DNA of 64,000 bases from Burkholderiaceae bacterium (lineage in GTDB: Bacteria; Pseudomonadota; Gammaproteobacteria; Burkholderiales; Burkholderiaceae_A), in NCBI GenBank assembly GCA_004214155.1, contig SGYQ01000001.1, forward strand, positions 124,001 to 188,000, read 5' to 3'. Below, piece by piece: positions 1-64,000 of the stretch. The position numbers were made by a program, and so were the translations under genes. Under the pieces are notes generated by a model that did no database searches, was not told the DNA's origin, and saw only the letters and a program-made list of their open reading frames with translations. Each line of letters opens with the position of its first letter. The first letter of the stretch is position 1.

Positions 1-738
1 GGCGTAATAGTTAGGCAGGAGGATAACAAAGTTCTTGCGTACGATAAGGTGGGGGGTAAACTACTTTGGAGTATTTCTAAGAGAAGCATGCCGTTAATTT
101 TACATGCACAGTCGGACATGAGGTTTGTAGGGGATGAGAGCAAAGGATTAACAACAATCAAAAAAGATCTTGCTGTCAATTTAGCTGGAGGTGAGCTCAT
201 TTTGCTGAATTCGAAGACTGGTTCAGTTTTGTGGGAAAAAAGATTAGCTTTCCCAAAAGGTCAAAATGAGGTTGAAAGGATTATTGATTTATTGGGCGCG
301 CCTTTTTTGGACAACCAGGAAATTTGTACTAGTGTGTACCAGACAAAATTAGTATGTGTAGACAAAGGAACGGGTAATGTTGAATGGGAAAATCCTGAAA
401 AAATATTATCCCCAGGATTTTTTAAATCTCCGCTTGTCGCATCCGTTGGATTGAAAGACGAAGTAAAGTTATTTAACAGAGAAGAAAACGTTGAGGTCTG
501 GAGAAACGAAGAACTACGTTATCGTGACTTATCGAAACCAATAATTTGGGATGATTCTGTTTGGATTATTGATTCGTTTGGTATTTTGCACGGACTCTCG
601 ATACTGGACGGGAATACGATAAGTAGGTACGATCTAAATCGGAAATCAGACATTGTCCATCTCACAGTGACTCGATCTGGTTTGTTGGTAACTGATGCGG
701 ATGGTTACACAATACTATTAAAAAAACGCGAGTACTAA
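1..738 (+). CDS. bamB: Outer membrane assembly lipoprotein BamB (PQQ-repeat), 5' truncated by window edge
   Basis: Frame open from base 1 (GVIVRQEDNKVLAYDKVGGKLLWS...); PQQ-like repeats (GSVLWEKR, GNVEWENP); immediately upstream of der as in proteobacteria. Confidence 0.85.
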   Translation, partial: GVIVRQEDNKVLAYDKVGGKLLWSISKRSMPLILHAQSDMRFVGDESKGLTTIKKDLAVNLAGGELILLNSKTGSVLWEKRLAFPKGQNEVERIIDLLGAPFLDNQEICTSVYQTKLVCVDKGTGNVEWENPEKILSPGFFKSPLVASVGLKDEVKLFNREENVEVWRNEELRYRDLSKPIIWDDSVWIIDSFGILHGLSILDGNTISRYDLNRKSDIVHLTVTRSGLLVTDADGYTILLKKREY

Positions 739-2088
739 ATGTTGCCTGTAGTTCCAATTATAGGTCGACCGAATGTCGGGAAGTCAACTCTTTTTAATCG
801 ACTCACAAAATCGCGTGATGCTCTGGTTTACGACAAACCTGGGGTTACACGAGACCGGAAATATGGGAGGTGCACTTTAAACGGTGTGGATTTTTTTGCA
901 ATTGATACTGCTGGTATATTAGGTCAAATTTCAAGCGATTTAGAGAAAAAAATTGATTTGCAAATCCACCAAGCAATGTTTCAAGGAGACTGCGTGATTT
1001 TTTTGGTTGATGGTAGAGCCGGACTTTGTTCGTCAGACATCGAGATAGCTAGAGAGCTCCGGAAAATAGACAAACTGGTTTTAGTTGGCGTAAACAAATT
1101 AGAGGGGATGACTGATGCAGTTCATTTGGCCGAGTTTCATGAACTTGGATTTGAGCGGTTGGTTGCTATTTCTTCCTCCCATGGTGATGGTATTGGTGAG
1201 TTATTGAGAGAAATAAAAAAGGGTTTCCATCAAAAATTACCAACAAATAATTTGAACCAGGATGAACAGGGAGAAGGTGTTGATAGAATTTCTCTCGCAG
1301 TTGTTGGTAGGCCTAACGTTGGAAAATCAACTACCGTAAATAAATTGCTTGGAGAAGAAAGGGTGGTTACTTGTGATATGCCCGGCACCACTCGAGATAC
1401 GGTAAGAATTCCTTTTTCCTGGAACAGCCGGAGTTATACTTTGGTCGACACAGCGGGAATTAGAAAAAAAACAAAAATATCCGATTTATTAGAAAGGTTT
1501 GTGGTCATAAAGACTCTCGAAATTATCAAACAGTCTAACGTCGTAATCCTAGTTTTGGATGGGTCACAAGGCATTACCGATCAAGATCTACACATTGCCT
1601 CTTTAGTTCAGTCGTCCGGTTGTGCATTAGTTGTTGGTGTTAATAAGTGGGATAAAATTAACGTTAATGACAAGTTTTTATTTAAAATGAGCATTAACAG
1701 GAAACTAAGGTTTCTGCACTGGGCTAGAATACATTTTTTTTCTGCTATTAAGGGTTTTGGTATTAAAGAGTTAATGGTGTCTGTTCGAAATGCTTACAGT
1801 GCCGCTTTGACAGAAATTTCTACTAGCATGTTGAACTCTACTTTGCGTCAACTCACCTCAAGGCATCCTCCACCTTTTAAGAGCGGCTTTAGGCCAAAAT
1901 TGAGATATGCTCATCAGGGGGGAAGGAATCCGCCGGTTATCGTTATTCATGGTAGCGGTCTCAAGCATCTAAATAAAGATTATGTAAAATATCTTGAAAA
2001 TGGGTTTAGGCAAGAATGTAGAATGTTCGGAACACCATTGCGAATTACTTTGCGAAATTCAACGAATCCGTATTTAAAACCTAAATAA
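739..2088 (+). CDS. der: GTPase Der (EngA), two tandem G domains
   Basis: GRPNVGKSTLFN and GRPNVGKSTTVN P-loops, DTAGI motifs, C-terminal KH-like domain. Confidence 0.97.
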   Translation: MLPVVPIIGRPNVGKSTLFNRLTKSRDALVYDKPGVTRDRKYGRCTLNGVDFFAIDTAGILGQISSDLEKKIDLQIHQAMFQGDCVIFLVDGRAGLCSSDIEIARELRKIDKLVLVGVNKLEGMTDAVHLAEFHELGFERLVAISSSHGDGIGELLREIKKGFHQKLPTNNLNQDEQGEGVDRISLAVVGRPNVGKSTTVNKLLGEERVVTCDMPGTTRDTVRIPFSWNSRSYTLVDTAGIRKKTKISDLLERFVVIKTLEIIKQSNVVILVLDGSQGITDQDLHIASLVQSSGCALVVGVNKWDKINVNDKFLFKMSINRKLRFLHWARIHFFSAIKGFGIKELMVSVRNAYSAALTEISTSMLNSTLRQLTSRHPPPFKSGFRPKLRYAHQGGRNPPVIVIHGSGLKHLNKDYVKYLENGFRQECRMFGTPLRITLRNSTNPYLKPK

Positions 2089-2124
2089 GAGTCAAGTATG
2101 TGGGAATTTGTTTTACACTAAGGT

Positions 2125-2364
2125 ATGGAAAAGAAAGAAACAAAACAAGCGAAATTACACAGTCTCCAGGATCCTTTTCTCAATACCTTGCGAAAGGAAA
2201 AGGTTCAAGTTTCTGTTTTTTTGGTGAACGGGATAAAGTTGCAGGGTCAAGTAGAGTCCTTTGATCAATATGTGATCCTTCTCAAGAGCAGTGTTGTCCA
2301 ACTGGTCTACAAACATGCAGTTTCCACAATAGTTCCGGCAAAGCCCATTGTTATTGATGAATAA
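2125..2364 (+). CDS. hfq: RNA chaperone Hfq
   Basis: [40 protein letters not shown]...[11 protein letters not shown], Sm1/Sm2 motifs. Confidence 0.97.
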
Positions 2365-2471
2365 AAGTAAAAACCTAAAATTGTTTTCCTTCAACATAGG
2401 TTGGGCATCTGAGTAACGCCCCCTTACACGATCAAAACCTCATCATAGAGGGGTCAGAGGGAAGCAGTAGA

Positions 2472-3641
2472 GTGGGCCTGGTTAGTGTTCTGGAGATGAA
2501 TAATGACCGACCCACAGACAATCAGGAAATGATTTCCCTGGCTCATTCAGCGGGATGTCGCGTTGCATTTTTGTTTGAATCAAAAAAAAATAAAGTTCAT
2601 TCGTCTTTTTTTCTGTCGAAGGGGAAAGCAAGCGAACTCCAAATTCATTGTAAAAAAAGTTGTGTGGAATTGGTCATATTTTCTGAGCCTTTAAGTCCAA
2701 TACAGCAGAGAAACCTAACGTTATTTTTGAAGTGCAGAGTGATAGATAGAGTTGCTTTAATTTTGGATATTTTTGCGAACCGAGCGAGAACTAAAGAAGG
2801 GAAACTTCAGGTTGAGATGGCTCAATTAAAATATCTTTCCACTAGATTGGTTCGTGGTTGGTCTCACCTTGAGAGACAGAGGGGTGGAATCGGCCTTCGA
2901 GGGCCAGGGGAAACTCAGTTGGAAACCGATCGACGTTTGATTGCCAAGAGAGTCAGAAGGTTAAATGATCAATTAGTGCGATTTTCGGACCAGTGCAGAA
3001 ACAGAAGAAAATCAAGGAAAAAGAGGGGTGCTTATAATGTCTCACTTGTTGGGTACACCAATTCAGGGAAGTCAACATTGTTCAATGTGTTTACAAAAGC
3101 AGATGTGTATGCAGCAAATCAATTATTTGCAACGCTTGACACGACTACAAGAAGAGTTTTTCTAGAGGATCGAAATTATATCGTTCTTTCTGATACTGTA
3201 GGTTTTATAAAAGATTTACCGCACACATTAATCGAGTCATTTAAAGCAACTCTTTCAGAGGCAGTAAATGCCGATTTATTAATTCATGTTATCGATAGGA
3301 GCGACTGTTTATGGGAGCAGAAATTCCGAGATGTTATTGAGGTTTTGAAGGAGGTCGGTACTCAAAATATACCAATGATAAAAATGTTCAATAAAATTGA
3401 TCTAATTGGAGGCGAACCGGGTGTAAGGCGTGATCAATATGGTAGGATACAAGATGTCTATGCGAGTGCAGAAACAAAGGATGGTTTAGATCTATTAAAA
3501 AAAGCCATTGGAGAACAAAAAGATTTGCGAGAGAAATGTTATTATCCATCGGATAGCCCGGCTAATTGTGAGTCTCAAAGTGTAGAAGGGGATAATTATT
3601 TGGAGGAGAACTATTCTCCGAAACGGGAGTCATTATTTTAG
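2472..3641 (+). CDS. hflX: GTPase HflX (GTG start)
   Basis: RGGIGLRGPGETQLETDRR, GYTNSGKSTLFN, DTVGFIKDLPH; hfq-hflX-hflKC order. Confidence 0.95.
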   Translation: MGLVSVLEMNNDRPTDNQEMISLAHSAGCRVAFLFESKKNKVHSSFFLSKGKASELQIHCKKSCVELVIFSEPLSPIQQRNLTLFLKCRVIDRVALILDIFANRARTKEGKLQVEMAQLKYLSTRLVRGWSHLERQRGGIGLRGPGETQLETDRRLIAKRVRRLNDQLVRFSDQCRNRRKSRKKRGAYNVSLVGYTNSGKSTLFNVFTKADVYAANQLFATLDTTTRRVFLEDRNYIVLSDTVGFIKDLPHTLIESFKATLSEAVNADLLIHVIDRSDCLWEQKFRDVIEVLKEVGTQNIPMIKMFNKIDLIGGEPGVRRDQYGRIQDVYASAETKDGLDLLKKAIGEQKDLREKCYYPSDSPANCESQSVEGDNYLEENYSPKRESLF

Positions 3642-3688
3642 TTATGGCGTATCTAGTACTGAAAAATATTTTATGAACTTGGAGATTT

Positions 3689-5014
3689 ATGGGAATTGAA
3701 GACCCTAAGTGGGGAAAGGCATCTGATGATCGTACTGAGGAAAAAGACGATAGTGTGAACGGCGGGAGCAAGCCCCCTCCTCGGAGACCTTCTCGTGGTG
3801 GAGGCGATGAACCCCCCGACCTTGAGGAAGTCTGGCGCGATTTTAATAAAAAGCTTGGTTCGTTGTTTGGGGGTGCGAAAAAGCCTAGGGGCAATGGAAA
3901 CTGGAATCCTAACAGGGGAGGGCCTTCAGGTGGAATACCACCAATTAACTTTGATAAAAGATTTGTAGTCGGGGGAATAGTTGGTTTTGTTTTTCTCTGG
4001 TTAGCTTCGGGCTTCTACATTGTTGAAGAGGGAAATACTGCGTTAGTTTTACGTTTTGGAGAATATAAATATTCTGCCAATGCTGGCTTTAATTGGAGAG
4101 TCCCTTATCCAGTGGATTCTCATGAGATTGTAAATTTTGCACAATTGAGGCAAACCACAGTTGGTGTGAGAAGTAATCAGGCTCAAACTGCTGGTAGAGA
4201 TTCTCTCATGTTGACAAGTGATGAAAATATCGTTGACGTACAATTTGCCGTGCAATATAGAGTCGGAGATCCTGAGGCCTATGTGTTTAACAATGTGAGG
4301 CCTGATGATATTGTTCGACAAGGGGCTGAAACGGCCATGAGAGAGGTTGTCGGTCGAAGTATTGCCGACCAGGTCCTTTACGAAAACAAAGAGGCTATAA
4401 GCAGAGAGGCACTGAATATCACTCAAAAAATAGCCGATCGGTACGAATCTGGAATTACTGTTGTGAATCTCACTATCCAAAATGTTCAGCCACCAGAGGA
4501 GGTTCAAGCTGCCTTTAGTGATGCGATAAAAGCGGCCCAGGATGCAGAAAAAACAAAAAACGAAGGTCAGGCTTATGCCAATGATGTTATTCCTAGAGCG
4601 AGGGGCGCAGCTTTTCGCCTGGTTGAAGAGGCTTCGGGCTATCAGGAAAGGGTAATCGCCACTGCGGAGGGAGACAGTGATAGATTTAAGAAATTGGTTA
4701 AGGAATATAAAAGCGCCCCAAGAGTCACAAGAGAGAGACTGTATCTCGAGTCTATGCAAGAAGTTCTCTCAAACGTCAGTAAAGTAATGGTTGAGAATAA
4801 ATCTGGTAGCAATTTGTTGTATCTTCCACTGGATAAGTTAATGAGGGAGCGAGGTGCTGGCGGCGAAAGAAGCATGAATATGAATAATTCAAACCAACAG
4901 ACCAGTCAGGGAACAATTAATTCGTCGGGTCAGAATATTGGTTCTACTGTGCGAAATATTGTTGGTGAAAGTAGGGCTGGAGCTCTTAATAACTTAAGAG
5001 ACCGGGTTAGATAG
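3689..5014 (+). CDS. hflK: FtsH protease modulator HflK
   Basis: Gly/Pro-rich N-terminus, TM segment, SPFH/band-7 domain. Confidence 0.95.
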   Translation: MGIEDPKWGKASDDRTEEKDDSVNGGSKPPPRRPSRGGGDEPPDLEEVWRDFNKKLGSLFGGAKKPRGNGNWNPNRGGPSGGIPPINFDKRFVVGGIVGFVFLWLASGFYIVEEGNTALVLRFGEYKYSANAGFNWRVPYPVDSHEIVNFAQLRQTTVGVRSNQAQTAGRDSLMLTSDENIVDVQFAVQYRVGDPEAYVFNNVRPDDIVRQGAETAMREVVGRSIADQVLYENKEAISREALNITQKIADRYESGITVVNLTIQNVQPPEEVQAAFSDAIKAAQDAEKTKNEGQAYANDVIPRARGAAFRLVEEASGYQERVIATAEGDSDRFKKLVKEYKSAPRVTRERLYLESMQEVLSNVSKVMVENKSGSNLLYLPLDKLMRERGAGGERSMNMNNSNQQTSQGTINSSGQNIGSTVRNIVGESRAGALNNLRDRVR

Positions 5015-5033
5015 GTGAGGTGATTCCCAGATT

Positions 5034-5909
5034 ATGAACAAAATTATTACTATTGCAATTTTTTTACTAGGAACGGTCTGGCTGATCTCATCCTGCTTAT
5101 TTGTTGTTGATCAGAGGCAATTTGCGCTGGTATTCGCGCTTGGGGAAATTAAAAAAGTTGTTACTGAGCCGGGGCTATATTTTAAATTGCCTCAACCATT
5201 ACAAAATATTATTTATCTTGAAAAAAGAACTCTAACGATTGATACTCCCGATGCTGATCGTTTTATAACCAAAGAGAAGCAAAATGTTGTTGTGGATACG
5301 TACGTAAAATGGCGTATCGATGATGCGAAGCTTTTCTACACTAGTGTGGGGGGAAGAGTCGCAAGCGCAAATGATAGAATTTCCCGAGCATTGCGTGACG
5401 GTCTAAATAATGAGATAGCTACTAGGACAGTCAACGATGTTATTTCTGGCGAGCGTGAGGAGGTAATGGAAAGCGTAACCCGAAGGGTTGCAGAGGACGC
5501 TACCCAAATTGGTGTAAGAATTGTAGACGTGAGGCTTAGAAAAGTTGAGTTTGCCGATGAAATTCGTGACTCTGTTTTCAGGAGGATGGAATCTGAACGG
5601 AAGGCAATAGCGAGTGAGAGGAGATCAGAAGGAGCGGCTGAGGCTGAGAAAATCAGAGCAAACGCTGACCGACAGAGAGTCGGGCTTCTTGCGCAAGCAT
5701 ACAAGGAGGCTCAAGATATAAAGGGAATAGGTGACGCTAAAGCAGCATCGGCATATGCAGATGCGTTTGGAGAGGACCCTGAGTTTGCTGAGTTCTACAG
5801 GAGTCTTAAAGCATACAGAGAAAGTTTTAAAAGTGGCTCAGATTTAATTATTACCGACCCAAATTCTGATTTTTTCCAATTTTTCAAGTCCAACAAAGGT
5901 GGAAATTAG
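5034..5909 (+). CDS. hflC: FtsH protease modulator HflC
   Basis: N-terminal TM segment, SPFH domain (VDQRQFALVFALGEIKKVV...EPGLYFKLP). Confidence 0.95.
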   Translation: MNKIITIAIFLLGTVWLISSCLFVVDQRQFALVFALGEIKKVVTEPGLYFKLPQPLQNIIYLEKRTLTIDTPDADRFITKEKQNVVVDTYVKWRIDDAKLFYTSVGGRVASANDRISRALRDGLNNEIATRTVNDVISGEREEVMESVTRRVAEDATQIGVRIVDVRLRKVEFADEIRDSVFRRMESERKAIASERRSEGAAEAEKIRANADRQRVGLLAQAYKEAQDIKGIGDAKAASAYADAFGEDPEFAEFYRSLKAYRESFKSGSDLIITDPNSDFFQFFKSNKGGN

Positions 5910-5931
5910 GAATCTAAAGGAAGGTTCTTGA

Positions 5932-8280
<2,349 letters not shown>

Positions 8281-8321
8281 TACACTTGTACAAAAAGGAA
8301 GCTTTAGATTTTTTTTAAATG

Positions 8322-8405
8322 TGCCCAGAAGAGGACTCGAACCTCCATGGTGTTTCCACCACTAGGACCTGAACCTAGCGCGTCTACCAGTTTCGCCATC
8401 TGGGC
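8322..8405 (-). tRNA. tRNA-Leu (CAG)
   Basis: Reverse complement GCCCAGATGGCGAAACTGGTAGACGCGCTAGGTTCAGGTCCTAG...GGTTCGAGTCCTCTTCTGGGCA; 7-bp acceptor stem, long variable arm, anticodon CAG; 3' CCA not encoded. Confidence 0.95.
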
Positions 8406-8441
8406 GGTTTTGAGTTAACACAATAGATTGGAAAGCGCACT

Positions 8442-10463
8442 TTGTCAAAAGATAAAACTAGGGAAATCAGTGGGGTCGTTATTGGCCATAGTGACGGTTA
8501 CGGATTTTTGCGTCCTGACATTGGAAAAGAGGATTTTTATCTTTCTCCAACTGAAATGCTAAAAGTGATGCACGGAGACCAGGTTGTTGTAAAAATCTAT
8601 CCTAGAAGAGAAAAGCAACGGAGTGATGCAGTCATTGTGGAAGTAGCAAAGAGGGCTCAACGGGAACTTGTTGGGAGGTTAGTTTTTGAGAACGGGTTGT
8701 ATTTAGTAGTACCAGAGGAAAAGAGAATCAATCACGACATCGTGGTTTCAAAGAACAATTTGCAAACTGCAAAAATAGGTCAGATTGTTGTTGTCACTCT
8801 TATAGACCAACCTACCAAGGTAACTCCACCGATTGGAAAAATTATCGAAGTAGTTGGTGACAGCGATAAGCTAGGTATTGAAAACGAAATCGCTGTGAGA
8901 AAATTTAAAATCCCACATCATTTTCCGGATGAGATTTTACGAATGACAGAAGCAGACGTGAGTAAATTCTATGCTGCAAAAGATAACAAGAAACGGATTG
9001 ACTTGACCGAGATTGATTTTTTCACTGTTGATGGTTCAGATGCCAAAGATTATGATGACGCAATTTATGTAGAAGGGTATAAAAAAGGTGGTTGGAGAGC
9101 CTTAGTAGCAATCGCTGATGTTAGTAGTTACGTACATTCCGGCGACCCAATTGATCAGGAAGCATTTTCACGCGGCACATCTGTTTATTTTCCGCGATCG
9201 GTTATTCCAATGTTACCCGAATTTCTCTCAAATAATTTGTGCTCTCTGATACCAGACATGGACAGAATGGTATTAGTTTGCGATATGGTTGTGAGTGTGG
9301 ATGGGGTTATTTTAGCTTACCAGTTTTATGAGGCAACTATTCGGTCACGAGCTCGTTTTACATATGAAGATTTTTGGGAAATCATTAAAGATGACGATAT
9401 AGATAAGTTTAAAAATTTTGGGAATAAATCCTTAATAGTAGCTATGTTTTCCGCTAATAATTTATTTAAAGCATTGCACAGCAATCGGAAGAAAAGAGGA
9501 GCGCTTGATTTTGAAACTGTTGAAACATCAATTCAACTTAATGAGAAAGGTAAAATTCAAAGGATAATTCCAGTGACACGTACCAATGCTCATAAAATAA
9601 TAGAGGAATGCATGATTGCGGCCAATATTTGCGCTGCTCATTTTATTTCTGATAGTGAAAAAAAATGCCTATACAGAATTCATGACGATCCTGATGAAGA
9701 AAAGCTTGAAAATTTAAAAGAGTATCTTAAATTACAAGGTATTTCCTTCGCAGTCTCAGGGCCTCCATCACCGGAAGCGTATAGCGCCCTCTTGGATCAA
9801 ATAAAGTCCCGTTCAGACTCTGAAGTTTTACAAAATCTAATATTGAGGAGTATGAAACAAGCCTGCTATTCTCCAAAGAATACAGGACATTTCGCGTTAG
9901 CCTTAAAAAAATATACACACTTTACTTCTCCCATACGAAGATATCCTGACCTTTTGGTTCATCGAGTTATAAAGGAAGTTTTGTATAAAAAAAGTTTTGA
10001 CCTGCATGCTAATTTTGAAACGAGAGATAAGAGTATAGATGTATGGGAAGTGCTAGGAGAACAAGCCTCACTCGCTGAGAGGAGAGCGGAGGAGGCCACG
10101 CGTGACGTGATCTCATTGTTAAAATGTCAATTTATGCAGGAACGCATAGGAGAACAGATGCGCGGAATCATTACAAATGTAGTTCCTTTTGGTTTGTTTG
10201 TTACCCTGGATAATCTTTTTGTAGAGGGGTTAATTCACGTTTCTGAACTTGGTCAGGAGTTCTTTCAATACATTGCTAATTCACATGAACTGAGAGGAGA
10301 AAGAACAGGAAAACGATTTAAATTGTACGACCGCGTGCTAATACAATTGATGCGAGTGGATGTTCCTAACAGGAAGATACAATTTGCTCTTCTTCATCAA
10401 AGGGATCGAAGGGCGGCCAAAAGTGTTACCCTGAAAAGGAAGAAAAGATCCGTCAAGGATTAG
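8442..10463 (+). CDS. rnr: Ribonuclease R (TTG start)
   Basis: RNB domain (DGSDAKDYDDAIYVE, HFTSPIRRYPDLLVHR) plus S1 domain; rnr-rlmB order. Confidence 0.95.
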   Translation: MSKDKTREISGVVIGHSDGYGFLRPDIGKEDFYLSPTEMLKVMHGDQVVVKIYPRREKQRSDAVIVEVAKRAQRELVGRLVFENGLYLVVPEEKRINHDIVVSKNNLQTAKIGQIVVVTLIDQPTKVTPPIGKIIEVVGDSDKLGIENEIAVRKFKIPHHFPDEILRMTEADVSKFYAAKDNKKRIDLTEIDFFTVDGSDAKDYDDAIYVEGYKKGGWRALVAIADVSSYVHSGDPIDQEAFSRGTSVYFPRSVIPMLPEFLSNNLCSLIPDMDRMVLVCDMVVSVDGVILAYQFYEATIRSRARFTYEDFWEIIKDDDIDKFKNFGNKSLIVAMFSANNLFKALHSNRKKRGALDFETVETSIQLNEKGKIQRIIPVTRTNAHKIIEECMIAANICAAHFISDSEKKCLYRIHDDPDEEKLENLKEYLKLQGISFAVSGPPSPEAYSALLDQIKSRSDSEVLQNLILRSMKQACYSPKNTGHFALALKKYTHFTSPIRRYPDLLVHRVIKEVLYKKSFDLHANFETRDKSIDVWEVLGEQASLAERRAEEATRDVISLLKCQFMQERIGEQMRGIITNVVPFGLFVTLDNLFVEGLIHVSELGQEFFQYIANSHELRGERTGKRFKLYDRVLIQLMRVDVPNRKIQFALLHQRDRRAAKSVTLKRKKRSVKD

Positions 10464-10499
10464 TAGCTTATATTATGTAACCATAGCGTAACTAACTTT

Positions 10500-11276
10500 T
10501 TGTTTAAACTAAGATACTCTGGAAAACAAATGATTTTAGCCGGTTATCATGCGATCATAACAAGATTCAAAATTGCTCCAAAATCTATTTCTAAACTTTT
10601 CATTGTTGACAGAAGGAATGATCTTAAAGCAAAAAACCTTTTTCAGATTGCAAAAAAAAATAATGTGCAGGTAGTCAGAGTATCTTCATTAGAGCTGGCT
10701 AGACTAACAAAGAATAAAAAAAATAATATTTGCGCAGCATTTGTTGAGCAGCTTACGAAACCTACTTGTTTGGAAGAGCTCTTTATTTTTTTTAAGACAC
10801 AAGGAAGCAGTAATCCCCCAATAATTTTTTTGGATGGGGTCACTGACCCGCGAAACTTAGGTGCTATATTTAGAAATGTTGATGCAACAGGATTTGGGAA
10901 TATTGTTGTTCCTATGGATAATTCGGCGCCAATATCTGATCTTGTAATCAATACAGCTTGTGGGGCTGTTGATACGGTGAACTATATCCCCGTTAAGAAT
11001 ATTGCGAGGGCACTTGAGTTTGTGCAAGACAAAGGGTATCTCGTTTACGGACTTGACGGAGAAGCAGGAAAGAGCATTTTCTCGACAAATTTTTCACTGC
11101 CCTTGGCCCTAGTTTTTGGTGATGAGGGAAAAGGGTTGCGGAAATTGACAAAAGAGTACTGTGATGAATTGGTAAGTATTCCGATGTTGGGAAAGTTAGA
11201 AAGCTTAAATGTGTCAGTTGCTTGCGGAGTAACATTATTTGAGGTTCTTAGGCAATTACATGGAAGCAATAAATGA
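10500..11276 (+). CDS. rlmB: 23S rRNA (guanosine-2'-O-)-methyltransferase RlmB; real start possibly ATG at 10530
   Basis: SpoU-family motifs DGVTDPRNLGAIFRN, VFGDEGKGL, SLNVSVACGVTLFEV. Confidence 0.93.
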   Translation: MFKLRYSGKQMILAGYHAIITRFKIAPKSISKLFIVDRRNDLKAKNLFQIAKKNNVQVVRVSSLELARLTKNKKNNICAAFVEQLTKPTCLEELFIFFKTQGSSNPPIIFLDGVTDPRNLGAIFRNVDATGFGNIVVPMDNSAPISDLVINTACGAVDTVNYIPVKNIARALEFVQDKGYLVYGLDGEAGKSIFSTNFSLPLALVFGDEGKGLRKLTKEYCDELVSIPMLGKLESLNVSVACGVTLFEVLRQLHGSNK

Positions 11277-11283
11277 TAAGTAT

Positions 11284-12324
11284 TCAAGGTGCAGATTTAC
11301 CTTTTAATGCCTCAGAAAGTTCTAAAACGGCAGCAGCATACTTGTAACTTCGATTGTATTTTGTGATGGCAAAAAAATTTTCCGTAGCTAGCCAATAAAT
11401 AATCTTATTGTTCCTTAATTTTAGATCAACCAGGCTGACATCTAAGTATGCCGGAATTTTATTTAATGGGTCTTTGAAACCACCTTTTTGCAAATCGTTA
11501 TATCTGTATTCTGCCTGGAGTTCATATGTAAAGAACTGTTTTGCGTTTGACCCTGGTTCTGGTTTAGCAACACTGTGAGTAGGTATGTTTTTATCCCAGC
11601 CATGTTTTTTAAGATAATTTGCCACTGAACCTATCGCGTCTTTCGGGCTGGTTAATAGATTTGTTTTGCCGCTTTGGTCAAAATCAACAGCAAAAGTTCT
11701 CCAACTGCTTGGCATAAATTGGGGGATCCCTAGTGCACCAGCATACGAACCTTTTATTTTGTTAATGCTAAGTCCCTGCTCTAAACAAAGCAATATAAAG
11801 GCCTCTAACTCTTCCCGGAAAAAGTTTTCTCGATCACTACGTTCAAATGCCAGGGTTGCGAGTGTATCGAAAACAGGAAATTTTCCTTGATTCTTACCAT
11901 ATTTAGTTTCAATACCAATAATCGCTGCAATAACCTCCGGCGGAACTCCATATTTTTTGTGGGCTTTTTCTAAACTCAGCATGTAAGTTGAAATAAATCT
12001 TTTACCTTTGTCGATATTATCTTTATTTACAAATAGTTTCCGGTAATGGTCCCATGTTATCGTTTGAGACTTATCAGTTTTAGAAGGCCTAATTAAATTA
12101 AGAGCCTTCCGTTGCGGCCTAACTTTTGCAAAAATCCGTTCGAGATATGACCTGTCAAAATTGTATTTGGCGCTTAAAGAAGAAATAAAATCTCGCATGT
12201 TTTCCTGTGCCTTCGGACTAAGTTGAGTGTGATGACCCCAACATATTGAAAAACTGCTCAGAAACAGGAAAATTCCAAAATACAGGTTCAGGTTTTTCCT
12301 TCGAAATTTAAAACAAGAGCGCAT
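11284..12324 (-). CDS. mltB: Lytic murein transglycosylase B
   Basis: GVPPEVIAAIIGIETKYGKNQGKFPVFDTLATLAF, GALGIPQFMPSSW; signal peptide. Confidence 0.92.
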   Translation of the reverse strand: MRSCFKFRRKNLNLYFGIFLFLSSFSICWGHHTQLSPKAQENMRDFISSLSAKYNFDRSYLERIFAKVRPQRKALNLIRPSKTDKSQTITWDHYRKLFVNKDNIDKGKRFISTYMLSLEKAHKKYGVPPEVIAAIIGIETKYGKNQGKFPVFDTLATLAFERSDRENFFREELEAFILLCLEQGLSINKIKGSYAGALGIPQFMPSSWRTFAVDFDQSGKTNLLTSPKDAIGSVANYLKKHGWDKNIPTHSVAKPEPGSNAKQFFTYELQAEYRYNDLQKGGFKDPLNKIPAYLDVSLVDLKLRNNKIIYWLATENFFAITKYNRSYKYAAAVLELSEALKGKSAP

Positions 12325-12395
12325 GCAAATAAACTCAAAAATTAACTTGTCTACAGTTTAACATGAAGGTATACTTTCATATTTTTAAGGATACT

Positions 12396-12680
12396 ATGGT
12401 TGTCATTCGTTTAACTAGAGGTGGGTCTCATAAGAGGCCTTTTTACCATATCGTAGCGACAGAGTCCCGCTTCAAGAGGGATGGACGTTTCATAGAGCGG
12501 TTAGGGTTTTATAATCCGATAGAGAGTGCGTCGGGAATTGATTTACGGGTGATTTCAGATAGAATTGAGTATTGGGTTAGTAAAGGAGCTAAAGTTAGCA
12601 ACGCGGTTTCTCGGCTTGTAAAAATGAATGCAAAAAATATCGCGAACAAACCTAAACAACAAGCTGGCGAGCAGAAGTAA
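12396..12680 (+). CDS. rpsP: 30S ribosomal protein S16 (start moved in from ORF start 12363)
   Basis: [41 protein letters not shown]. Confidence 0.96.
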
Positions 12681-13305
12681 GCACAGCAAAAAAGAGAAAA
12701 ACAGCAAAAATTTATTTTCCCAGCGTAGGTTGCTAAGCCTTGGTCTGAGCGACAGACTAACAAAAACTATTGAGTTTCTTCATCGGGAAGGTCTTAGCGA
12801 ATCACTAGTGCATATAGGCAATGTAGCTGGCTTCAGGGGGATTCGCGGAGATATATACGTACGGTTTACGATGCCTGCATGGGAACTTTTCGGCTCGGGA
12901 GGTTTAGAGCAATGCCTATTCGAACGACTTGCGGTTTTTTTTCGATTAGAGAGTAGATTTTTTGAAGCAGTTGTTTCAAAATCTAGAAGCGGCTCTGAGG
13001 GCTTTTATTTTACACTCGAAGGATTAAATACTAGAACTAAGGTCGCTAATTTGCGTTTTTCGGAAGTACTGATTCATAAAGAGTCAGTTCCCGGGGTACT
13101 AATATCGCAAATCCATTCATATGTGGGGTTCATGGTGGTGAATGTTGAAGGCAAACAGTTAGGAACCATACTCGAGGTTGGAGGGACTAAATATCAGTCC
13201 TATTTAAAAACGTCGGCAACTATTATTCCAAATGTGCCTAGTATTGTTATTGAAGTGAAAAAAGATTCCAAAACAGTCTTAGTTGACTGGTCCGAGAGTT
13301 GGTGA
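12628..13305 (+). CDS. rimM: Ribosome maturation factor RimM; start uncertain, probably downstream of 12680
   Basis: [19 protein letters not shown]; lies between rpsP and trmD. Confidence 0.85.
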
Positions 13306-13315
13306 GGTTGGCGGA

Positions 13316-14089
13316 ATGAAATTCAGTATTATTACTCTTTTTCCGCAAATGTTCGATGCTTTCGCTAATGTTGGTGTCATAGGAAGGGCAGTTGGGAGGG
13401 GTATCGCTGAAATAGAGTGTGTAAATCCGCGAGATTTTGCGGAGAATTCTTACGGATGCGTTGACAAAAGGCCTTTCGGAGGAGGGCCCGGTATGATTAT
13501 GATGGCAGAGCCTCTGAAAAAGAGCATCATATCGATATCGAAAAAGCATGTAAAAAGTGATCTTGTGGTAATAAACTTCTCTCCTTGTGGCCAAAAACTA
13601 GACCAGACTCTAATCGAGGGGTTTATCGCTAATCGGGGTGATAATAATCGGCGACATTGCTTAATTTGCGGAAGATATGAGGGTATAGATGAGCGATTTA
13701 TTGAAAAATACGTCGATTTATCAATAAGTTTGGGAGACTTTATTGTATCTGGGGGTGAGGTAGCCGCTTTCGTATTTCTGGATTCTTTGATAAGGCGGTT
13801 ACCAGGTGTTTTGGGTAATAAAGAGTCAGGAATACATGATTCTTTCATGGACGGAATGTTACAATACCCGCACTACACTAAACCTGACATTTTTGAATCT
13901 ATGGAGGTACCTGCTATTTTGAAATCTGGTGATCACAAAGCTATACAATCATGGAGAAGGGAAAAAGCTATAGATAAGACGATTCAGTCTCGTCCGGACT
14001 TAATCCGCAAGTATATAGATTCGGGATATTTTTCCGATGCAGAGCTTGCTTACATTAGCAACAGAAGTGATCGCTTAACAGGAAAGTAA
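13316..14089 (+). CDS. trmD: tRNA (guanine-N1)-methyltransferase TrmD (start moved from 13283)
   Basis: MKFSIITLFPQMFDAF, CGRYEGIDERF, GDFIVSGGE. Confidence 0.96.
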   Translation: MKFSIITLFPQMFDAFANVGVIGRAVGRGIAEIECVNPRDFAENSYGCVDKRPFGGGPGMIMMAEPLKKSIISISKKHVKSDLVVINFSPCGQKLDQTLIEGFIANRGDNNRRHCLICGRYEGIDERFIEKYVDLSISLGDFIVSGGEVAAFVFLDSLIRRLPGVLGNKESGIHDSFMDGMLQYPHYTKPDIFESMEVPAILKSGDHKAIQSWRREKAIDKTIQSRPDLIRKYIDSGYFSDAELAYISNRSDRLTGK

Positions 14090-14108
14090 CTTTTTGGAAA
14101 GGTAATTT

Positions 14109-14486
14109 ATGAATGTTATTGAAGAATTAGAGAGTAGAGAGATGGCGAAACGCGAGGTTCAGGTCCCTGAATTTTCCTCGGGCGATACTGTTAAGGTTAG
14201 CGTCAATGTTATTGAAGGTGAACGAAAGCGTGTTCAGGCTTTTGAAGGAGTTGTTCTGGGAAGACGTAACAGAGGACTTAATTCGTCGTTTATAGTTAGG
14301 AAGATTTCCTCTGGAATTGGTGTCGAGAGGACGTTTCAACTTTTCTCCCCCTTGATTTCAAAGATTGAAGTCATTCGAAGAGGAGATGTGCGGCGGTCCA
14401 AATTATTTTACTTGAGAGAAAGATCAGGAAAGTCGGCCAGGATCAAAGAAAAACTGCCCGGAAAATTAAAGGCTAAAAGTGATTAG
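14109..14486 (+). CDS. rplS: 50S ribosomal protein L19
   Basis: [55 protein letters not shown]. Confidence 0.96.
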
Positions 14487-14554
14487 GATAGCTTTGATAG
14501 AAAAAATCATTGACTTGTCTCACTATCTACTAATAGCGTTTTGAGAAGTACCTT

Positions 14555-15631
14555 ATGTTGTTGAGCAGTCTTTTTATTACTTTTTTGCTGGAGTATTTTC
14601 TTACTCCAGTTGAGGACTCTTTTGACAAGTACCTTAGCAGGGTAATCAATTGGGTAAGACTCAAGTTGGATGTCGATGACAAGAAGGTAGCCCTTCTTAC
14701 ATGGTCGGTATTGGTGGTTGGAAGTTCATTAGCTCTCTGGGTGTTATGGGAGATTCTCCTTTTTATCCACCCTATCTTAGCATTTGTTTTCTTAGTAGGT
14801 TTCCTTTATTTGAACCTTGGATTTAAGCGGTTCATTAATATTTTTCTTAAAATTCACAGCCACCTCAAAAATGAAGAAATTGAAAAGGCTAGGTTAGAAA
14901 TAAATGAATGGTCGTCTTCGGTGAAATCAAATCAAGTAGTAACAGATGCTATCAAAAGTGGCGATGCTCGGCAGATCGCAAGGGAGGCCACGAAACTGCT
15001 AGTGTTATCTATGCATAGAAACCTTTTCGCACCGATATTTTGGTTGGTTATGCTCCCTGGACCTGTTGGTATTCTTTTGTATAGAGCATCGCTGTTTGTT
15101 GAGCGCGAATGGAGCCAAACCCACGAGGACGTTGGCAATCCCGACTTAAATGATGATTCGGTCCGAAGTGCACTGGAGAAAGAAGAAAAACATACTGAGG
15201 AAAAAATAGAAAGTGGAGAAGCGCGGTTTGATACATATGCGGAAATTGCAAGCCGAGGTTTCTTCTGGTTTGATTGGTTGCCTGCTAGATTTACATCTTT
15301 GGTTTTTGCTATCGTAGGGAACTTTGAAGATGCTTTTGCCCAGGGAAGACTGCAAGGAACTGAAATAGGCTACAAGTCCCCGTCGGCTTCAGACAGACTA
15401 CTTCTTGCTGTAGGTGAAGGGGCCATGATGTTATCCTTAACTATTCCAACTGCTGTTTCTGGAACGCAGCAATTAAACAACATGGATGATTTGGCTAGTA
15501 GGCCAGAACTTCTAGAACCAGACATCAATTCCATGAAGTTTGCGATTGGCTTGATGTGGCGAAGTTTGATTCTATGTATGGTTATTTTTACGCTTGTTAG
15601 CTTCGGTTATTTTCTACGCTTTTTTTATTAA
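14555..15631 (+). CDS. CobD/CbiB-like integral membrane protein
   Basis: Multiple TM segments, LYRASLFVEREW, GFFWFDWLPARFTSLVFAIVGNFEDA. Confidence 0.7.
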   Translation: MLLSSLFITFLLEYFLTPVEDSFDKYLSRVINWVRLKLDVDDKKVALLTWSVLVVGSSLALWVLWEILLFIHPILAFVFLVGFLYLNLGFKRFINIFLKIHSHLKNEEIEKARLEINEWSSSVKSNQVVTDAIKSGDARQIAREATKLLVLSMHRNLFAPIFWLVMLPGPVGILLYRASLFVEREWSQTHEDVGNPDLNDDSVRSALEKEEKHTEEKIESGEARFDTYAEIASRGFFWFDWLPARFTSLVFAIVGNFEDAFAQGRLQGTEIGYKSPSASDRLLLAVGEGAMMLSLTIPTAVSGTQQLNNMDDLASRPELLEPDINSMKFAIGLMWRSLILCMVIFTLVSFGYFLRFFY

Positions 15632-16592
15632 TATTGAACATTAATTTCTTCCACAACGTAAGTCGGCTGGATATATGTTGGAAATCCTCACTTTCATTTC
15701 TTAAATTAACTAAGAATCTTCGAATCCCGCAATCAGGTTCACAATCATGACTGCAATTTTTGAATTTACAAAAAAAGTATTGTTGATTTATATCCTCCCA
15801 CTCACTAAAATACTCTGCTAACTCGCGGTACTCCAGGTCTTCTAATCCAAAGGAGTCGATGCCTGGTGTATCCATAACGAATATCCTTTTTTTATTATCA
15901 CCACATATTTTGTATTCAAAAGACCTAGACTCTCTAGTTGTATGTCTTCCTTTCTTGTGACGAGTTGATACTATCTCAGTTTTCTGCGCAGCAGATGGAA
16001 TCAATTTATTAATTAATGAACTTTTACCTACGCCCGATTGACCAATCAAGCAAATAGATACTTCACTGCTTTCACTGGTTAAAGCGACTTCTCTTATCTT
16101 TGAGCTTAAATTCTTTATCAGAGTATCGTCATGAAGCGAGACCTGAATGATTTTAAATTTTTTATTATCGTTAGCTTCATCACAAACACTAAAAGGAATC
16201 AAAGCCTTTACTTTTTTCTTGAATGATTCATTAACGTTGGGGTGATCAACCTTATTCATTATTATTGTAAGTGGAATATTTTCATTTCGTGCCCGAATGG
16301 CCATTTTGGCAGAATTTAATAGGTTAAATGAAGGAAAGTTCGTAACAACTAAAAAAAGATGATCGAGGTTGGCAACAATTTTTTTTTCAATTTTCTCTGA
16401 CCTAGATAATAAATTTTTACGAGGTAAGATTTTTATCTGTTGTTTTTTTGGTTTAAGGACTATCTCGATTGAATCGTTTAGAACTATAGACGATAATATA
16501 CCCACCGGAACAGAATAAGAAGAGTTTAGTGGTGGCTCCAGTGTTATGGTTTTCTGTGATTTACTCAAAACTCTGTGTGTGGTTTTTACCAA
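15597..16592 (-). CDS. rsgA: Small ribosomal subunit biogenesis GTPase RsgA
   Basis: Circularly permuted G motifs (NKVD before GQSGVGKSSLINKL, DTPGIDSFGL) and Cys/His zinc motif FCKFKNCSHDCEPDCGI. Confidence 0.94.
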   Translation of the reverse strand: MVKTTHRVLSKSQKTITLEPPLNSSYSVPVGILSSIVLNDSIEIVLKPKKQQIKILPRKNLLSRSEKIEKKIVANLDHLFLVVTNFPSFNLLNSAKMAIRARNENIPLTIIMNKVDHPNVNESFKKKVKALIPFSVCDEANDNKKFKIIQVSLHDDTLIKNLSSKIREVALTSESSEVSICLIGQSGVGKSSLINKLIPSAAQKTEIVSTRHKKGRHTTRESRSFEYKICGDNKKRIFVMDTPGIDSFGLEDLEYRELAEYFSEWEDINQQYFFCKFKNCSHDCEPDCGIRRFLVNLRNESEDFQHISSRLTLWKKLMFNINKKSVENNRS

Positions 16593-16632
16593 CTTTCCCC
16601 CTGTATTGTTTATTTAAAGTGTATAAGAGTTT

Positions 16633-17229
16633 ATGAGTATTTCTAAAAAAAAATCTGAAGATAAGGGCGTTGATCAAGAGAAACCCAATCTAAAACAAAA
16701 GGATAATCTGGTTTGGTTAGATATGGAAATGAGTGGATTAGATCCAAATACGTGCAGAATCCTCGAAATAGCCATCATTGTTACAGACAGAGATCTAAAT
16801 CCTCTGCACGAGGGTATTGAATTTGTCCTAAAGCAATCCGATTATTTTTTAGACAAAATGGATGATTGGAATAAGATAACACATAAAAAAAGCGGACTAA
16901 TTCACAAAGTTAAAATTTCATCATTGGACGAGCAAGTAGTTGAGGAAAGGATTCTGGACTATTTGTCTCAATTTGTACCAGCAGAAGCTTCACCACTTTG
17001 TGGGAATTCAATTCATCAGGACAGAAGATTTTTGCGTCTTTATATGCCCAGGCTAGATGCTTACTTTAGTTATCGTAATGTTGACGTAAGTACAATTAAG
17101 GAGTTATGTAAGCGATGGAGTCCTCATATTGCAAAGGCTTTTTCAAAAAAAGGCGCTCATACTGCGATGGCAGATACTTTAGAATCCATTACTGAGCTGA
17201 AGTTTTATCGAAAAAATTTTTTTCGCTAG
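16633..17229 (+). CDS. orn: Oligoribonuclease
   Basis: LVWLDMEMSGLDPNTCRILEIAIIVTD, NSIHQDRRFL, DVSTIKEL. Confidence 0.96.
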   Translation: MSISKKKSEDKGVDQEKPNLKQKDNLVWLDMEMSGLDPNTCRILEIAIIVTDRDLNPLHEGIEFVLKQSDYFLDKMDDWNKITHKKSGLIHKVKISSLDEQVVEERILDYLSQFVPAEASPLCGNSIHQDRRFLRLYMPRLDAYFSYRNVDVSTIKELCKRWSPHIAKAFSKKGAHTAMADTLESITELKFYRKNFFR

Positions 17230-17230
17230 G

Positions 17231-19027
17231 TCAGTTTCTAGAGTACAAGGTAAAGAGTTCCCTTTTTTTTGAGTCACTTTTTCTGTATGCATCTGATAAT
17301 TTAATCCATGTTTGCTCTTCAACTGTGGCATAGGCCGGGCTTCCCCGGACGAGCAAATATCTGCATAAATTTTTATTTAGATTTCTATTATAGGGAACTA
17401 TTTTGGTTTCACTATGAGCAGCTACTATGGCTATTAGCTTTTTGTCGTCTCTATTTATGCAAACTGTTTCGTTACGGACAGGTTTAAGTAAGGCTTGAAT
17501 ATTCTGATACCCTCTGTTGATATTTAGAGCTGGCCCCCAAAGCGTAATAAGTAATGCCCATGTAAGCCCGAGTCCGCCTGCACTGAGCACTACTGGTCTC
17601 CAGATATTTGGGTGAATAAATTTTAGTCTCCACAGTATTAAATATATCCAAAAGAGAGAAATAATTACTCCTAGAATTAAATCATTTGTATTAACGACTT
17701 CTGAAATGCCCGGCGCAGCTCTTGTGATATTAGCAAATACTTCTACTGGAAGACCCGAGTGCAAGGCGATCCAATAAAACCAAACTATGAATCCTAGAAA
17801 GGTAAAGAGTGACAATGCAAACCAGTCAAGTAAGTCGGCAACTATTTTTGGAAGAAATAAAAGCCCAAATGCAGCCATTACTGTTAACGGCACTATGGGA
17901 AGAAATTTTTGTCCATCGTTGGTTAGCAAACCCATTAATGGAAAAAAAGATTGGGCTATTAAAAGGATTCCGAGAAATTTTAAGTGAGGCTGATTAAATT
18001 TCTCAAATTTTACGAGATTATATAACATAACAAGGCATATTGGCCACAATGGCCACCATGTCCAAAGCCAATTTTTGATAACATAAAATGGCCGAAGCTC
18101 AAACAAGTTTAGCTGTCCGTTGATCCAAAGGTAAAAATTTTGAGATTCATCACTCTGGTAAACCAGAACCAGAACCACAATCAATATCGTAGAGGTTAAA
18201 AAATAAAAGGTTGAGCGTAAAAAACTTTTTTTCACCAATGTCCATGGATAAATAAATGAGAATATAAATATCGCTGCTAACAAAATTGATAGGGAAACAT
18301 GTACACTTGTGCCAAAGAATAATGCGACTAAGCCAACACTAAAAATTACTGCGGATTCTTTCGGTTTTTCTGGACCCTGACACATGGCAAAAAAACAGAC
18401 AGCCTGAAAAAGGAAGGAAAAGCCCTCGCTACCTACTTCGTGCCATCGAAAAACTAATCCTAGACATGATAGTGTAAGCAGAACTGCGCATGTTCCCAGG
18501 TTATTACCGAAAGTTGACGCATCTGGACCAATGCCCAAAGGGTCAGAAGGCCTCGATTCTCGACGCAATCCAAGTATTTTAGTCCCTAGCCAAAGAAAAA
18601 TTAATGCAACCAAAACACATAAAACTTGTAAGATTCTGCCAAAATCGTCAACGTACTCTAGCGGTAATGAGTCACCGAATATAAACAAATAAGCTTGTTC
18701 TGCCGCACTAATTATGTATGCAGCGATAAAGAAAAATAGTGGAGCTTCATGTTCTAGCTTTATTCCGTATAAGTTTGGAAAAAAACAAGCTGGTGGAGAG
18801 TTTTGCTTAAAAGCACTCAAGCAAAATTTTATCAGAGCAGTACCCGTTGTATCCGGACCTGTCCAGGGTCCCCTATCAACTATTCCGAATGCCAATATTC
18901 CAACTATAATAATTGACAAAAAAGTGAAAGGGACCATTTTCGCTGCCGAGGCAACTAAACCGGGTGGTTGCTGAGCTCCCCCCGGAAAAGATAAAAGCTT
19001 TTCGATTTTTTTGTTTCGTTCAACCAC
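17231..19027 (-). CDS. Polytopic membrane protein, glycosyltransferase family 39 / ArnT-like
   Basis: 598 aa, many TM segments; N-terminal RGPWTGPDTTG...EHEAPLFFFIAAY resembles the GT-C fold. Confidence 0.6.
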   Translation of the reverse strand: MVERNKKIEKLLSFPGGAQQPPGLVASAAKMVPFTFLSIIIVGILAFGIVDRGPWTGPDTTGTALIKFCLSAFKQNSPPACFFPNLYGIKLEHEAPLFFFIAAYIISAAEQAYLFIFGDSLPLEYVDDFGRILQVLCVLVALIFLWLGTKILGLRRESRPSDPLGIGPDASTFGNNLGTCAVLLTLSCLGLVFRWHEVGSEGFSFLFQAVCFFAMCQGPEKPKESAVIFSVGLVALFFGTSVHVSLSILLAAIFIFSFIYPWTLVKKSFLRSTFYFLTSTILIVVLVLVYQSDESQNFYLWINGQLNLFELRPFYVIKNWLWTWWPLWPICLVMLYNLVKFEKFNQPHLKFLGILLIAQSFFPLMGLLTNDGQKFLPIVPLTVMAAFGLLFLPKIVADLLDWFALSLFTFLGFIVWFYWIALHSGLPVEVFANITRAAPGISEVVNTNDLILGVIISLFWIYLILWRLKFIHPNIWRPVVLSAGGLGLTWALLITLWGPALNINRGYQNIQALLKPVRNETVCINRDDKKLIAIVAAHSETKIVPYNRNLNKNLCRYLLVRGSPAYATVEEQTWIKLSDAYRKSDSKKRELFTLYSRN

Positions 19028-19056
19028 AGAACGAATACCGGATAAGTTTTCTAATA

Positions 19057-19329
19057 CTATTCTGTTGTTTGGGACCTCGTACCTCGTTTTTTACCAAACT
19101 TTTGTCTAAATTTCTCAACTCTACCAGCAGTGTCTACCATCTTCTGCGTACCTGTGTAAAACGGGTGGGATTCTGAGCTAGTATCTAATTTGTATAGGGG
19201 ATATTCATTACCATCTTCCCACTTGGTTGTATCCTTTGTTTTTACAGTCGATCTTGTCAAAAAACGGTAGTCGTTAGATACGTCTACGAACACGACCTGT
19301 CGATAATTCGGGTGCACATCTTTTTTCAT
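19057..19329 (-). CDS. rpmE2: 50S ribosomal protein L31 type B (no zinc Cys motif)
   Basis: [29 protein letters not shown]...[21 protein letters not shown]. Confidence 0.95.
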
Positions 19330-19355
19330 ACGAAATCCTAAACCTTCTGATTAAC

Positions 19356-20618
19356 TTAGCTGCCTTTTTTCATTAGATCAAAAAATTCAGCGTTATTTTT
19401 AGTTTGCCTTATCTTGTCTAACAGAAACTCAATTGCCTGAGACTCGTCCATATCATGTAAGAGTTTACGTAGGATCCAAATCTTTTGCAATAAATCAGGT
19501 TTAATGAGTAATTCTTCCTTCCTGGTTCCCGATCGATTAATGTTTATCGACGGATAAACCCTTTTCTCGGCTAACCTTCTCTCCAGGTGTACCTCCATAT
19601 TACCTGTTCCCTTAAACTCCTCATAAATTACTTCATCCATCCTGCTGCCTGTCTCTATAAGCGCCGTGGCTATAATTGTAAGGGAACCACCTTCCTCGAC
19701 ATTTCTTGCTGCGCCAAAAAATCTTTTTGGCCTGTGAAGGGCATTCGCATCAACCCCCCCTGTAAGTACCTTCCCGGAAGTTGGGACAACCGTGTTGTAA
19801 GCCCTTGCCAATCTTGTAATTGAATCCAATAATATTACAACATCTTTTTTGTGCTCAACCAAACGTTTTGCCTTTTCGATAACCATTTCAGCAACCTGTA
19901 CATGTCTTGCAGCAGGCTCGTCAAACGTGGATGCAACAACTTCCCCTCTAACTGATCTCTGCATTTCAGTGACCTCCTCAGGTCGTTCGTCAATAAGCAA
20001 GACTATCAGTTTAATCTCTGGATGATTTGCGGTGATTGAGTGAGCTATGTGCTGCATCATAACAGTTTTGCCACTTTTCGGCGAGGCTACAAGTAAACCT
20101 CTCTGTCCTTTACCTATAGGAGCCACCATGTCTATGATTCTTCCAGTAATATTTTCTTCGCCCCTCATCTCCCTCTCCAGTCTTATCGGATCATTAGGAA
20201 AGAGTGGTGTAAGATTTTCGAATAAAATCTTATTTTTCGATGCGTCTGGTGATTGAGAATTGATTTGGTCAACTTTTACAAGAGCGAAATATCGTTCCCC
20301 ATCCTTTGGGGTTCTAACTTCTCCTTCAATTGCATCCCCGGTATGCAAATTAAATCTCCTTATCTGAGAAGGAGACAAATAAATATCATCAGTACTTGCC
20401 ATATAAGAGGCTTCGGGAGATCTCAAAAACCCAAAACCATCAGGTAAAACTTCAAGGACACCGTCGCCAAATATTTGCTCACCTCCCTTTGCTTTTCGTT
20501 TTAAAATTGTGAACATTAATTCTTGCTTACGTAGGCGACTAGCTGTCTCTATGTCAAGAGATCTGGCTAATTCTACCAACTTGGTTACGGGCAATGCTTT
20601 TAATTCAGATAAATACAT
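19356..20618 (-). CDS. rho: Transcription termination factor Rho
   Basis: [49 protein letters not shown]. Confidence 0.98.
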
Positions 20619-20651
20619 ATTTAGCGGCGGTTATTATGGATGATAAAAATT

Positions 20652-20978
20652 TTAAGTATTGCTATCAATCCATGCACTTAGTTGCGATTTCGCGGCAGCT
20701 CCAACTTTTTGAGAGACTACCGCGCCATTTTTAAATAAAAGTAATGTTGGTATTCCTCTTACACCAAACTTAGTGGGTGTTTCAAGACTTTCGTCAATAT
20801 TTAGTTTACAAACCTTAATTTTCCCCTCATAGTCGCTAGCCAACTCCTCAATAATCGGCGCAATAGACTTACATGGCCCACACCACTCAGCCCAGAAATC
20901 AACTATCACCGGCACCGAGCATTTTAAAACTTCGGTATCAAAACTTTCATCTGATATATTCGTTACCAATTCTGTCAT
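20652..20978 (-). CDS. trxA: Thioredoxin 1
   Basis: [34 protein letters not shown]. Confidence 0.98.
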
Positions 20979-21093
20979 TATATTAATAAGGGAAATTTGA
21001 GGTTAACTAACCAACGCGAGACCAATTGCGATAAGACTAAAGCGAATTTTATTTAATGAGCATATTGTTACAAACTATTTTATTAATTTCAAC

Positions 21094-21112
21094 AAAAAAA
21101 AAAAAAAAAAAA
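21094..21112. repeat. A19 homopolymer in the trxA/ffs intergenic region
   Basis: Direct reading: aac(a)19gaaatc. Confidence 0.9.
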
Positions 21113-21134
21113 GAAATCAGTTGGTAAACTTATG

Positions 21135-21229
21135 TAGCGGGCTTATTGCATTACTTAAAATGTCAATCTGGTCAGGTCGGAAACGGAGCAGCCAAGGCAA
21201 TTGATGGTAAGTGTAAGTGTAGCCCGCAC
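21135..21229 (+). ncRNA. ffs: Small bacterial signal recognition particle RNA (4.5S)
   Basis: Conserved apical core GGTCAGGTCGGAAACGGAGCAGCC (21170-21193 area) flanked by complementary ends GCGGGCT (21137-21143) / AGCCCGC (21221-21227); upstream of dnaX. Confidence 0.88.
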
Positions 21230-21251
21230 AGTTAATCAAAGGAGAGCAAAA

Positions 21252-22874
21252 ATTTCATATACGGCGTTAGCTCGTTCATTGCGCCCGAACAAGTTTGCAT
21301 CGGTCGTTGGCCAAGAATTAGTTGTAAGGGCTTTAACTTACTCAGTAAGGTTGGGAAATATGCACCATGCGTATTTGTTAACCGGAGGAAGGGGTGTCGG
21401 AAAAACAACCTTGGCGAGGTTGATAGCGAAAGCTTTGAATTGCGAACGTCCTGAAAATGGGGATTGCTGTGGCACATGTAACAGTTGCAAAAACATTGAG
21501 GAAGGGTCTTTTTTAGATGTAATTGAGCTTGATGCTGCTTCAAATAGGGGAGTTGAAGAGATCCAGGCGTTCTTTGAGCAACTTCGTTATCCTCCATCAT
21601 TAGGAAAAATGAAAGTAATAATAATTGACGAAGTACACATGTTAAGTAGTCATGCTTTCAATTCGATGTTGAAGACGCTTGAGGAACCTCCGAATTACGT
21701 TGTTTTCGTCTTAGCAACCACGGAACTCAATAAGGTGCCATTAACGGTGGTATCGCGGTGTGTAAAATTTAGTTTGCAAAACATCTCCACCAGTAAAGTT
21801 CACGACTATTTAGTTACCGTTTTTGAAAAAAAGGATATCAAGTTTGATGATGATGCGCTTGAGCCAATAGCCTCTGCTGCTTCTGGAAGCTTGCGAGATG
21901 CACTATCTATTTCTGAACAAGTAATTGCCGTATCAGGGGATAAGTCTATCGCACTGTCCACAGTTTTTGAGATTTTGGGTTTGATATCGAGCGAAACTTT
22001 AGAAAGTCTAGTTGCGGCTATTGCTAAAAACGATGTAGCGGAAGCTTTAAAAATCTCAAACGAAGCTCTGAGCAAAGGAGCATCTGCTGAAACAATTCTT
22101 GATCAACTAGCGACTGTTTTCCATAAAATTTGCCAAACAAAAATTTTAAATTCTGTTGGAGAGGGAGAAGCAGGGAATGTTGTAATAGCAGACGAAATGC
22201 CTGTGACAGAAACGGACGCTAATCTGTTTTATCAGATATGTATACTAGGAAAGAGGGATCTGCATTTAGCTCCAAATGAGTTAGTCGGATTACAAATGAC
22301 TATTCTTCGCATACTAGCCTTTCTCCCTGAAAGACCTTTTTTTCAAAAAAAAAAATCGATAGAGACAAATTCTCGTGACCATGTTATCTCAGGCGAAGGG
22401 GATGTTGATATGACTGAGAGCTCTGCGTCGGACGGTGAAAAGTGCATTTCTGTTGATGTGGGTAGTTCTTTGGGAATGCTATTCAGGAAAGTAGACACCA
22501 CCACATGGCCTCATTTTGTAAAAAGATTAGGGGGTAATGGACTAGTAAAGCAGTTTTTATCGCAATCAGAATTAGTGAGCATTAGCTATGCAAAATCTAG
22601 TTCTGTATGCCTTATAAAAATTGACTCTTCATTTCTCATGGATTCGGATTTAGTGAAAAAAGTGAATTTTTATGTTTCAGATAAAATAGGTGAAGCAGTC
22701 GAATTCAAAACAAAGTTTTTTGATGAAGTCGAGTCATCTCTTTTAATGATTGAAAAAGATGAAAAGGAAAAATCAATTAATGAAGCCTATGCAAAAATTT
22801 CTAAATCCGAGGTGGTTAACGCTTTCATCAAGCGATTTGATGGAAAGGTATTAAGAGAATCGATAAAAAATTGA
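21252..22874 (+). CDS. dnaX: DNA polymerase III subunits gamma/tau; ORF track starts at 21201 inside ffs, likely start ATT 21252
   Basis: AYLLTGGRGVGKTTLARLIAKALNC, zinc Cys set CCGTCNSCKNI, VHMLSSHAFNSMLKTLEEPP; family N-terminus (I/M)SYTALARSLRPNKFASVVGQ. Confidence 0.95.
   Translation: MSYTALARSLRPNKFASVVGQELVVRALTYSVRLGNMHHAYLLTGGRGVGKTTLARLIAKALNCERPENGDCCGTCNSCKNIEEGSFLDVIELDAASNRGVEEIQAFFEQLRYPPSLGKMKVIIIDEVHMLSSHAFNSMLKTLEEPPNYVVFVLATTELNKVPLTVVSRCVKFSLQNISTSKVHDYLVTVFEKKDIKFDDDALEPIASAASGSLRDALSISEQVIAVSGDKSIALSTVFEILGLISSETLESLVAAIAKNDVAEALKISNEALSKGASAETILDQLATVFHKICQTKILNSVGEGEAGNVVIADEMPVTETDANLFYQICILGKRDLHLAPNELVGLQMTILRILAFLPERPFFQKKKSIETNSRDHVISGEGDVDMTESSASDGEKCISVDVGSSLGMLFRKVDTTTWPHFVKRLGGNGLVKQFLSQSELVSISYAKSSSVCLIKIDSSFLMDSDLVKKVNFYVSDKIGEAVEFKTKFFDEVESSLLMIEKDEKEKSINEAYAKISKSEVVNAFIKRFDGKVLRESIKN
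22345..22355 (+). other. A11 slippage-prone tract in dnaX at the domain III end
   Basis: CAA AAA AAA AAA TCG; -1 frame stops at TGA 22376-22378, +1 frame stops at TAG 22360-22362. Confidence 0.75.
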
Positions 22875-22892
22875 ATAATAAAGGAGATTATT

Positions 22893-23216
22893 TTGATAAA
22901 GGGTAAATTAGGAAATATGATGAAGCAGGCTCAAAAAATGCAGCAAGATTTAAAAAGAGTACAAGATGAGCTTGCTACGTTAGAGGTAGTTGGGGAAGCG
23001 TCAGGAGGAAAAGTTAAGGTTACTTTGACGTGTAACAATAGAATGGAAAAAGTTTGGATTGACCCCTCCATGTTTACGGGACAAGAAGAGGATCTGGAGC
23101 TTTTGCAAGACCTGTTAAGGCTCGCAATAAACGATGGTATCCAGAAAGCAAAGCAGTTATCTGATAGTAGAATGGAATCGGTCACTTCTGGCATTTCGCT
23201 TCCCCCTGGTTTTTAG
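22893..23216 (+). CDS. ybaB: Nucleoid-associated protein YbaB/EbfC (TTG start)
   Basis: KGKLGNMMKQAQKMQQDLKRVQDELATLEVVGEASGG; dnaX-ybaB-recR order. Confidence 0.95.
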   Translation: MIKGKLGNMMKQAQKMQQDLKRVQDELATLEVVGEASGGKVKVTLTCNNRMEKVWIDPSMFTGQEEDLELLQDLLRLAINDGIQKAKQLSDSRMESVTSGISLPPGF

Positions 23217-23228
23217 GCTTAACCGATT

Positions 23229-23852
23229 ATGAGTAGTCGTGATAATCACCGGGATAGTTTCAAAGAGTTAGTAGAAGCTTTAGCGGAATTACCTGGTGTA
23301 GGTCCAAAAACTGCGCAACGATACGCTTTTTATTTGTTACATGTAGATAGGCAGATTGCTCAGGACTTATCAGATTCAATCATTAAGGCCTTAGTAAAAA
23401 TTAGCAATTGTCAGAAATGTAATACCCTGTGTGAGGGTGAGGTGTGCAAAATTTGTACTGACGGTAATCGGGATCCCACTAAATTATGTATAGTTGAGTC
23501 CCCTTCCGATTTGTTAGCCGTGGAACAATCTCACGCATTTAACGGTTTGTATTTCGTTTTGATGGGAAAAGTTTCTTTTATCGATGGGGTCGGTCCAAAA
23601 GATTTAGGCTTTGAACGACTTTTCTTTAGAGCAGAGGAAGAAGAGGTCAAGGAAATTATTATTGCGACAAACTTTACGGCTGAGGGCGAGGCGACCGCTC
23701 AGGCTATCGAGTATCTTTTTAAACAACATTTGAAGACAAAGAAAAAAAAGCTCGCTCGTTTAGCCCGAGGCGTTCCGCATGGGGCGGAACTTGAATACAC
23801 CGATCTTGGAACAATTGCGCAGGCTTTTAGAGAGAGAAAGCGGGAAGGTTAA
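23229..23852 (+). CDS. recR: Recombination protein RecR
   Basis: LAELPGVGPKTAQRYAFYLL, four-Cys zinc finger CQKCNTLCEGEVCKIC, TOPRIM. Confidence 0.97.
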   Translation: MSSRDNHRDSFKELVEALAELPGVGPKTAQRYAFYLLHVDRQIAQDLSDSIIKALVKISNCQKCNTLCEGEVCKICTDGNRDPTKLCIVESPSDLLAVEQSHAFNGLYFVLMGKVSFIDGVGPKDLGFERLFFRAEEEEVKEIIIATNFTAEGEATAQAIEYLFKQHLKTKKKKLARLARGVPHGAELEYTDLGTIAQAFRERKREG

Positions 23853-23855
23853 ATT

Positions 23856-24236
23856 ATGGATAAAATCTCATTTTGGTGTTTTTTTACAGCTGGAATCTTG
23901 CCTATCATTTGCGCGGGAATCTCAAAATCAAAAAAAAACTACGATAACGAAAATCCGAGGAAATGGCTCGCCATTCAAACTGGTTTTAGGGAGCGAGCAA
24001 ATTCAGCTCAGCAGAATAGTTGGGAATCATTTATCTGGTTCTCTGCCTCATTGACCCTTGCTTTAATTTTCTCTCTTGACAATATAGATTTTGTTAATCT
24101 TATGTCTGTGCTTTATATTTTCCTGAGGGTTTTTTACGTGTTATTTTACATTTTTGGTTTTTCAAACTTGAGGACGATTTCATGGCTTTGCGCCCATGGG
24201 TGTGTCTTCGGGATCTTGTTTTCTGCTCTTAGCTAA
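23856..24236 (+). CDS. MAPEG family membrane protein
   Basis: 126 aa, 4 TM; NPRKWLAIQTGFRERANSAQQNSWESF...FLRVFYVLFYI. Confidence 0.8.
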   Translation: MDKISFWCFFTAGILPIICAGISKSKKNYDNENPRKWLAIQTGFRERANSAQQNSWESFIWFSASLTLALIFSLDNIDFVNLMSVLYIFLRVFYVLFYIFGFSNLRTISWLCAHGCVFGILFSALS

Positions 24237-24271
24237 ATAGCAGTGAATGTTGGAAATTAGACGGAGATGAT

Positions 24272-25459
24272 TTGTTGGATATAGATAAGCTACTCGATTT
24301 TTCAGGAAAAGGTTTTAAGAAGGCGGCGCTAATATTAGAGGACGGTATGCGATTCAACGGCAATTCAATTGGCGTGAATGGAGTTGCGATCGGAGAGGTA
24401 GTTTTTAACACCTCAATTACTGGGTACCAAGAAATATTAAGTGATCCAAGTTACTGTAATCAGTTAGTAACGCTGACCTACCCGCATATTGGAAACGTCG
24501 GATGCAATTCTGTGGACATGGAATCTTATAAAACTCACCTATCGGGATTAATAATTAAGCAGATATCCACGGCATATCATAACCATAGAGCGGAGGAGTC
24601 ATTACAAAATTTTCTTAAAAGAAACAGGATCGTAGGGATTGAAAACATTGATACAAGGAAACTGACCTTGCATCTGAGGAAAAATGGAGCAAAGAATGGA
24701 ATCATTGTTGTTGAATCTGCTGACATTGATTTTGAGTCACAAGATGTAGAGAAGTTTGCTCAGGAGCGTTTAAGTTCCTTTCCTGGCATAACTGGAAAAA
24801 GCCTAATCGAGCATGTGTCTGGACTGAAAGAGGAAGATTGTTTCCAGGAGTTTGTTCCGAATCTTATGAGAAAAAAAAAGGAATTTGTCGTGCTTGTTTA
24901 CGACCTAGGAGTTAAACGAAATATAGTTAAGACCCTAACAGGATTGGGTTGCAGCGTGAAAATTGTCGGTTCGGGCACGAAATTTGCCGATATTAAAAGC
25001 CTAGGAGCTTCCGGAATTGTTTTTTCAAATGGGCCCGGAGACCCAGAGCCATGCACTGAGGCAATAAAGTTTGCAAAATTGGCAATACAGGACAGAATGC
25101 CCTGTCTCGGGATTTGCTTAGGGCATCAAATCATCTCTTTAGCCCTAGGAGGAAAAACAGTGAAAATGTCTGTAGGACATCATGGAGCAAATCACCCTGT
25201 AGTAAACTTGAAGACTGGCAAGATATTTATCACATCTCAGAATCACGGCTTTGCTGTTGATGAACAGCAGTTCGAAGAAATAGCGGAAATAACACATCGC
25301 TCTCTATTTGATGGAACCATTCAGGGTTATCGGCTCAAAAAGTTTCCAGTTAGTGCTTTTCAAGGTCACCCCGAGGGTTGTCCTGGCCCGCAGGATATTG
25401 AGGAAATTTTTGAAGATTTTTTGACTTCAATTGTGAATAAGGTAGAGGGTTCAAAGTGA
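24272..25459 (+). CDS. carA: Carbamoyl-phosphate synthase small subunit
   Basis: ALILEDGMRFNGNSIG...GEVVFNTSITGYQEILSDPSY, class I glutaminase LGICLGHQII. Confidence 0.97.
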   Translation: MLDIDKLLDFSGKGFKKAALILEDGMRFNGNSIGVNGVAIGEVVFNTSITGYQEILSDPSYCNQLVTLTYPHIGNVGCNSVDMESYKTHLSGLIIKQISTAYHNHRAEESLQNFLKRNRIVGIENIDTRKLTLHLRKNGAKNGIIVVESADIDFESQDVEKFAQERLSSFPGITGKSLIEHVSGLKEEDCFQEFVPNLMRKKKEFVVLVYDLGVKRNIVKTLTGLGCSVKIVGSGTKFADIKSLGASGIVFSNGPGDPEPCTEAIKFAKLAIQDRMPCLGICLGHQIISLALGGKTVKMSVGHHGANHPVVNLKTGKIFITSQNHGFAVDEQQFEEIAEITHRSLFDGTIQGYRLKKFPVSAFQGHPEGCPGPQDIEEIFEDFLTSIVNKVEGSK

Positions 25460-25489
25460 CCTGTTTACCAGTTTAAAGAAAGAGAGTTC

Positions 25490-28400
25490 ATGCCTCGGAG
25501 AGAAGACATAAAAAAAATTTTGATTGTTGGCGCCGGACCGATTGTCATCGGGCAGGCTTGCGAGTTTGATTATTCTGGTGTTCAAGCTTGTAAAGCACTC
25601 AAGGAAGAGGGTTATAAAGTTGTTCTCGTAAACAGTAATCCTGCTACGATCATGACAGACCCAGATATGGCAGATTCAGTTTATATCGAGCCATTGAATA
25701 CCATGGTGTTAAATCAAATATTCGAGTGCGAGAAACCGGACGCGATGTTAGCAACCATGGGTGGTCAAACTGCATTGAATTTGGCGTTAAAACTTGCTGA
25801 GACTGGTTCTCTCAAAAAGCATGGCGTGGAATTAATTGGAGCGAAAAAAACTTCAATTGAGGTCGCTGAAGATAGAAGTCTGTTTAAAATAGCGATGAAT
25901 GAGCTAGGACTTGAAACTGCTAAGTCCGGGCTAGCTCAATCACTAGAAGAGGCAGTAGAGGTCCGCGAGTCAATTGCAAAGGTGACCAATGGAACAGGTT
26001 TTCCGGTGATAATCCGTCCAAGTTTTACATTAGGTGGAACCGGAGGAGGGATTGCTTTCAACGCCCAAGAATTTGATTCCATTTGCAGGCATGGTCTCGA
26101 AGTTTCTCCAGCAAAACAGTTGTTGATCGAAGAATCATTAATCGGTTGGAAAGAATTTGAGATGGAGGTTGTCAGGGATAAAAATGATAATTGTATAATC
26201 GTTTGCTCCATAGAGAATCTTGATCCAATGGGAGTGCATACGGGTGATTCAATTACTGTTGCCCCTGCTCAGACGCTATCTGATAAAGAATTTCAAATAA
26301 TGAGAAGTTCCTCTATAAACATATTGCGCAAAGTTGGGGTAGACACTGGCGGTTCAAATGTGCAATTTGCCGTAAACCCGTTTGATGGAAGAATGGTAGT
26401 GGTTGAAATGAATCCAAGAGTATCCAGATCATCAGCGCTAGCATCTAAAGCCACTGGTTTTCCAATTGCAAAAGTTGCCGCAAAGTTAGCTGTGGGATAT
26501 TGTTTAGACGAGCTTGCAAATGAGGTTACGGGCGGAAATATTCCGGCCTCATTTGAGCCGACTATCGATTACGTCGTTACAAAAATCCCGAGGTTTGCAT
26601 TTGAAAAATTTCCATTAGCGGAAGATAAATTGACAACACAAATGAAATCAGTCGGGGAAGTAATGGCGATAGGAAGGACTTTTCAAGAATCATTTCAAAA
26701 AGCTTTACGTGGATTGGAGACTGGCATAAATGGCTTAGAAGAATTAGGCCTGCACCAGGACGATTTAAAAAACCAATTAACACAACCTAGTTCAACTCGT
26801 ATTCTTGCTGTGGGAAATGCTTTCAGGGAAAACGTTACGGTCGAAGAAGTATATGTCGCGACAAAGATCGATAAATGGTTTTTAAATCAAATAAGGGAAC
26901 TGATTTATATTGAGCAAAATTTAAAAAAATTGGTCATACCCGATATTGATAGATCTATTATGACTGCGCTTAAGCAAAGGGGCTTCTCCGATAGTCGACT
27001 GGCAAACCTTCTTGATGTTTCCGAAGCACAAGTTCGTAAAGTAAGGCATTCACTTGAGGTAAGGCCTGTATTTAAAAGAGTTGACACTTGCGCCGGGGAA
27101 TTTGATTCGACAACCTCATACTTCTATTCAACATATGAAGAAGAGGATGAGTCGCATCCCAGTAAAAATAAAAAAGTACTAATTTTAGGCGGAGGACCAA
27201 ATAGGATTGGTCAGGGCATTGAGTTCGATTATTGTTGTGTTCATGCGGTTTTTGCGCTCAAGGCACTCGGGTTTGAAACGATCATGGTGAATTGTAACCC
27301 CGAGACGGTTTCGACGGATTACGATACTTCTGATAGGCTTTATTTTGAATCTTTAACTTTGGAAGATGTTCTTGAAATAATTCATAGAGAAAAGCCGCTT
27401 GGGGTAATTGTGCAATTCGGAGGCCAAACTCCGCTAAAGTTAGCTAAGGATTTAGAGGCCTCTGGAGTAAATATTCTGGGCACTAAACCAGAGTTTATCG
27501 ACTTAGCGGAAGATAGAGAACGTTTTCAGAAGCTTCTAAAAAAGCTAGATCTGTTGCAGCCCCCTAATAGAATTGCGAGAACAGAGGAAGAAGCGACAAT
27601 GTTTGCTAGGGAACTTGGTTTTCCTCTCCTAGTTCGTCCAAGCTATGTATTAGGAGGAAGGGCGATGGAAATTGTTCAGGATGAAAAAGACCTTAAACAG
27701 TATTTTTTAGAGGCCGTGAAGGTTTCAAATGAATCGCCAGTCCTTCTGGATTGTTTTTTAAATGATGCTATCGAAGTGGATGTAGATTGTCTGTTTGACG
27801 GAAAAGATTTATTTATTGGAGGAATTATGGAGCATATTGAGCGAGCCGGGGTCCATTCGGGCGACTCAGCGTGTTGCATTCCTCCATTTTCCCTGGATAA
27901 AAAGATCATTGCTCAAATTGAGCATCAAACCGCTATATTGGCACAGGCTCTTCAAGTTAAAGGTCTTATGAATATTCAGTTTGCTGTGCAAAACGGAGAT
28001 TTATATGTTCTAGAAGTTAACCCTCGAGCCTCAAGGACAATTCCTTTTGTATCCAAAGCAATTGGAATGCCGTTAGCAAAGTTAGCTACTAAAATCATGT
28101 TGGGCGTATCCTTGGATGCGCAAAATGTATCTGAAAATCGAGAATCTAAGTACTATGCCGTAAAGGAGGCTGTATTTCCATTTTCCAAATTTATCGGAGT
28201 GGATACTATTTTAGGTCCAGAAATGAAATCAACTGGGGAAGTCATGGGAATTGGGAAAACATTTAGCGAAGCTTTTATAAAATCACAGTTAGCGGCAGGT
28301 ATTGATTTTCCAACAAAAATACCGGGAAAGCTCGCATTCATCAGTGTTCGTGATCATGACAAACCTGCCGCAGTAGATCTAGCCAGAAAACTTCAGATGT

Positions 28401-28720
28401 TGGGGTTTGAGCTGGTTGCTACAAAAGGAACTGCTGAATATATCGGAAAAAGAGGTATTAAGGTTGAAACGGTAAAAAAGGTAACCGAAGGACGGCCTCA
28501 TATAGTTGATAGGATAAAAAACGGACAAATTTCTTTCATCTTAAATACTGTGGAGGAAAGAAAGAGCGCGATAAAAGATTCGAGATCGATTCGTACCAGT
28601 GCTTTGAGTGAGAGTGTAACCACTTACACAACTCTTGCAGGCGCTAAAGCTGCAGTTGATGGGTTATCTTCGCTTGCGGCATCCAAGGTTGAAGTTTATG
28701 ATTTAAAATCACTACACTGA
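25490..28720 (+). CDS. carB: Carbamoyl-phosphate synthase large subunit
   Basis: 1076 aa, two ATP-grasp halves, [20 protein letters not shown]. Confidence 0.98.
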
Positions 28721-28727
28721 GAATAAG

Positions 28728-29207
28728 ATGAATAGAACGCCTTTAACTAGCAAAGGTTTTGACCGACTGAAGGAGGAGTTACAATTATTAAAGACTCATG
28801 AGAGGCCGGCAGTTATTCAGGCGATAGCCGAGGCTAGAGCACATGGTGATTTGTCCGAAAATGCTGAATATGATGCAGCTAAGGAAAAGCAATCTATGTT
28901 GGAGGGGCGGATACAGGATTTAGAAAACAAAATATCTACAGCTGAGATCATAAATCCAACTCAGTTGCAAAGGGATGGAAGAGTTGTTTTCGGTGTTATT
29001 GTAACCTTTATAGATTTGAATACTGATGAGCAGTTTAAATATCAGATTGTAGGGGAGGATGAGGCCAATATACGCGAAGGGAAAATCTCGTATGTTAGTC
29101 CAATTGCTCGGGCATTAATCGGGAAAACAGAGGACGATATTACGGAATTCGATATTCCATCAGGAAAAAGGGAAGTCCAAATTATAAAAGTAGAATACGA
29201 AGTGTAG
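28728..29207 (+). CDS. greA: Transcription elongation factor GreA
   Basis: AIAEARAHGDLSENAEYDAAKEKQ. Confidence 0.97.
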   Translation: MNRTPLTSKGFDRLKEELQLLKTHERPAVIQAIAEARAHGDLSENAEYDAAKEKQSMLEGRIQDLENKISTAEIINPTQLQRDGRVVFGVIVTFIDLNTDEQFKYQIVGEDEANIREGKISYVSPIARALIGKTEDDITEFDIPSGKREVQIIKVEYEV

Positions 29208-29219
29208 ATCACCAAAACA

Positions 29220-29831
29220 ATGGTGAAAAAAAAATGGTTAAATGAGTTTTTATCTGATAAGTACGTAAAAGATGCTAACCGTGAAGGGTTTCGGTCTAGA
29301 GCAGCCTTTAAGTTGTTGGAAATTGATGAGGAGTTTTGTCTGTTTAATAATTGTTCAAGCGTACTTGATCTTGGTTGTGCGCCCGGTAGCTGGTTGCAGG
29401 TCGCTAAAAGGAAGACGAAGTCAAAGAAGACCCTTATTGTAGGTGTTGATATACTTCATTTTCAATTGATTCAAGGGGTAACTCAAATTGAGGGTGATTT
29501 TCAAGATGAATCCGCCCGTAAGGAAATACTTGCAGCATTTAATGGCAGAAAAGTCGACTTAATTTTATCTGACATGGCTCCAAATCTATCTGGAATTAAA
29601 GTTGTTGACGGGGAAAACATCTTCAATTTGGTCAATCTTGTTCTAGATTTCAGCCTAGAGAACTTGCATAAAAATGGTTGTGTTGTGGTTAAAGCGTTTG
29701 AAACCGGCACTGGAAGCCGTGAATTTCGCAAAAAACTAAGTAAATACTTCGAAAAAGTATGGCTGAGAAAGCCGTTGGCTTCCAAAAAAGTGTCCGCTGA
29801 GCAATTTCTTGTCGCAAAAACACTAAAATAA
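29220..29831 (+). CDS. rlmE: 23S rRNA (uridine-2'-O-)-methyltransferase RlmE/FtsJ
   Basis: FRSRAAFKLLEID, DLGCAPGSWLQVA, DLILSDMAPNLSG. Confidence 0.96.
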   Translation: MVKKKWLNEFLSDKYVKDANREGFRSRAAFKLLEIDEEFCLFNNCSSVLDLGCAPGSWLQVAKRKTKSKKTLIVGVDILHFQLIQGVTQIEGDFQDESARKEILAAFNGRKVDLILSDMAPNLSGIKVVDGENIFNLVNLVLDFSLENLHKNGCVVVKAFETGTGSREFRKKLSKYFEKVWLRKPLASKKVSAEQFLVAKTLK

Positions 29832-29846
29832 TAGTGTATTTAAAAA

Positions 29847-29875
29847 CTTATTTGGAATATAGTTATCCAAATAAG
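29847..29875. repeat. Perfect 10-bp inverted repeat (hairpin) upstream of ftsH
   Basis: CTTATTTGGA-N9-TCCAAATAAG. Confidence 0.85.
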
Positions 29876-29902
29876 CAATACTAACAAATTCGAGGTTTTG
29901 AT

Positions 29903-31825
29903 TTGAATAATACTGTATCAAAAGTAGCAATATGGATGGTAATCGCTTTAATTTTATTTTCTATATTTCGGCAATTCGACGGAACTAGGGGAATGAGTCG
30001 GGAGATTTCCTATTCGCAATTTATGGAAGAGGCAAGGCAGGGAGCCATTAAATCCGCTGTTGTAGATGGTAGAACGGTTAGAGCCATAACGACTGATGAC
30101 AGGCAACTTATGGTAAACGCTCCGCAAGATTTGTGGATGGTTTCCGATCTCATGAAATATGGGGTAATAGTATCGGCTAAGCCTGAGGAGCAGCCATCGT
30201 TGTTAATGAGTATTTTTGTTTCATGGTTCCCAATGCTACTTCTAATTGCGGTATGGATTTTCTTTATGAGGCAAATGCAGGGAGGTGGTCGAGGTGGTGC
30301 CTTTTCATTTGGAAAGTCAAAGGCTCGCATGATCGATGAGAATAACAATGTTATTACTTTTTCGGATGTTGCTGGTTGTGATGAAGCCAAGGAAGATGTT
30401 ACAGAATTGGTTGATTTTTTGCGAGATCCGACTAAATTTCAAAAGCTTGGAGGTAGAATACCTCGGGGGGTTCTGATGGTTGGATCCCCTGGTACAGGAA
30501 AGACACTGCTTGCTAAAGCAATTGCTGGCGAAGCGAAAGTACCTTTTTTCTCCATCTCAGGGTCGGATTTTGTTGAAATGTTTGTTGGTGTCGGGGCGGC
30601 TCGTGTACGGGATATGTTCGAGAACGCAAAGAAACACTCGCCTTGCATAATTTTTATTGACGAGATAGATGCGGTTGGCAGACAAAGAGGGGCAGGACTT
30701 GGTGGAGGAAATGATGAGCGTGAGCAAACCCTAAATCAGATGTTGGTTGAGATGGATGGATTTGAGACGAATCAAGGCATTATAGTGATAGCTGCCACGA
30801 ACAGGCCTGATGTGTTAGACCCAGCTCTGTTAAGACCAGGAAGGTTCGATCGACAAGTTGTTGTTCCGCTTCCTGACGTTCGAGGCAGGGAGCAAATTCT
30901 AAATGTTCACATGAGAAAGGTACCCATTGCATCTGATGTTAAAGCGGATATCTTAGCCAGGGGAACGCCCGGGATGTCAGGGGCAGACTTAGCCAATATC
31001 GTAAATGAGGCTGCTCTCTTCGCTGCGCGACGCAGCGGAAGAACGGTTGAAATGGATGATTTCGAGAAAGCAAAGGATAAAATCTTAATGGGTTCTGAGA
31101 GGAAATCCATAGTTATGCCTGAGGAAGAAAGGAAAAATACTGCTTATCACGAGTCTGGTCACGCCATAGTCGCAAAGATGCTCCCAAAAACCGATCCGGT
31201 ACACAAGGTTACTATCATTCCTAGGGGAAGGGCTCTTGGGGTTACCATGCAATTACCTGAGGGCGATAGGTATAGTATGGATAAGGAACGGATTTTGAAC
31301 ACTATTGCAGTGTTATTTGGGGGCAGGATTGCTGAAGAAATCTTTATGGACCAAATGACAACTGGGGCCTCAAACGATTTCGAGAGGGCTACCCAGCTTG
31401 CCCGCGATATGGTCACTAGATATGGAATGAGTGATGCTTTAGGGCCAATGGTATACGCGGAAAATGAAGGAGAGGTATTTCTTGGTAGAAGCATCACAAA
31501 AACGACTCACGTGTCTGAGTCGACGATGCAAAAGGTTGATTCTGAGATACGTAGGATTATCGACGAACAGTACACGGTAGCACGAGATATCATAGAAAAA
31601 AATTCAGAAAAGATGCATGCGATGGCGAAAGCCCTTTTAGAATGGGAAACTATCGATGCTGAACAGATTGATGATATCGCTAAAGGAAAGGAGCCAAAGC
31701 CGCCCAAAGATAGTCTTAAATCTGGCCCCGAAAATGATGGCGGTAACAGTTCTAATTCGGGAGGGGGCTCAAGCGCTAAAAGCGGTAACCAAACTCCACC
31801 GGATGCTGTTACAGCTGCCAACTGA
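29903..31825 (+). CDS. ftsH: ATP-dependent zinc metalloprotease FtsH
   Basis: [32 protein letters not shown] zinc motif. Confidence 0.98.
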
Positions 31826-31860
31826 TACAAAACCTTTTTTTTTCCTGCTTTCTATTTACT

Positions 31861-31886
31861 GTGGGATGCTTGTACAAGCATCCCAC
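31861..31886. repeat. Perfect 26-nt palindrome downstream of ftsH
   Basis: GTGGGATGCTTGTACAAGCATCCCAC, fully self-complementary; no T-run follows on + strand. Confidence 0.85.
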
Positions 31887-31914
31887 GTTCTGGGTGACAC
31901 ACGGAGACACTTAG

Positions 31915-32811
31915 TTGACAGAAACCCATTCAGAGAACCATATTTTTACTTGCGGTAGGTTTGATCTTTCCCTAGAAGGTCCTTTGGTGATGGGGATTTT
32001 AAACGTGACCCCAGACTCTTTTTCTGACGGAGGAACTCTTGGTACCTGTGACCTTGCCGTAAAAAGGGCGGAAGGTATGATCTCTGATGGAGTCGATATA
32101 ATCGATCTTGGGGGGGAGAGTACTAGGCCTGGAGCTGAAAAAATTCCACTGGAGGAAGAGTGGAGACGAGTGGAAGAGGTTTTGGCAAAGATTTTGGAGT
32201 TGAAAATTCCTGTTTCCATAGATACTATGAAGCCCGAGATTATGATCAGGGCTGTAGAAATGGGGGTGGATTTAATAAATGACGTCTCTGGATTTAGGTC
32301 AAAAGAGGCTCTTGATTTTTTAAAAGCAATGAAAAAAAGTCGGATTGGCTTTTGTATAATGCACATGCAGGGGAATCCACAAAATATGCAGGACAGTCCT
32401 CGGTACGGTGATGTTGTTTCTGAAGTTGAATTTTTCTTGCAAAGAAAGGTGGAGGAATTTCGGAATTCCGGAATTTCAAAAGACAGGATTTTAATCGATC
32501 CAGGATTTGGTTTCGGAAAGACTTCGCAACATAATCTTTCGCTTTTAAAAGAAATCCCAAGGCTAAGTAAAGTTTGCCCTTTGCTAGTTGGGTTATCCAG
32601 AAAAAGAATAATCTCAGAACTTTGTAAACGTAATAGTAAACCAACCGATAGATTGGGAGGAAGCTTAGCAATGGCCCTTTGGAGTGCAATGCAGGGTGCA
32701 TCCGTAGTTAGAGTACATGACGTCAAGGAAACAAAAGAGATGATCACTGTCTATAAGGCTTTGGGCGGAGACAACATATTTTCTGGCGTGGACAATGAAA
32801 AACAAACTTGA
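31915..32811 (+). CDS. folP: Dihydropteroate synthase (TTG start)
   Basis: MGILNVTPDSFSDGG, DLGGESTRPGA, overlaps glmM start. Confidence 0.96.
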   Translation: MTETHSENHIFTCGRFDLSLEGPLVMGILNVTPDSFSDGGTLGTCDLAVKRAEGMISDGVDIIDLGGESTRPGAEKIPLEEEWRRVEEVLAKILELKIPVSIDTMKPEIMIRAVEMGVDLINDVSGFRSKEALDFLKAMKKSRIGFCIMHMQGNPQNMQDSPRYGDVVSEVEFFLQRKVEEFRNSGISKDRILIDPGFGFGKTSQHNLSLLKEIPRLSKVCPLLVGLSRKRIISELCKRNSKPTDRLGGSLAMALWSAMQGASVVRVHDVKETKEMITVYKALGGDNIFSGVDNEKQT

Positions 32812-34129
32812 ATTTGGCACTGACGGTATCCGCGGCCCTGTCTCTGAGAAAGGAGTTTCTCCGGAATTTGCACTAAGACTGGGGATTGCCACGGGGGCTG
32901 CTCTAAAAAACACCAGAGAAACAGTTGACGTAGTTATTGGGCGAGATACAAGATCATCTGGGGATATGTTAGCAAGTGCCTTTTCTAGCGGTCTAAATCA
33001 GGCTGGAGCTAATGTATTTAACGTTGGGATAATGCCAAGCCCTGCTGTGGCTTTTCTCACAAAGTCAATTGGTGCAAACGTAGGAGTTGTGGTAAGCGCA
33101 TCCCACAATATGTTCCGAGATAATGGGTTTAAATTCTTCAGTGGTTCGGGGAAAAAAATACCAGAATTGATGGAAAAAAAAATTCAAGATAGTTTGAAGT
33201 TAAACTATGCCATCGACCCTTGTAAATTGGGGGTGCAAAAAAAAATACAAGATGCTGACGGTAGATACATCGAGTTTTGTAAATCTTGTTTTCCGAGAAA
33301 TTTGTCTCTTAGAGGTAAGAAAATTATTTTAGATTCATCGAATGGGGCTGCATCATTTTGCGCGGGAAAGATTCTCAGCGAACTCGGAGCTGAAGTTATT
33401 GAAATAGGTAATAAACCGAACGGAATGAATATCAATGATTCTGTGGGAACTCTTTTTCCTCAAAAGCTTATTGAGAGAGTTCTTCGTGTTTCGGCAGATT
33501 TCGGAATCGCTTTGGATGGTGACGGGGATAGACTCAAGCTGGTTGATCATTTGGGAAGAGTTTACGATGGCGATGAGTTGTTGTACGCGATCACCAAACT
33601 AAGAGTTAGAACGGAAGGAGCAAGCGCCGTTAAGGGTGTGGTTGGGACACTCATGAGTAATCTGGGTCTCGAGCGGGCCATCAATAAGTGTGGGCTCGAA
33701 TTTAGAAGAGCAAAAGTTGGAGACCGTCATATTCTACAAATTCTAGAGGAGAATGATTGGTATTTAGGAGGAGAAACTTCGGGACATATTTTATCGTTAG
33801 ACATGCATACGACGGGCGACGGAATTGTAAGTGCGTTACAGGTTTTACAAGCTATTATTACTATTGGAGACAACCTTTCTGATTTTATTGCCGATTTACA
33901 ACTGATGCCTCAACTTTTAATAAATGTGCCCCTTATTCCAGGCAAAAATTGGCCAATTAACGAAAAGTTTAAAAATGCGAAAAAGCGGGTCCTCGACGAA
34001 CTTGGCTCAGATGGACGTATTCTGGTAAGGGCTTCAGGAACCGAACCCGTAATACGGGTAATGGCAGAGGCGGAAACTGAAAAACTCGCGAAGTCGTGTA
34101 TCGATCAATTGGTATCAAGCCTGCAGTAA
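32795..34129 (+). CDS. glmM: Phosphoglucosamine mutase
   Basis: FGTDGIRGPV, VVVSASHNMFRDNGFK, DGDGDRLKLVD. Confidence 0.97.
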   Translation: MKNKLEFGTDGIRGPVSEKGVSPEFALRLGIATGAALKNTRETVDVVIGRDTRSSGDMLASAFSSGLNQAGANVFNVGIMPSPAVAFLTKSIGANVGVVVSASHNMFRDNGFKFFSGSGKKIPELMEKKIQDSLKLNYAIDPCKLGVQKKIQDADGRYIEFCKSCFPRNLSLRGKKIILDSSNGAASFCAGKILSELGAEVIEIGNKPNGMNINDSVGTLFPQKLIERVLRVSADFGIALDGDGDRLKLVDHLGRVYDGDELLYAITKLRVRTEGASAVKGVVGTLMSNLGLERAINKCGLEFRRAKVGDRHILQILEENDWYLGGETSGHILSLDMHTTGDGIVSALQVLQAIITIGDNLSDFIADLQLMPQLLINVPLIPGKNWPINEKFKNAKKRVLDELGSDGRILVRASGTEPVIRVMAEAETEKLAKSCIDQLVSSLQ

Positions 34130-34133
34130 GCAT

Positions 34134-34442
34134 TCATTCCCTTCGCAAAACATTCATCATAGTGGGACAACTGAATCCAGGGCCAATGTTGTTACTTTCC
34201 ACTCTTCCTTTTACGGAGGGGCATTTGTAGATGCAGGTAGTGCCTCCATCGCTAATTTTTTTACGTTCTCGTAAATAGCAGTTGATGGAATCTCTCCTAG
34301 CCTTTTCTCTTTTTATTTTATCAATCCGTGCTTTTCTTTTTGCTTCAATCGGGTCAATTCCTCTTGGTGGAGGCACTGCATAAATGCCGCTCGCAAAAAC
34401 AAGTAATACCACTAGAGACAAAAACCTAAAATTTCGCATCAT
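34134..34442 (-). CDS. Uncharacterised small secreted protein with 4 cysteines in the mature part
   Basis: Signal-peptide-like N-terminus FRFLSLVVLLVFASGIYAV; Lys/Arg-rich helix then INCYL...GGTTCIYKCPSV...GFSCPTMM. Confidence 0.65.
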   Translation of the reverse strand: MMRNFRFLSLVVLLVFASGIYAVPPPRGIDPIEAKRKARIDKIKREKARRDSINCYLRERKKISDGGTTCIYKCPSVKGRVESNNIGPGFSCPTMMNVLRRE

Positions 34443-34567
34443 ATTTTGCTCCGGCTAAACACATTATACAAAGGTAACATAGGATTGACATTTGTAATAA
34501 AAATAAGTTTTATATAACACTTAAGTATGCACTGAAATTTTTTTACAACTAGTTAATATTTCCTGCG

Positions 34568-34585
34568 TTGTTATATTTTTGTAAT
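34568..34585 (+). promoter_or_regulatory. Candidate Pho box upstream of pstS
   Basis: TTGTTATATTTTTGTAAT: two TGTNA repeats at 11-bp period, close to CTGTCATAWAWCTGTMAY. Confidence 0.55.
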
Positions 34586-34633
34586 ACTTTCTCGTCACAC
34601 TAGGTATGAAGATTAATTTTTTAAGGAGTTCAC

Positions 34634-35674
34634 ATGCAATTTCGGTTTTTTATCCTTTCAGGAATCAGTTTGGTCCTGTGTACAAGCTCATTTGCCCGTG
34701 ATTACGTAAGTATGAAGGGTTCATCGACCGTTTTTCCATTTGCTACGATAGTTGCCGAGCAATTGGGTAAAAACCCCTCTATAAAGACCCCAGTTGTCGA
34801 ATCCGGTGGATCATCAGTTGGTAAAAAAGGTGTATGCGAAGGGACGGGAACACAATTTGTTGATATCGGGAATGCATCGTCTCGCATGAAGAAAAAAGAA
34901 TTGGCATTTTGTCAAAAAAATGAAGTAAAGGTCACAGAAATTAAGGTCGGTTACGACGGAATTGTTGTGGCAAATTCAAAAAAAGGGACAAAATTAATTA
35001 TTTCTCGAGCAGATTTAGCTAAAGCACTAACCGCCGAAGTACCAAATGAGGCTGGAACGAAGTTTGTACCTAACTACTACAAAAAATGGTCAGATATAAA
35101 ACCACTTCTTCCAGATGTGCCTATCAAAGTATACGGACCACCAACAACATCAGGCACGCGTGCATCTTTTGCTGAAATGATTAACCAAAAATCCTACTGT
35201 GGTAAAGATTCTGTTGCCAAAAAGCTTTCAAAAGCCCGTGGAGATAAAAAAGGAAAGAAATGTCGGGCGATGAGAACAGATGGAGCATACGTAGAAGCAG
35301 GGGAGCAGGATAACTTAATTGTTCAAAAGCTTAAGGAAGACCCAACCGCTTATGGAATTTTTGGGTTTTCTTATCTAAACCAAAACTCCGATACAATTCA
35401 AGGTGCTGTGTTGGACGACGTTGCGCCAACATTTAAAGACATCGCTTCTGGCAAATATAAGGCATCAAGATCATTGTATTTTTACGTAAAGCAGTCCCAC
35501 ATTGGGGTAGTTCCTGGAATTAACGACTATATGATGGAATGGACCAAACATTGGGGTGAAGACGGAGCTTTGGCAGATGCTGGAATGATTCCGATGAGTA
35601 AGGAGGAAAGGGAAAAATACAAAAAAGCAATGACCGATCTTCCCGTGCTTGTCATGGATAACTTATCGAAGTAA
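34634..35674 (+). CDS. pstS: Phosphate ABC transporter substrate-binding protein PstS
   Basis: Signal peptide; MKGSSTVFPFA, VESGGSSVGKKGVCEGTG, GPPTTSGTRASFAEM; followed by pstCAB. Confidence 0.93.
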   Translation: MQFRFFILSGISLVLCTSSFARDYVSMKGSSTVFPFATIVAEQLGKNPSIKTPVVESGGSSVGKKGVCEGTGTQFVDIGNASSRMKKKELAFCQKNEVKVTEIKVGYDGIVVANSKKGTKLIISRADLAKALTAEVPNEAGTKFVPNYYKKWSDIKPLLPDVPIKVYGPPTTSGTRASFAEMINQKSYCGKDSVAKKLSKARGDKKGKKCRAMRTDGAYVEAGEQDNLIVQKLKEDPTAYGIFGFSYLNQNSDTIQGAVLDDVAPTFKDIASGKYKASRSLYFYVKQSHIGVVPGINDYMMEWTKHWGEDGALADAGMIPMSKEEREKYKKAMTDLPVLVMDNLSK

Positions 35675-35703
35675 AGTTACATATAGGAAGTTTTTTTTAA
35701 TAG

Positions 35704-35742
35704 AAGAAGGGACCATCGCTCTAAAAAGCAGGGTCCCTTTTT
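35704..35742 (+). terminator. Terminator/attenuator-like hairpin between pstS and pstC
   Basis: AAGGGACC (35707-35714) ... GGTCCCTT (35732-35739) followed by TTT. Confidence 0.7.
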
Positions 35743-35759
35743 AATTCACGGAGGCACCT

Positions 35760-37139
35760 ATATTTACTTCCTTTCACGCCTTACTGATTATTTGTGCTGT
35801 AGCTATATTTTACGGATTTTTTACTTACCGGCTGGTTTCTTTAGGTAAGGAAAACATAAAATTTGACTCTTTGCCAAGATATCACGTGTATTGGTCCGTA
35901 CTAATTGGCTTATTGCCAGCTTTGTCTTTTTTGTTAATTGCAGCCGTTGGCGATGGAATTCTGTTTAAACTCTGGGTGGAAGACTTCTATCCTAATTTGC
36001 TCCAACTAAATCAGACAGAAAAAGAAATTAATTTTATCAAAGTGATGAATGAGGTGGATGGCATTAGTTTTGGGAAGACAGAGCCATGGGTAGTTCCGGC
36101 GGCAGATGCATGGAGACGGTGGTCCACGGCCTCTAGCAATATCATTTTTTTTGGGTGTATAGTTATCTCGGTTATTTGTGGTTATCTTGCATCAAAAAAG
36201 GTTTCTCCGGCTTTCAAGGCAAGAATCCATGTCGAGAAAATTGTTTTATGGATCCTCGGGTTAAGCTCGCTAGTTGCCATTTTGACAACGATAGGAATTG
36301 TACTTTCAGTCCTATTCGAAACAATTCGGTTTTTCGATTTAATTCCGCCAGATGAATTTTTATTTGGACTAACGTGGAACCCTCAGTTTGAGGGAGCCAT
36401 CCGAGCTGGCTCAGAGGGTGCTGAGCCTGAATATGGAATGATTCCAATGTTTGTTGGAACCCTATTGATATCTTTGGTGGCAGTATCAGTTGCTGTTCCA
36501 GTAGGTCTGTTGAGCGCGATTTATTTAGCAGAATATGCAACCAAAGGGGTCAGATCTATTGTAAAGCCGTTGTTGGAAATCTTGGCCGGGGTCCCAACCG
36601 TTGTATATGGGTTTTTTGCAGCTCTTACAATTGCTCCAATGGTAAAAGGTTTTGGCGAAAGTTTGGGACTTACTGTGTCTTCTGAATCAGCCTTGGCAGC
36701 AGGACTTGTGATGGGTGTCATGATAATACCATTTGTATCTTCCCTTTCTGACGATGTAATAAATTCAGTACCGCAATCTTTGAGGGATGCTGCGTATGGG
36801 TTGGGTTCCACTGTGAGTGAGACTACAAGGCTGGTAGTAATACCAGCCGCACTTCCAGGAATCGTGGCGGCAATAATATTAGCTGTATCGAGAGCAATTG
36901 GAGAGACGATGATAGTGGTGATGGCTGCAGGGTTGGCTGCGAATCTTACTTTCAACCCATTGGACGCTGTAACCACCGTTACTACACAAATAGTGACCAT
37001 CTTAGTTGGAGATCAGGAATTCGAATCGGCTAAAACATTGTCAGCATTTGCCTTAGCTCTCATGCTGATCATCGTTACATTAGTACTAAATTTCTTTGCC
37101 TTGCAAATCGTAAAACGATACAGAGAACAGTATGATTGA
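35760..37139 (+). CDS. pstC: Phosphate ABC transporter permease PstC; ORF track starts at TTG 35871 but the open frame with TM1 and SD points to ATA at 35760
   Basis: Permease EAA-like region and position after pstS; upstream in-frame IFTSFHALLIICAVAIFYGFFTYRLVSLGK; GGAGG at 35750-35754. Confidence 0.9.
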   Translation: MFTSFHALLIICAVAIFYGFFTYRLVSLGKENIKFDSLPRYHVYWSVLIGLLPALSFLLIAAVGDGILFKLWVEDFYPNLLQLNQTEKEINFIKVMNEVDGISFGKTEPWVVPAADAWRRWSTASSNIIFFGCIVISVICGYLASKKVSPAFKARIHVEKIVLWILGLSSLVAILTTIGIVLSVLFETIRFFDLIPPDEFLFGLTWNPQFEGAIRAGSEGAEPEYGMIPMFVGTLLISLVAVSVAVPVGLLSAIYLAEYATKGVRSIVKPLLEILAGVPTVVYGFFAALTIAPMVKGFGESLGLTVSSESALAAGLVMGVMIIPFVSSLSDDVINSVPQSLRDAAYGLGSTVSETTRLVVIPAALPGIVAAIILAVSRAIGETMIVVMAAGLAANLTFNPLDAVTTVTTQIVTILVGDQEFESAKTLSAFALALMLIIVTLVLNFFALQIVKRYREQYD

Positions 37140-38436
37140 TACCAATAAAAAAATAAAACCTATTGATGTCAGTCAAAAAATAAGGAACTCACTTCCAAAA
37201 CGACACTTTCAGGAAAAAAAGTTTAAGTTTTATGGGCAAAGTGCAGTTACATTGGCTATTTTTTTCTTGTTTTTTTTATTTTATTTAATTTTTACGAACG
37301 GCATTCCCGGTCTTTTTCAGCACTATGTAACTCTAAACGTATATATCGATTCATCTCGCTTAGATCCGAAAGGAGATTTTTCTGACCAATCTCTTTTTTC
37401 TGGGGATACATCTAAAGTGATATATGAATCTCTTTACGCGGAAATTGGAGGCATTGATACACGCAATGAGAAAAGGACCGCAAAGTCACTCGTTTCGTCC
37501 GCATCCGATGTTCGACTCATCAAACATGTAAAAGAAAATCCAGAATTGTTGGATTCTACGCATCGTATTCAATTTGCCTTAGATGATGATGTTGATAGTT
37601 TTTTAAGAGGTTACATTTCTAGAGACACCCCAGAAGAAGAAAGAAGATTGTCAAACCTTGCTATCCAATATATCGACGAATTAAGTTCAAAAGGACTAAT
37701 CACGTACGAATTCTCAGACTATTTATTTTCAGGTTCGGCCTCCAGAGAAGCTGAAATCGCGGGAATAAAGGGAGCCCTGGTCGGTTCTATTTTGACCATG
37801 CTTATTTGCTTAAGTATTGCCTTTCCCTTGGGAATTATGACTGCTATTTATCTGGAAGAGATTGCGCCGAAAAATTGGATTACTGAATTAATTGAGATCA
37901 ATATAAATAACCTTGCTGCGGTCCCATCTGTTGTGTTCGGAATAATGGGACTTGCTATTTTTATAGTAGCATTTGGTCTCCCAAGATCAATCCCTTTGGT
38001 CGGTGGAATTGTCCTTGCTTTGATGACTCTACCCACGGTAATTATCTCCTCTAGAGCAGCTATAAAAGCTGTTCCGCCCAGCATTAGAGAGGCAGCGTAT
38101 GGAATAGGGGCCTCGAAAATGCAGATGATTTTTCATCATGTATTGCCTTTAGCTATGCCGGGTATGCTTACTGGTACCATTATTGGCATGGCACAAGCAC
38201 TCGGGGAAACAGCGCCCTTGTTGATGATTGGAATGGTTGCGTTTATAGTAGATGTTCCTGGGGGATTTGCTGAGCCTAGTACTGCGCTTCCCGTGCAAAT
38301 TTTCATGTGGGCAGATTTTGCTGAAAGAATGTTTGTTCACAAAACAAGTGCTGCGATCATAGTGCTGCTAATGTTTTTGCTGTCTATGAATTTTTTTGCG
38401 GTGGTATTGAGAAAAAAACTTGAAAAACGTTGGTAA
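37132..38436 (+). CDS. pstA: Phosphate ABC transporter permease PstA
   Basis: SIAFPLGIMTAIYLEEIAPKNWITELIEININNLAAVPSVVFG; overlaps pstC end. Confidence 0.94.
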   Translation: MIDTNKKIKPIDVSQKIRNSLPKRHFQEKKFKFYGQSAVTLAIFFLFFLFYLIFTNGIPGLFQHYVTLNVYIDSSRLDPKGDFSDQSLFSGDTSKVIYESLYAEIGGIDTRNEKRTAKSLVSSASDVRLIKHVKENPELLDSTHRIQFALDDDVDSFLRGYISRDTPEEERRLSNLAIQYIDELSSKGLITYEFSDYLFSGSASREAEIAGIKGALVGSILTMLICLSIAFPLGIMTAIYLEEIAPKNWITELIEININNLAAVPSVVFGIMGLAIFIVAFGLPRSIPLVGGIVLALMTLPTVIISSRAAIKAVPPSIREAAYGIGASKMQMIFHHVLPLAMPGMLTGTIIGMAQALGETAPLLMIGMVAFIVDVPGGFAEPSTALPVQIFMWADFAERMFVHKTSAAIIVLLMFLLSMNFFAVVLRKKLEKRW

Positions 38437-38452
38437 TTGAAACAGGAATATT

Positions 38453-39322
38453 ATGGAAAATGTAGATCAGATGAGTGCATCAAGTCTTCAAAAAAAAGAA
38501 ACCTCCAAATTAAGTATCGAAGATCGTTTGTTGCCAGAGACAACAGCGGGCAATGTTTTCGTGCAAAACCCACGAATTTCCACAAGAGACGTCAATGTTT
38601 TCTACGGGGACAAGAAAGCTTTGGTGGATGTCACGGTGGATATTGCTGAAAAAGAGGTCATTGCTTTCATTGGGCCGTCTGGATGCGGTAAGTCCACCTT
38701 GTTAAGAAGCTTAAACAGGATGAACGATACCATTGATAGTTGTCGATTGGAGGGTCAGGTTTTACTGGATGAACAAGACATTTATGATCCATCGGTGGAT
38801 GTTGTAGGTTTAAGAGCTAGGATAGGCATGGTTTTTCAAAAGCCGAATCCATTTCCTAAATCAATTTTCGAAAATGTAGCATACGGTCCTAAAATTCATG
38901 GTCTTGCTGAGAATAACACTGATTTAAATAATATTGTTGAATCTTCCTTAACAAGGGCGGGTATTTGGGATGAACTAAAAGATCGGCTCGATCAACCTGG
39001 AACTGGTTTATCTGGTGGCCAACAACAGCGTCTTTGTATCGCAAGAGCAATCGCAGTCAATCCTGAGGTAATTCTTATGGATGAGCCGTGTTCTGCTCTC
39101 GACCCAATTGCTACGGCGAAAATTGAGGAGCTTATCTCGGAGTTAAGATCCGAATACACTATAGTTATTGTTACGCACTCGATGCAACAAGCTGCAAGGG
39201 TATCCGACAGGACAGCGTATTTCCATTTGGGCAAATTGGTTGAAGTTGGAAAAACCAAAGAACTCTTCATTAACCCAGTTCATGAGCTTACTCAGGATTA
39301 CATTACCGGTCGTTTCGGGTAA
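38453..39322 (+). CDS. pstB: Phosphate ABC transporter ATP-binding protein PstB
   Basis: [53 protein letters not shown]. Confidence 0.97.
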
Positions 39323-39362
39323 AAACCCTCTTTCTTAATGCAAACTTTGCGATATACTACTT

Positions 39363-39443
<81 letters not shown>

Positions 39444-39451
39444 AATATTTT

Positions 39452-39528
39452 CTGCCGGTAGCTCAGCTGGATAGAGCAACAGCCTTCTAAGCTGTGGGTC
39501 GGGGGTTCGAATCCCTCTCGGCAGGCCA
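39452..39528 (+). tRNA. tRNA-Arg (TCT), CCA encoded
   Basis: CTGCCGGTAGCTCAG...ACAGCCTTCTAAGCTGT...TCGGCAGGCCA. Confidence 0.95.
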
Positions 39529-39578
39529 GGTACAGATGGGTGTTTTTCACCGATTTTTTGTTTAGAATATCGGAACAT

Positions 39579-39655
39579 GGTGGTCGTAGCTCAGTTGGTA
39601 GAGCCCCAGATTGTGATTCTGGTTGTCGTGGGTTCGAGCCCCATCGACCACCCCA
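39579..39655 (+). tRNA. tRNA-His (GTG), G-1 and CCA encoded
   Basis: GGTGGTCGTAGCTCAG...CCAGATTGTGATTCTGG...CGACCACCCCA. Confidence 0.95.
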
Positions 39656-39659
39656 AATT

Positions 39660-40049
39660 TTAAAAAGTGGGGTAGTAGGATTTATCGTCTTGCTGCTTTC
39701 TCTCAAATTTTAAGAATTCGTAATACCCGCAGCGGGTGGTGTTAGGATATTGCCTACACACTTTTGGCCGTGCCTCATAGATTGTGCATTGTCTAGAATC
39801 GCTGTCTAGAAATTTGCAGACTGACGTAAATATATGATCCTTTTTGTGCCGTAGAATTTGTTCGATTGTAATCTCGTTGTTTTCCTTAAGTTTATAAGTT
39901 TTCGTATGCCTACTTTTAACATCCTGTTCAGCCATGCCAAAATATTTTGCTAGACGTTTAATATCTTTTTCAGAAACCTCTATTCTGTCATAGCTACAAC
40001 AGTACCCCGTGCATTTCAGACAGTCGTATTTGATTTTTTTTCTTTTCAT
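39660..40049 (-). CDS. YkgJ-family Cys-cluster (zinc/iron-chelating) protein
   Basis: CLKCTGYCCSYDRIEVSEKDIKRLA...SVCKFLDSDSRQCTIYEARPKVCRQYP. Confidence 0.85.
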   Translation of the reverse strand: MKRKKIKYDCLKCTGYCCSYDRIEVSEKDIKRLAKYFGMAEQDVKSRHTKTYKLKENNEITIEQILRHKKDHIFTSVCKFLDSDSRQCTIYEARPKVCRQYPNTTRCGYYEFLKFERKQQDDKSYYPTF

Positions 40050-40082
40050 CTTTTCTTTTATAAATGATATTATTTGAGTAGT

Positions 40083-40762
40083 ATGCCAGACTTAAAAAAA
40101 AAAATGCAGCCTACGCTGCTGTAAAACATATCGGTGACGGTTGTTTTCTTGGGGTAGGAACAGGATCAACCGTAAACTTTTTTATTGAAGCTTTAATTAT
40201 ATCGGGTAGACGTTTAAGCGGGGTTGTCACAACATCTAAACAAAGTGAGGAGTTGCTTATAAAAGGAGGATTCAACCCCATGCCACTTGCAGAAGCAAAA
40301 CATCCTTTGGATGTTTATGTGGATGGAGCTGATGAGGTAGATCCGAGATTTAATCTGATTAAGGGAGGGGGCGGTGCATTAACATCAGAAAAAATCGTAG
40401 CTAATAACGCAAAGAAATTTATTTGTATTGTGGACGAAAGTAAATTAGTGCAAAAACTTGGCAAGTTTCCGATCCCGGTAGAAGTGATTACCTCTGCAGT
40501 GCCGTCAATATCAAGAATTCTTAGAAATGATTACAATGCGATTCCTCGGGAGCGAGAAGGTTTTACGGTGCACAGAAATAGGATTATTGATGTCGCTGGA
40601 TTGGAAATCGAAAGCCCTGAAAACCTGGAGGAGGAATTAAATCAAATACCAGGTGTCGTAACAGTCGGACTGTTTTCCAAAATTAAGCCATACTCATGCC
40701 TTGTAGGATATGATGAGGAGGCAAAGGAGATTTTTAAAGAAGATGTAACAAATAAATTATAA
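40083..40762 (+). CDS. rpiA: Ribose-5-phosphate isomerase A, frame interrupted at an A11 tract (40094-40104); uninterrupted body continues in frame of ORF 40253..40762
   Basis: ATG 40083 MPDLKKK then -1 to NAAYAAVKHIGDGCFLGVGTGSTVNFFIEAL...TSKQSEELLIKGG...DVYVDGADEVDPRFNLIKGGGGALTSEKIVA. Confidence 0.88.
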
Positions 40763-40782
40763 CATTATTTATCGGAGACAAA

Positions 40783-41463
40783 ATGAGTACACTTATGAAG
40801 GGAGTCGCTAGTAACGCTGTCGAGTCTGAAATTGAAATGATCAGATCTCGTATGCTTTTGATGGGTGGTATTGCAGTAGAGATGATCAAATGTTCATTAG
40901 AGGGGCTTTTAAATGGGTCCACTGAATCTCTACAGAAGACTTTTGAGATGGAAGAGAAAGTGAATAATGCAGAGGTCGAAGTGGATGCGCTTTGCAATAA
41001 GTTTATCGTATTAAGGGCTCCTGCGGCATATGATTTGCGTTTTGTCTTATGTACTCTCCGGATGATCAGAGATATTGAAAGAATTGGAGACGAGGCAGAG
41101 AAAATGGCCAGGATGGCTAAGTTTTTCCACGATGATGTTTATACTATTACTCCTAAGCCAAATCTTTCACTAATGGTTAATGACGTTGTACACATGTTGG
41201 AAAAGGTGTTGAATGCCTATGCGCGTGATGATGATTCGGAACTTAGAAAAGTGATTAACTTTGATCAGGTAGTTGATGAGAAGTTTAGGCAGACCTTGAA
41301 TGATTTAATGTCCTTCATAATCAACAAAAAGGATAGCGTGGGTTGCTGTATTGATCTGATATTTTTCGCAAAGGCGTTAGAGAGAATTGGGGATCATGCG
41401 AAAAACATGTCCGAGAGTGTAATATTTATGATCAAAGGTAAGGATTTACGACACGTTGGTTGA
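40783..41463 (+). CDS. phoU: Phosphate uptake regulator PhoU
   Basis: Two PhoU repeats; LRFVLCTLRMIRDIERIGDEAEKMARMA, ALERIGDHAKNMSESV. Confidence 0.95.
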   Translation: MSTLMKGVASNAVESEIEMIRSRMLLMGGIAVEMIKCSLEGLLNGSTESLQKTFEMEEKVNNAEVEVDALCNKFIVLRAPAAYDLRFVLCTLRMIRDIERIGDEAEKMARMAKFFHDDVYTITPKPNLSLMVNDVVHMLEKVLNAYARDDDSELRKVINFDQVVDEKFRQTLNDLMSFIINKKDSVGCCIDLIFFAKALERIGDHAKNMSESVIFMIKGKDLRHVG

Positions 41464-41471
41464 AAAATGAT

Positions 41472-41744
41472 TTAAGCTTCTGGAGGTACAAACCCAGATG
41501 CGGCATCAGCGCCGTCGCCAAAAAAATGAGCTTCCATTTGTTCAGCCAGATATTTCCTGGCCCTGATATCTGACAAATTGAGTCGATATTCATTTACAAG
41601 CATCGTTTGGTGCTTAATCCATTCATTCCAGGCCTCCTTCGATACATTCTCCCAAACCTTCTTTCCAAGTTCTCCCGGAATAGGCGGAAAGTCAAGACCC
41701 TCGAGATCTTTTTCTAGTTTTATGCAGTGAATGATCCTTGACAT
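41472..41744 (-). CDS. yggX: Probable Fe(2+)-trafficking protein YggX (start moved in from 41816)
   Basis: [55 protein letters not shown]. Confidence 0.94.
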
Positions 41745-41745
41745 C

Positions 41746-42267
41746 TTATGCTGCCTCCAAAGTGGATTGGGCAAAACCACGATATCGATCGGCCGCGCAA
41801 CTTGCCGCAAATGCATCGGGTTTCACTCTAGGTGATACATTACAAACCCCCCTTATATAGCCAATTGCCTGCTGAACAACACTTTGTGACATAAATGACG
41901 GGTCTGGATTCAAATCCAAATGGATTTCAACGATTCTTCCTTCAATAACATCGACGATTTTGAGATATAGTTCAGCAACTTTGTATACTTCGTTCATCAG
42001 ACGAAGCTGGGGTTTTTCTCCAGACTGATCAAAATCCAGCTCTCTTGTTGTTTCACCAAAAATCTTACAGCCATGTTTCCCGTCGATATGTACAACTATT
42101 ACAGCAGTATAATCAGCAAACCATTTTTCCCCAGAATTAATTCTGGTGGAGTCAACTCCAATATATATCTTGGTGTCTGATGACTGTACACTAAGAAAAT
42201 CGCGAACATTTTGGATATTGATTCTCATGCTTATTATTGTGCCAGAACCAGTCAGTGTGTAAGACAT
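41746..42267 (-). CDS. YkuK/DUF458-like RNase H-fold protein (start possibly 42228)
   Basis: [33 protein letters not shown]...[27 protein letters not shown]...[15 protein letters not shown]. Confidence 0.7.
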
Positions 42268-42344
42268 TTTTTTTTGTATTTCTTGTTAAATTTGTATGGT
42301 TATTAATCGTGATTCGAATTGTCAATTAAAGTAGAACATTAAGA

Positions 42345-43511
42345 GTGAGGGTAATGGATTATTTTCATCGAAATAAAAAAGTAGTTTTTGGGTTTGCGCT
42401 TCTTATTAGCCTTGTCATTTACATGTTTCTGTTTAGGGAGAATTCTTCGGAATCATCCTGGAAAACTGAGCTTTCCTTCTTAGGAGCAATTGACCAAGGT
42501 GTTGCTGCTACTGGGACAATAAATCCAAAGAACACTGTTGAGGTAGGCACACAAATCTCAGGCATTATCGAAGGGGTTTTTGTTGATTACAATGACACGG
42601 TTCAAGTTGGAACTTTACTTGCAATTGTAGATTCTTCGATTATTGACGCAAATATTGAACAATTGGAGGCAAATCTTTCGGCAGCTGAGGCTGTTTTCAA
42701 AGCAAGCGAGTCAAAATACGCTCGTGAAAAAAGATTGCATGCACAAAATTTCATCTCGATTTCGACGCTAGAAAATACAGAAAAATTATTTTTAGAATCC
42801 AAATCAAGACTTGCTTTAGCGCAGGCAGAATTAAAACGAGAAAAACGAAATAAGACATTCACAAATATAACCTCACCTATTTCTGGTGTAGTGATGGAAA
42901 AAAAAATTGATGTTGGTCAAACTGTCGCAGCTAGATTTCAAACTCCAACATTATTTAAAATCGCCGCAGATTTAAACTCAATGCAGATAGAGGCGTTGGT
43001 CTCTGAAGCAGATATTGGTCAAGTTAAACGAGGCCAGAGTGTAAAATTTTTTGTCGATGCATTCTTTGAGGAGTTGTTTGAGGGAACAGTTGAGCTTATT
43101 CGTTTAGAACCGAAAGTTGAGCAAGGGGTTGTTAACTATATTGTAGTAATTGATGTAGATAACGAAGACAAAAAGTTGCTTCCAGGGATGACTGCGCAAG
43201 CGACAATAATAACAAGCTCAAAGGAAGGAGTACAGTTGGTTCCACTAGCTGCCGTACGATTTAAACCACCAAATAATGTTTCTTTAGAGAAAAAAGAACA
43301 GGACGGAGAGAAAGTTTCTTCCGCAGACAGTGCTACAGTATATTCTCCCGATAATCATGGAAACCTTTTGGAGCATCAAATTGAAACAGGAATTTCAGAT
43401 GGAAGATTTATTGAGGTTATTAGAGGTTTTGAGATTGGTAATGAAGTGATAACGGGTGAAGTGAACAAAACAAAAGAAAAAAGTTCCGCATTTCGATTTA
43501 GTGGGCGTTAA
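42345..43511 (+). CDS. MacA-like periplasmic adaptor (HlyD/RND family)
   Basis: N-terminal TM, barrel-sandwich ATGTINPKNTVEVGTQISGIIEGVFVDYNDTVQVG, coiled coil, TNITSPISGVVMEKKIDVGQTV. Confidence 0.88.
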   Translation: MRVMDYFHRNKKVVFGFALLISLVIYMFLFRENSSESSWKTELSFLGAIDQGVAATGTINPKNTVEVGTQISGIIEGVFVDYNDTVQVGTLLAIVDSSIIDANIEQLEANLSAAEAVFKASESKYAREKRLHAQNFISISTLENTEKLFLESKSRLALAQAELKREKRNKTFTNITSPISGVVMEKKIDVGQTVAARFQTPTLFKIAADLNSMQIEALVSEADIGQVKRGQSVKFFVDAFFEELFEGTVELIRLEPKVEQGVVNYIVVIDVDNEDKKLLPGMTAQATIITSSKEGVQLVPLAAVRFKPPNNVSLEKKEQDGEKVSSADSATVYSPDNHGNLLEHQIETGISDGRFIEVIRGFEIGNEVITGEVNKTKEKSSAFRFSGR

Positions 43512-43512
43512 A

Positions 43513-44208
43513 ATGAACCCATTAATTTCAGTGGCTGAGTTGTATAAGGAGTATAGTGAAAATCTTCCAGAGCCGGTGAAGGTTTTGAAGAACTTAACTT
43601 TAGAAATCTTTAGAGGGGAGTTTGTATCCTTGATGGGTCCATCGGGCTCTGGGAAGTCCACTTTGTTAAATATGCTCGGCCTTTTAGATAGTCCTACTAG
43701 CGGGACTATATCTTTCGAAGAGCGTGAAATTTCACAACTTTCTAGTTTAGAAAAGGCACGGTTACGCAATTCATCGTTCGGATTTATTTTTCAAGGTTTC
43801 AATCTTTTAAAAAAACATTCTGTTCTAGAAAACGTAATGCTTCCTTTGCTTTATTCTAAAGTTCAGAGAGGCGAAGCCGCGAATGCTGCGAAGAAGGTTC
43901 TGAAGTCGACAGGGCTTGAGTTTCTCAGTAATCGATTACCATCACAATTATCTGGAGGCCAACAACAGAGAGTTGCAATTTGCAGAGCCCTGGTTGTACA
44001 ACCCAAAGTCATTCTTGCTGACGAACCGACGGGTAATTTAGATAGTACAACAGCTAGGCAAATTATGAATATTTTAAAAGAATTAACTCAAAAAAATGGA
44101 ATTACGATAATATTGGTTACTCACGAAAAAGAAGTAGCTGCATACGGTTCCCGACTCATTCAAATGAAAGATGGGGTTGTTCAAACTGACGAAATCATAG
44201 GTTCATAG
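43513..44208 (+). CDS. MacB-like ABC transporter ATP-binding protein (start moved from 43501)
   Basis: [55 protein letters not shown]. Confidence 0.93.
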   Translation: MNPLISVAELYKEYSENLPEPVKVLKNLTLEIFRGEFVSLMGPSGSGKSTLLNMLGLLDSPTSGTISFEEREISQLSSLEKARLRNSSFGFIFQGFNLLKKHSVLENVMLPLLYSKVQRGEAANAAKKVLKSTGLEFLSNRLPSQLSGGQQQRVAICRALVVQPKVILADEPTGNLDSTTARQIMNILKELTQKNGITIILVTHEKEVAAYGSRLIQMKDGVVQTDEIIGS

Positions 44209-44213
44209 AAAAC

Positions 44214-45437
44214 ATGAAGTTTATTGATTGTTGTTTAGAAGCACTTTCTTCTTTGAGACAAAACTTCCTCAGGACCTCTTTAACAGTCCTAGGTATTGTA
44301 ATAGGTGTGATGTCTGTCATAGTTATGCTGGCCGTTGGAAAAGGTGTTCAAACACAAGTTACTGATACGATATCCTCAATTGGAAGTAACCTTTTAGTTG
44401 TGTGGCCGAAAATGCAAAGTTCTAATAGGGTTAAAATGCCCGGAACCGGTTCAGTTTCTCTAAGCCTTGACGATGCAGCAGAGTTGAAATATTTGGATGA
44501 AATAGAGGAAGTTGCATCAGTTATAGCGAAGAGCTTTCAAGTGCAGTTTCAGGAAATGAATTGGAATGCTAGAGTATCCGGGATATCTCCTGCCTATAAT
44601 GAGGTTAGAGACTGGAATCTTGTTTATGGTAGCTACATCTCTGAGCAAGATATGAAAAGTTCGGATCGAATAGCTGTTATAGGGTTGACTGTTGCACGAG
44701 AGTTATTTGGCAAGTTAGATGTTGTTGGAAAAGTTATCCGGATTAAAAATATTCCGTTTCGGGTAGTTGGAGTTTTGGCTGAAAAAGGAAGTTCAATCAC
44801 CGGTAGAGACCAAGACAATACCATATTGATTCCGATTACTAGCGCAAGAAAATATTTAATAAAAAGTAATTATCCCCGTTCGGTGTCTTATATTATTCTC
44901 AAGGTTAAAGAAGACATTTTATTGGCCTCAGCGGAGACCAGTGTGAAGAGTGTATTACGGGAAACCCACAAGTTAAGGGCTGATGAAAAAAATGATTTCA
45001 GTGTCTCAAATCTTGCCGATATTTCCTCTACAGCCTCTACAGCAACCAAAGCATTGACTGTTTTACTAGCATCTATCGCAGGTATTTCACTTCTTGTTGG
45101 AGGGGTTGGAATAATGAATATTATGTTGGTGAGTGTTACCGAGAGAACTAGAGAAATTGGGGTACGCTTAGCGATTGGTGCAACACAAAGGGATATTCTG
45201 AAACAATTTTTGATCGAGTCATCGTTTGTATGTTTAACCGGAGGATTTGTTGGTATTGTTGTTGGTATTGGACTGTCTTACGGAATAGCGGCAATGACAC
45301 CAGTCTTTGTTGAGGTCTCTTTAAGTTCGATTTTAATTTCCTTTTTTATTTCAATTGGAATAGGTATTTTTTTCGGTTGGTATCCTGCTCGCAAGGCTTC
45401 TAAGATGGAGCCTGTTGTTGCGTTGAGAATGGAGTAA
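44214..45437 (+). CDS. MacB-like FtsX-type ABC permease
   Basis: LRTSLTVLGIVIGVMSVIVMLAVGKG, GGVGIMNIMLVSVTERTREIGVRLAIGATQRDI, FFGWYPARKASKMEPVVALR. Confidence 0.92.
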   Translation: MKFIDCCLEALSSLRQNFLRTSLTVLGIVIGVMSVIVMLAVGKGVQTQVTDTISSIGSNLLVVWPKMQSSNRVKMPGTGSVSLSLDDAAELKYLDEIEEVASVIAKSFQVQFQEMNWNARVSGISPAYNEVRDWNLVYGSYISEQDMKSSDRIAVIGLTVARELFGKLDVVGKVIRIKNIPFRVVGVLAEKGSSITGRDQDNTILIPITSARKYLIKSNYPRSVSYIILKVKEDILLASAETSVKSVLRETHKLRADEKNDFSVSNLADISSTASTATKALTVLLASIAGISLLVGGVGIMNIMLVSVTERTREIGVRLAIGATQRDILKQFLIESSFVCLTGGFVGIVVGIGLSYGIAAMTPVFVEVSLSSILISFFISIGIGIFFGWYPARKASKMEPVVALRME

Positions 45438-45445
45438 AATAAATA

Positions 45446-46885
45446 ATGGTCCCAAAAACACGCTTTGCTCCCAGTCCGACAGGAGATCTTCATCTTGGAG
45501 GGATTAGAACCGCTTTATACAACTGGGCTTTAGCGAGAGGCAATAATGGTAAATTTGTATTGCGAATTGAAAATACTGATGTGGAAAGATCATCAGCCGA
45601 ATACACAGAGGGAATACTGAATGGTTTACAGTGGTTAAATGTTGACTTTGATGAAGGGCCAGTATTTCAAACAGATAGGCTCTCAAGATATAAGGAAGTA
45701 GTGGATACCCTTTTATCTGAAGGCAAAGCATATTTCTGCTCTTGTTCGCAGCAAAGTTTAGATGAGATGAGACGTCAGCAAATTGAGAAAGGTTTAAAGC
45801 CAAGATATAACGGAAAGTGCAGATCTCTGGGAATAGTCGAAAAAAAGACAAGTGAAGAGTTAGATGGCACTAAAGTTATACGATTTTTGAGTCCACTTAA
45901 GGGTAGAGTGAGTTGGAAAGATCTTATTAAGGGTGAAATTACTATTTCAAACGAAGAATTAGATGATTTGATATTAATTCGTGCGAACGGTTTACCCACC
46001 TATAACTTTGCCTCAGTAGTAGATGATTTAGACATGGATATTACGCATATTATCCGAGGGGATGATCACATCAATAACACTCCAAGGCAAATAAACATAA
46101 TCCAGAGTTTAGGTAAACGCTTACCTTTTTTTGGGCATCTACCCATGATACATGGCCCCGATGGTCAAAAGTTATCTAAGCGTCACGGTGCTGATTCGAT
46201 TTTAGAGTTTCGGAAAAAAGGTTTTATTCCTAGCGCAATGATAAATTATTTAGCGAGACTGGGATGGAGTCATGGTGATAGGGAGTTATTTTCTGTTGAT
46301 GAATTTGTTTCGCTGTTCTCGCTTTCTAGTTGTGTGGCATCTCCAGCCAAATTTGATATGGCTAAGCTTGCGTGGATTAATGGGGAACATTTGAAAAATC
46401 TTTCCGGAGCTGATATTGCTCAAAAAGTATGTGAGAAAGCTAATATCAGTTTAGTAGAAATTAAAAAAAATGGGATTGAATTTGAAGGCCTGTGCAGATT
46501 ATTGTTAGAAAGAGTTAACACTATTTCTGAATTGAGTGACGAATTACATTCATATGTCTCTAAACCTAAAAGTATCTCTTTGAGAGAGTTGGTTGAGAGC
46601 CCGGCTTATCGCAAAAACAGAGTTGATTCCGAGCAAATTCTCTACGAAGTGATACGTGATTTTGCAAAGAACCTCCCCGATGATTGGGTTTTAGAAAAAG
46701 TCAGCCACTACTTTCGATCGACTTTAGCTACACGCAATTTAAAAACGCCCCAGCTAGCTATTCCCCTTAGAGTAATTGTTTTGGGTCAGAGCCAGTCTCC
46801 AGCAATAGAAAATGTTCTTTTTTTGCTAGGAAGAATGGAAGTAAAGAAAAGGTTAGAAAAGTTTTTAGAAGGAACAGTTAAATGA
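45446..46885 (+). CDS. gltX: Glutamate-tRNA ligase
   Basis: [31 protein letters not shown]. Confidence 0.97.
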
Positions 46886-47943
46886 GTGGCAATTCCATCG
46901 GATTATCTTTTGTCGTCACATCTTTTGGTGAGTCTCACGGGCCTGCTATTGGTTGTGTCATTGACGGGTGTCCTCCTAACTTGCAAATTTCAACCCAGGA
47001 AATTCAAAAGGAGCTGGACCGAAGAAAGCCAGGTACTTCAAGGTTTGTGACTCAAAGGAAAGAAAGTGATGAAGTGGAGATACTGTCTGGAGTTTTCGAT
47101 GGTCGAACTACGGGTACGCCAATAGGATTGCTCATAAAAAATACGGATGCCCGTAGCAAAGATTATGAGAATATCAAAGATAAGTTTAGACCGGGACATG
47201 CGGACTTTTCCTACCAAAAGAAATATGGAATAAGAGATTACAAAGGTGGAGGAAGGTCTTCTGCAAGAGAGACAGCGGTTAGAGTAGCTGCGGGAGCAAT
47301 TGCGAAAAAATGGCTGAGAGAAAATTTTAATATTCGAATTAAGGGATGTTTGGACCAACTCGGAAAACACAAAATAAGATTTGAAGATTGGAAGTTTACT
47401 GAGGAAAATCCTTTTTTTGCGCCAACCTCTAAGGGACTAGAACCCGTTGAATCGTACATGGATGAGTTGCGGCGTGCGGGTGACTCCTGTGGAGCAAAGT
47501 TATCATTTGTCGTTGAAGGAATGCCAGTAGGTTTTGGGGAACCAGTGTTTGACAGATTAGATGCAGATATTGCACATGCTTTGATGGGGATTAACGCAGT
47601 AAAAGGAGTGGAGATCGGGGCAGGTTTTGATTCCGTCTCCCAGTTAGGTTCTGATCATAGTGATGAGATTTTTCCAGATGGTTTTGGTTCTAATAATGCA
47701 GGAGGTGTTCTAGGAGGTATCTCGTCTGGTCAAGATTTAGTTGTGCGTATCGCAATAAAACCCACTTCGAGTATCAGAAAAAACAGGAATACTGTTGATC
47801 AAGATGGACGAAGTACAGAGATCAGTACTACGGGAAGGCATGATCCATGCGTCGGAATTAGAGCTACTCCCATCGGTGAGGCGATGATAGCTATTGTTTT
47901 GATGGACCACGCACTAAGAGATCGTGGACAAAACAATCGTTGA
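46882..47943 (+). CDS. aroC: Chorismate synthase
   Basis: [49 protein letters not shown]. Confidence 0.98.
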
Positions 47944-47973
47944 TGTATATGTACTGATGATGGGTCATTTTGA

Positions 47974-49134
47974 ATGTTAGGTAGAAAAAGTTCCGTAAGC
48001 GCTTTTTTCTTTTTTTATTTTGCTTTTGTAGGTTTGTTTTCTCCTTACTTATCTCTCTGGTTGAATTTCAGAGGATTTACTCCAGCGGAAATTGGGGTCT
48101 TGATGTCTCCTATGCAGTGGAGCAGGATTGTTGGCCCCGGTTTTTGGGGGGCTTTAGCAGATTACGGGAAAAATTTTATATCAATTAAGGGGATAATAAC
48201 TGGTGCTACTTCATTGGCTCTGATCTGTAGTTCATTATTATTCTACGAATTTGATTTTTTTGTTTTATTAAGCATTTTAGTTCTTCTAACATTCTTTCTT
48301 AGTGGCCTTACTCCACTGAGTGAGGTAATTGCGTTAAAAGTTAGTCGAGATACGGATTGTAACTATGGCGATCTTCGGGTCTGGGGGTCGGTTGGATTTT
48401 TAGTCGCTGTTTTGCTTTATGGGGCATTGATTGATGCTTTTGGGACTAGCAAAATTCCAATGTTTGTATTTATTTCTCTGAGCTTTATTTTTTTATCCTC
48501 TACTTTTATACATAGAGAAAGTAATACTATAGAAAAAAGTGAACCAATCGGAATTAGAAGACTTTTCAATTTTAAGATAAATTTGTTTTTAATTGCCTCC
48601 TTTTTCATGATTATGTCTCACGCGGTTTTATACACTTTTTTTTCTCTGTGGTTAAAAAAGTTTGGTTACAGTAACATGGAAATAGGGCTAGTTTGGTCAA
48701 TTGGAGTAATTGCGGAAATTATTTTTTTTGTTAATCAAAAGAATATATTATCTCGGTTTAGAAATCTTACTTATGTTTGGTTTTCATGTTTTATTTTTGC
48801 AGTAGTTAGATTTTTAATAATTTTTTTTTCTGATGGGCTATTAATTTGGTTGATTTTCGCCCAATTACTGCATGCGATTACTTTTGGGTTACACCACGTG
48901 ACCTCGATTATGTTAGTAACGAATCTTTTTCCGGATGCTGCGAAAGCAATTGGGCAATCTTCATATACAGTGGCTTCGTATGGAATTGGGGGTTCTCTTG
49001 GAGGTGTGTTTTCTGGTTTAATATGGGAAAAGTTTTTTCCCGAATCAATTTATTTATTTGCATCTTTGGTTGCTTTTTTAGGAGCAGTGTTTGCCTGGCT
49101 ATTGATAAGAAAATACAAAGTGGAGTGTGATTAA
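47974..49134 (+). CDS. MFS transporter, HcaT/MFS_1-like
   Basis: 12 TM-like; [49 protein letters not shown]. Confidence 0.8.
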
Positions 49135-49136
49135 AA

Positions 49137-50540
49137 ATGAAACAAACGCTATATGATAAGTTATGGGAAGAGCATGTTGTGCGCAGCCCGGAAGGGTCTA
49201 ATTTGTCGCTTATATACATTGATCGCCATTTAATTCATGAAGTAACGAGTCCTCAGGCATTTGAAGGCATGAGACTGAATGCTAGACCTTTATGGAGAAC
49301 TGAATCAAACTTAGCGGTTGTTGATCACAATGTGGCAACCGTCGATCGACATTTAGGTATCAAGGATAAGATTTCAAGGCAACAAATTGAAGCTCTGGGA
49401 AACAACACTTCAGCCTTTAAAATCAAATTTATTGATCTCAAGAATCCTTTTCAAGGAATCGTTCATGTCATTGGTCCGGAGCTTGGAGCTACTTTGCCGG
49501 GAATGACCGTAGTCTGTGGCGATTCGCACACGAGTACTCATGGAGCACTTGCTGCATTGGCTTTTGGAATAGGAACTTCAGAAGTGGAGCATGTTCTTGC
49601 TACAAGCTGTTTGTTATTAAAAAAAATGAAAAACTTTTCCATTTGTCTGGATAGCAGGGTTGGGAATCAGGTTTCTGCGAAAGATATTATTCTTTACACA
49701 ATAGGCAAAATTGGCATTGCTGGTGCTACCGGATGTACTATTGAATTCAGAGGAGAAGGGATTGAGGCACTGTCTGTCGAAGAGCGCATGACAATTTGTA
49801 ATATGTCCATAGAAGCAGGCGCTAAATCCAGTTTAGTTGCGTTTGATTCAGTTACTGAAGATTATGTAAAAAATAGGCCTTTATCTCCTGGCGGGGAGAA
49901 GTTAGAGAGAGCATTATCTTACTGGCGCACTTTAAAATCTGACTCGGGGGCGTATTTTGATCGCGAGTTACATTTAGATGCTAAAATCATCAGCCCACAA
50001 GTTACATGGGGTACTAATCCGGAGATGGTAACGTCATTTGCTGGTAGAATTCCTTCTGAGAATCAAGTAAAAACACCTGAGCAAGTACAAGCTTTTAAAA
50101 GGGCTATAGACTATATGGGATTAGTCCCAGGTAGCCCTATTAAAGACATATCTATTGATAAGGTTTTCATTGGCTCATGCACTAACTCGAGAATTGAAGA
50201 TCTCAGAGCGGCAGCAAATATTTTGAAAGGGAAAATGAAGTCTAAAGTAGTGTCCCAAGCCCTTGTTGTCCCCGGTTCCGGGTTGGTAAAAAGGCAAGCG
50301 GAGGAGGAAGGTATTCATGAAGTGTTTTTGTCGGCAGGTTTCGAGTGGCGAGACCCTGGATGCTCTATGTGCCTGGGCATGAATTCAGACCGACTCAATG
50401 AGGCTGAGAGGTGCGCCTCTACTTCTAACAGAAATTTTGAGGGTAGGCAGGGAAGAGGAGGTAGAACCCATTTATTGTCCCCGCAAAGTGCTGCAGCCTC
50501 TGCTATTGCGGGTAGACTGGTGGATGCAGGGAGTCTGTAA
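49137..50540 (+). CDS. leuC: 3-isopropylmalate dehydratase large subunit
   Basis: [58 protein letters not shown]. Confidence 0.98.
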
Positions 50541-50541
50541 A

Positions 50542-51210
50542 ATGAAATTGAAGCCTTTTTCTTCCCACACGGGATTAGTTTTGCCACTTGATGTATCCAA
50601 CGTAGATACCGACTTAATAATTCCGAAACAATATCTCAAGTCAATTAAAAAGGTTGGTTTCGGCCCCTATTTGTTTGATGAGTTACGTTATTTAGATAGT
50701 GCAGAATATGGAGATGATTGTTCGAAAAGAAAACTGAATCCTGAATTTATCTTGAATAAAGAAGAGTATCAAGGAGTTTCGGTTTTATTAGGTAGGGAAA
50801 ATTTTGGCTGTGGATCCTCTAGAGAACACGCTCCGTGGGCAATGTTAGATTATGGTTTTAGAGTAATAATAGCCCCTTCATTCGCAGATATTTTTTTTTC
50901 TAATTCGGTAAAAAACGGTTTGTTACCAATCGTACTTGACACAGAAATAATAGAACAACTTTTTGTTGCGGCCCGAAAAAATCATTTTTTTCGGCTAAAG
51001 GTTGATTTGCCATCTCAGCAAATAACCAATGCAGAATTAAACTTTAAAGAGGAGTTTGAGATTGCAGAGGATGTCAAAAGTTTCTTAATAGCGGGAATGG
51101 ATGAAATATCTATGACTCTTCAGTATAAACAGGATATCAAAAGTTATGAGAACCGACGATTAAAGGAAAAGCCCTGGATTGCCGAAGACCCTCAGGAGAT
51201 TTTGAAATGA
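50542..51210 (+). CDS. leuD: 3-isopropylmalate dehydratase small subunit (start moved from 50398)
   Basis: DVSNVDTDLIIPKQYLKSI, GRENFGCGSSREHAPWAM. Confidence 0.97.
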   Translation: MKLKPFSSHTGLVLPLDVSNVDTDLIIPKQYLKSIKKVGFGPYLFDELRYLDSAEYGDDCSKRKLNPEFILNKEEYQGVSVLLGRENFGCGSSREHAPWAMLDYGFRVIIAPSFADIFFSNSVKNGLLPIVLDTEIIEQLFVAARKNHFFRLKVDLPSQQITNAELNFKEEFEIAEDVKSFLIAGMDEISMTLQYKQDIKSYENRRLKEKPWIAEDPQEILK

Positions 51211-52292
51211 AAACGTTTAATTTAGCTATCCTATCGGGCGATGGTATTGGACCAGAAATAATGACTGAGGCTCAAACTATATTAGAGTATCTAAAACAAG
51301 CTGGCCTTGTAGATTTTCAAATCCAAGAAGCGTTGGTTGGGGGCGCAAGTATACGTGATTCAGGGGTTGCTATTACAAATGCGACACTGGATATGGTTAA
51401 AACCGCGGATGCAATTTTATTTGGAGCTGTTGGGGATTATTCTTTTGATCACCTTCCGCAATCAGAGAGACCAGAAACGGCTATTTTAAAACTTCGGAAA
51501 GAACTCGAGTTATTCGCAAACATCAGGCCAATAGTAATTTTTGATGAATTAATTGCAAACTCTAATCTCAAGGCAGAGGTTTTACAAAACGTAAACTTTG
51601 TTATTGTACGTGAGCTTACTGGAGATATTTATTTTGGCGAACCTAGGGGAGAGAAAAAGATTAATGGAGTTCGCCATTGTTTTAATACAATGACGTATTC
51701 CGAGCTTGAGATAGAACGTATCGCAAATGTAGGATTTAAGTTGGCTGAGACTAGACGAAGAAAAGTAACTTCTGTTGATAAGGCAAACGTACTTGAGACA
51801 ATGCAGTTATGGAGAGATGTGGTTTCGAGAGTCTCTGAGTCCTATAAGGATATTGAATTACAACATCTGTACGTAGATAATGCTGCAATGCAGTTGGTCA
51901 ATTCGCCAGCACAATTTGATGTAATTGTTACAGGGAATATTTTTGGTGATATTTTGTCAGATCAGGCTTCCATGATTACAGGTTCGATAGGTCTTCTGCC
52001 ATCTGCATCTCTTAATGAAGGTTTGTTTGGTCTATATGAACCGATTCATGGGTCAGCACCGGATATAGCTGGTAAGAACAAAGCAAACCCTCTTGCGATG
52101 ATGTTATCGATGGCAATGATGTTCAGGCATTCTTTGGATAGAGCAGATATCGCAAATTTTATAGAGCAAGCAGTTAAAAATACTCTTGGGAAAAAAATTG
52201 CGACTCCAGATTTTTGCCGAGAAGGTTGGAGGGAAATTAGTACTAACGATATGGGTAGGGAAGTGCTTAAGGAGTTAAGTAAGCTATGCTAG
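51207..52292 (+). CDS. leuB: 3-isopropylmalate dehydrogenase
   Basis: LSGDGIGPEIMTEA, VTGNIFGDILSDQASMITGSIGLLPSASL. Confidence 0.97.
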   Translation: MKTFNLAILSGDGIGPEIMTEAQTILEYLKQAGLVDFQIQEALVGGASIRDSGVAITNATLDMVKTADAILFGAVGDYSFDHLPQSERPETAILKLRKELELFANIRPIVIFDELIANSNLKAEVLQNVNFVIVRELTGDIYFGEPRGEKKINGVRHCFNTMTYSELEIERIANVGFKLAETRRRKVTSVDKANVLETMQLWRDVVSRVSESYKDIELQHLYVDNAAMQLVNSPAQFDVIVTGNIFGDILSDQASMITGSIGLLPSASLNEGLFGLYEPIHGSAPDIAGKNKANPLAMMLSMAMMFRHSLDRADIANFIEQAVKNTLGKKIATPDFCREGWREISTNDMGREVLKELSKLC

Positions 52293-53425
52293 TTGGAATT
52301 GTTGGTTGGCGTGGCATGGTTGGTTCTGTTCTAATTCAACGAATGTTGCAAGAGGGAGACTTTAATTTCTTTGAAACTAAATTCTTCTCTACATCAAATG
52401 CGGGAGACAAAGTTCCGGAAAAAATTAAATTCAAAGGTAGTCATATACTCGCTGATGGCTTCGACGAAAGTGCTTTGGCTGATTGTGATGTTATTCTCAC
52501 GTGTCAGGGCTCTGAATACAGTAGGAAAATGTTTCCTACCCTTCGGTCAAAAGGCTGGAGTGGGTTTTGGATTGATGCTTCAAGGGAATTTAGAATGGAA
52601 GAAGAAACAACGATTGTTTTGGATCCATTGAATAGAAGTGGTATTGATCGTGCAATCAAAGCGGGGAGAAAAGTGTTTTGTGGCGGTAATTGTACGGTCA
52701 GTTGCCTTCTTATGGCGATTCATGGATTGGTGACAAACAATTTCGTTGAGTGGGTCAGTAGCACAACATATCAGGCTGCTTCTGGAGGAGGAGCAAAACA
52801 CATGAAGGAGCTACTTACTCAGGCAGGAAAAATTTATAATCAAGTTGATTCTTTGCTTTCTCAGGATAGCTCACATATTCTGGATATTGATAGTAAAGTC
52901 CTAGATACTCAAAAAAACTTTTCTGAGAATGAAATGCACTGTTTTAAAGTCCCTCTCGCAGGCTCATTGATCCCATGGATTGATCAAGATAGAAATGATG
53001 GTTGGAGTCTTGAAGAGTGGAAAGGCGATGTTGAATTAAATAAAATTTTAAGTTCTGATGAAAAAGAGAAGGTTAAAGTTGATTTCACTTGTGTAAGGGT
53101 CGGGGTCATGCGATGTCACAGCCAGTCGGTAATTTTAAAACTAAAACAAAAGTTAGACGTCGAGGATGTAGAAAAAATACTGGATGAAGCAAACCCATGG
53201 GTTGAAGTAGTTCCTAACAAAAAAGCTAATTCAGAACAATTCCTTTCTCCTTTGTATGCTAGCGGCACACTAAAGATTCCAATCGGAAGAGTTAGAAGAA
53301 TGAACTATGACGATTCATGTATAAGTGCTTTTACGATTGGCGACCAGCTTTTATGGGGAGCTGCGGAACCATTAAGGAGAGTGTTAAGAATAATAGTCGA
53401 CGAAAATTTTCCAAAGGATGTTTGA
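52286..53425 (+). CDS. asd: Aspartate-semialdehyde dehydrogenase
   Basis: GIVGWRGMVGSVLIQRM, GGNCTVSCLLMAIHGL, AASGGGAKHMKELL. Confidence 0.97.
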   Translation: MLVGIVGWRGMVGSVLIQRMLQEGDFNFFETKFFSTSNAGDKVPEKIKFKGSHILADGFDESALADCDVILTCQGSEYSRKMFPTLRSKGWSGFWIDASREFRMEEETTIVLDPLNRSGIDRAIKAGRKVFCGGNCTVSCLLMAIHGLVTNNFVEWVSSTTYQAASGGGAKHMKELLTQAGKIYNQVDSLLSQDSSHILDIDSKVLDTQKNFSENEMHCFKVPLAGSLIPWIDQDRNDGWSLEEWKGDVELNKILSSDEKEKVKVDFTCVRVGVMRCHSQSVILKLKQKLDVEDVEKILDEANPWVEVVPNKKANSEQFLSPLYASGTLKIPIGRVRRMNYDDSCISAFTIGDQLLWGAAEPLRRVLRIIVDENFPKDV

Positions 53426-54179
53426 AGTGCGCTTAGCTCTAGGCATTGAATATGATGGGACTGAATGGTCTGGTTGGCAAAGTCAGCCCTCAAGAAATAC
53501 CGTTCAGGATCATTTGGAAGATGCTTTAGAGAAGTTCTCTTTAGAGAAGGTAAAGGTTATTTGTGCAGGAAGAACTGATGCAGGTGTCCATGCAAAGGAA
53601 CAGGTAGTTCATTTTGACACTGATTTAAATCGAGAAAGACATAGCTGGCTACGTGGCATAAATTCTTTTTTGCCTGCGTCAATAAACGTTAAGTGGGTAA
53701 GGTCGGTACCTTCTGACTTCCACGCCCGTTTCTCTGCAAAGTCGAGGAAATATAGCTACTCAATTTTAAATCAGAAGGTAAGATCTTCCTTGAATAGAAG
53801 TTTTACGACATGGATCGCAGTTCCTCTTGACCACAACAGGATCTCAGATGCTGCCAAATTATTGTTGGGGGTCCATGACTTTTCTGCTTTTCGTTCTAGC
53901 GAATGTCAGGCAAAATCTGCAGTTAGAAAAATCATTAACATAAATGTAGAAAAGGTAAATTCAATAATAAGGATTGAAATTGAAGCAAATGCTTTTTTAC
54001 ATCATATGGTGAGGAATATAGTCGGATGTTTTTTTGAAATTGGTAGAGGTGAAAAGTCAGTTGCGTGGATTAGGGAGGTCATTGATTCACGCGATAGAAG
54101 TATCTGCGCAAAAACTTTCCCTCCTGAAGGACTGTGTCTCGAGAAGATTGATTACGGGGATTTATTGAATGCGAACTAG
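53418..54179 (+). CDS. truA: tRNA pseudouridine synthase A
   Basis: LGIEYDGTEWSGWQSQP, AGRTDAGVHAKEQVVHFDT, FLHHMVRNIVG. Confidence 0.97.
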   Translation: MFEVRLALGIEYDGTEWSGWQSQPSRNTVQDHLEDALEKFSLEKVKVICAGRTDAGVHAKEQVVHFDTDLNRERHSWLRGINSFLPASINVKWVRSVPSDFHARFSAKSRKYSYSILNQKVRSSLNRSFTTWIAVPLDHNRISDAAKLLLGVHDFSAFRSSECQAKSAVRKIININVEKVNSIIRIEIEANAFLHHMVRNIVGCFFEIGRGEKSVAWIREVIDSRDRSICAKTFPPEGLCLEKIDYGDLLNAN

Positions 54180-54840
54180 GGTAAAGATTTGTGGTCTGAC
54201 AAGACCTGATGATGTAATTGTTGCTGTGAAAGCTGGTGCGGATGCGTTGGGGTTTGTATTTTACAAACAAAGCCCTCGCTATGTCAGTCCAGAAATTGCT
54301 AGAGAATTAGCTAATCTGGTTCCTGCCTGGGTTTCGACGGTTGGTTTATTTGTTAACTCTGGGTTTAACGAGATTTCTGAAGTGGCTGATTATGTCGGTG
54401 TGTCTCATGTACAGTTGCACGGTGATGAGCCTGAAACACTATGCAAAAAGATCAGCAGGCCTGTAATAAAAGCGATTCGTTTGCCAACTAGTGGTATTAT
54501 TAATCAAGTTAATTTGGATAAATTCACAAAAATATCAAAGAGCTATCTGGATTGCTGTTCCGCCATTTTATTAGATAGCGATACTCAAAGCTTTGGTGGG
54601 AGTGGGAAAACTTTTAATTGGGAAGTTTTGGATGAGTTGACCCCAAAACTTAATGGAAAATGGGTATTAAGCGGTGGCTTGAATGTCGGTAATATTGAAC
54701 AGGTGATGACTAGGTTTAATCCTCCTTTTGTGGATGTCTCCAGTGGTGTAGAGTTGAAAGAATTAGGCAAGAAGAGATCTGGCATTAAGGACCATAATGA
54801 GATAGAAGATTTCTTGAAAGTGGTTGCGAGTTTTAATTGA
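54169..54840 (+). CDS. trpF: Phosphoribosylanthranilate isomerase
   Basis: RVKICGLTRPDDVIVAVKAGADALGFVFYKQSPRYV. Confidence 0.97.
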   Translation: MRTRVKICGLTRPDDVIVAVKAGADALGFVFYKQSPRYVSPEIARELANLVPAWVSTVGLFVNSGFNEISEVADYVGVSHVQLHGDEPETLCKKISRPVIKAIRLPTSGIINQVNLDKFTKISKSYLDCCSAILLDSDTQSFGGSGKTFNWEVLDELTPKLNGKWVLSGGLNVGNIEQVMTRFNPPFVDVSSGVELKELGKKRSGIKDHNEIEDFLKVVASFN

Positions 54841-54874
54841 ATAGATAAGTTCAAAAAATTGGGAGTGTTTAAGG

Positions 54875-56089
54875 ATGAAGTTAAAAAGATTTACGGGTTA
54901 TGACTTTCCAGATTCTAAAGGACATTTCGGCCCGTATGGGGGCTCGTTTGTCTCTGAAACGTTGTTTGCAGCGTTAGAAAAATTAGATCAAGATTATTCT
55001 GTTGCCATTAACGATAGAAAGTTTTTGGATCAGTTTGAAAAAGAATTAAAAACATTTGTCGGACGTCCATCCCCCATCTTCCATGCACAAAGATGGTCTG
55101 AAAAGATCGGCGGAGGCCAATTATATTTTAAAAGGGAAGATCTCAATCATACTGGAGCTCACAAAATTAATAACACTATCGGCCAGGTTTTGCTTGCGAA
55201 ACGAACCGGAAAAAAAAGAGTTATAGCAGAAACGGGAGCAGGGCAACATGGGGTAGCAACCGCTACTGTGGCAGCTAGATTTGGTATGGAATGTACTGTC
55301 TACATGGGTTCGACTGATGTTGAGAGACAAGCTCAGAATGTATACCGTATGAAGCTTTTGGGGGCGGAAGTTGTGCCCGTTACTGCTGGGTCAAAAACCT
55401 TAAAAGATGCTCTTAATGAGGCTATGCGGGATTGGGTGACAAATGTGGAAAATACTTTTTACATTATAGGTACTGTTGCGGGCCCTCACCCTTACCCTAA
55501 GTTAGTAAGGGATTTTAATTCGGTTGTTGGTAAAGAATGTAAAATCCAAATGAAAGATTTGACCGGAAGAAATCCCGATTACATTGTTGCCTGCGTCGGA
55601 GGAGGTAGTAATGCTTTAGGAATTTTTTACGATTATATACCTTGCGAGGAAGTAGAGTTAATAGGAGTGGAAGCAGCAGGGGAGGGTTTAGGTTCCGGCA
55701 AACATTCTGCTTCGTTATCAGCTGGGAAGCCTGGAATACTGCACGGAACGAGAACTTATTTATTACAAGATTCAAACGGACAAGTTGAAGAAACACATTC
55801 CATTTCTGCAGGTTTAGATTATCCTGGTGTGGGGCCTGAACATGCGCACCTAAAAGATATAAATAGGGTGAAGTATGTAGGAGCTTCAGACAGAGAGGCA
55901 TTGGCCGCGTTTCATGATTGTTGTAGAATCGAAGGGATTATACCGGCTCTTGAGACCAGTCACGCAATAGCGTATGCGACGAAGCTAGCGAAGGGTTTAG
56001 ACAAGGATAAAATCGTACTAGTAAATTTATCTGGACGTGGCGACAAGGATATGCACACGGTTTCTCAATATCTCGCGGTTGATACATAG
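54875..56089 (+). CDS. trpB: Tryptophan synthase beta chain
   Basis: [40 protein letters not shown]. Confidence 0.98.
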
Positions 56090-56908
56090 ATGCACCATTC
56101 CCGTCTAGAGAAGTGTTTCGATGAGTTGAAACGTTTAAAAAAAAAGGCTTTAATTCCCTACATTACTGCAGGTGACCCCTTGCCAGACTTGACTGTGAAT
56201 CTAATGCACGCTCTTGTGGAAAGTGGAGCTGATATAATCGAGCTAGGGGTTCCGTTTTCTGACCCCATTGCTGACGGCCCGATAATTCAGAGAGCTAGTG
56301 AAAGAGCTCTTAATCAGGGAGTAAATTTAGAGGCTTGTTTGAATTTTGTCAGTGATTTTCGTGCCACGAACAAAGTAACGCCCATTGTTTTGATGGGTTA
56401 TATGAATCCCATAGAGCAATTTGGTTGGGATCATTTTGCTGATAAGGCCGCTAATGTTGGTGTCGACGGAGTATTAGTAGTTGATTGTCCTCCGGAGGAA
56501 TCAAAAATGTTCTTTAATAAATTAAAAGCTCAGCATATCGATTGTATCCATTTAGTTGCTCCCACTACTTCAGAGGAACGTCTAAAAAAGATTTTAGGAG
56601 AGGCCTCTGGGTATATATATTATGTTTCCTTAAGGGGTGTGACAGGGTCTGATAAGTTAAACCCAGTGGATGTTTCCCGAAAAATTAATTTCGTTAAAAA
56701 GCATACGAAACTACCTGTGGCCGTTGGCTTTGGTATATCATCTAGGAAAAGTGTTTTTGACATGGCTAAAACAGATGCGGATGGTGTTGTGATTGGAAGT
56801 GCGTTAATTAGGGCTATGGAAGAAGCAGGGTCCGAAGGGGGTTCTCCAATAGAAACGGTTAAAAGTCGATTAGATGACTTGAGCAAGGGATTGTCAAAGA
56901 AAAGGTAA
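56090..56908 (+). CDS. trpA: Tryptophan synthase alpha chain
   Basis: [34 protein letters not shown]. Confidence 0.98.
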
Positions 56909-56910
56909 TA

Positions 56911-57771
56911 TTGGTGAGTTGGTTAGAGAATATAATTCCTCCAAGAATTAAAAAAGGTAACAGCCAAAAGAAAACCATACCAGACGGGGTTTGGGTCAAA
57001 TGTCCTGACTGTGATTCGGTTTTATATAGGGAGGATTTAGATGCAAACATGCAAGTATGTCCAAAATGTCAACACCACCTTCGTATAAGTGCTCGGAAGA
57101 GAGCTGAGCATCTCCTAGATGATCACAATTTTAAAGAGTTAGCGAAGGATGTAAAACCCAAGGATTTTTTAAAATTCAAGGATATAAAGAGTTACCCGCA
57201 GAGAATTAATGAAGCCTCAATTTCCACTGGGGAGTCGGATGCTCTTGTTCTTGTTGTCGGCAGTATAATGAAGATTAAATCAGTTGTGGCATTATTCGAG
57301 TTCGACTTCATGGGAGGCTCGATGGGCTCGGTTGTGGGTGAGAAGTTTGTGCGTGGAATTGAGCATGCAACGGAAAATAATATCCCGTTTGTTTCCGTCG
57401 CTGCGAGTGGTGGTGCTCGTATGCAAGAAGGTTTAATGTCATTAATGCAGATGGCAAAAACTACGGCCGCTTTGAAGAAACTGGACGAAAAAAAAATTCC
57501 GTATATCTCAATACTCACTGACCCAACTATGGGAGGGGTTTCTGCTAGCTTTGCTTTCGTGGCTGATGTCGTAATCGCGGAACCAAATGCCTTAATTGGT
57601 TTTGCTGGACCAAGAGTTATCGAGCAAACTGTAAGAGAAAAATTGCCTAAGGGTTTTCAAAGGTCGGAATTTTTACTTAAAAAAGGTTCAATTGATCTGA
57701 TCATTGATCGCAGGGATCTAAGAAAAAAAGTTGGAAGTTTGTTGTCTTTACTAAAAGACTCTAAGATGTAA
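56911..57771 (+). CDS. accD: Acetyl-CoA carboxylase carboxyltransferase subunit beta
   Basis: Zinc finger [27 protein letters not shown]; carboxyltransferase domain. Confidence 0.97.
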
Positions 57772-57781
57772 AAAGTTTTTT

Positions 57782-59119
57782 ATGATTGATAATCCCAGTG
57801 AGTTAGATAAGTGGTTAATAAAGCTACTGGATGCGCACCCCAAACAAATCGCATTAGGACTTCGGAGAGCTGGTTCCGTTGCGGAAAGGATGTGCCTTAA
57901 AATCGTAGATAAAAAAATTAGGTTGAATTCGAAGGTTATTATAGTAGGTGGTACAAATGGAAAAGGGTCAGTATGTGCGTTTTTAGAAAATATTCTTTTG
58001 TCGGAAGGTTACACAACGACGCTTTATACATCACCTCATATTTTAACTTTTAAAGAAAGACTAAGGAGTAATGGAGAATTATTAGACGACTCAGTTTGGA
58101 TCGAGGCATTTGGTGCAGTAGAGGATGCCAAAATTGTAGTCCCAGAGAAGAAATTAACCTTTTTTGAGTTCTCCACGCTAGCAGCAATACTAATATCAAG
58201 TAAGTTAAACCCTGATGTGGCAATTTTTGAAATAGGGTTAGGGGGTCGACTTGATGCAGTAAACTTACTCGACAGTGATTGTACTGTATTAACATCAATT
58301 GATTTAGACCATGAAAACTTTTTGGGAAACACGAGAGAAAAAATTGCCTGGGAAAAAGTTCATATCGCAAGACCAGGAAAGCCCATCGTTATTGCTGAAG
58401 AGAATCCTCCGGAAATTTTATACTCATTCTGTGAAAAAATTGGAGCAAAACAGATACGAGTTAATAAAGACTATCATTATAAACAGGTAGGTAATCAATG
58501 GAGTTGGTATGGTCTAGAGACAACACGACATGCCCTCTCAATCCCATCACTCCGGGGCAAGCATCAATTACGTAATGCATCTGCAGCACTTGCCTGTGTG
58601 GAATCGTTATCGGAGGAATTCCCGATTAGTCAGGGTTCTATAAGAAAAGCATTAGTCTCTGTAAACTTACCTGGTCGTTTGCAAGTCCTCGCAGGTCAGC
58701 CAACAATAGTTCTTGATGTAGCTCACAATGCTTCTGCAGGTCGCGTATTGGCATCAGGTCTGGGAGAAATTGGTTTTTACCCTATGACTGTAGGGGTGGT
58801 AGGGCTTTTGGATGATAAGGATAGCTTGGCTATTTTCGAGGCACTAAAGTCAAAAATCGATAAGTGGTTTTTAGTTAGCTTAGACCCGCAAAGGTCTATG
58901 AATAGAGGGAGGCGCGCTGATTCTTTGAAAAAAACTTTAATTGAGTTAATTCCAGAAGCTGACGTACACTGTTTTGATGGGCCTGAAGAGGGATTTACAG
59001 AAGCCTGCAGAATTTGTAATAAAGAGGATAGGATAGTAGTTTGTGGCTCTTTTGTTACGGTCTCAGCAGTATGGCCTTTAGCGGAAAAATTTCTTAAAGG
59101 AACAGAGAAAGGTGAATAA
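57782..59119 (+). CDS. folC: Bifunctional folylpolyglutamate/dihydrofolate synthase
   Basis: VGGTNGKGSVCAFLENIL, YTSPHILTFKERLR, LDVAHNASA. Confidence 0.96.
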   Translation: MIDNPSELDKWLIKLLDAHPKQIALGLRRAGSVAERMCLKIVDKKIRLNSKVIIVGGTNGKGSVCAFLENILLSEGYTTTLYTSPHILTFKERLRSNGELLDDSVWIEAFGAVEDAKIVVPEKKLTFFEFSTLAAILISSKLNPDVAIFEIGLGGRLDAVNLLDSDCTVLTSIDLDHENFLGNTREKIAWEKVHIARPGKPIVIAEENPPEILYSFCEKIGAKQIRVNKDYHYKQVGNQWSWYGLETTRHALSIPSLRGKHQLRNASAALACVESLSEEFPISQGSIRKALVSVNLPGRLQVLAGQPTIVLDVAHNASAGRVLASGLGEIGFYPMTVGVVGLLDDKDSLAIFEALKSKIDKWFLVSLDPQRSMNRGRRADSLKKTLIELIPEADVHCFDGPEEGFTEACRICNKEDRIVVCGSFVTVSAVWPLAEKFLKGTEKGE

Positions 59120-59166
59120 AAACTTGTTTTTCATTCACTCATTGAATATCTTGAGGTCTTGGCAAG

Positions 59167-59670
59167 GTGAGAAGTAAAGAAAATATATCTGATCCATTTT
59201 TGTCTGCTAAAAAAAAGGCTAGGCATAGATTGATCGGAGTCTGTTTGTTTTCTCTATTTTTATATTTTTTGGGTGACGTTTTCTTTAACTTACCTCCTAA
59301 ATATTTACCAACTGATTTCGTAGTTGAAACCTTAGAAGAGAGCCGCTCAAGTAGAGAGCTCGCTTCGGAATACAACCGACTAAACAGAAAGCTGGGGAAA
59401 GTAATAGGGGATGAAGATATTGAGATGTTAAAAAATCTCAAAAGAAAAAATTGGTTTGTCGAAGCTGGTATGTTTGATAATAGAGAAAAAGCAAAATTAC
59501 TAAATGAAAGATTGATACTCGAAGGGTATTCGCCTAATCTCAAAGAGAGAAAAGTCGGGGACGGGTATATTTTTCTTGTTATCCTAGGCCCCTTCAATCT
59601 AGTAAAGGCAGAGGAAATAGTGAATAAAATGATTAGTAAAGGTCTGAGGGCAGACCTTAACAGGTTTTAA
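59167..59670 (+). CDS. SPOR-domain (DedD-like) membrane protein
   Basis: Single TM then C-terminal WFVEAGMFDNREKAKLLNERLILEGYSPNL...GPFNLVKAEEIVNKM; between folC and cvpA. Confidence 0.82.
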   Translation: MRSKENISDPFLSAKKKARHRLIGVCLFSLFLYFLGDVFFNLPPKYLPTDFVVETLEESRSSRELASEYNRLNRKLGKVIGDEDIEMLKNLKRKNWFVEAGMFDNREKAKLLNERLILEGYSPNLKERKVGDGYIFLVILGPFNLVKAEEIVNKMISKGLRADLNRF

Positions 59671-59677
59671 GATCAAA

Positions 59678-60196
59678 TTGATTGAAGAATTTACCTGGGT
59701 TGATATTGTCGTTTTTGTAATACTCTCTTCATCATTTTTACTTTCTATACTGAGGGGACTGGTTTACGAGCTGTCGTCAATAATAGTTTGGGGCCTTAGT
59801 ATATTTTGTGCTTATAATTTTGGTTTCTACTTTTCTGCTATATTTCCAGAACATTTGTCACCAGAGTTGCGAACTATCTTCGGTTCTTTGTTAGTTTTAT
59901 TTATTGCAATTTTATTGTCAAAAATGATTGTATTATCATTAAAGGAAATAATAGAAAAATCAGGTGGTGGAAGTTTAGATAAAATATTTGGCGCATTCTT
60001 CGGAATATTACGCGGAGGATTGATAGTGGTGGCGTTATCATTATTGGGAACCATGACTGCATTAACGGAAGAAGAGGCGTGGGTGAACGCAAAAACTCGG
60101 GCGTATTTGGAATTCTCTGTGATTCAAACAATCCCTTATCTTCCAGAAACTGTGGTGGATAAAATTAAAATTGATTTTGAGGGGGAACTTAATTAA
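59678..60196 (+). CDS. cvpA: CvpA family membrane protein
   Basis: TWVDIVVFVILSSSFLLSILRGLVYELSSI...; immediately upstream of purF. Confidence 0.9.
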   Translation: MIEEFTWVDIVVFVILSSSFLLSILRGLVYELSSIIVWGLSIFCAYNFGFYFSAIFPEHLSPELRTIFGSLLVLFIAILLSKMIVLSLKEIIEKSGGGSLDKIFGAFFGILRGGLIVVALSLLGTMTALTEEEAWVNAKTRAYLEFSVIQTIPYLPETVVDKIKIDFEGELN

Positions 60197-61611
60197 TGTG
60201 TGCCGTTTTTGGAATTGTTGGAAGAGAACCTGTTAACCAGGAGATCTATGACGCTCTTTTGCTCATGCAACACAGGGGTCAGGATGCTACTGGTATTGTT
60301 ACGGCTCATGGAAAGAAAATTAATATGGTAAGAGGTAATGGGTTAGTAAGGGATATTTTCAGAACAAGAGACATGCGTAATTTAGTTGGAGAAATGGGCA
60401 TCGGTCACTGTCGGTACCCAACTGCCGGAAATGCTGGAAGCTATGAAGAAGCGCAACCATTTTATGTTAATGCACCATACGGGATTGTGTTAGGACACAA
60501 TGGGAATTTGACGAACGCGAACTCGTTACAAAAGACGATGTATGAGTCCGATCTAAGGCATATTAATACCGATTCTGATTCTGAGATTCTGCTGAATGTA
60601 TTTGCTCACGAATTACAAAAAAATTCGACAGGGTTAAATGTTAGCGCTGATCAGATTTTCAAGGCAATTAACGGGTTACATGGGAGGGTTCGAGGTGCAT
60701 TTGCTTGTGTAGCAATGATTCCTGGGTTTGGTGTAATTGGCTTTAGAGATCCTTGGGGAATCAGACCACTTGTGATTGGTAAAAGGCAAAACAAACAGAG
60801 TTATGATTGGGCTATAGCTTCGGAATCTGTTGCGTTGCAAGGATTGGGTTTCGAGATTGAACGTGATGTAGGACCTGGTGAATGTGTTATTGTTAGTCTT
60901 GACGGTGAATTACTATCTCAAATATGTTCTTCAAAGCAGTCACTAAATCCATGTATTTTCGAATACGTTTACTTTGCTCGTCCAGATTCTGTTATCGACG
61001 GTATATCTGTGTATGATGCCAGGTTAAAGATGGGGAAACGTCTTGGGGAGAAGGTGAAAAGATTGCTCGGAAATGGAGATATCGATGTTGTAATTCCGGT
61101 CCCAGATTCAAGTAGACCAGCGGCTCTGGAGTTGTCTATGACATTAAATATTCCCTACAGAGAAGGGTTTATAAAGAATAGATACATCGGCAGAACGTTT
61201 ATAATGCCGGGTCAAGAGATTCGAGCGAAATCAGTCAAGCAAAAACTAAGCGCTGTAACTACAGAATTCAAGAACAAAAGCGTTCTTATAGTTGATGATT
61301 CGATTGTTAGAGGAACAACTAGTAAGCAAATAGTTCAAATGGCTCGTGAGGCAGGTGCGAAAAAAGTTACCTTCGCCTCTGCATCTCCACCCATAAGATT
61401 TTCTAATGTATACGGAATTGACATGCCAACTCGCAGCGAATTAATAGCCTATGATAGAAGTGAGGAAGAAATTAGATCAGAACTTGGGGTGGATAATTTG
61501 GTATTTCAAGAACTTGATCATATGCTTAGAGATGTACTATCTTTTAATAATACGTTAGACGGACTAGAGGCTTCCTGTTTTAATGGAAATTATATTACTG
61601 GTAGGAAGTAA
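60196..61611 (+). CDS. purF: Amidophosphoribosyltransferase
   Basis: MCAVFGIVG (Cys2 nucleophile), PRTase motif VLIVDDSIVRGTTSKQIVQMAREAGAKKV. Confidence 0.98.
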   Translation: MCAVFGIVGREPVNQEIYDALLLMQHRGQDATGIVTAHGKKINMVRGNGLVRDIFRTRDMRNLVGEMGIGHCRYPTAGNAGSYEEAQPFYVNAPYGIVLGHNGNLTNANSLQKTMYESDLRHINTDSDSEILLNVFAHELQKNSTGLNVSADQIFKAINGLHGRVRGAFACVAMIPGFGVIGFRDPWGIRPLVIGKRQNKQSYDWAIASESVALQGLGFEIERDVGPGECVIVSLDGELLSQICSSKQSLNPCIFEYVYFARPDSVIDGISVYDARLKMGKRLGEKVKRLLGNGDIDVVIPVPDSSRPAALELSMTLNIPYREGFIKNRYIGRTFIMPGQEIRAKSVKQKLSAVTTEFKNKSVLIVDDSIVRGTTSKQIVQMAREAGAKKVTFASASPPIRFSNVYGIDMPTRSELIAYDRSEEEIRSELGVDNLVFQELDHMLRDVLSFNNTLDGLEASCFNGNYITGRK

Positions 61612-61631
61612 TAAAAGTCAACAGCTTCCAG

Positions 61632-64000
61632 TTAGTGAAAATCTCTAGTCTTCCAGCTTGAAGTTTTAAAAAATTTTGTCAGTAACCCTGTCTGATTTTG
61701 TATCGATGAAACTATAAAGTTTCCGTAACAGTTATAAAAATAGTTTGATTCGAATGTTCCATTCTTTTCCCAGTAGCCTTCAACACTAATAAATATGGAT
61801 TGTAGAATGGTTTCTTTGTTTTCCTCAAAAAGATTGTTGGAGACGATTAAATTCAAACTTCCTGTTTCGTCTTCTATAGTTATAAATACTGTACCTTTGG
61901 CAGTTGTTGGACGTTGGCGATTTGTGATTAGTCCCCTTGTTTTTAATAGCTCATTAGAAGAAGTTTTTTTTATTTCTATAATAGATTTTCCCGGGATTAA
62001 ATTTCTTAGAAAAGAAACAGGGTGAGATTCCAAGGAAAATCCTAATCCGTTATAGTCAAGGACCATTTTACATAGGTTATTTGGAAGTCCTAGTTGATCT
62101 TCCTTAAGAGACTTTTCTACAATCTTACTTGTTACTAGTATCCCATTAAATTTGGTATTCCCAATCGCAGACCAAGTGGCATGAAAACGATTTTTATCAA
62201 AATCTCTTAATGCTCCAATGCTTCCTAGTATCTCTACTTCCTTTTTTTCTAACCCCACTCTCCTACATAAATCAGCAATTGAGGAATATGCATGCAATCC
62301 CCTCATCAGTTCTATTTTTCTTAATTTCTTTTGAGAAATCTTTTTTATTTGGTTAAGTCCTAGGCGCACTGGAAATAATTCCGAATCGTTTTTACCCCTT
62401 ATCGATTTATATTCTAAAGCCGTTTCAAATGTACTTATCTGAACATCAATTGGTAGTACGATAACGCTGTGATCTTTTGCATCTCGTATTAGCTGGTCTG
62501 GATGATAGAATCCAAGTGGTTGAGCATTTAATAGAGAAGCTAGAAAAACATCAGGGTGATGGTTTTTGATCCATGCACTAAAATAAACTAATAAAGCAAA
62601 GCTTGCTGCATGGGATTCTGGAAAACCATATTCTCCAAATCCATGTATTTGAGAAAAAACTTTTTCTGCAAAGTCATTTGAGTAACCTTTACTTTTCATG
62701 CCATTTAAAATTTTTTGGCGAAAAATATCTATTCCTTTTTTGCTTTTCCATGTTGACAGTGAGCGCCTAAGTTGGTCAGCTTCTCCTGGACTAAAGTTAG
62801 CGGCCTCAATAGCTAACTCCATAACCTGCTCTTGAAATATTGGAACTCCTAGTGTCCTATGTAAGATCTTTTTTATAGCTTCGCTTGGGTATTTGTAAGG
62901 TAATTTATCCCTTCGTCGTTTTAAATAAGGGTGTATCATTCCCCCTTTTATTGGACCAGGGCGTACTATAGCTACTTCTATTACAAGATCATAAAAACAG
63001 GATGGCTTAAGCTTTATTAGCATTGCCATCTGCGCTCTTGACTCAATCTGAAATACTCCAACCGTATCTGCCTTCGAAATCATTTTATAAGTACTAGAAT
63101 CATCTTTAGGAATATTCTGAAGTGAGTACGATATATTCTTTTGCTCGTTTTTTAAAAATTTATTCTTTTCCTTTAGCAAGGAAAGAGAGTTTTGTATAGC
63201 TGAAAGCATACCGAGCCCTAAGATATCAATTTTTAGTATATTTAATTCCTCAATATCATACTTATTCCATTGTATGACTGTTCTATTTTCCATTTTTGCA
63301 TTTTCAATCGGAACCGTATTGTACAAGGGAGAGCTACTAATAATGAATCCTCCTACATGTTGTGATAGATGCCTAGGAAAATTTAAGATTTGATTGCTTA
63401 TTTTTATCCACCAATACACTTTTACAAAAATTTCATATTCACTAAATCCTTGGAAAAATTTTGAAATCTGTGAGAAATTTTCTTGTATAAAAAGTTTTAT
63501 ATTTTTTGGATTTATAATTTCTTCGTTCTCCCAATAAAAACTTATAGATAACTTTTCGATTAAGTCGGGAGGTATTGCTAGGGACTTTCCAACGTCTCTT
63601 ATAGCTGATTTTTTTTTATAGGTTATAGTGGCTGCTGTAAGAGCAGCTCTTTTTGTACCATATCGGTTATAGATATATTGGATTATTTCTTCTCTTCTTT
63701 TGTGTTCAAAGTCGATATCAATATCAGGGGGTTCATTCCTTTCTTTTGAAAGAAAACGTGCGAAAAGCATATTTGACCTAATCGGATCTACTTCTGTTAT
63801 TCCCAGGTAATAACAAACAGCTGAATTCGCAGCAGAACCTCTCCCTTGACATAGAATATTTCTGGATTTTGCAAAAGCAACAATGTCATATACAGTTAAG
63901 AAATAGCATTCGTATTTCATTTGCGAGATAATTTTCAATTCATTTAATATTTGTTTAAATATTCGAATTGGCACCTTTTCTTGACTTTTTGTTACCCCCC
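61632..64000 (-). CDS. dnaE2: Error-prone DNA polymerase DnaE2 (ImuC), 5' part beyond window
   Basis: CQGRGSAANSAVCYYLGITEVDP, FEHKRREEIIQYIYNRYG, VAIVRPGPIKGGMIHPYLKRR, C-terminus ...TRDFH; frame open to the window edge. Confidence 0.93.
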   Translation of the reverse strand, partial: GVTKSQEKVPIRIFKQILNELKIISQMKYECYFLTVYDIVAFAKSRNILCQGRGSAANSAVCYYLGITEVDPIRSNMLFARFLSKERNEPPDIDIDFEHKRREEIIQYIYNRYGTKRAALTAATITYKKKSAIRDVGKSLAIPPDLIEKLSISFYWENEEIINPKNIKLFIQENFSQISKFFQGFSEYEIFVKVYWWIKISNQILNFPRHLSQHVGGFIISSSPLYNTVPIENAKMENRTVIQWNKYDIEELNILKIDILGLGMLSAIQNSLSLLKEKNKFLKNEQKNISYSLQNIPKDDSSTYKMISKADTVGVFQIESRAQMAMLIKLKPSCFYDLVIEVAIVRPGPIKGGMIHPYLKRRRDKLPYKYPSEAIKKILHRTLGVPIFQEQVMELAIEAANFSPGEADQLRRSLSTWKSKKGIDIFRQKILNGMKSKGYSNDFAEKVFSQIHGFGEYGFPESHAASFALLVYFSAWIKNHHPDVFLASLLNAQPLGFYHPDQLIRDAKDHSVIVLPIDVQISTFETALEYKSIRGKNDSELFPVRLGLNQIKKISQKKLRKIELMRGLHAYSSIADLCRRVGLEKKEVEILGSIGALRDFDKNRFHATWSAIGNTKFNGILVTSKIVEKSLKEDQLGLPNNLCKMVLDYNGLGFSLESHPVSFLRNLIPGKSIIEIKKTSSNELLKTRGLITNRQRPTTAKGTVFITIEDETGSLNLIVSNNLFEENKETILQSIFISVEGYWEKNGTFESNYFYNCYGNFIVSSIQNQTGLLTKFFKTSSWKTRDFH

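Follow-up and report, generated by a model that had tools for sequence, protein, structure and literature searches.

The window, that is the whole stretch of 64,000 nucleotides that was analysed, contains on its plus strand the gene dnaX (21252..22874), encoding the gamma/tau subunit of DNA polymerase III, which reads in the 0 frame as 540 amino acids up to the stop codon TGA at 22872-22874. The product scored 388.7 bits against the model TIGR02397 (dnaX_nterm, cut-off 250) and matched the Pfam domains delta', lid and gamma3. The apparent start codon on this strand is ATT at 21252, with the Shine-Dalgarno sequence AGGAG at 21240-21244 and a spacing of 7 nt. An ATT or ATC codon is found at this position in six congeners, including the genome of the window itself (G000), and in G005 and G006 the usual start codons are ruled out by a stop that lies in frame a few codons further upstream. 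Here and below G001 to G007 are the congeners of G000, all of them draft assemblies, and counts out of seven refer to the genomes with dnaX, G000 included. Directly 5' of dnaX and on the same strand lies a small SRP RNA gene (21135..21232; RF00169, 59.4 bits), and 3' of it there are ORFs readable as ybaB and recR. A run of 19 A is also present between trxA and the SRP RNA gene (21094-21112), and the same place is occupied by A19 in G006 and by A22 in G002.

The first part of dnaX (21252..22341, plus strand) encodes the clamp-loader domains I-III and would be common to the long and the short products described below. Residues 1-363 can be aligned with the gamma/tau structures of E. coli (1jr3_A, residues 2-363, E 3.8e-91), which agrees with the preliminary description of this DNA, where the end of domain III had been placed at the A-run. 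The last part (22356..22871, plus strand) would belong to tau only and comprises a linker and a part that weakly matches the alpha-binding domain V of tau (PF12170, E 0.0044, under the gathering score); a homologous region is present in the congeners. The candidate slippage site is an uninterrupted run of eleven A (22345..22355, plus strand, codons 365-368), placed directly after the end of domain III and about 68% along the gene. The number of A and the frame CAA AAA AAA AAA TCG are exact in the sequence, as had been described, and the 0 frame continues from there to the full tau. Both shifted frames end where they had been said to end. A TAG at 22360..22362 (plus strand) is the predicted stop for transcripts with A10 or A13, whose product would finish in QKKNR after 369 or 370 amino acids, and a TGA at 22376..22378 (plus strand) is that predicted for transcripts with A12 or A9, or for a ribosomal -1 shift, with a product finishing in KIDRDKFS after 374 or 375 amino acids. 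The predicted short products correspond almost exactly to domains I-III, and their expected mass is about 41 kDa, compared with about 60 kDa for tau.

The explanation that we favour, and which is likely to be the right one judging from the sequences compared, is that the A11, at the gamma/tau boundary of dnaX, serves as a slippage site and that slippage of the polymerase yields a gamma-like subunit. RNA polymerase would slip on the A11 and produce a mixed pool of dnaX mRNAs. Those with 11 A (or 11 plus or minus three) would be translated into the full-length tau of 540 amino acids, and the others would meet a stop after a few more codons, giving a gamma-like protein of 369-375 amino acids. This protein would retain the clamp-loader domains I-III and be devoid of the C-terminal region that binds the helicase and the polymerase. 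We infer that slippage takes place in G000, mainly during transcription, and that the gamma-like protein has a function. Cassettes of another gene with A11, A9 and A7 gave 63, 40 and 10% of frameshifting in E. coli, respectively (PMC3711429), and these published values make the A11 plausible as a strong site. Slippage of the E. coli RNA polymerase on A11 is cited in PMC6260861, a paper according to which this enzyme slips less on A runs than on T runs. A hairpin upstream of the run (CTTTC...GAAAG, in G000 and G006) was considered as a stimulator of slippage and rejected, as it is unconserved in G003 and G001.

Runs of A10-A14 were found at the dnaX junction in six of the seven congeners with dnaX: A11 in G000 and G003, A10 followed by G in G002 and G006, A10 in G001 and A14 in G005. 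There is no A-run at the junction of G004, the assembly of G007 has no dnaX, and in the sister genera g2 and g3 the junction run is absent. Conservation of the run length had been set against synonymous AAG in relatives; six genomes keep the long run, G004 has none, and G002 and G006 are the only ones to read exactly A_AAA_AAG, the heptamer of the E. coli ribosomal shift. The junction run of the congeners sits in a fast-changing linker. Compared with the window, G003 shows 70% identity over the DnaX protein and 56% over the DNA of the linker, and the A11 and the TAG were nonetheless retained. The shifted-frame TAG after the run is preserved in G002, G006 and G003, in the last of these although the overlapping codons went from Ile-Glu to Val-Gly. 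In G005 the 0 frame of the A14 gene ends in KKKK* at 398 amino acids and the tau half is intact in the frame corresponding to A13; because the tau half is in another frame, tau would need slippage in this genome if the run length of the MAG is correct. Both dnaX layouts, the single ORF and the two ORFs, are therefore found within one genus. Other long runs also occur within dnaX. The gene of G004 contains A10 and A9 at codons 482 and 502, closer to the Thermus position, where slippage would remove part of domain V. A second A10 is present at codon 192 of G002 and G003, where the gene of the window has A7; slippage there would give only a useless fragment of about 200 amino acids, so such runs appear to be partly tolerated.

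A similar arrangement was searched for more widely with a pattern that requires nine consecutive A within about 66 nt of the end of domain III. In the order it matched 20 of 399 genomes and in the class 15 of 369, both counts being lower bounds, as runs farther off or behind a different motif escape. The matches clustered by family, in the order in family f49 (10/11), genus g44 of family f42 (4/4) and family f47 (2/2), and in the class in families f117 (3/3), f162 (2/2) and f125 (2/2). Family f49 is GC-rich and its 16S sequences share 95-96% identity with records of Variovorax and Comamonas. The assignment of the order to Burkholderiales (in the GTDB sense) is based on a comparison of the 16S of two GC-rich relatives with plasmid records, G000 having no 16S in its assembly. 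In this family A9 or a longer run stands at the dnaX junction in 74 of 151 genomes and 70 of 141 genera, the domain-III motif alone being recognised in 125 genomes. Among the 38 loci that were read, the run is exactly A9 in 37 and A10 in the other, the phase being the same in all, and stops follow in both shifted frames, after 4-9 codons for A minus 1 and 5-14 codons for A plus 1. The cassette consists of G(A)9 and then mostly C-T/A-C-TGA. In eight f49 genomes AAA represents 9-43% of the lysine codons (less than 25% in six of them), and neither strand of the 30-60 kb read has any run of A9 or more apart from that in dnaX. The probability of the run given the amino acids is 0.002-0.10 in these eight genomes and that of a matching stop pair by chance 0.002-0.027 in f49 genomes, values that cannot be freely multiplied owing to shared ancestry. 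As AAA is usually the minority lysine codon in f49, selection acts here on the nucleotides, and synonymous sites across dozens of genera, going by these comparisons, would not persist in this way by drift. The proposal that tau and gamma may be produced by slippage is thus supported by the A10-A14 kept in six of seven congeners and by the A9 selected in f49.

A gamma-like product could also be made as in E. coli, by ribosomal -1 frameshifting on A_AAA_AAA or A_AAA_AAG, and this we consider unlikely. In-frame heptamers do exist, and G002 and G006 contain the E. coli one; G000 has no in-frame A_AAA_AAG at its run, which reads A_AAA_AAA_AAA_T. Only one tRNA-Lys, with the anticodon UUU, was found among the 30 tRNA genes of G000, a genome that is 87% complete. 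This situation has been linked to shifty decoding of AAG (PMC5009743), and with a single tRNA-Lys the argument for transcriptional slippage that is drawn from two tRNA-Lys fails here. Moreover G001, alone among the congeners, has an SD-like sequence, AAGGAGGG, touching its run, where the fold is weak. Against a ribosomal shift, in G000 no Shine-Dalgarno-like stimulator was found within 25 nt upstream of the run and no stable stem-loop 5-6 nt downstream of it (-3.4 kcal/mol, z -0.8), whereas the same test on E. coli dnaX detected the SD AGGGAG at -16 and a hairpin of -18.0 kcal/mol (z -2.4). Neither an SD-like sequence nor a stable 3' hairpin was detected by this test in G002, G003 and G006, and an E. 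coli-type hairpin was found in no congener, which is in accordance with the earlier view that no E. coli-type element is required. The loci of f49 also have no SD, and their downstream folding is mostly unremarkable for the composition (z 1.5 to -2.2). A heptamer requires only 7 nt but the runs in the genus have 10-14, and f49 retains the full A9 although AAG is its preferred lysine codon. It retains in addition a stop in the +1 frame, which is of no use to a -1 shift, and where stops are kept in both directions, slippage of the polymerase is a better explanation than a ribosomal shift, which goes one way only. If it occurs, slippage in G000 is probably mainly transcriptional, rather than ribosomal.

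It is more improbable still that the run arose by chance because the linker is rich in lysine and the genome in AT, with slippage as incidental noise. AAA accounts for 72% of the lysine codons of G000, and with the amino acids fixed the linker of each congener has a probability of 0.19-0.49 of containing A10 or longer, so the codon-level signal for the run within the genus seems modest to moderate. The A10 at codon 192 in two congeners also speaks for chance. The A11 had been regarded as unusually long for a run inside an ORF; it is the sole run above A10 in the called ORFs of the 216-kb G000 contig, but the window has a second A11 at 40094-40104. In addition, when the synonymous codons of all the contig's proteins were reshuffled, about two runs of at least A11 were expected, one being observed, and for this reason the length of the dnaX run alone is unsurprising. 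The stops within about ten codons in the shifted frames, to which weight had been given, are present but tell little, as both frames are stopped within 10 codons at 37% of random codon positions of this AT-rich genome; as an argument for slippage in G000 they were abandoned after this null. It is the position of the run, rather than its length, that exceeds chance. Approximately 0.004 runs of A10-A14 are expected per 150 nt of junction per congener, and six of the seven have one. In the seven genomes 18 coding runs of A10 or longer were found in 682 kb, and half of them (9) are in dnaX, six of these at the junction, the sample for G003, G004 and G005 consisting of their dnaX contigs only. With only the larger samples (G000, G001, G002 and G006), dnaX contains 5 of 12 such runs in about 1% of the sequence. 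These homopolymer statistics cover 216 kb of G000 and, for six congeners, parts of the genome. The strongly selected A9 at the same site in GC-rich relatives is a further point against chance. Finally, a replication-slippage hotspot (phase variation or drift), with lengths differing within the population and some cells having gamma only, could account for the A10-A14 of the different species and for the out-of-frame G005 but is highly improbable, as tau is in frame in four close congeners, f49 has exactly A9 in 37 of 38 loci, and the loss of tau is expected to be harmful to the cell from what is generally known of the replicase.

The second A11 of the window (40094..40104, plus strand) marks a frame break at the 5' end of rpiA (40083..40762, plus strand). 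The ATG at 40083 and the body of RpiA are in different frames and are linked only across this run: the gene begins ATG CCA GAC TTA and the body (KNAAYAAVKHIGDG...GTGSTV) is read in another frame. The frame of the body is closed by a stop 4 codons ahead of the run and offers no ATG, GTG or TTG before codon 49. The downstream part matches RpiA models only from position 70 onward, as expected if the N-terminal third precedes the start at codon 49. The same A11 with the same break is found in G002 and G006, that is, in three species with separate assemblies, and given this agreement the full RpiA would need one A more, two A fewer, or a ribosomal -1 shift. Elsewhere rpiA is in frame (G005, G001 and G007), or off by one but with an in-frame upstream ATG (G003). 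As a candidate, rpiA would be a gene that depends on slippage for its expression as a whole, and its break would represent independent, indirect support for A11 slipping in the G000 lineage. In G001 an A10 on the minus strand of contig C7 (about 162479-162488) is followed by an open frame of 604 codons whose first ATG, GTG or TTG is 36 codons downstream; it is possibly another frame-broken gene.

Slippage of dnaX is already known from Thermus, and it is the breadth of its distribution that is new to us. We lean slightly towards a broader reading, according to which dnaX slippage would be a common selected system across gamma/betaproteobacteria and not a Thermus oddity, with an exact A9 and stops in both shifted frames in at least 70 genera of a GC-rich family of the order and A10-A14 in the AT-rich genus of the window, and according to which rpiA too would need slippage on its A11. 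The breadth in the GC-rich relatives is a more interesting outcome than the dnaX run of the window itself. In the literature covered no report of such a distribution of dnaX A-runs was found, subscription papers being mostly outside it, nor any specific report of dnaX slippage in Xanthomonas or Acidovorax. A plasmid collection queried with the dnaX of a relative returned distant matches only. It is still debated whether bacteria beyond a few models need the gamma subunit and by what route they produce it, and a conserved cassette in many culturable genera would open this question to ordinary genetics. Moreover, lineages would differ in how one gene family arrives at one and the same product, some using polymerase slippage and others ribosomal frameshifting, and selection would be able to hold a homopolymer at exactly nine A against codon bias.

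Like dnaX of Thermus thermophilus (PMC1088944, PMC5009743), the gene of the window has a sense-strand A-run of at least nine with tau in the 0 frame, stops nearby in both shifted frames and no need for ribosomal stimulators. It differs in having A11 instead of A9, a run which in Thermus yields 50% gamma (PMC1088944), and in the single tRNA-Lys found, compared with two in Thermus. The position also differs, since the run lies at about 68% of the gene and not at seven-eighths, and the short product would consequently end right after domain III. With E. coli dnaX it shares a site at about two thirds of the gene length and a predicted product of gamma size, but it is without the SD AGGGAG and the 3' stem-loop, has a run of 11 in place of A_AAA_AAG, and has stops in both shifted frames. 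The two-ORF dnaX genes with 9-10 As of the GeneTack clusters (PMC3711429) have the layout shown by G005 with its A14, whereas dnaX of the window is a single ORF with the tau half in the frame of the gamma half. The long coding A-tracts and the AT-rich genome are also reminiscent of the homopolymer-frameshifted genes of Blochmannia (PMC3017870), and rpiA of the window resembles a frameshifted gene of this type. In Blochmannia the frameshift of dnaX lies downstream of the gamma site (PMC3017870), whereas dnaX of the window is in frame.
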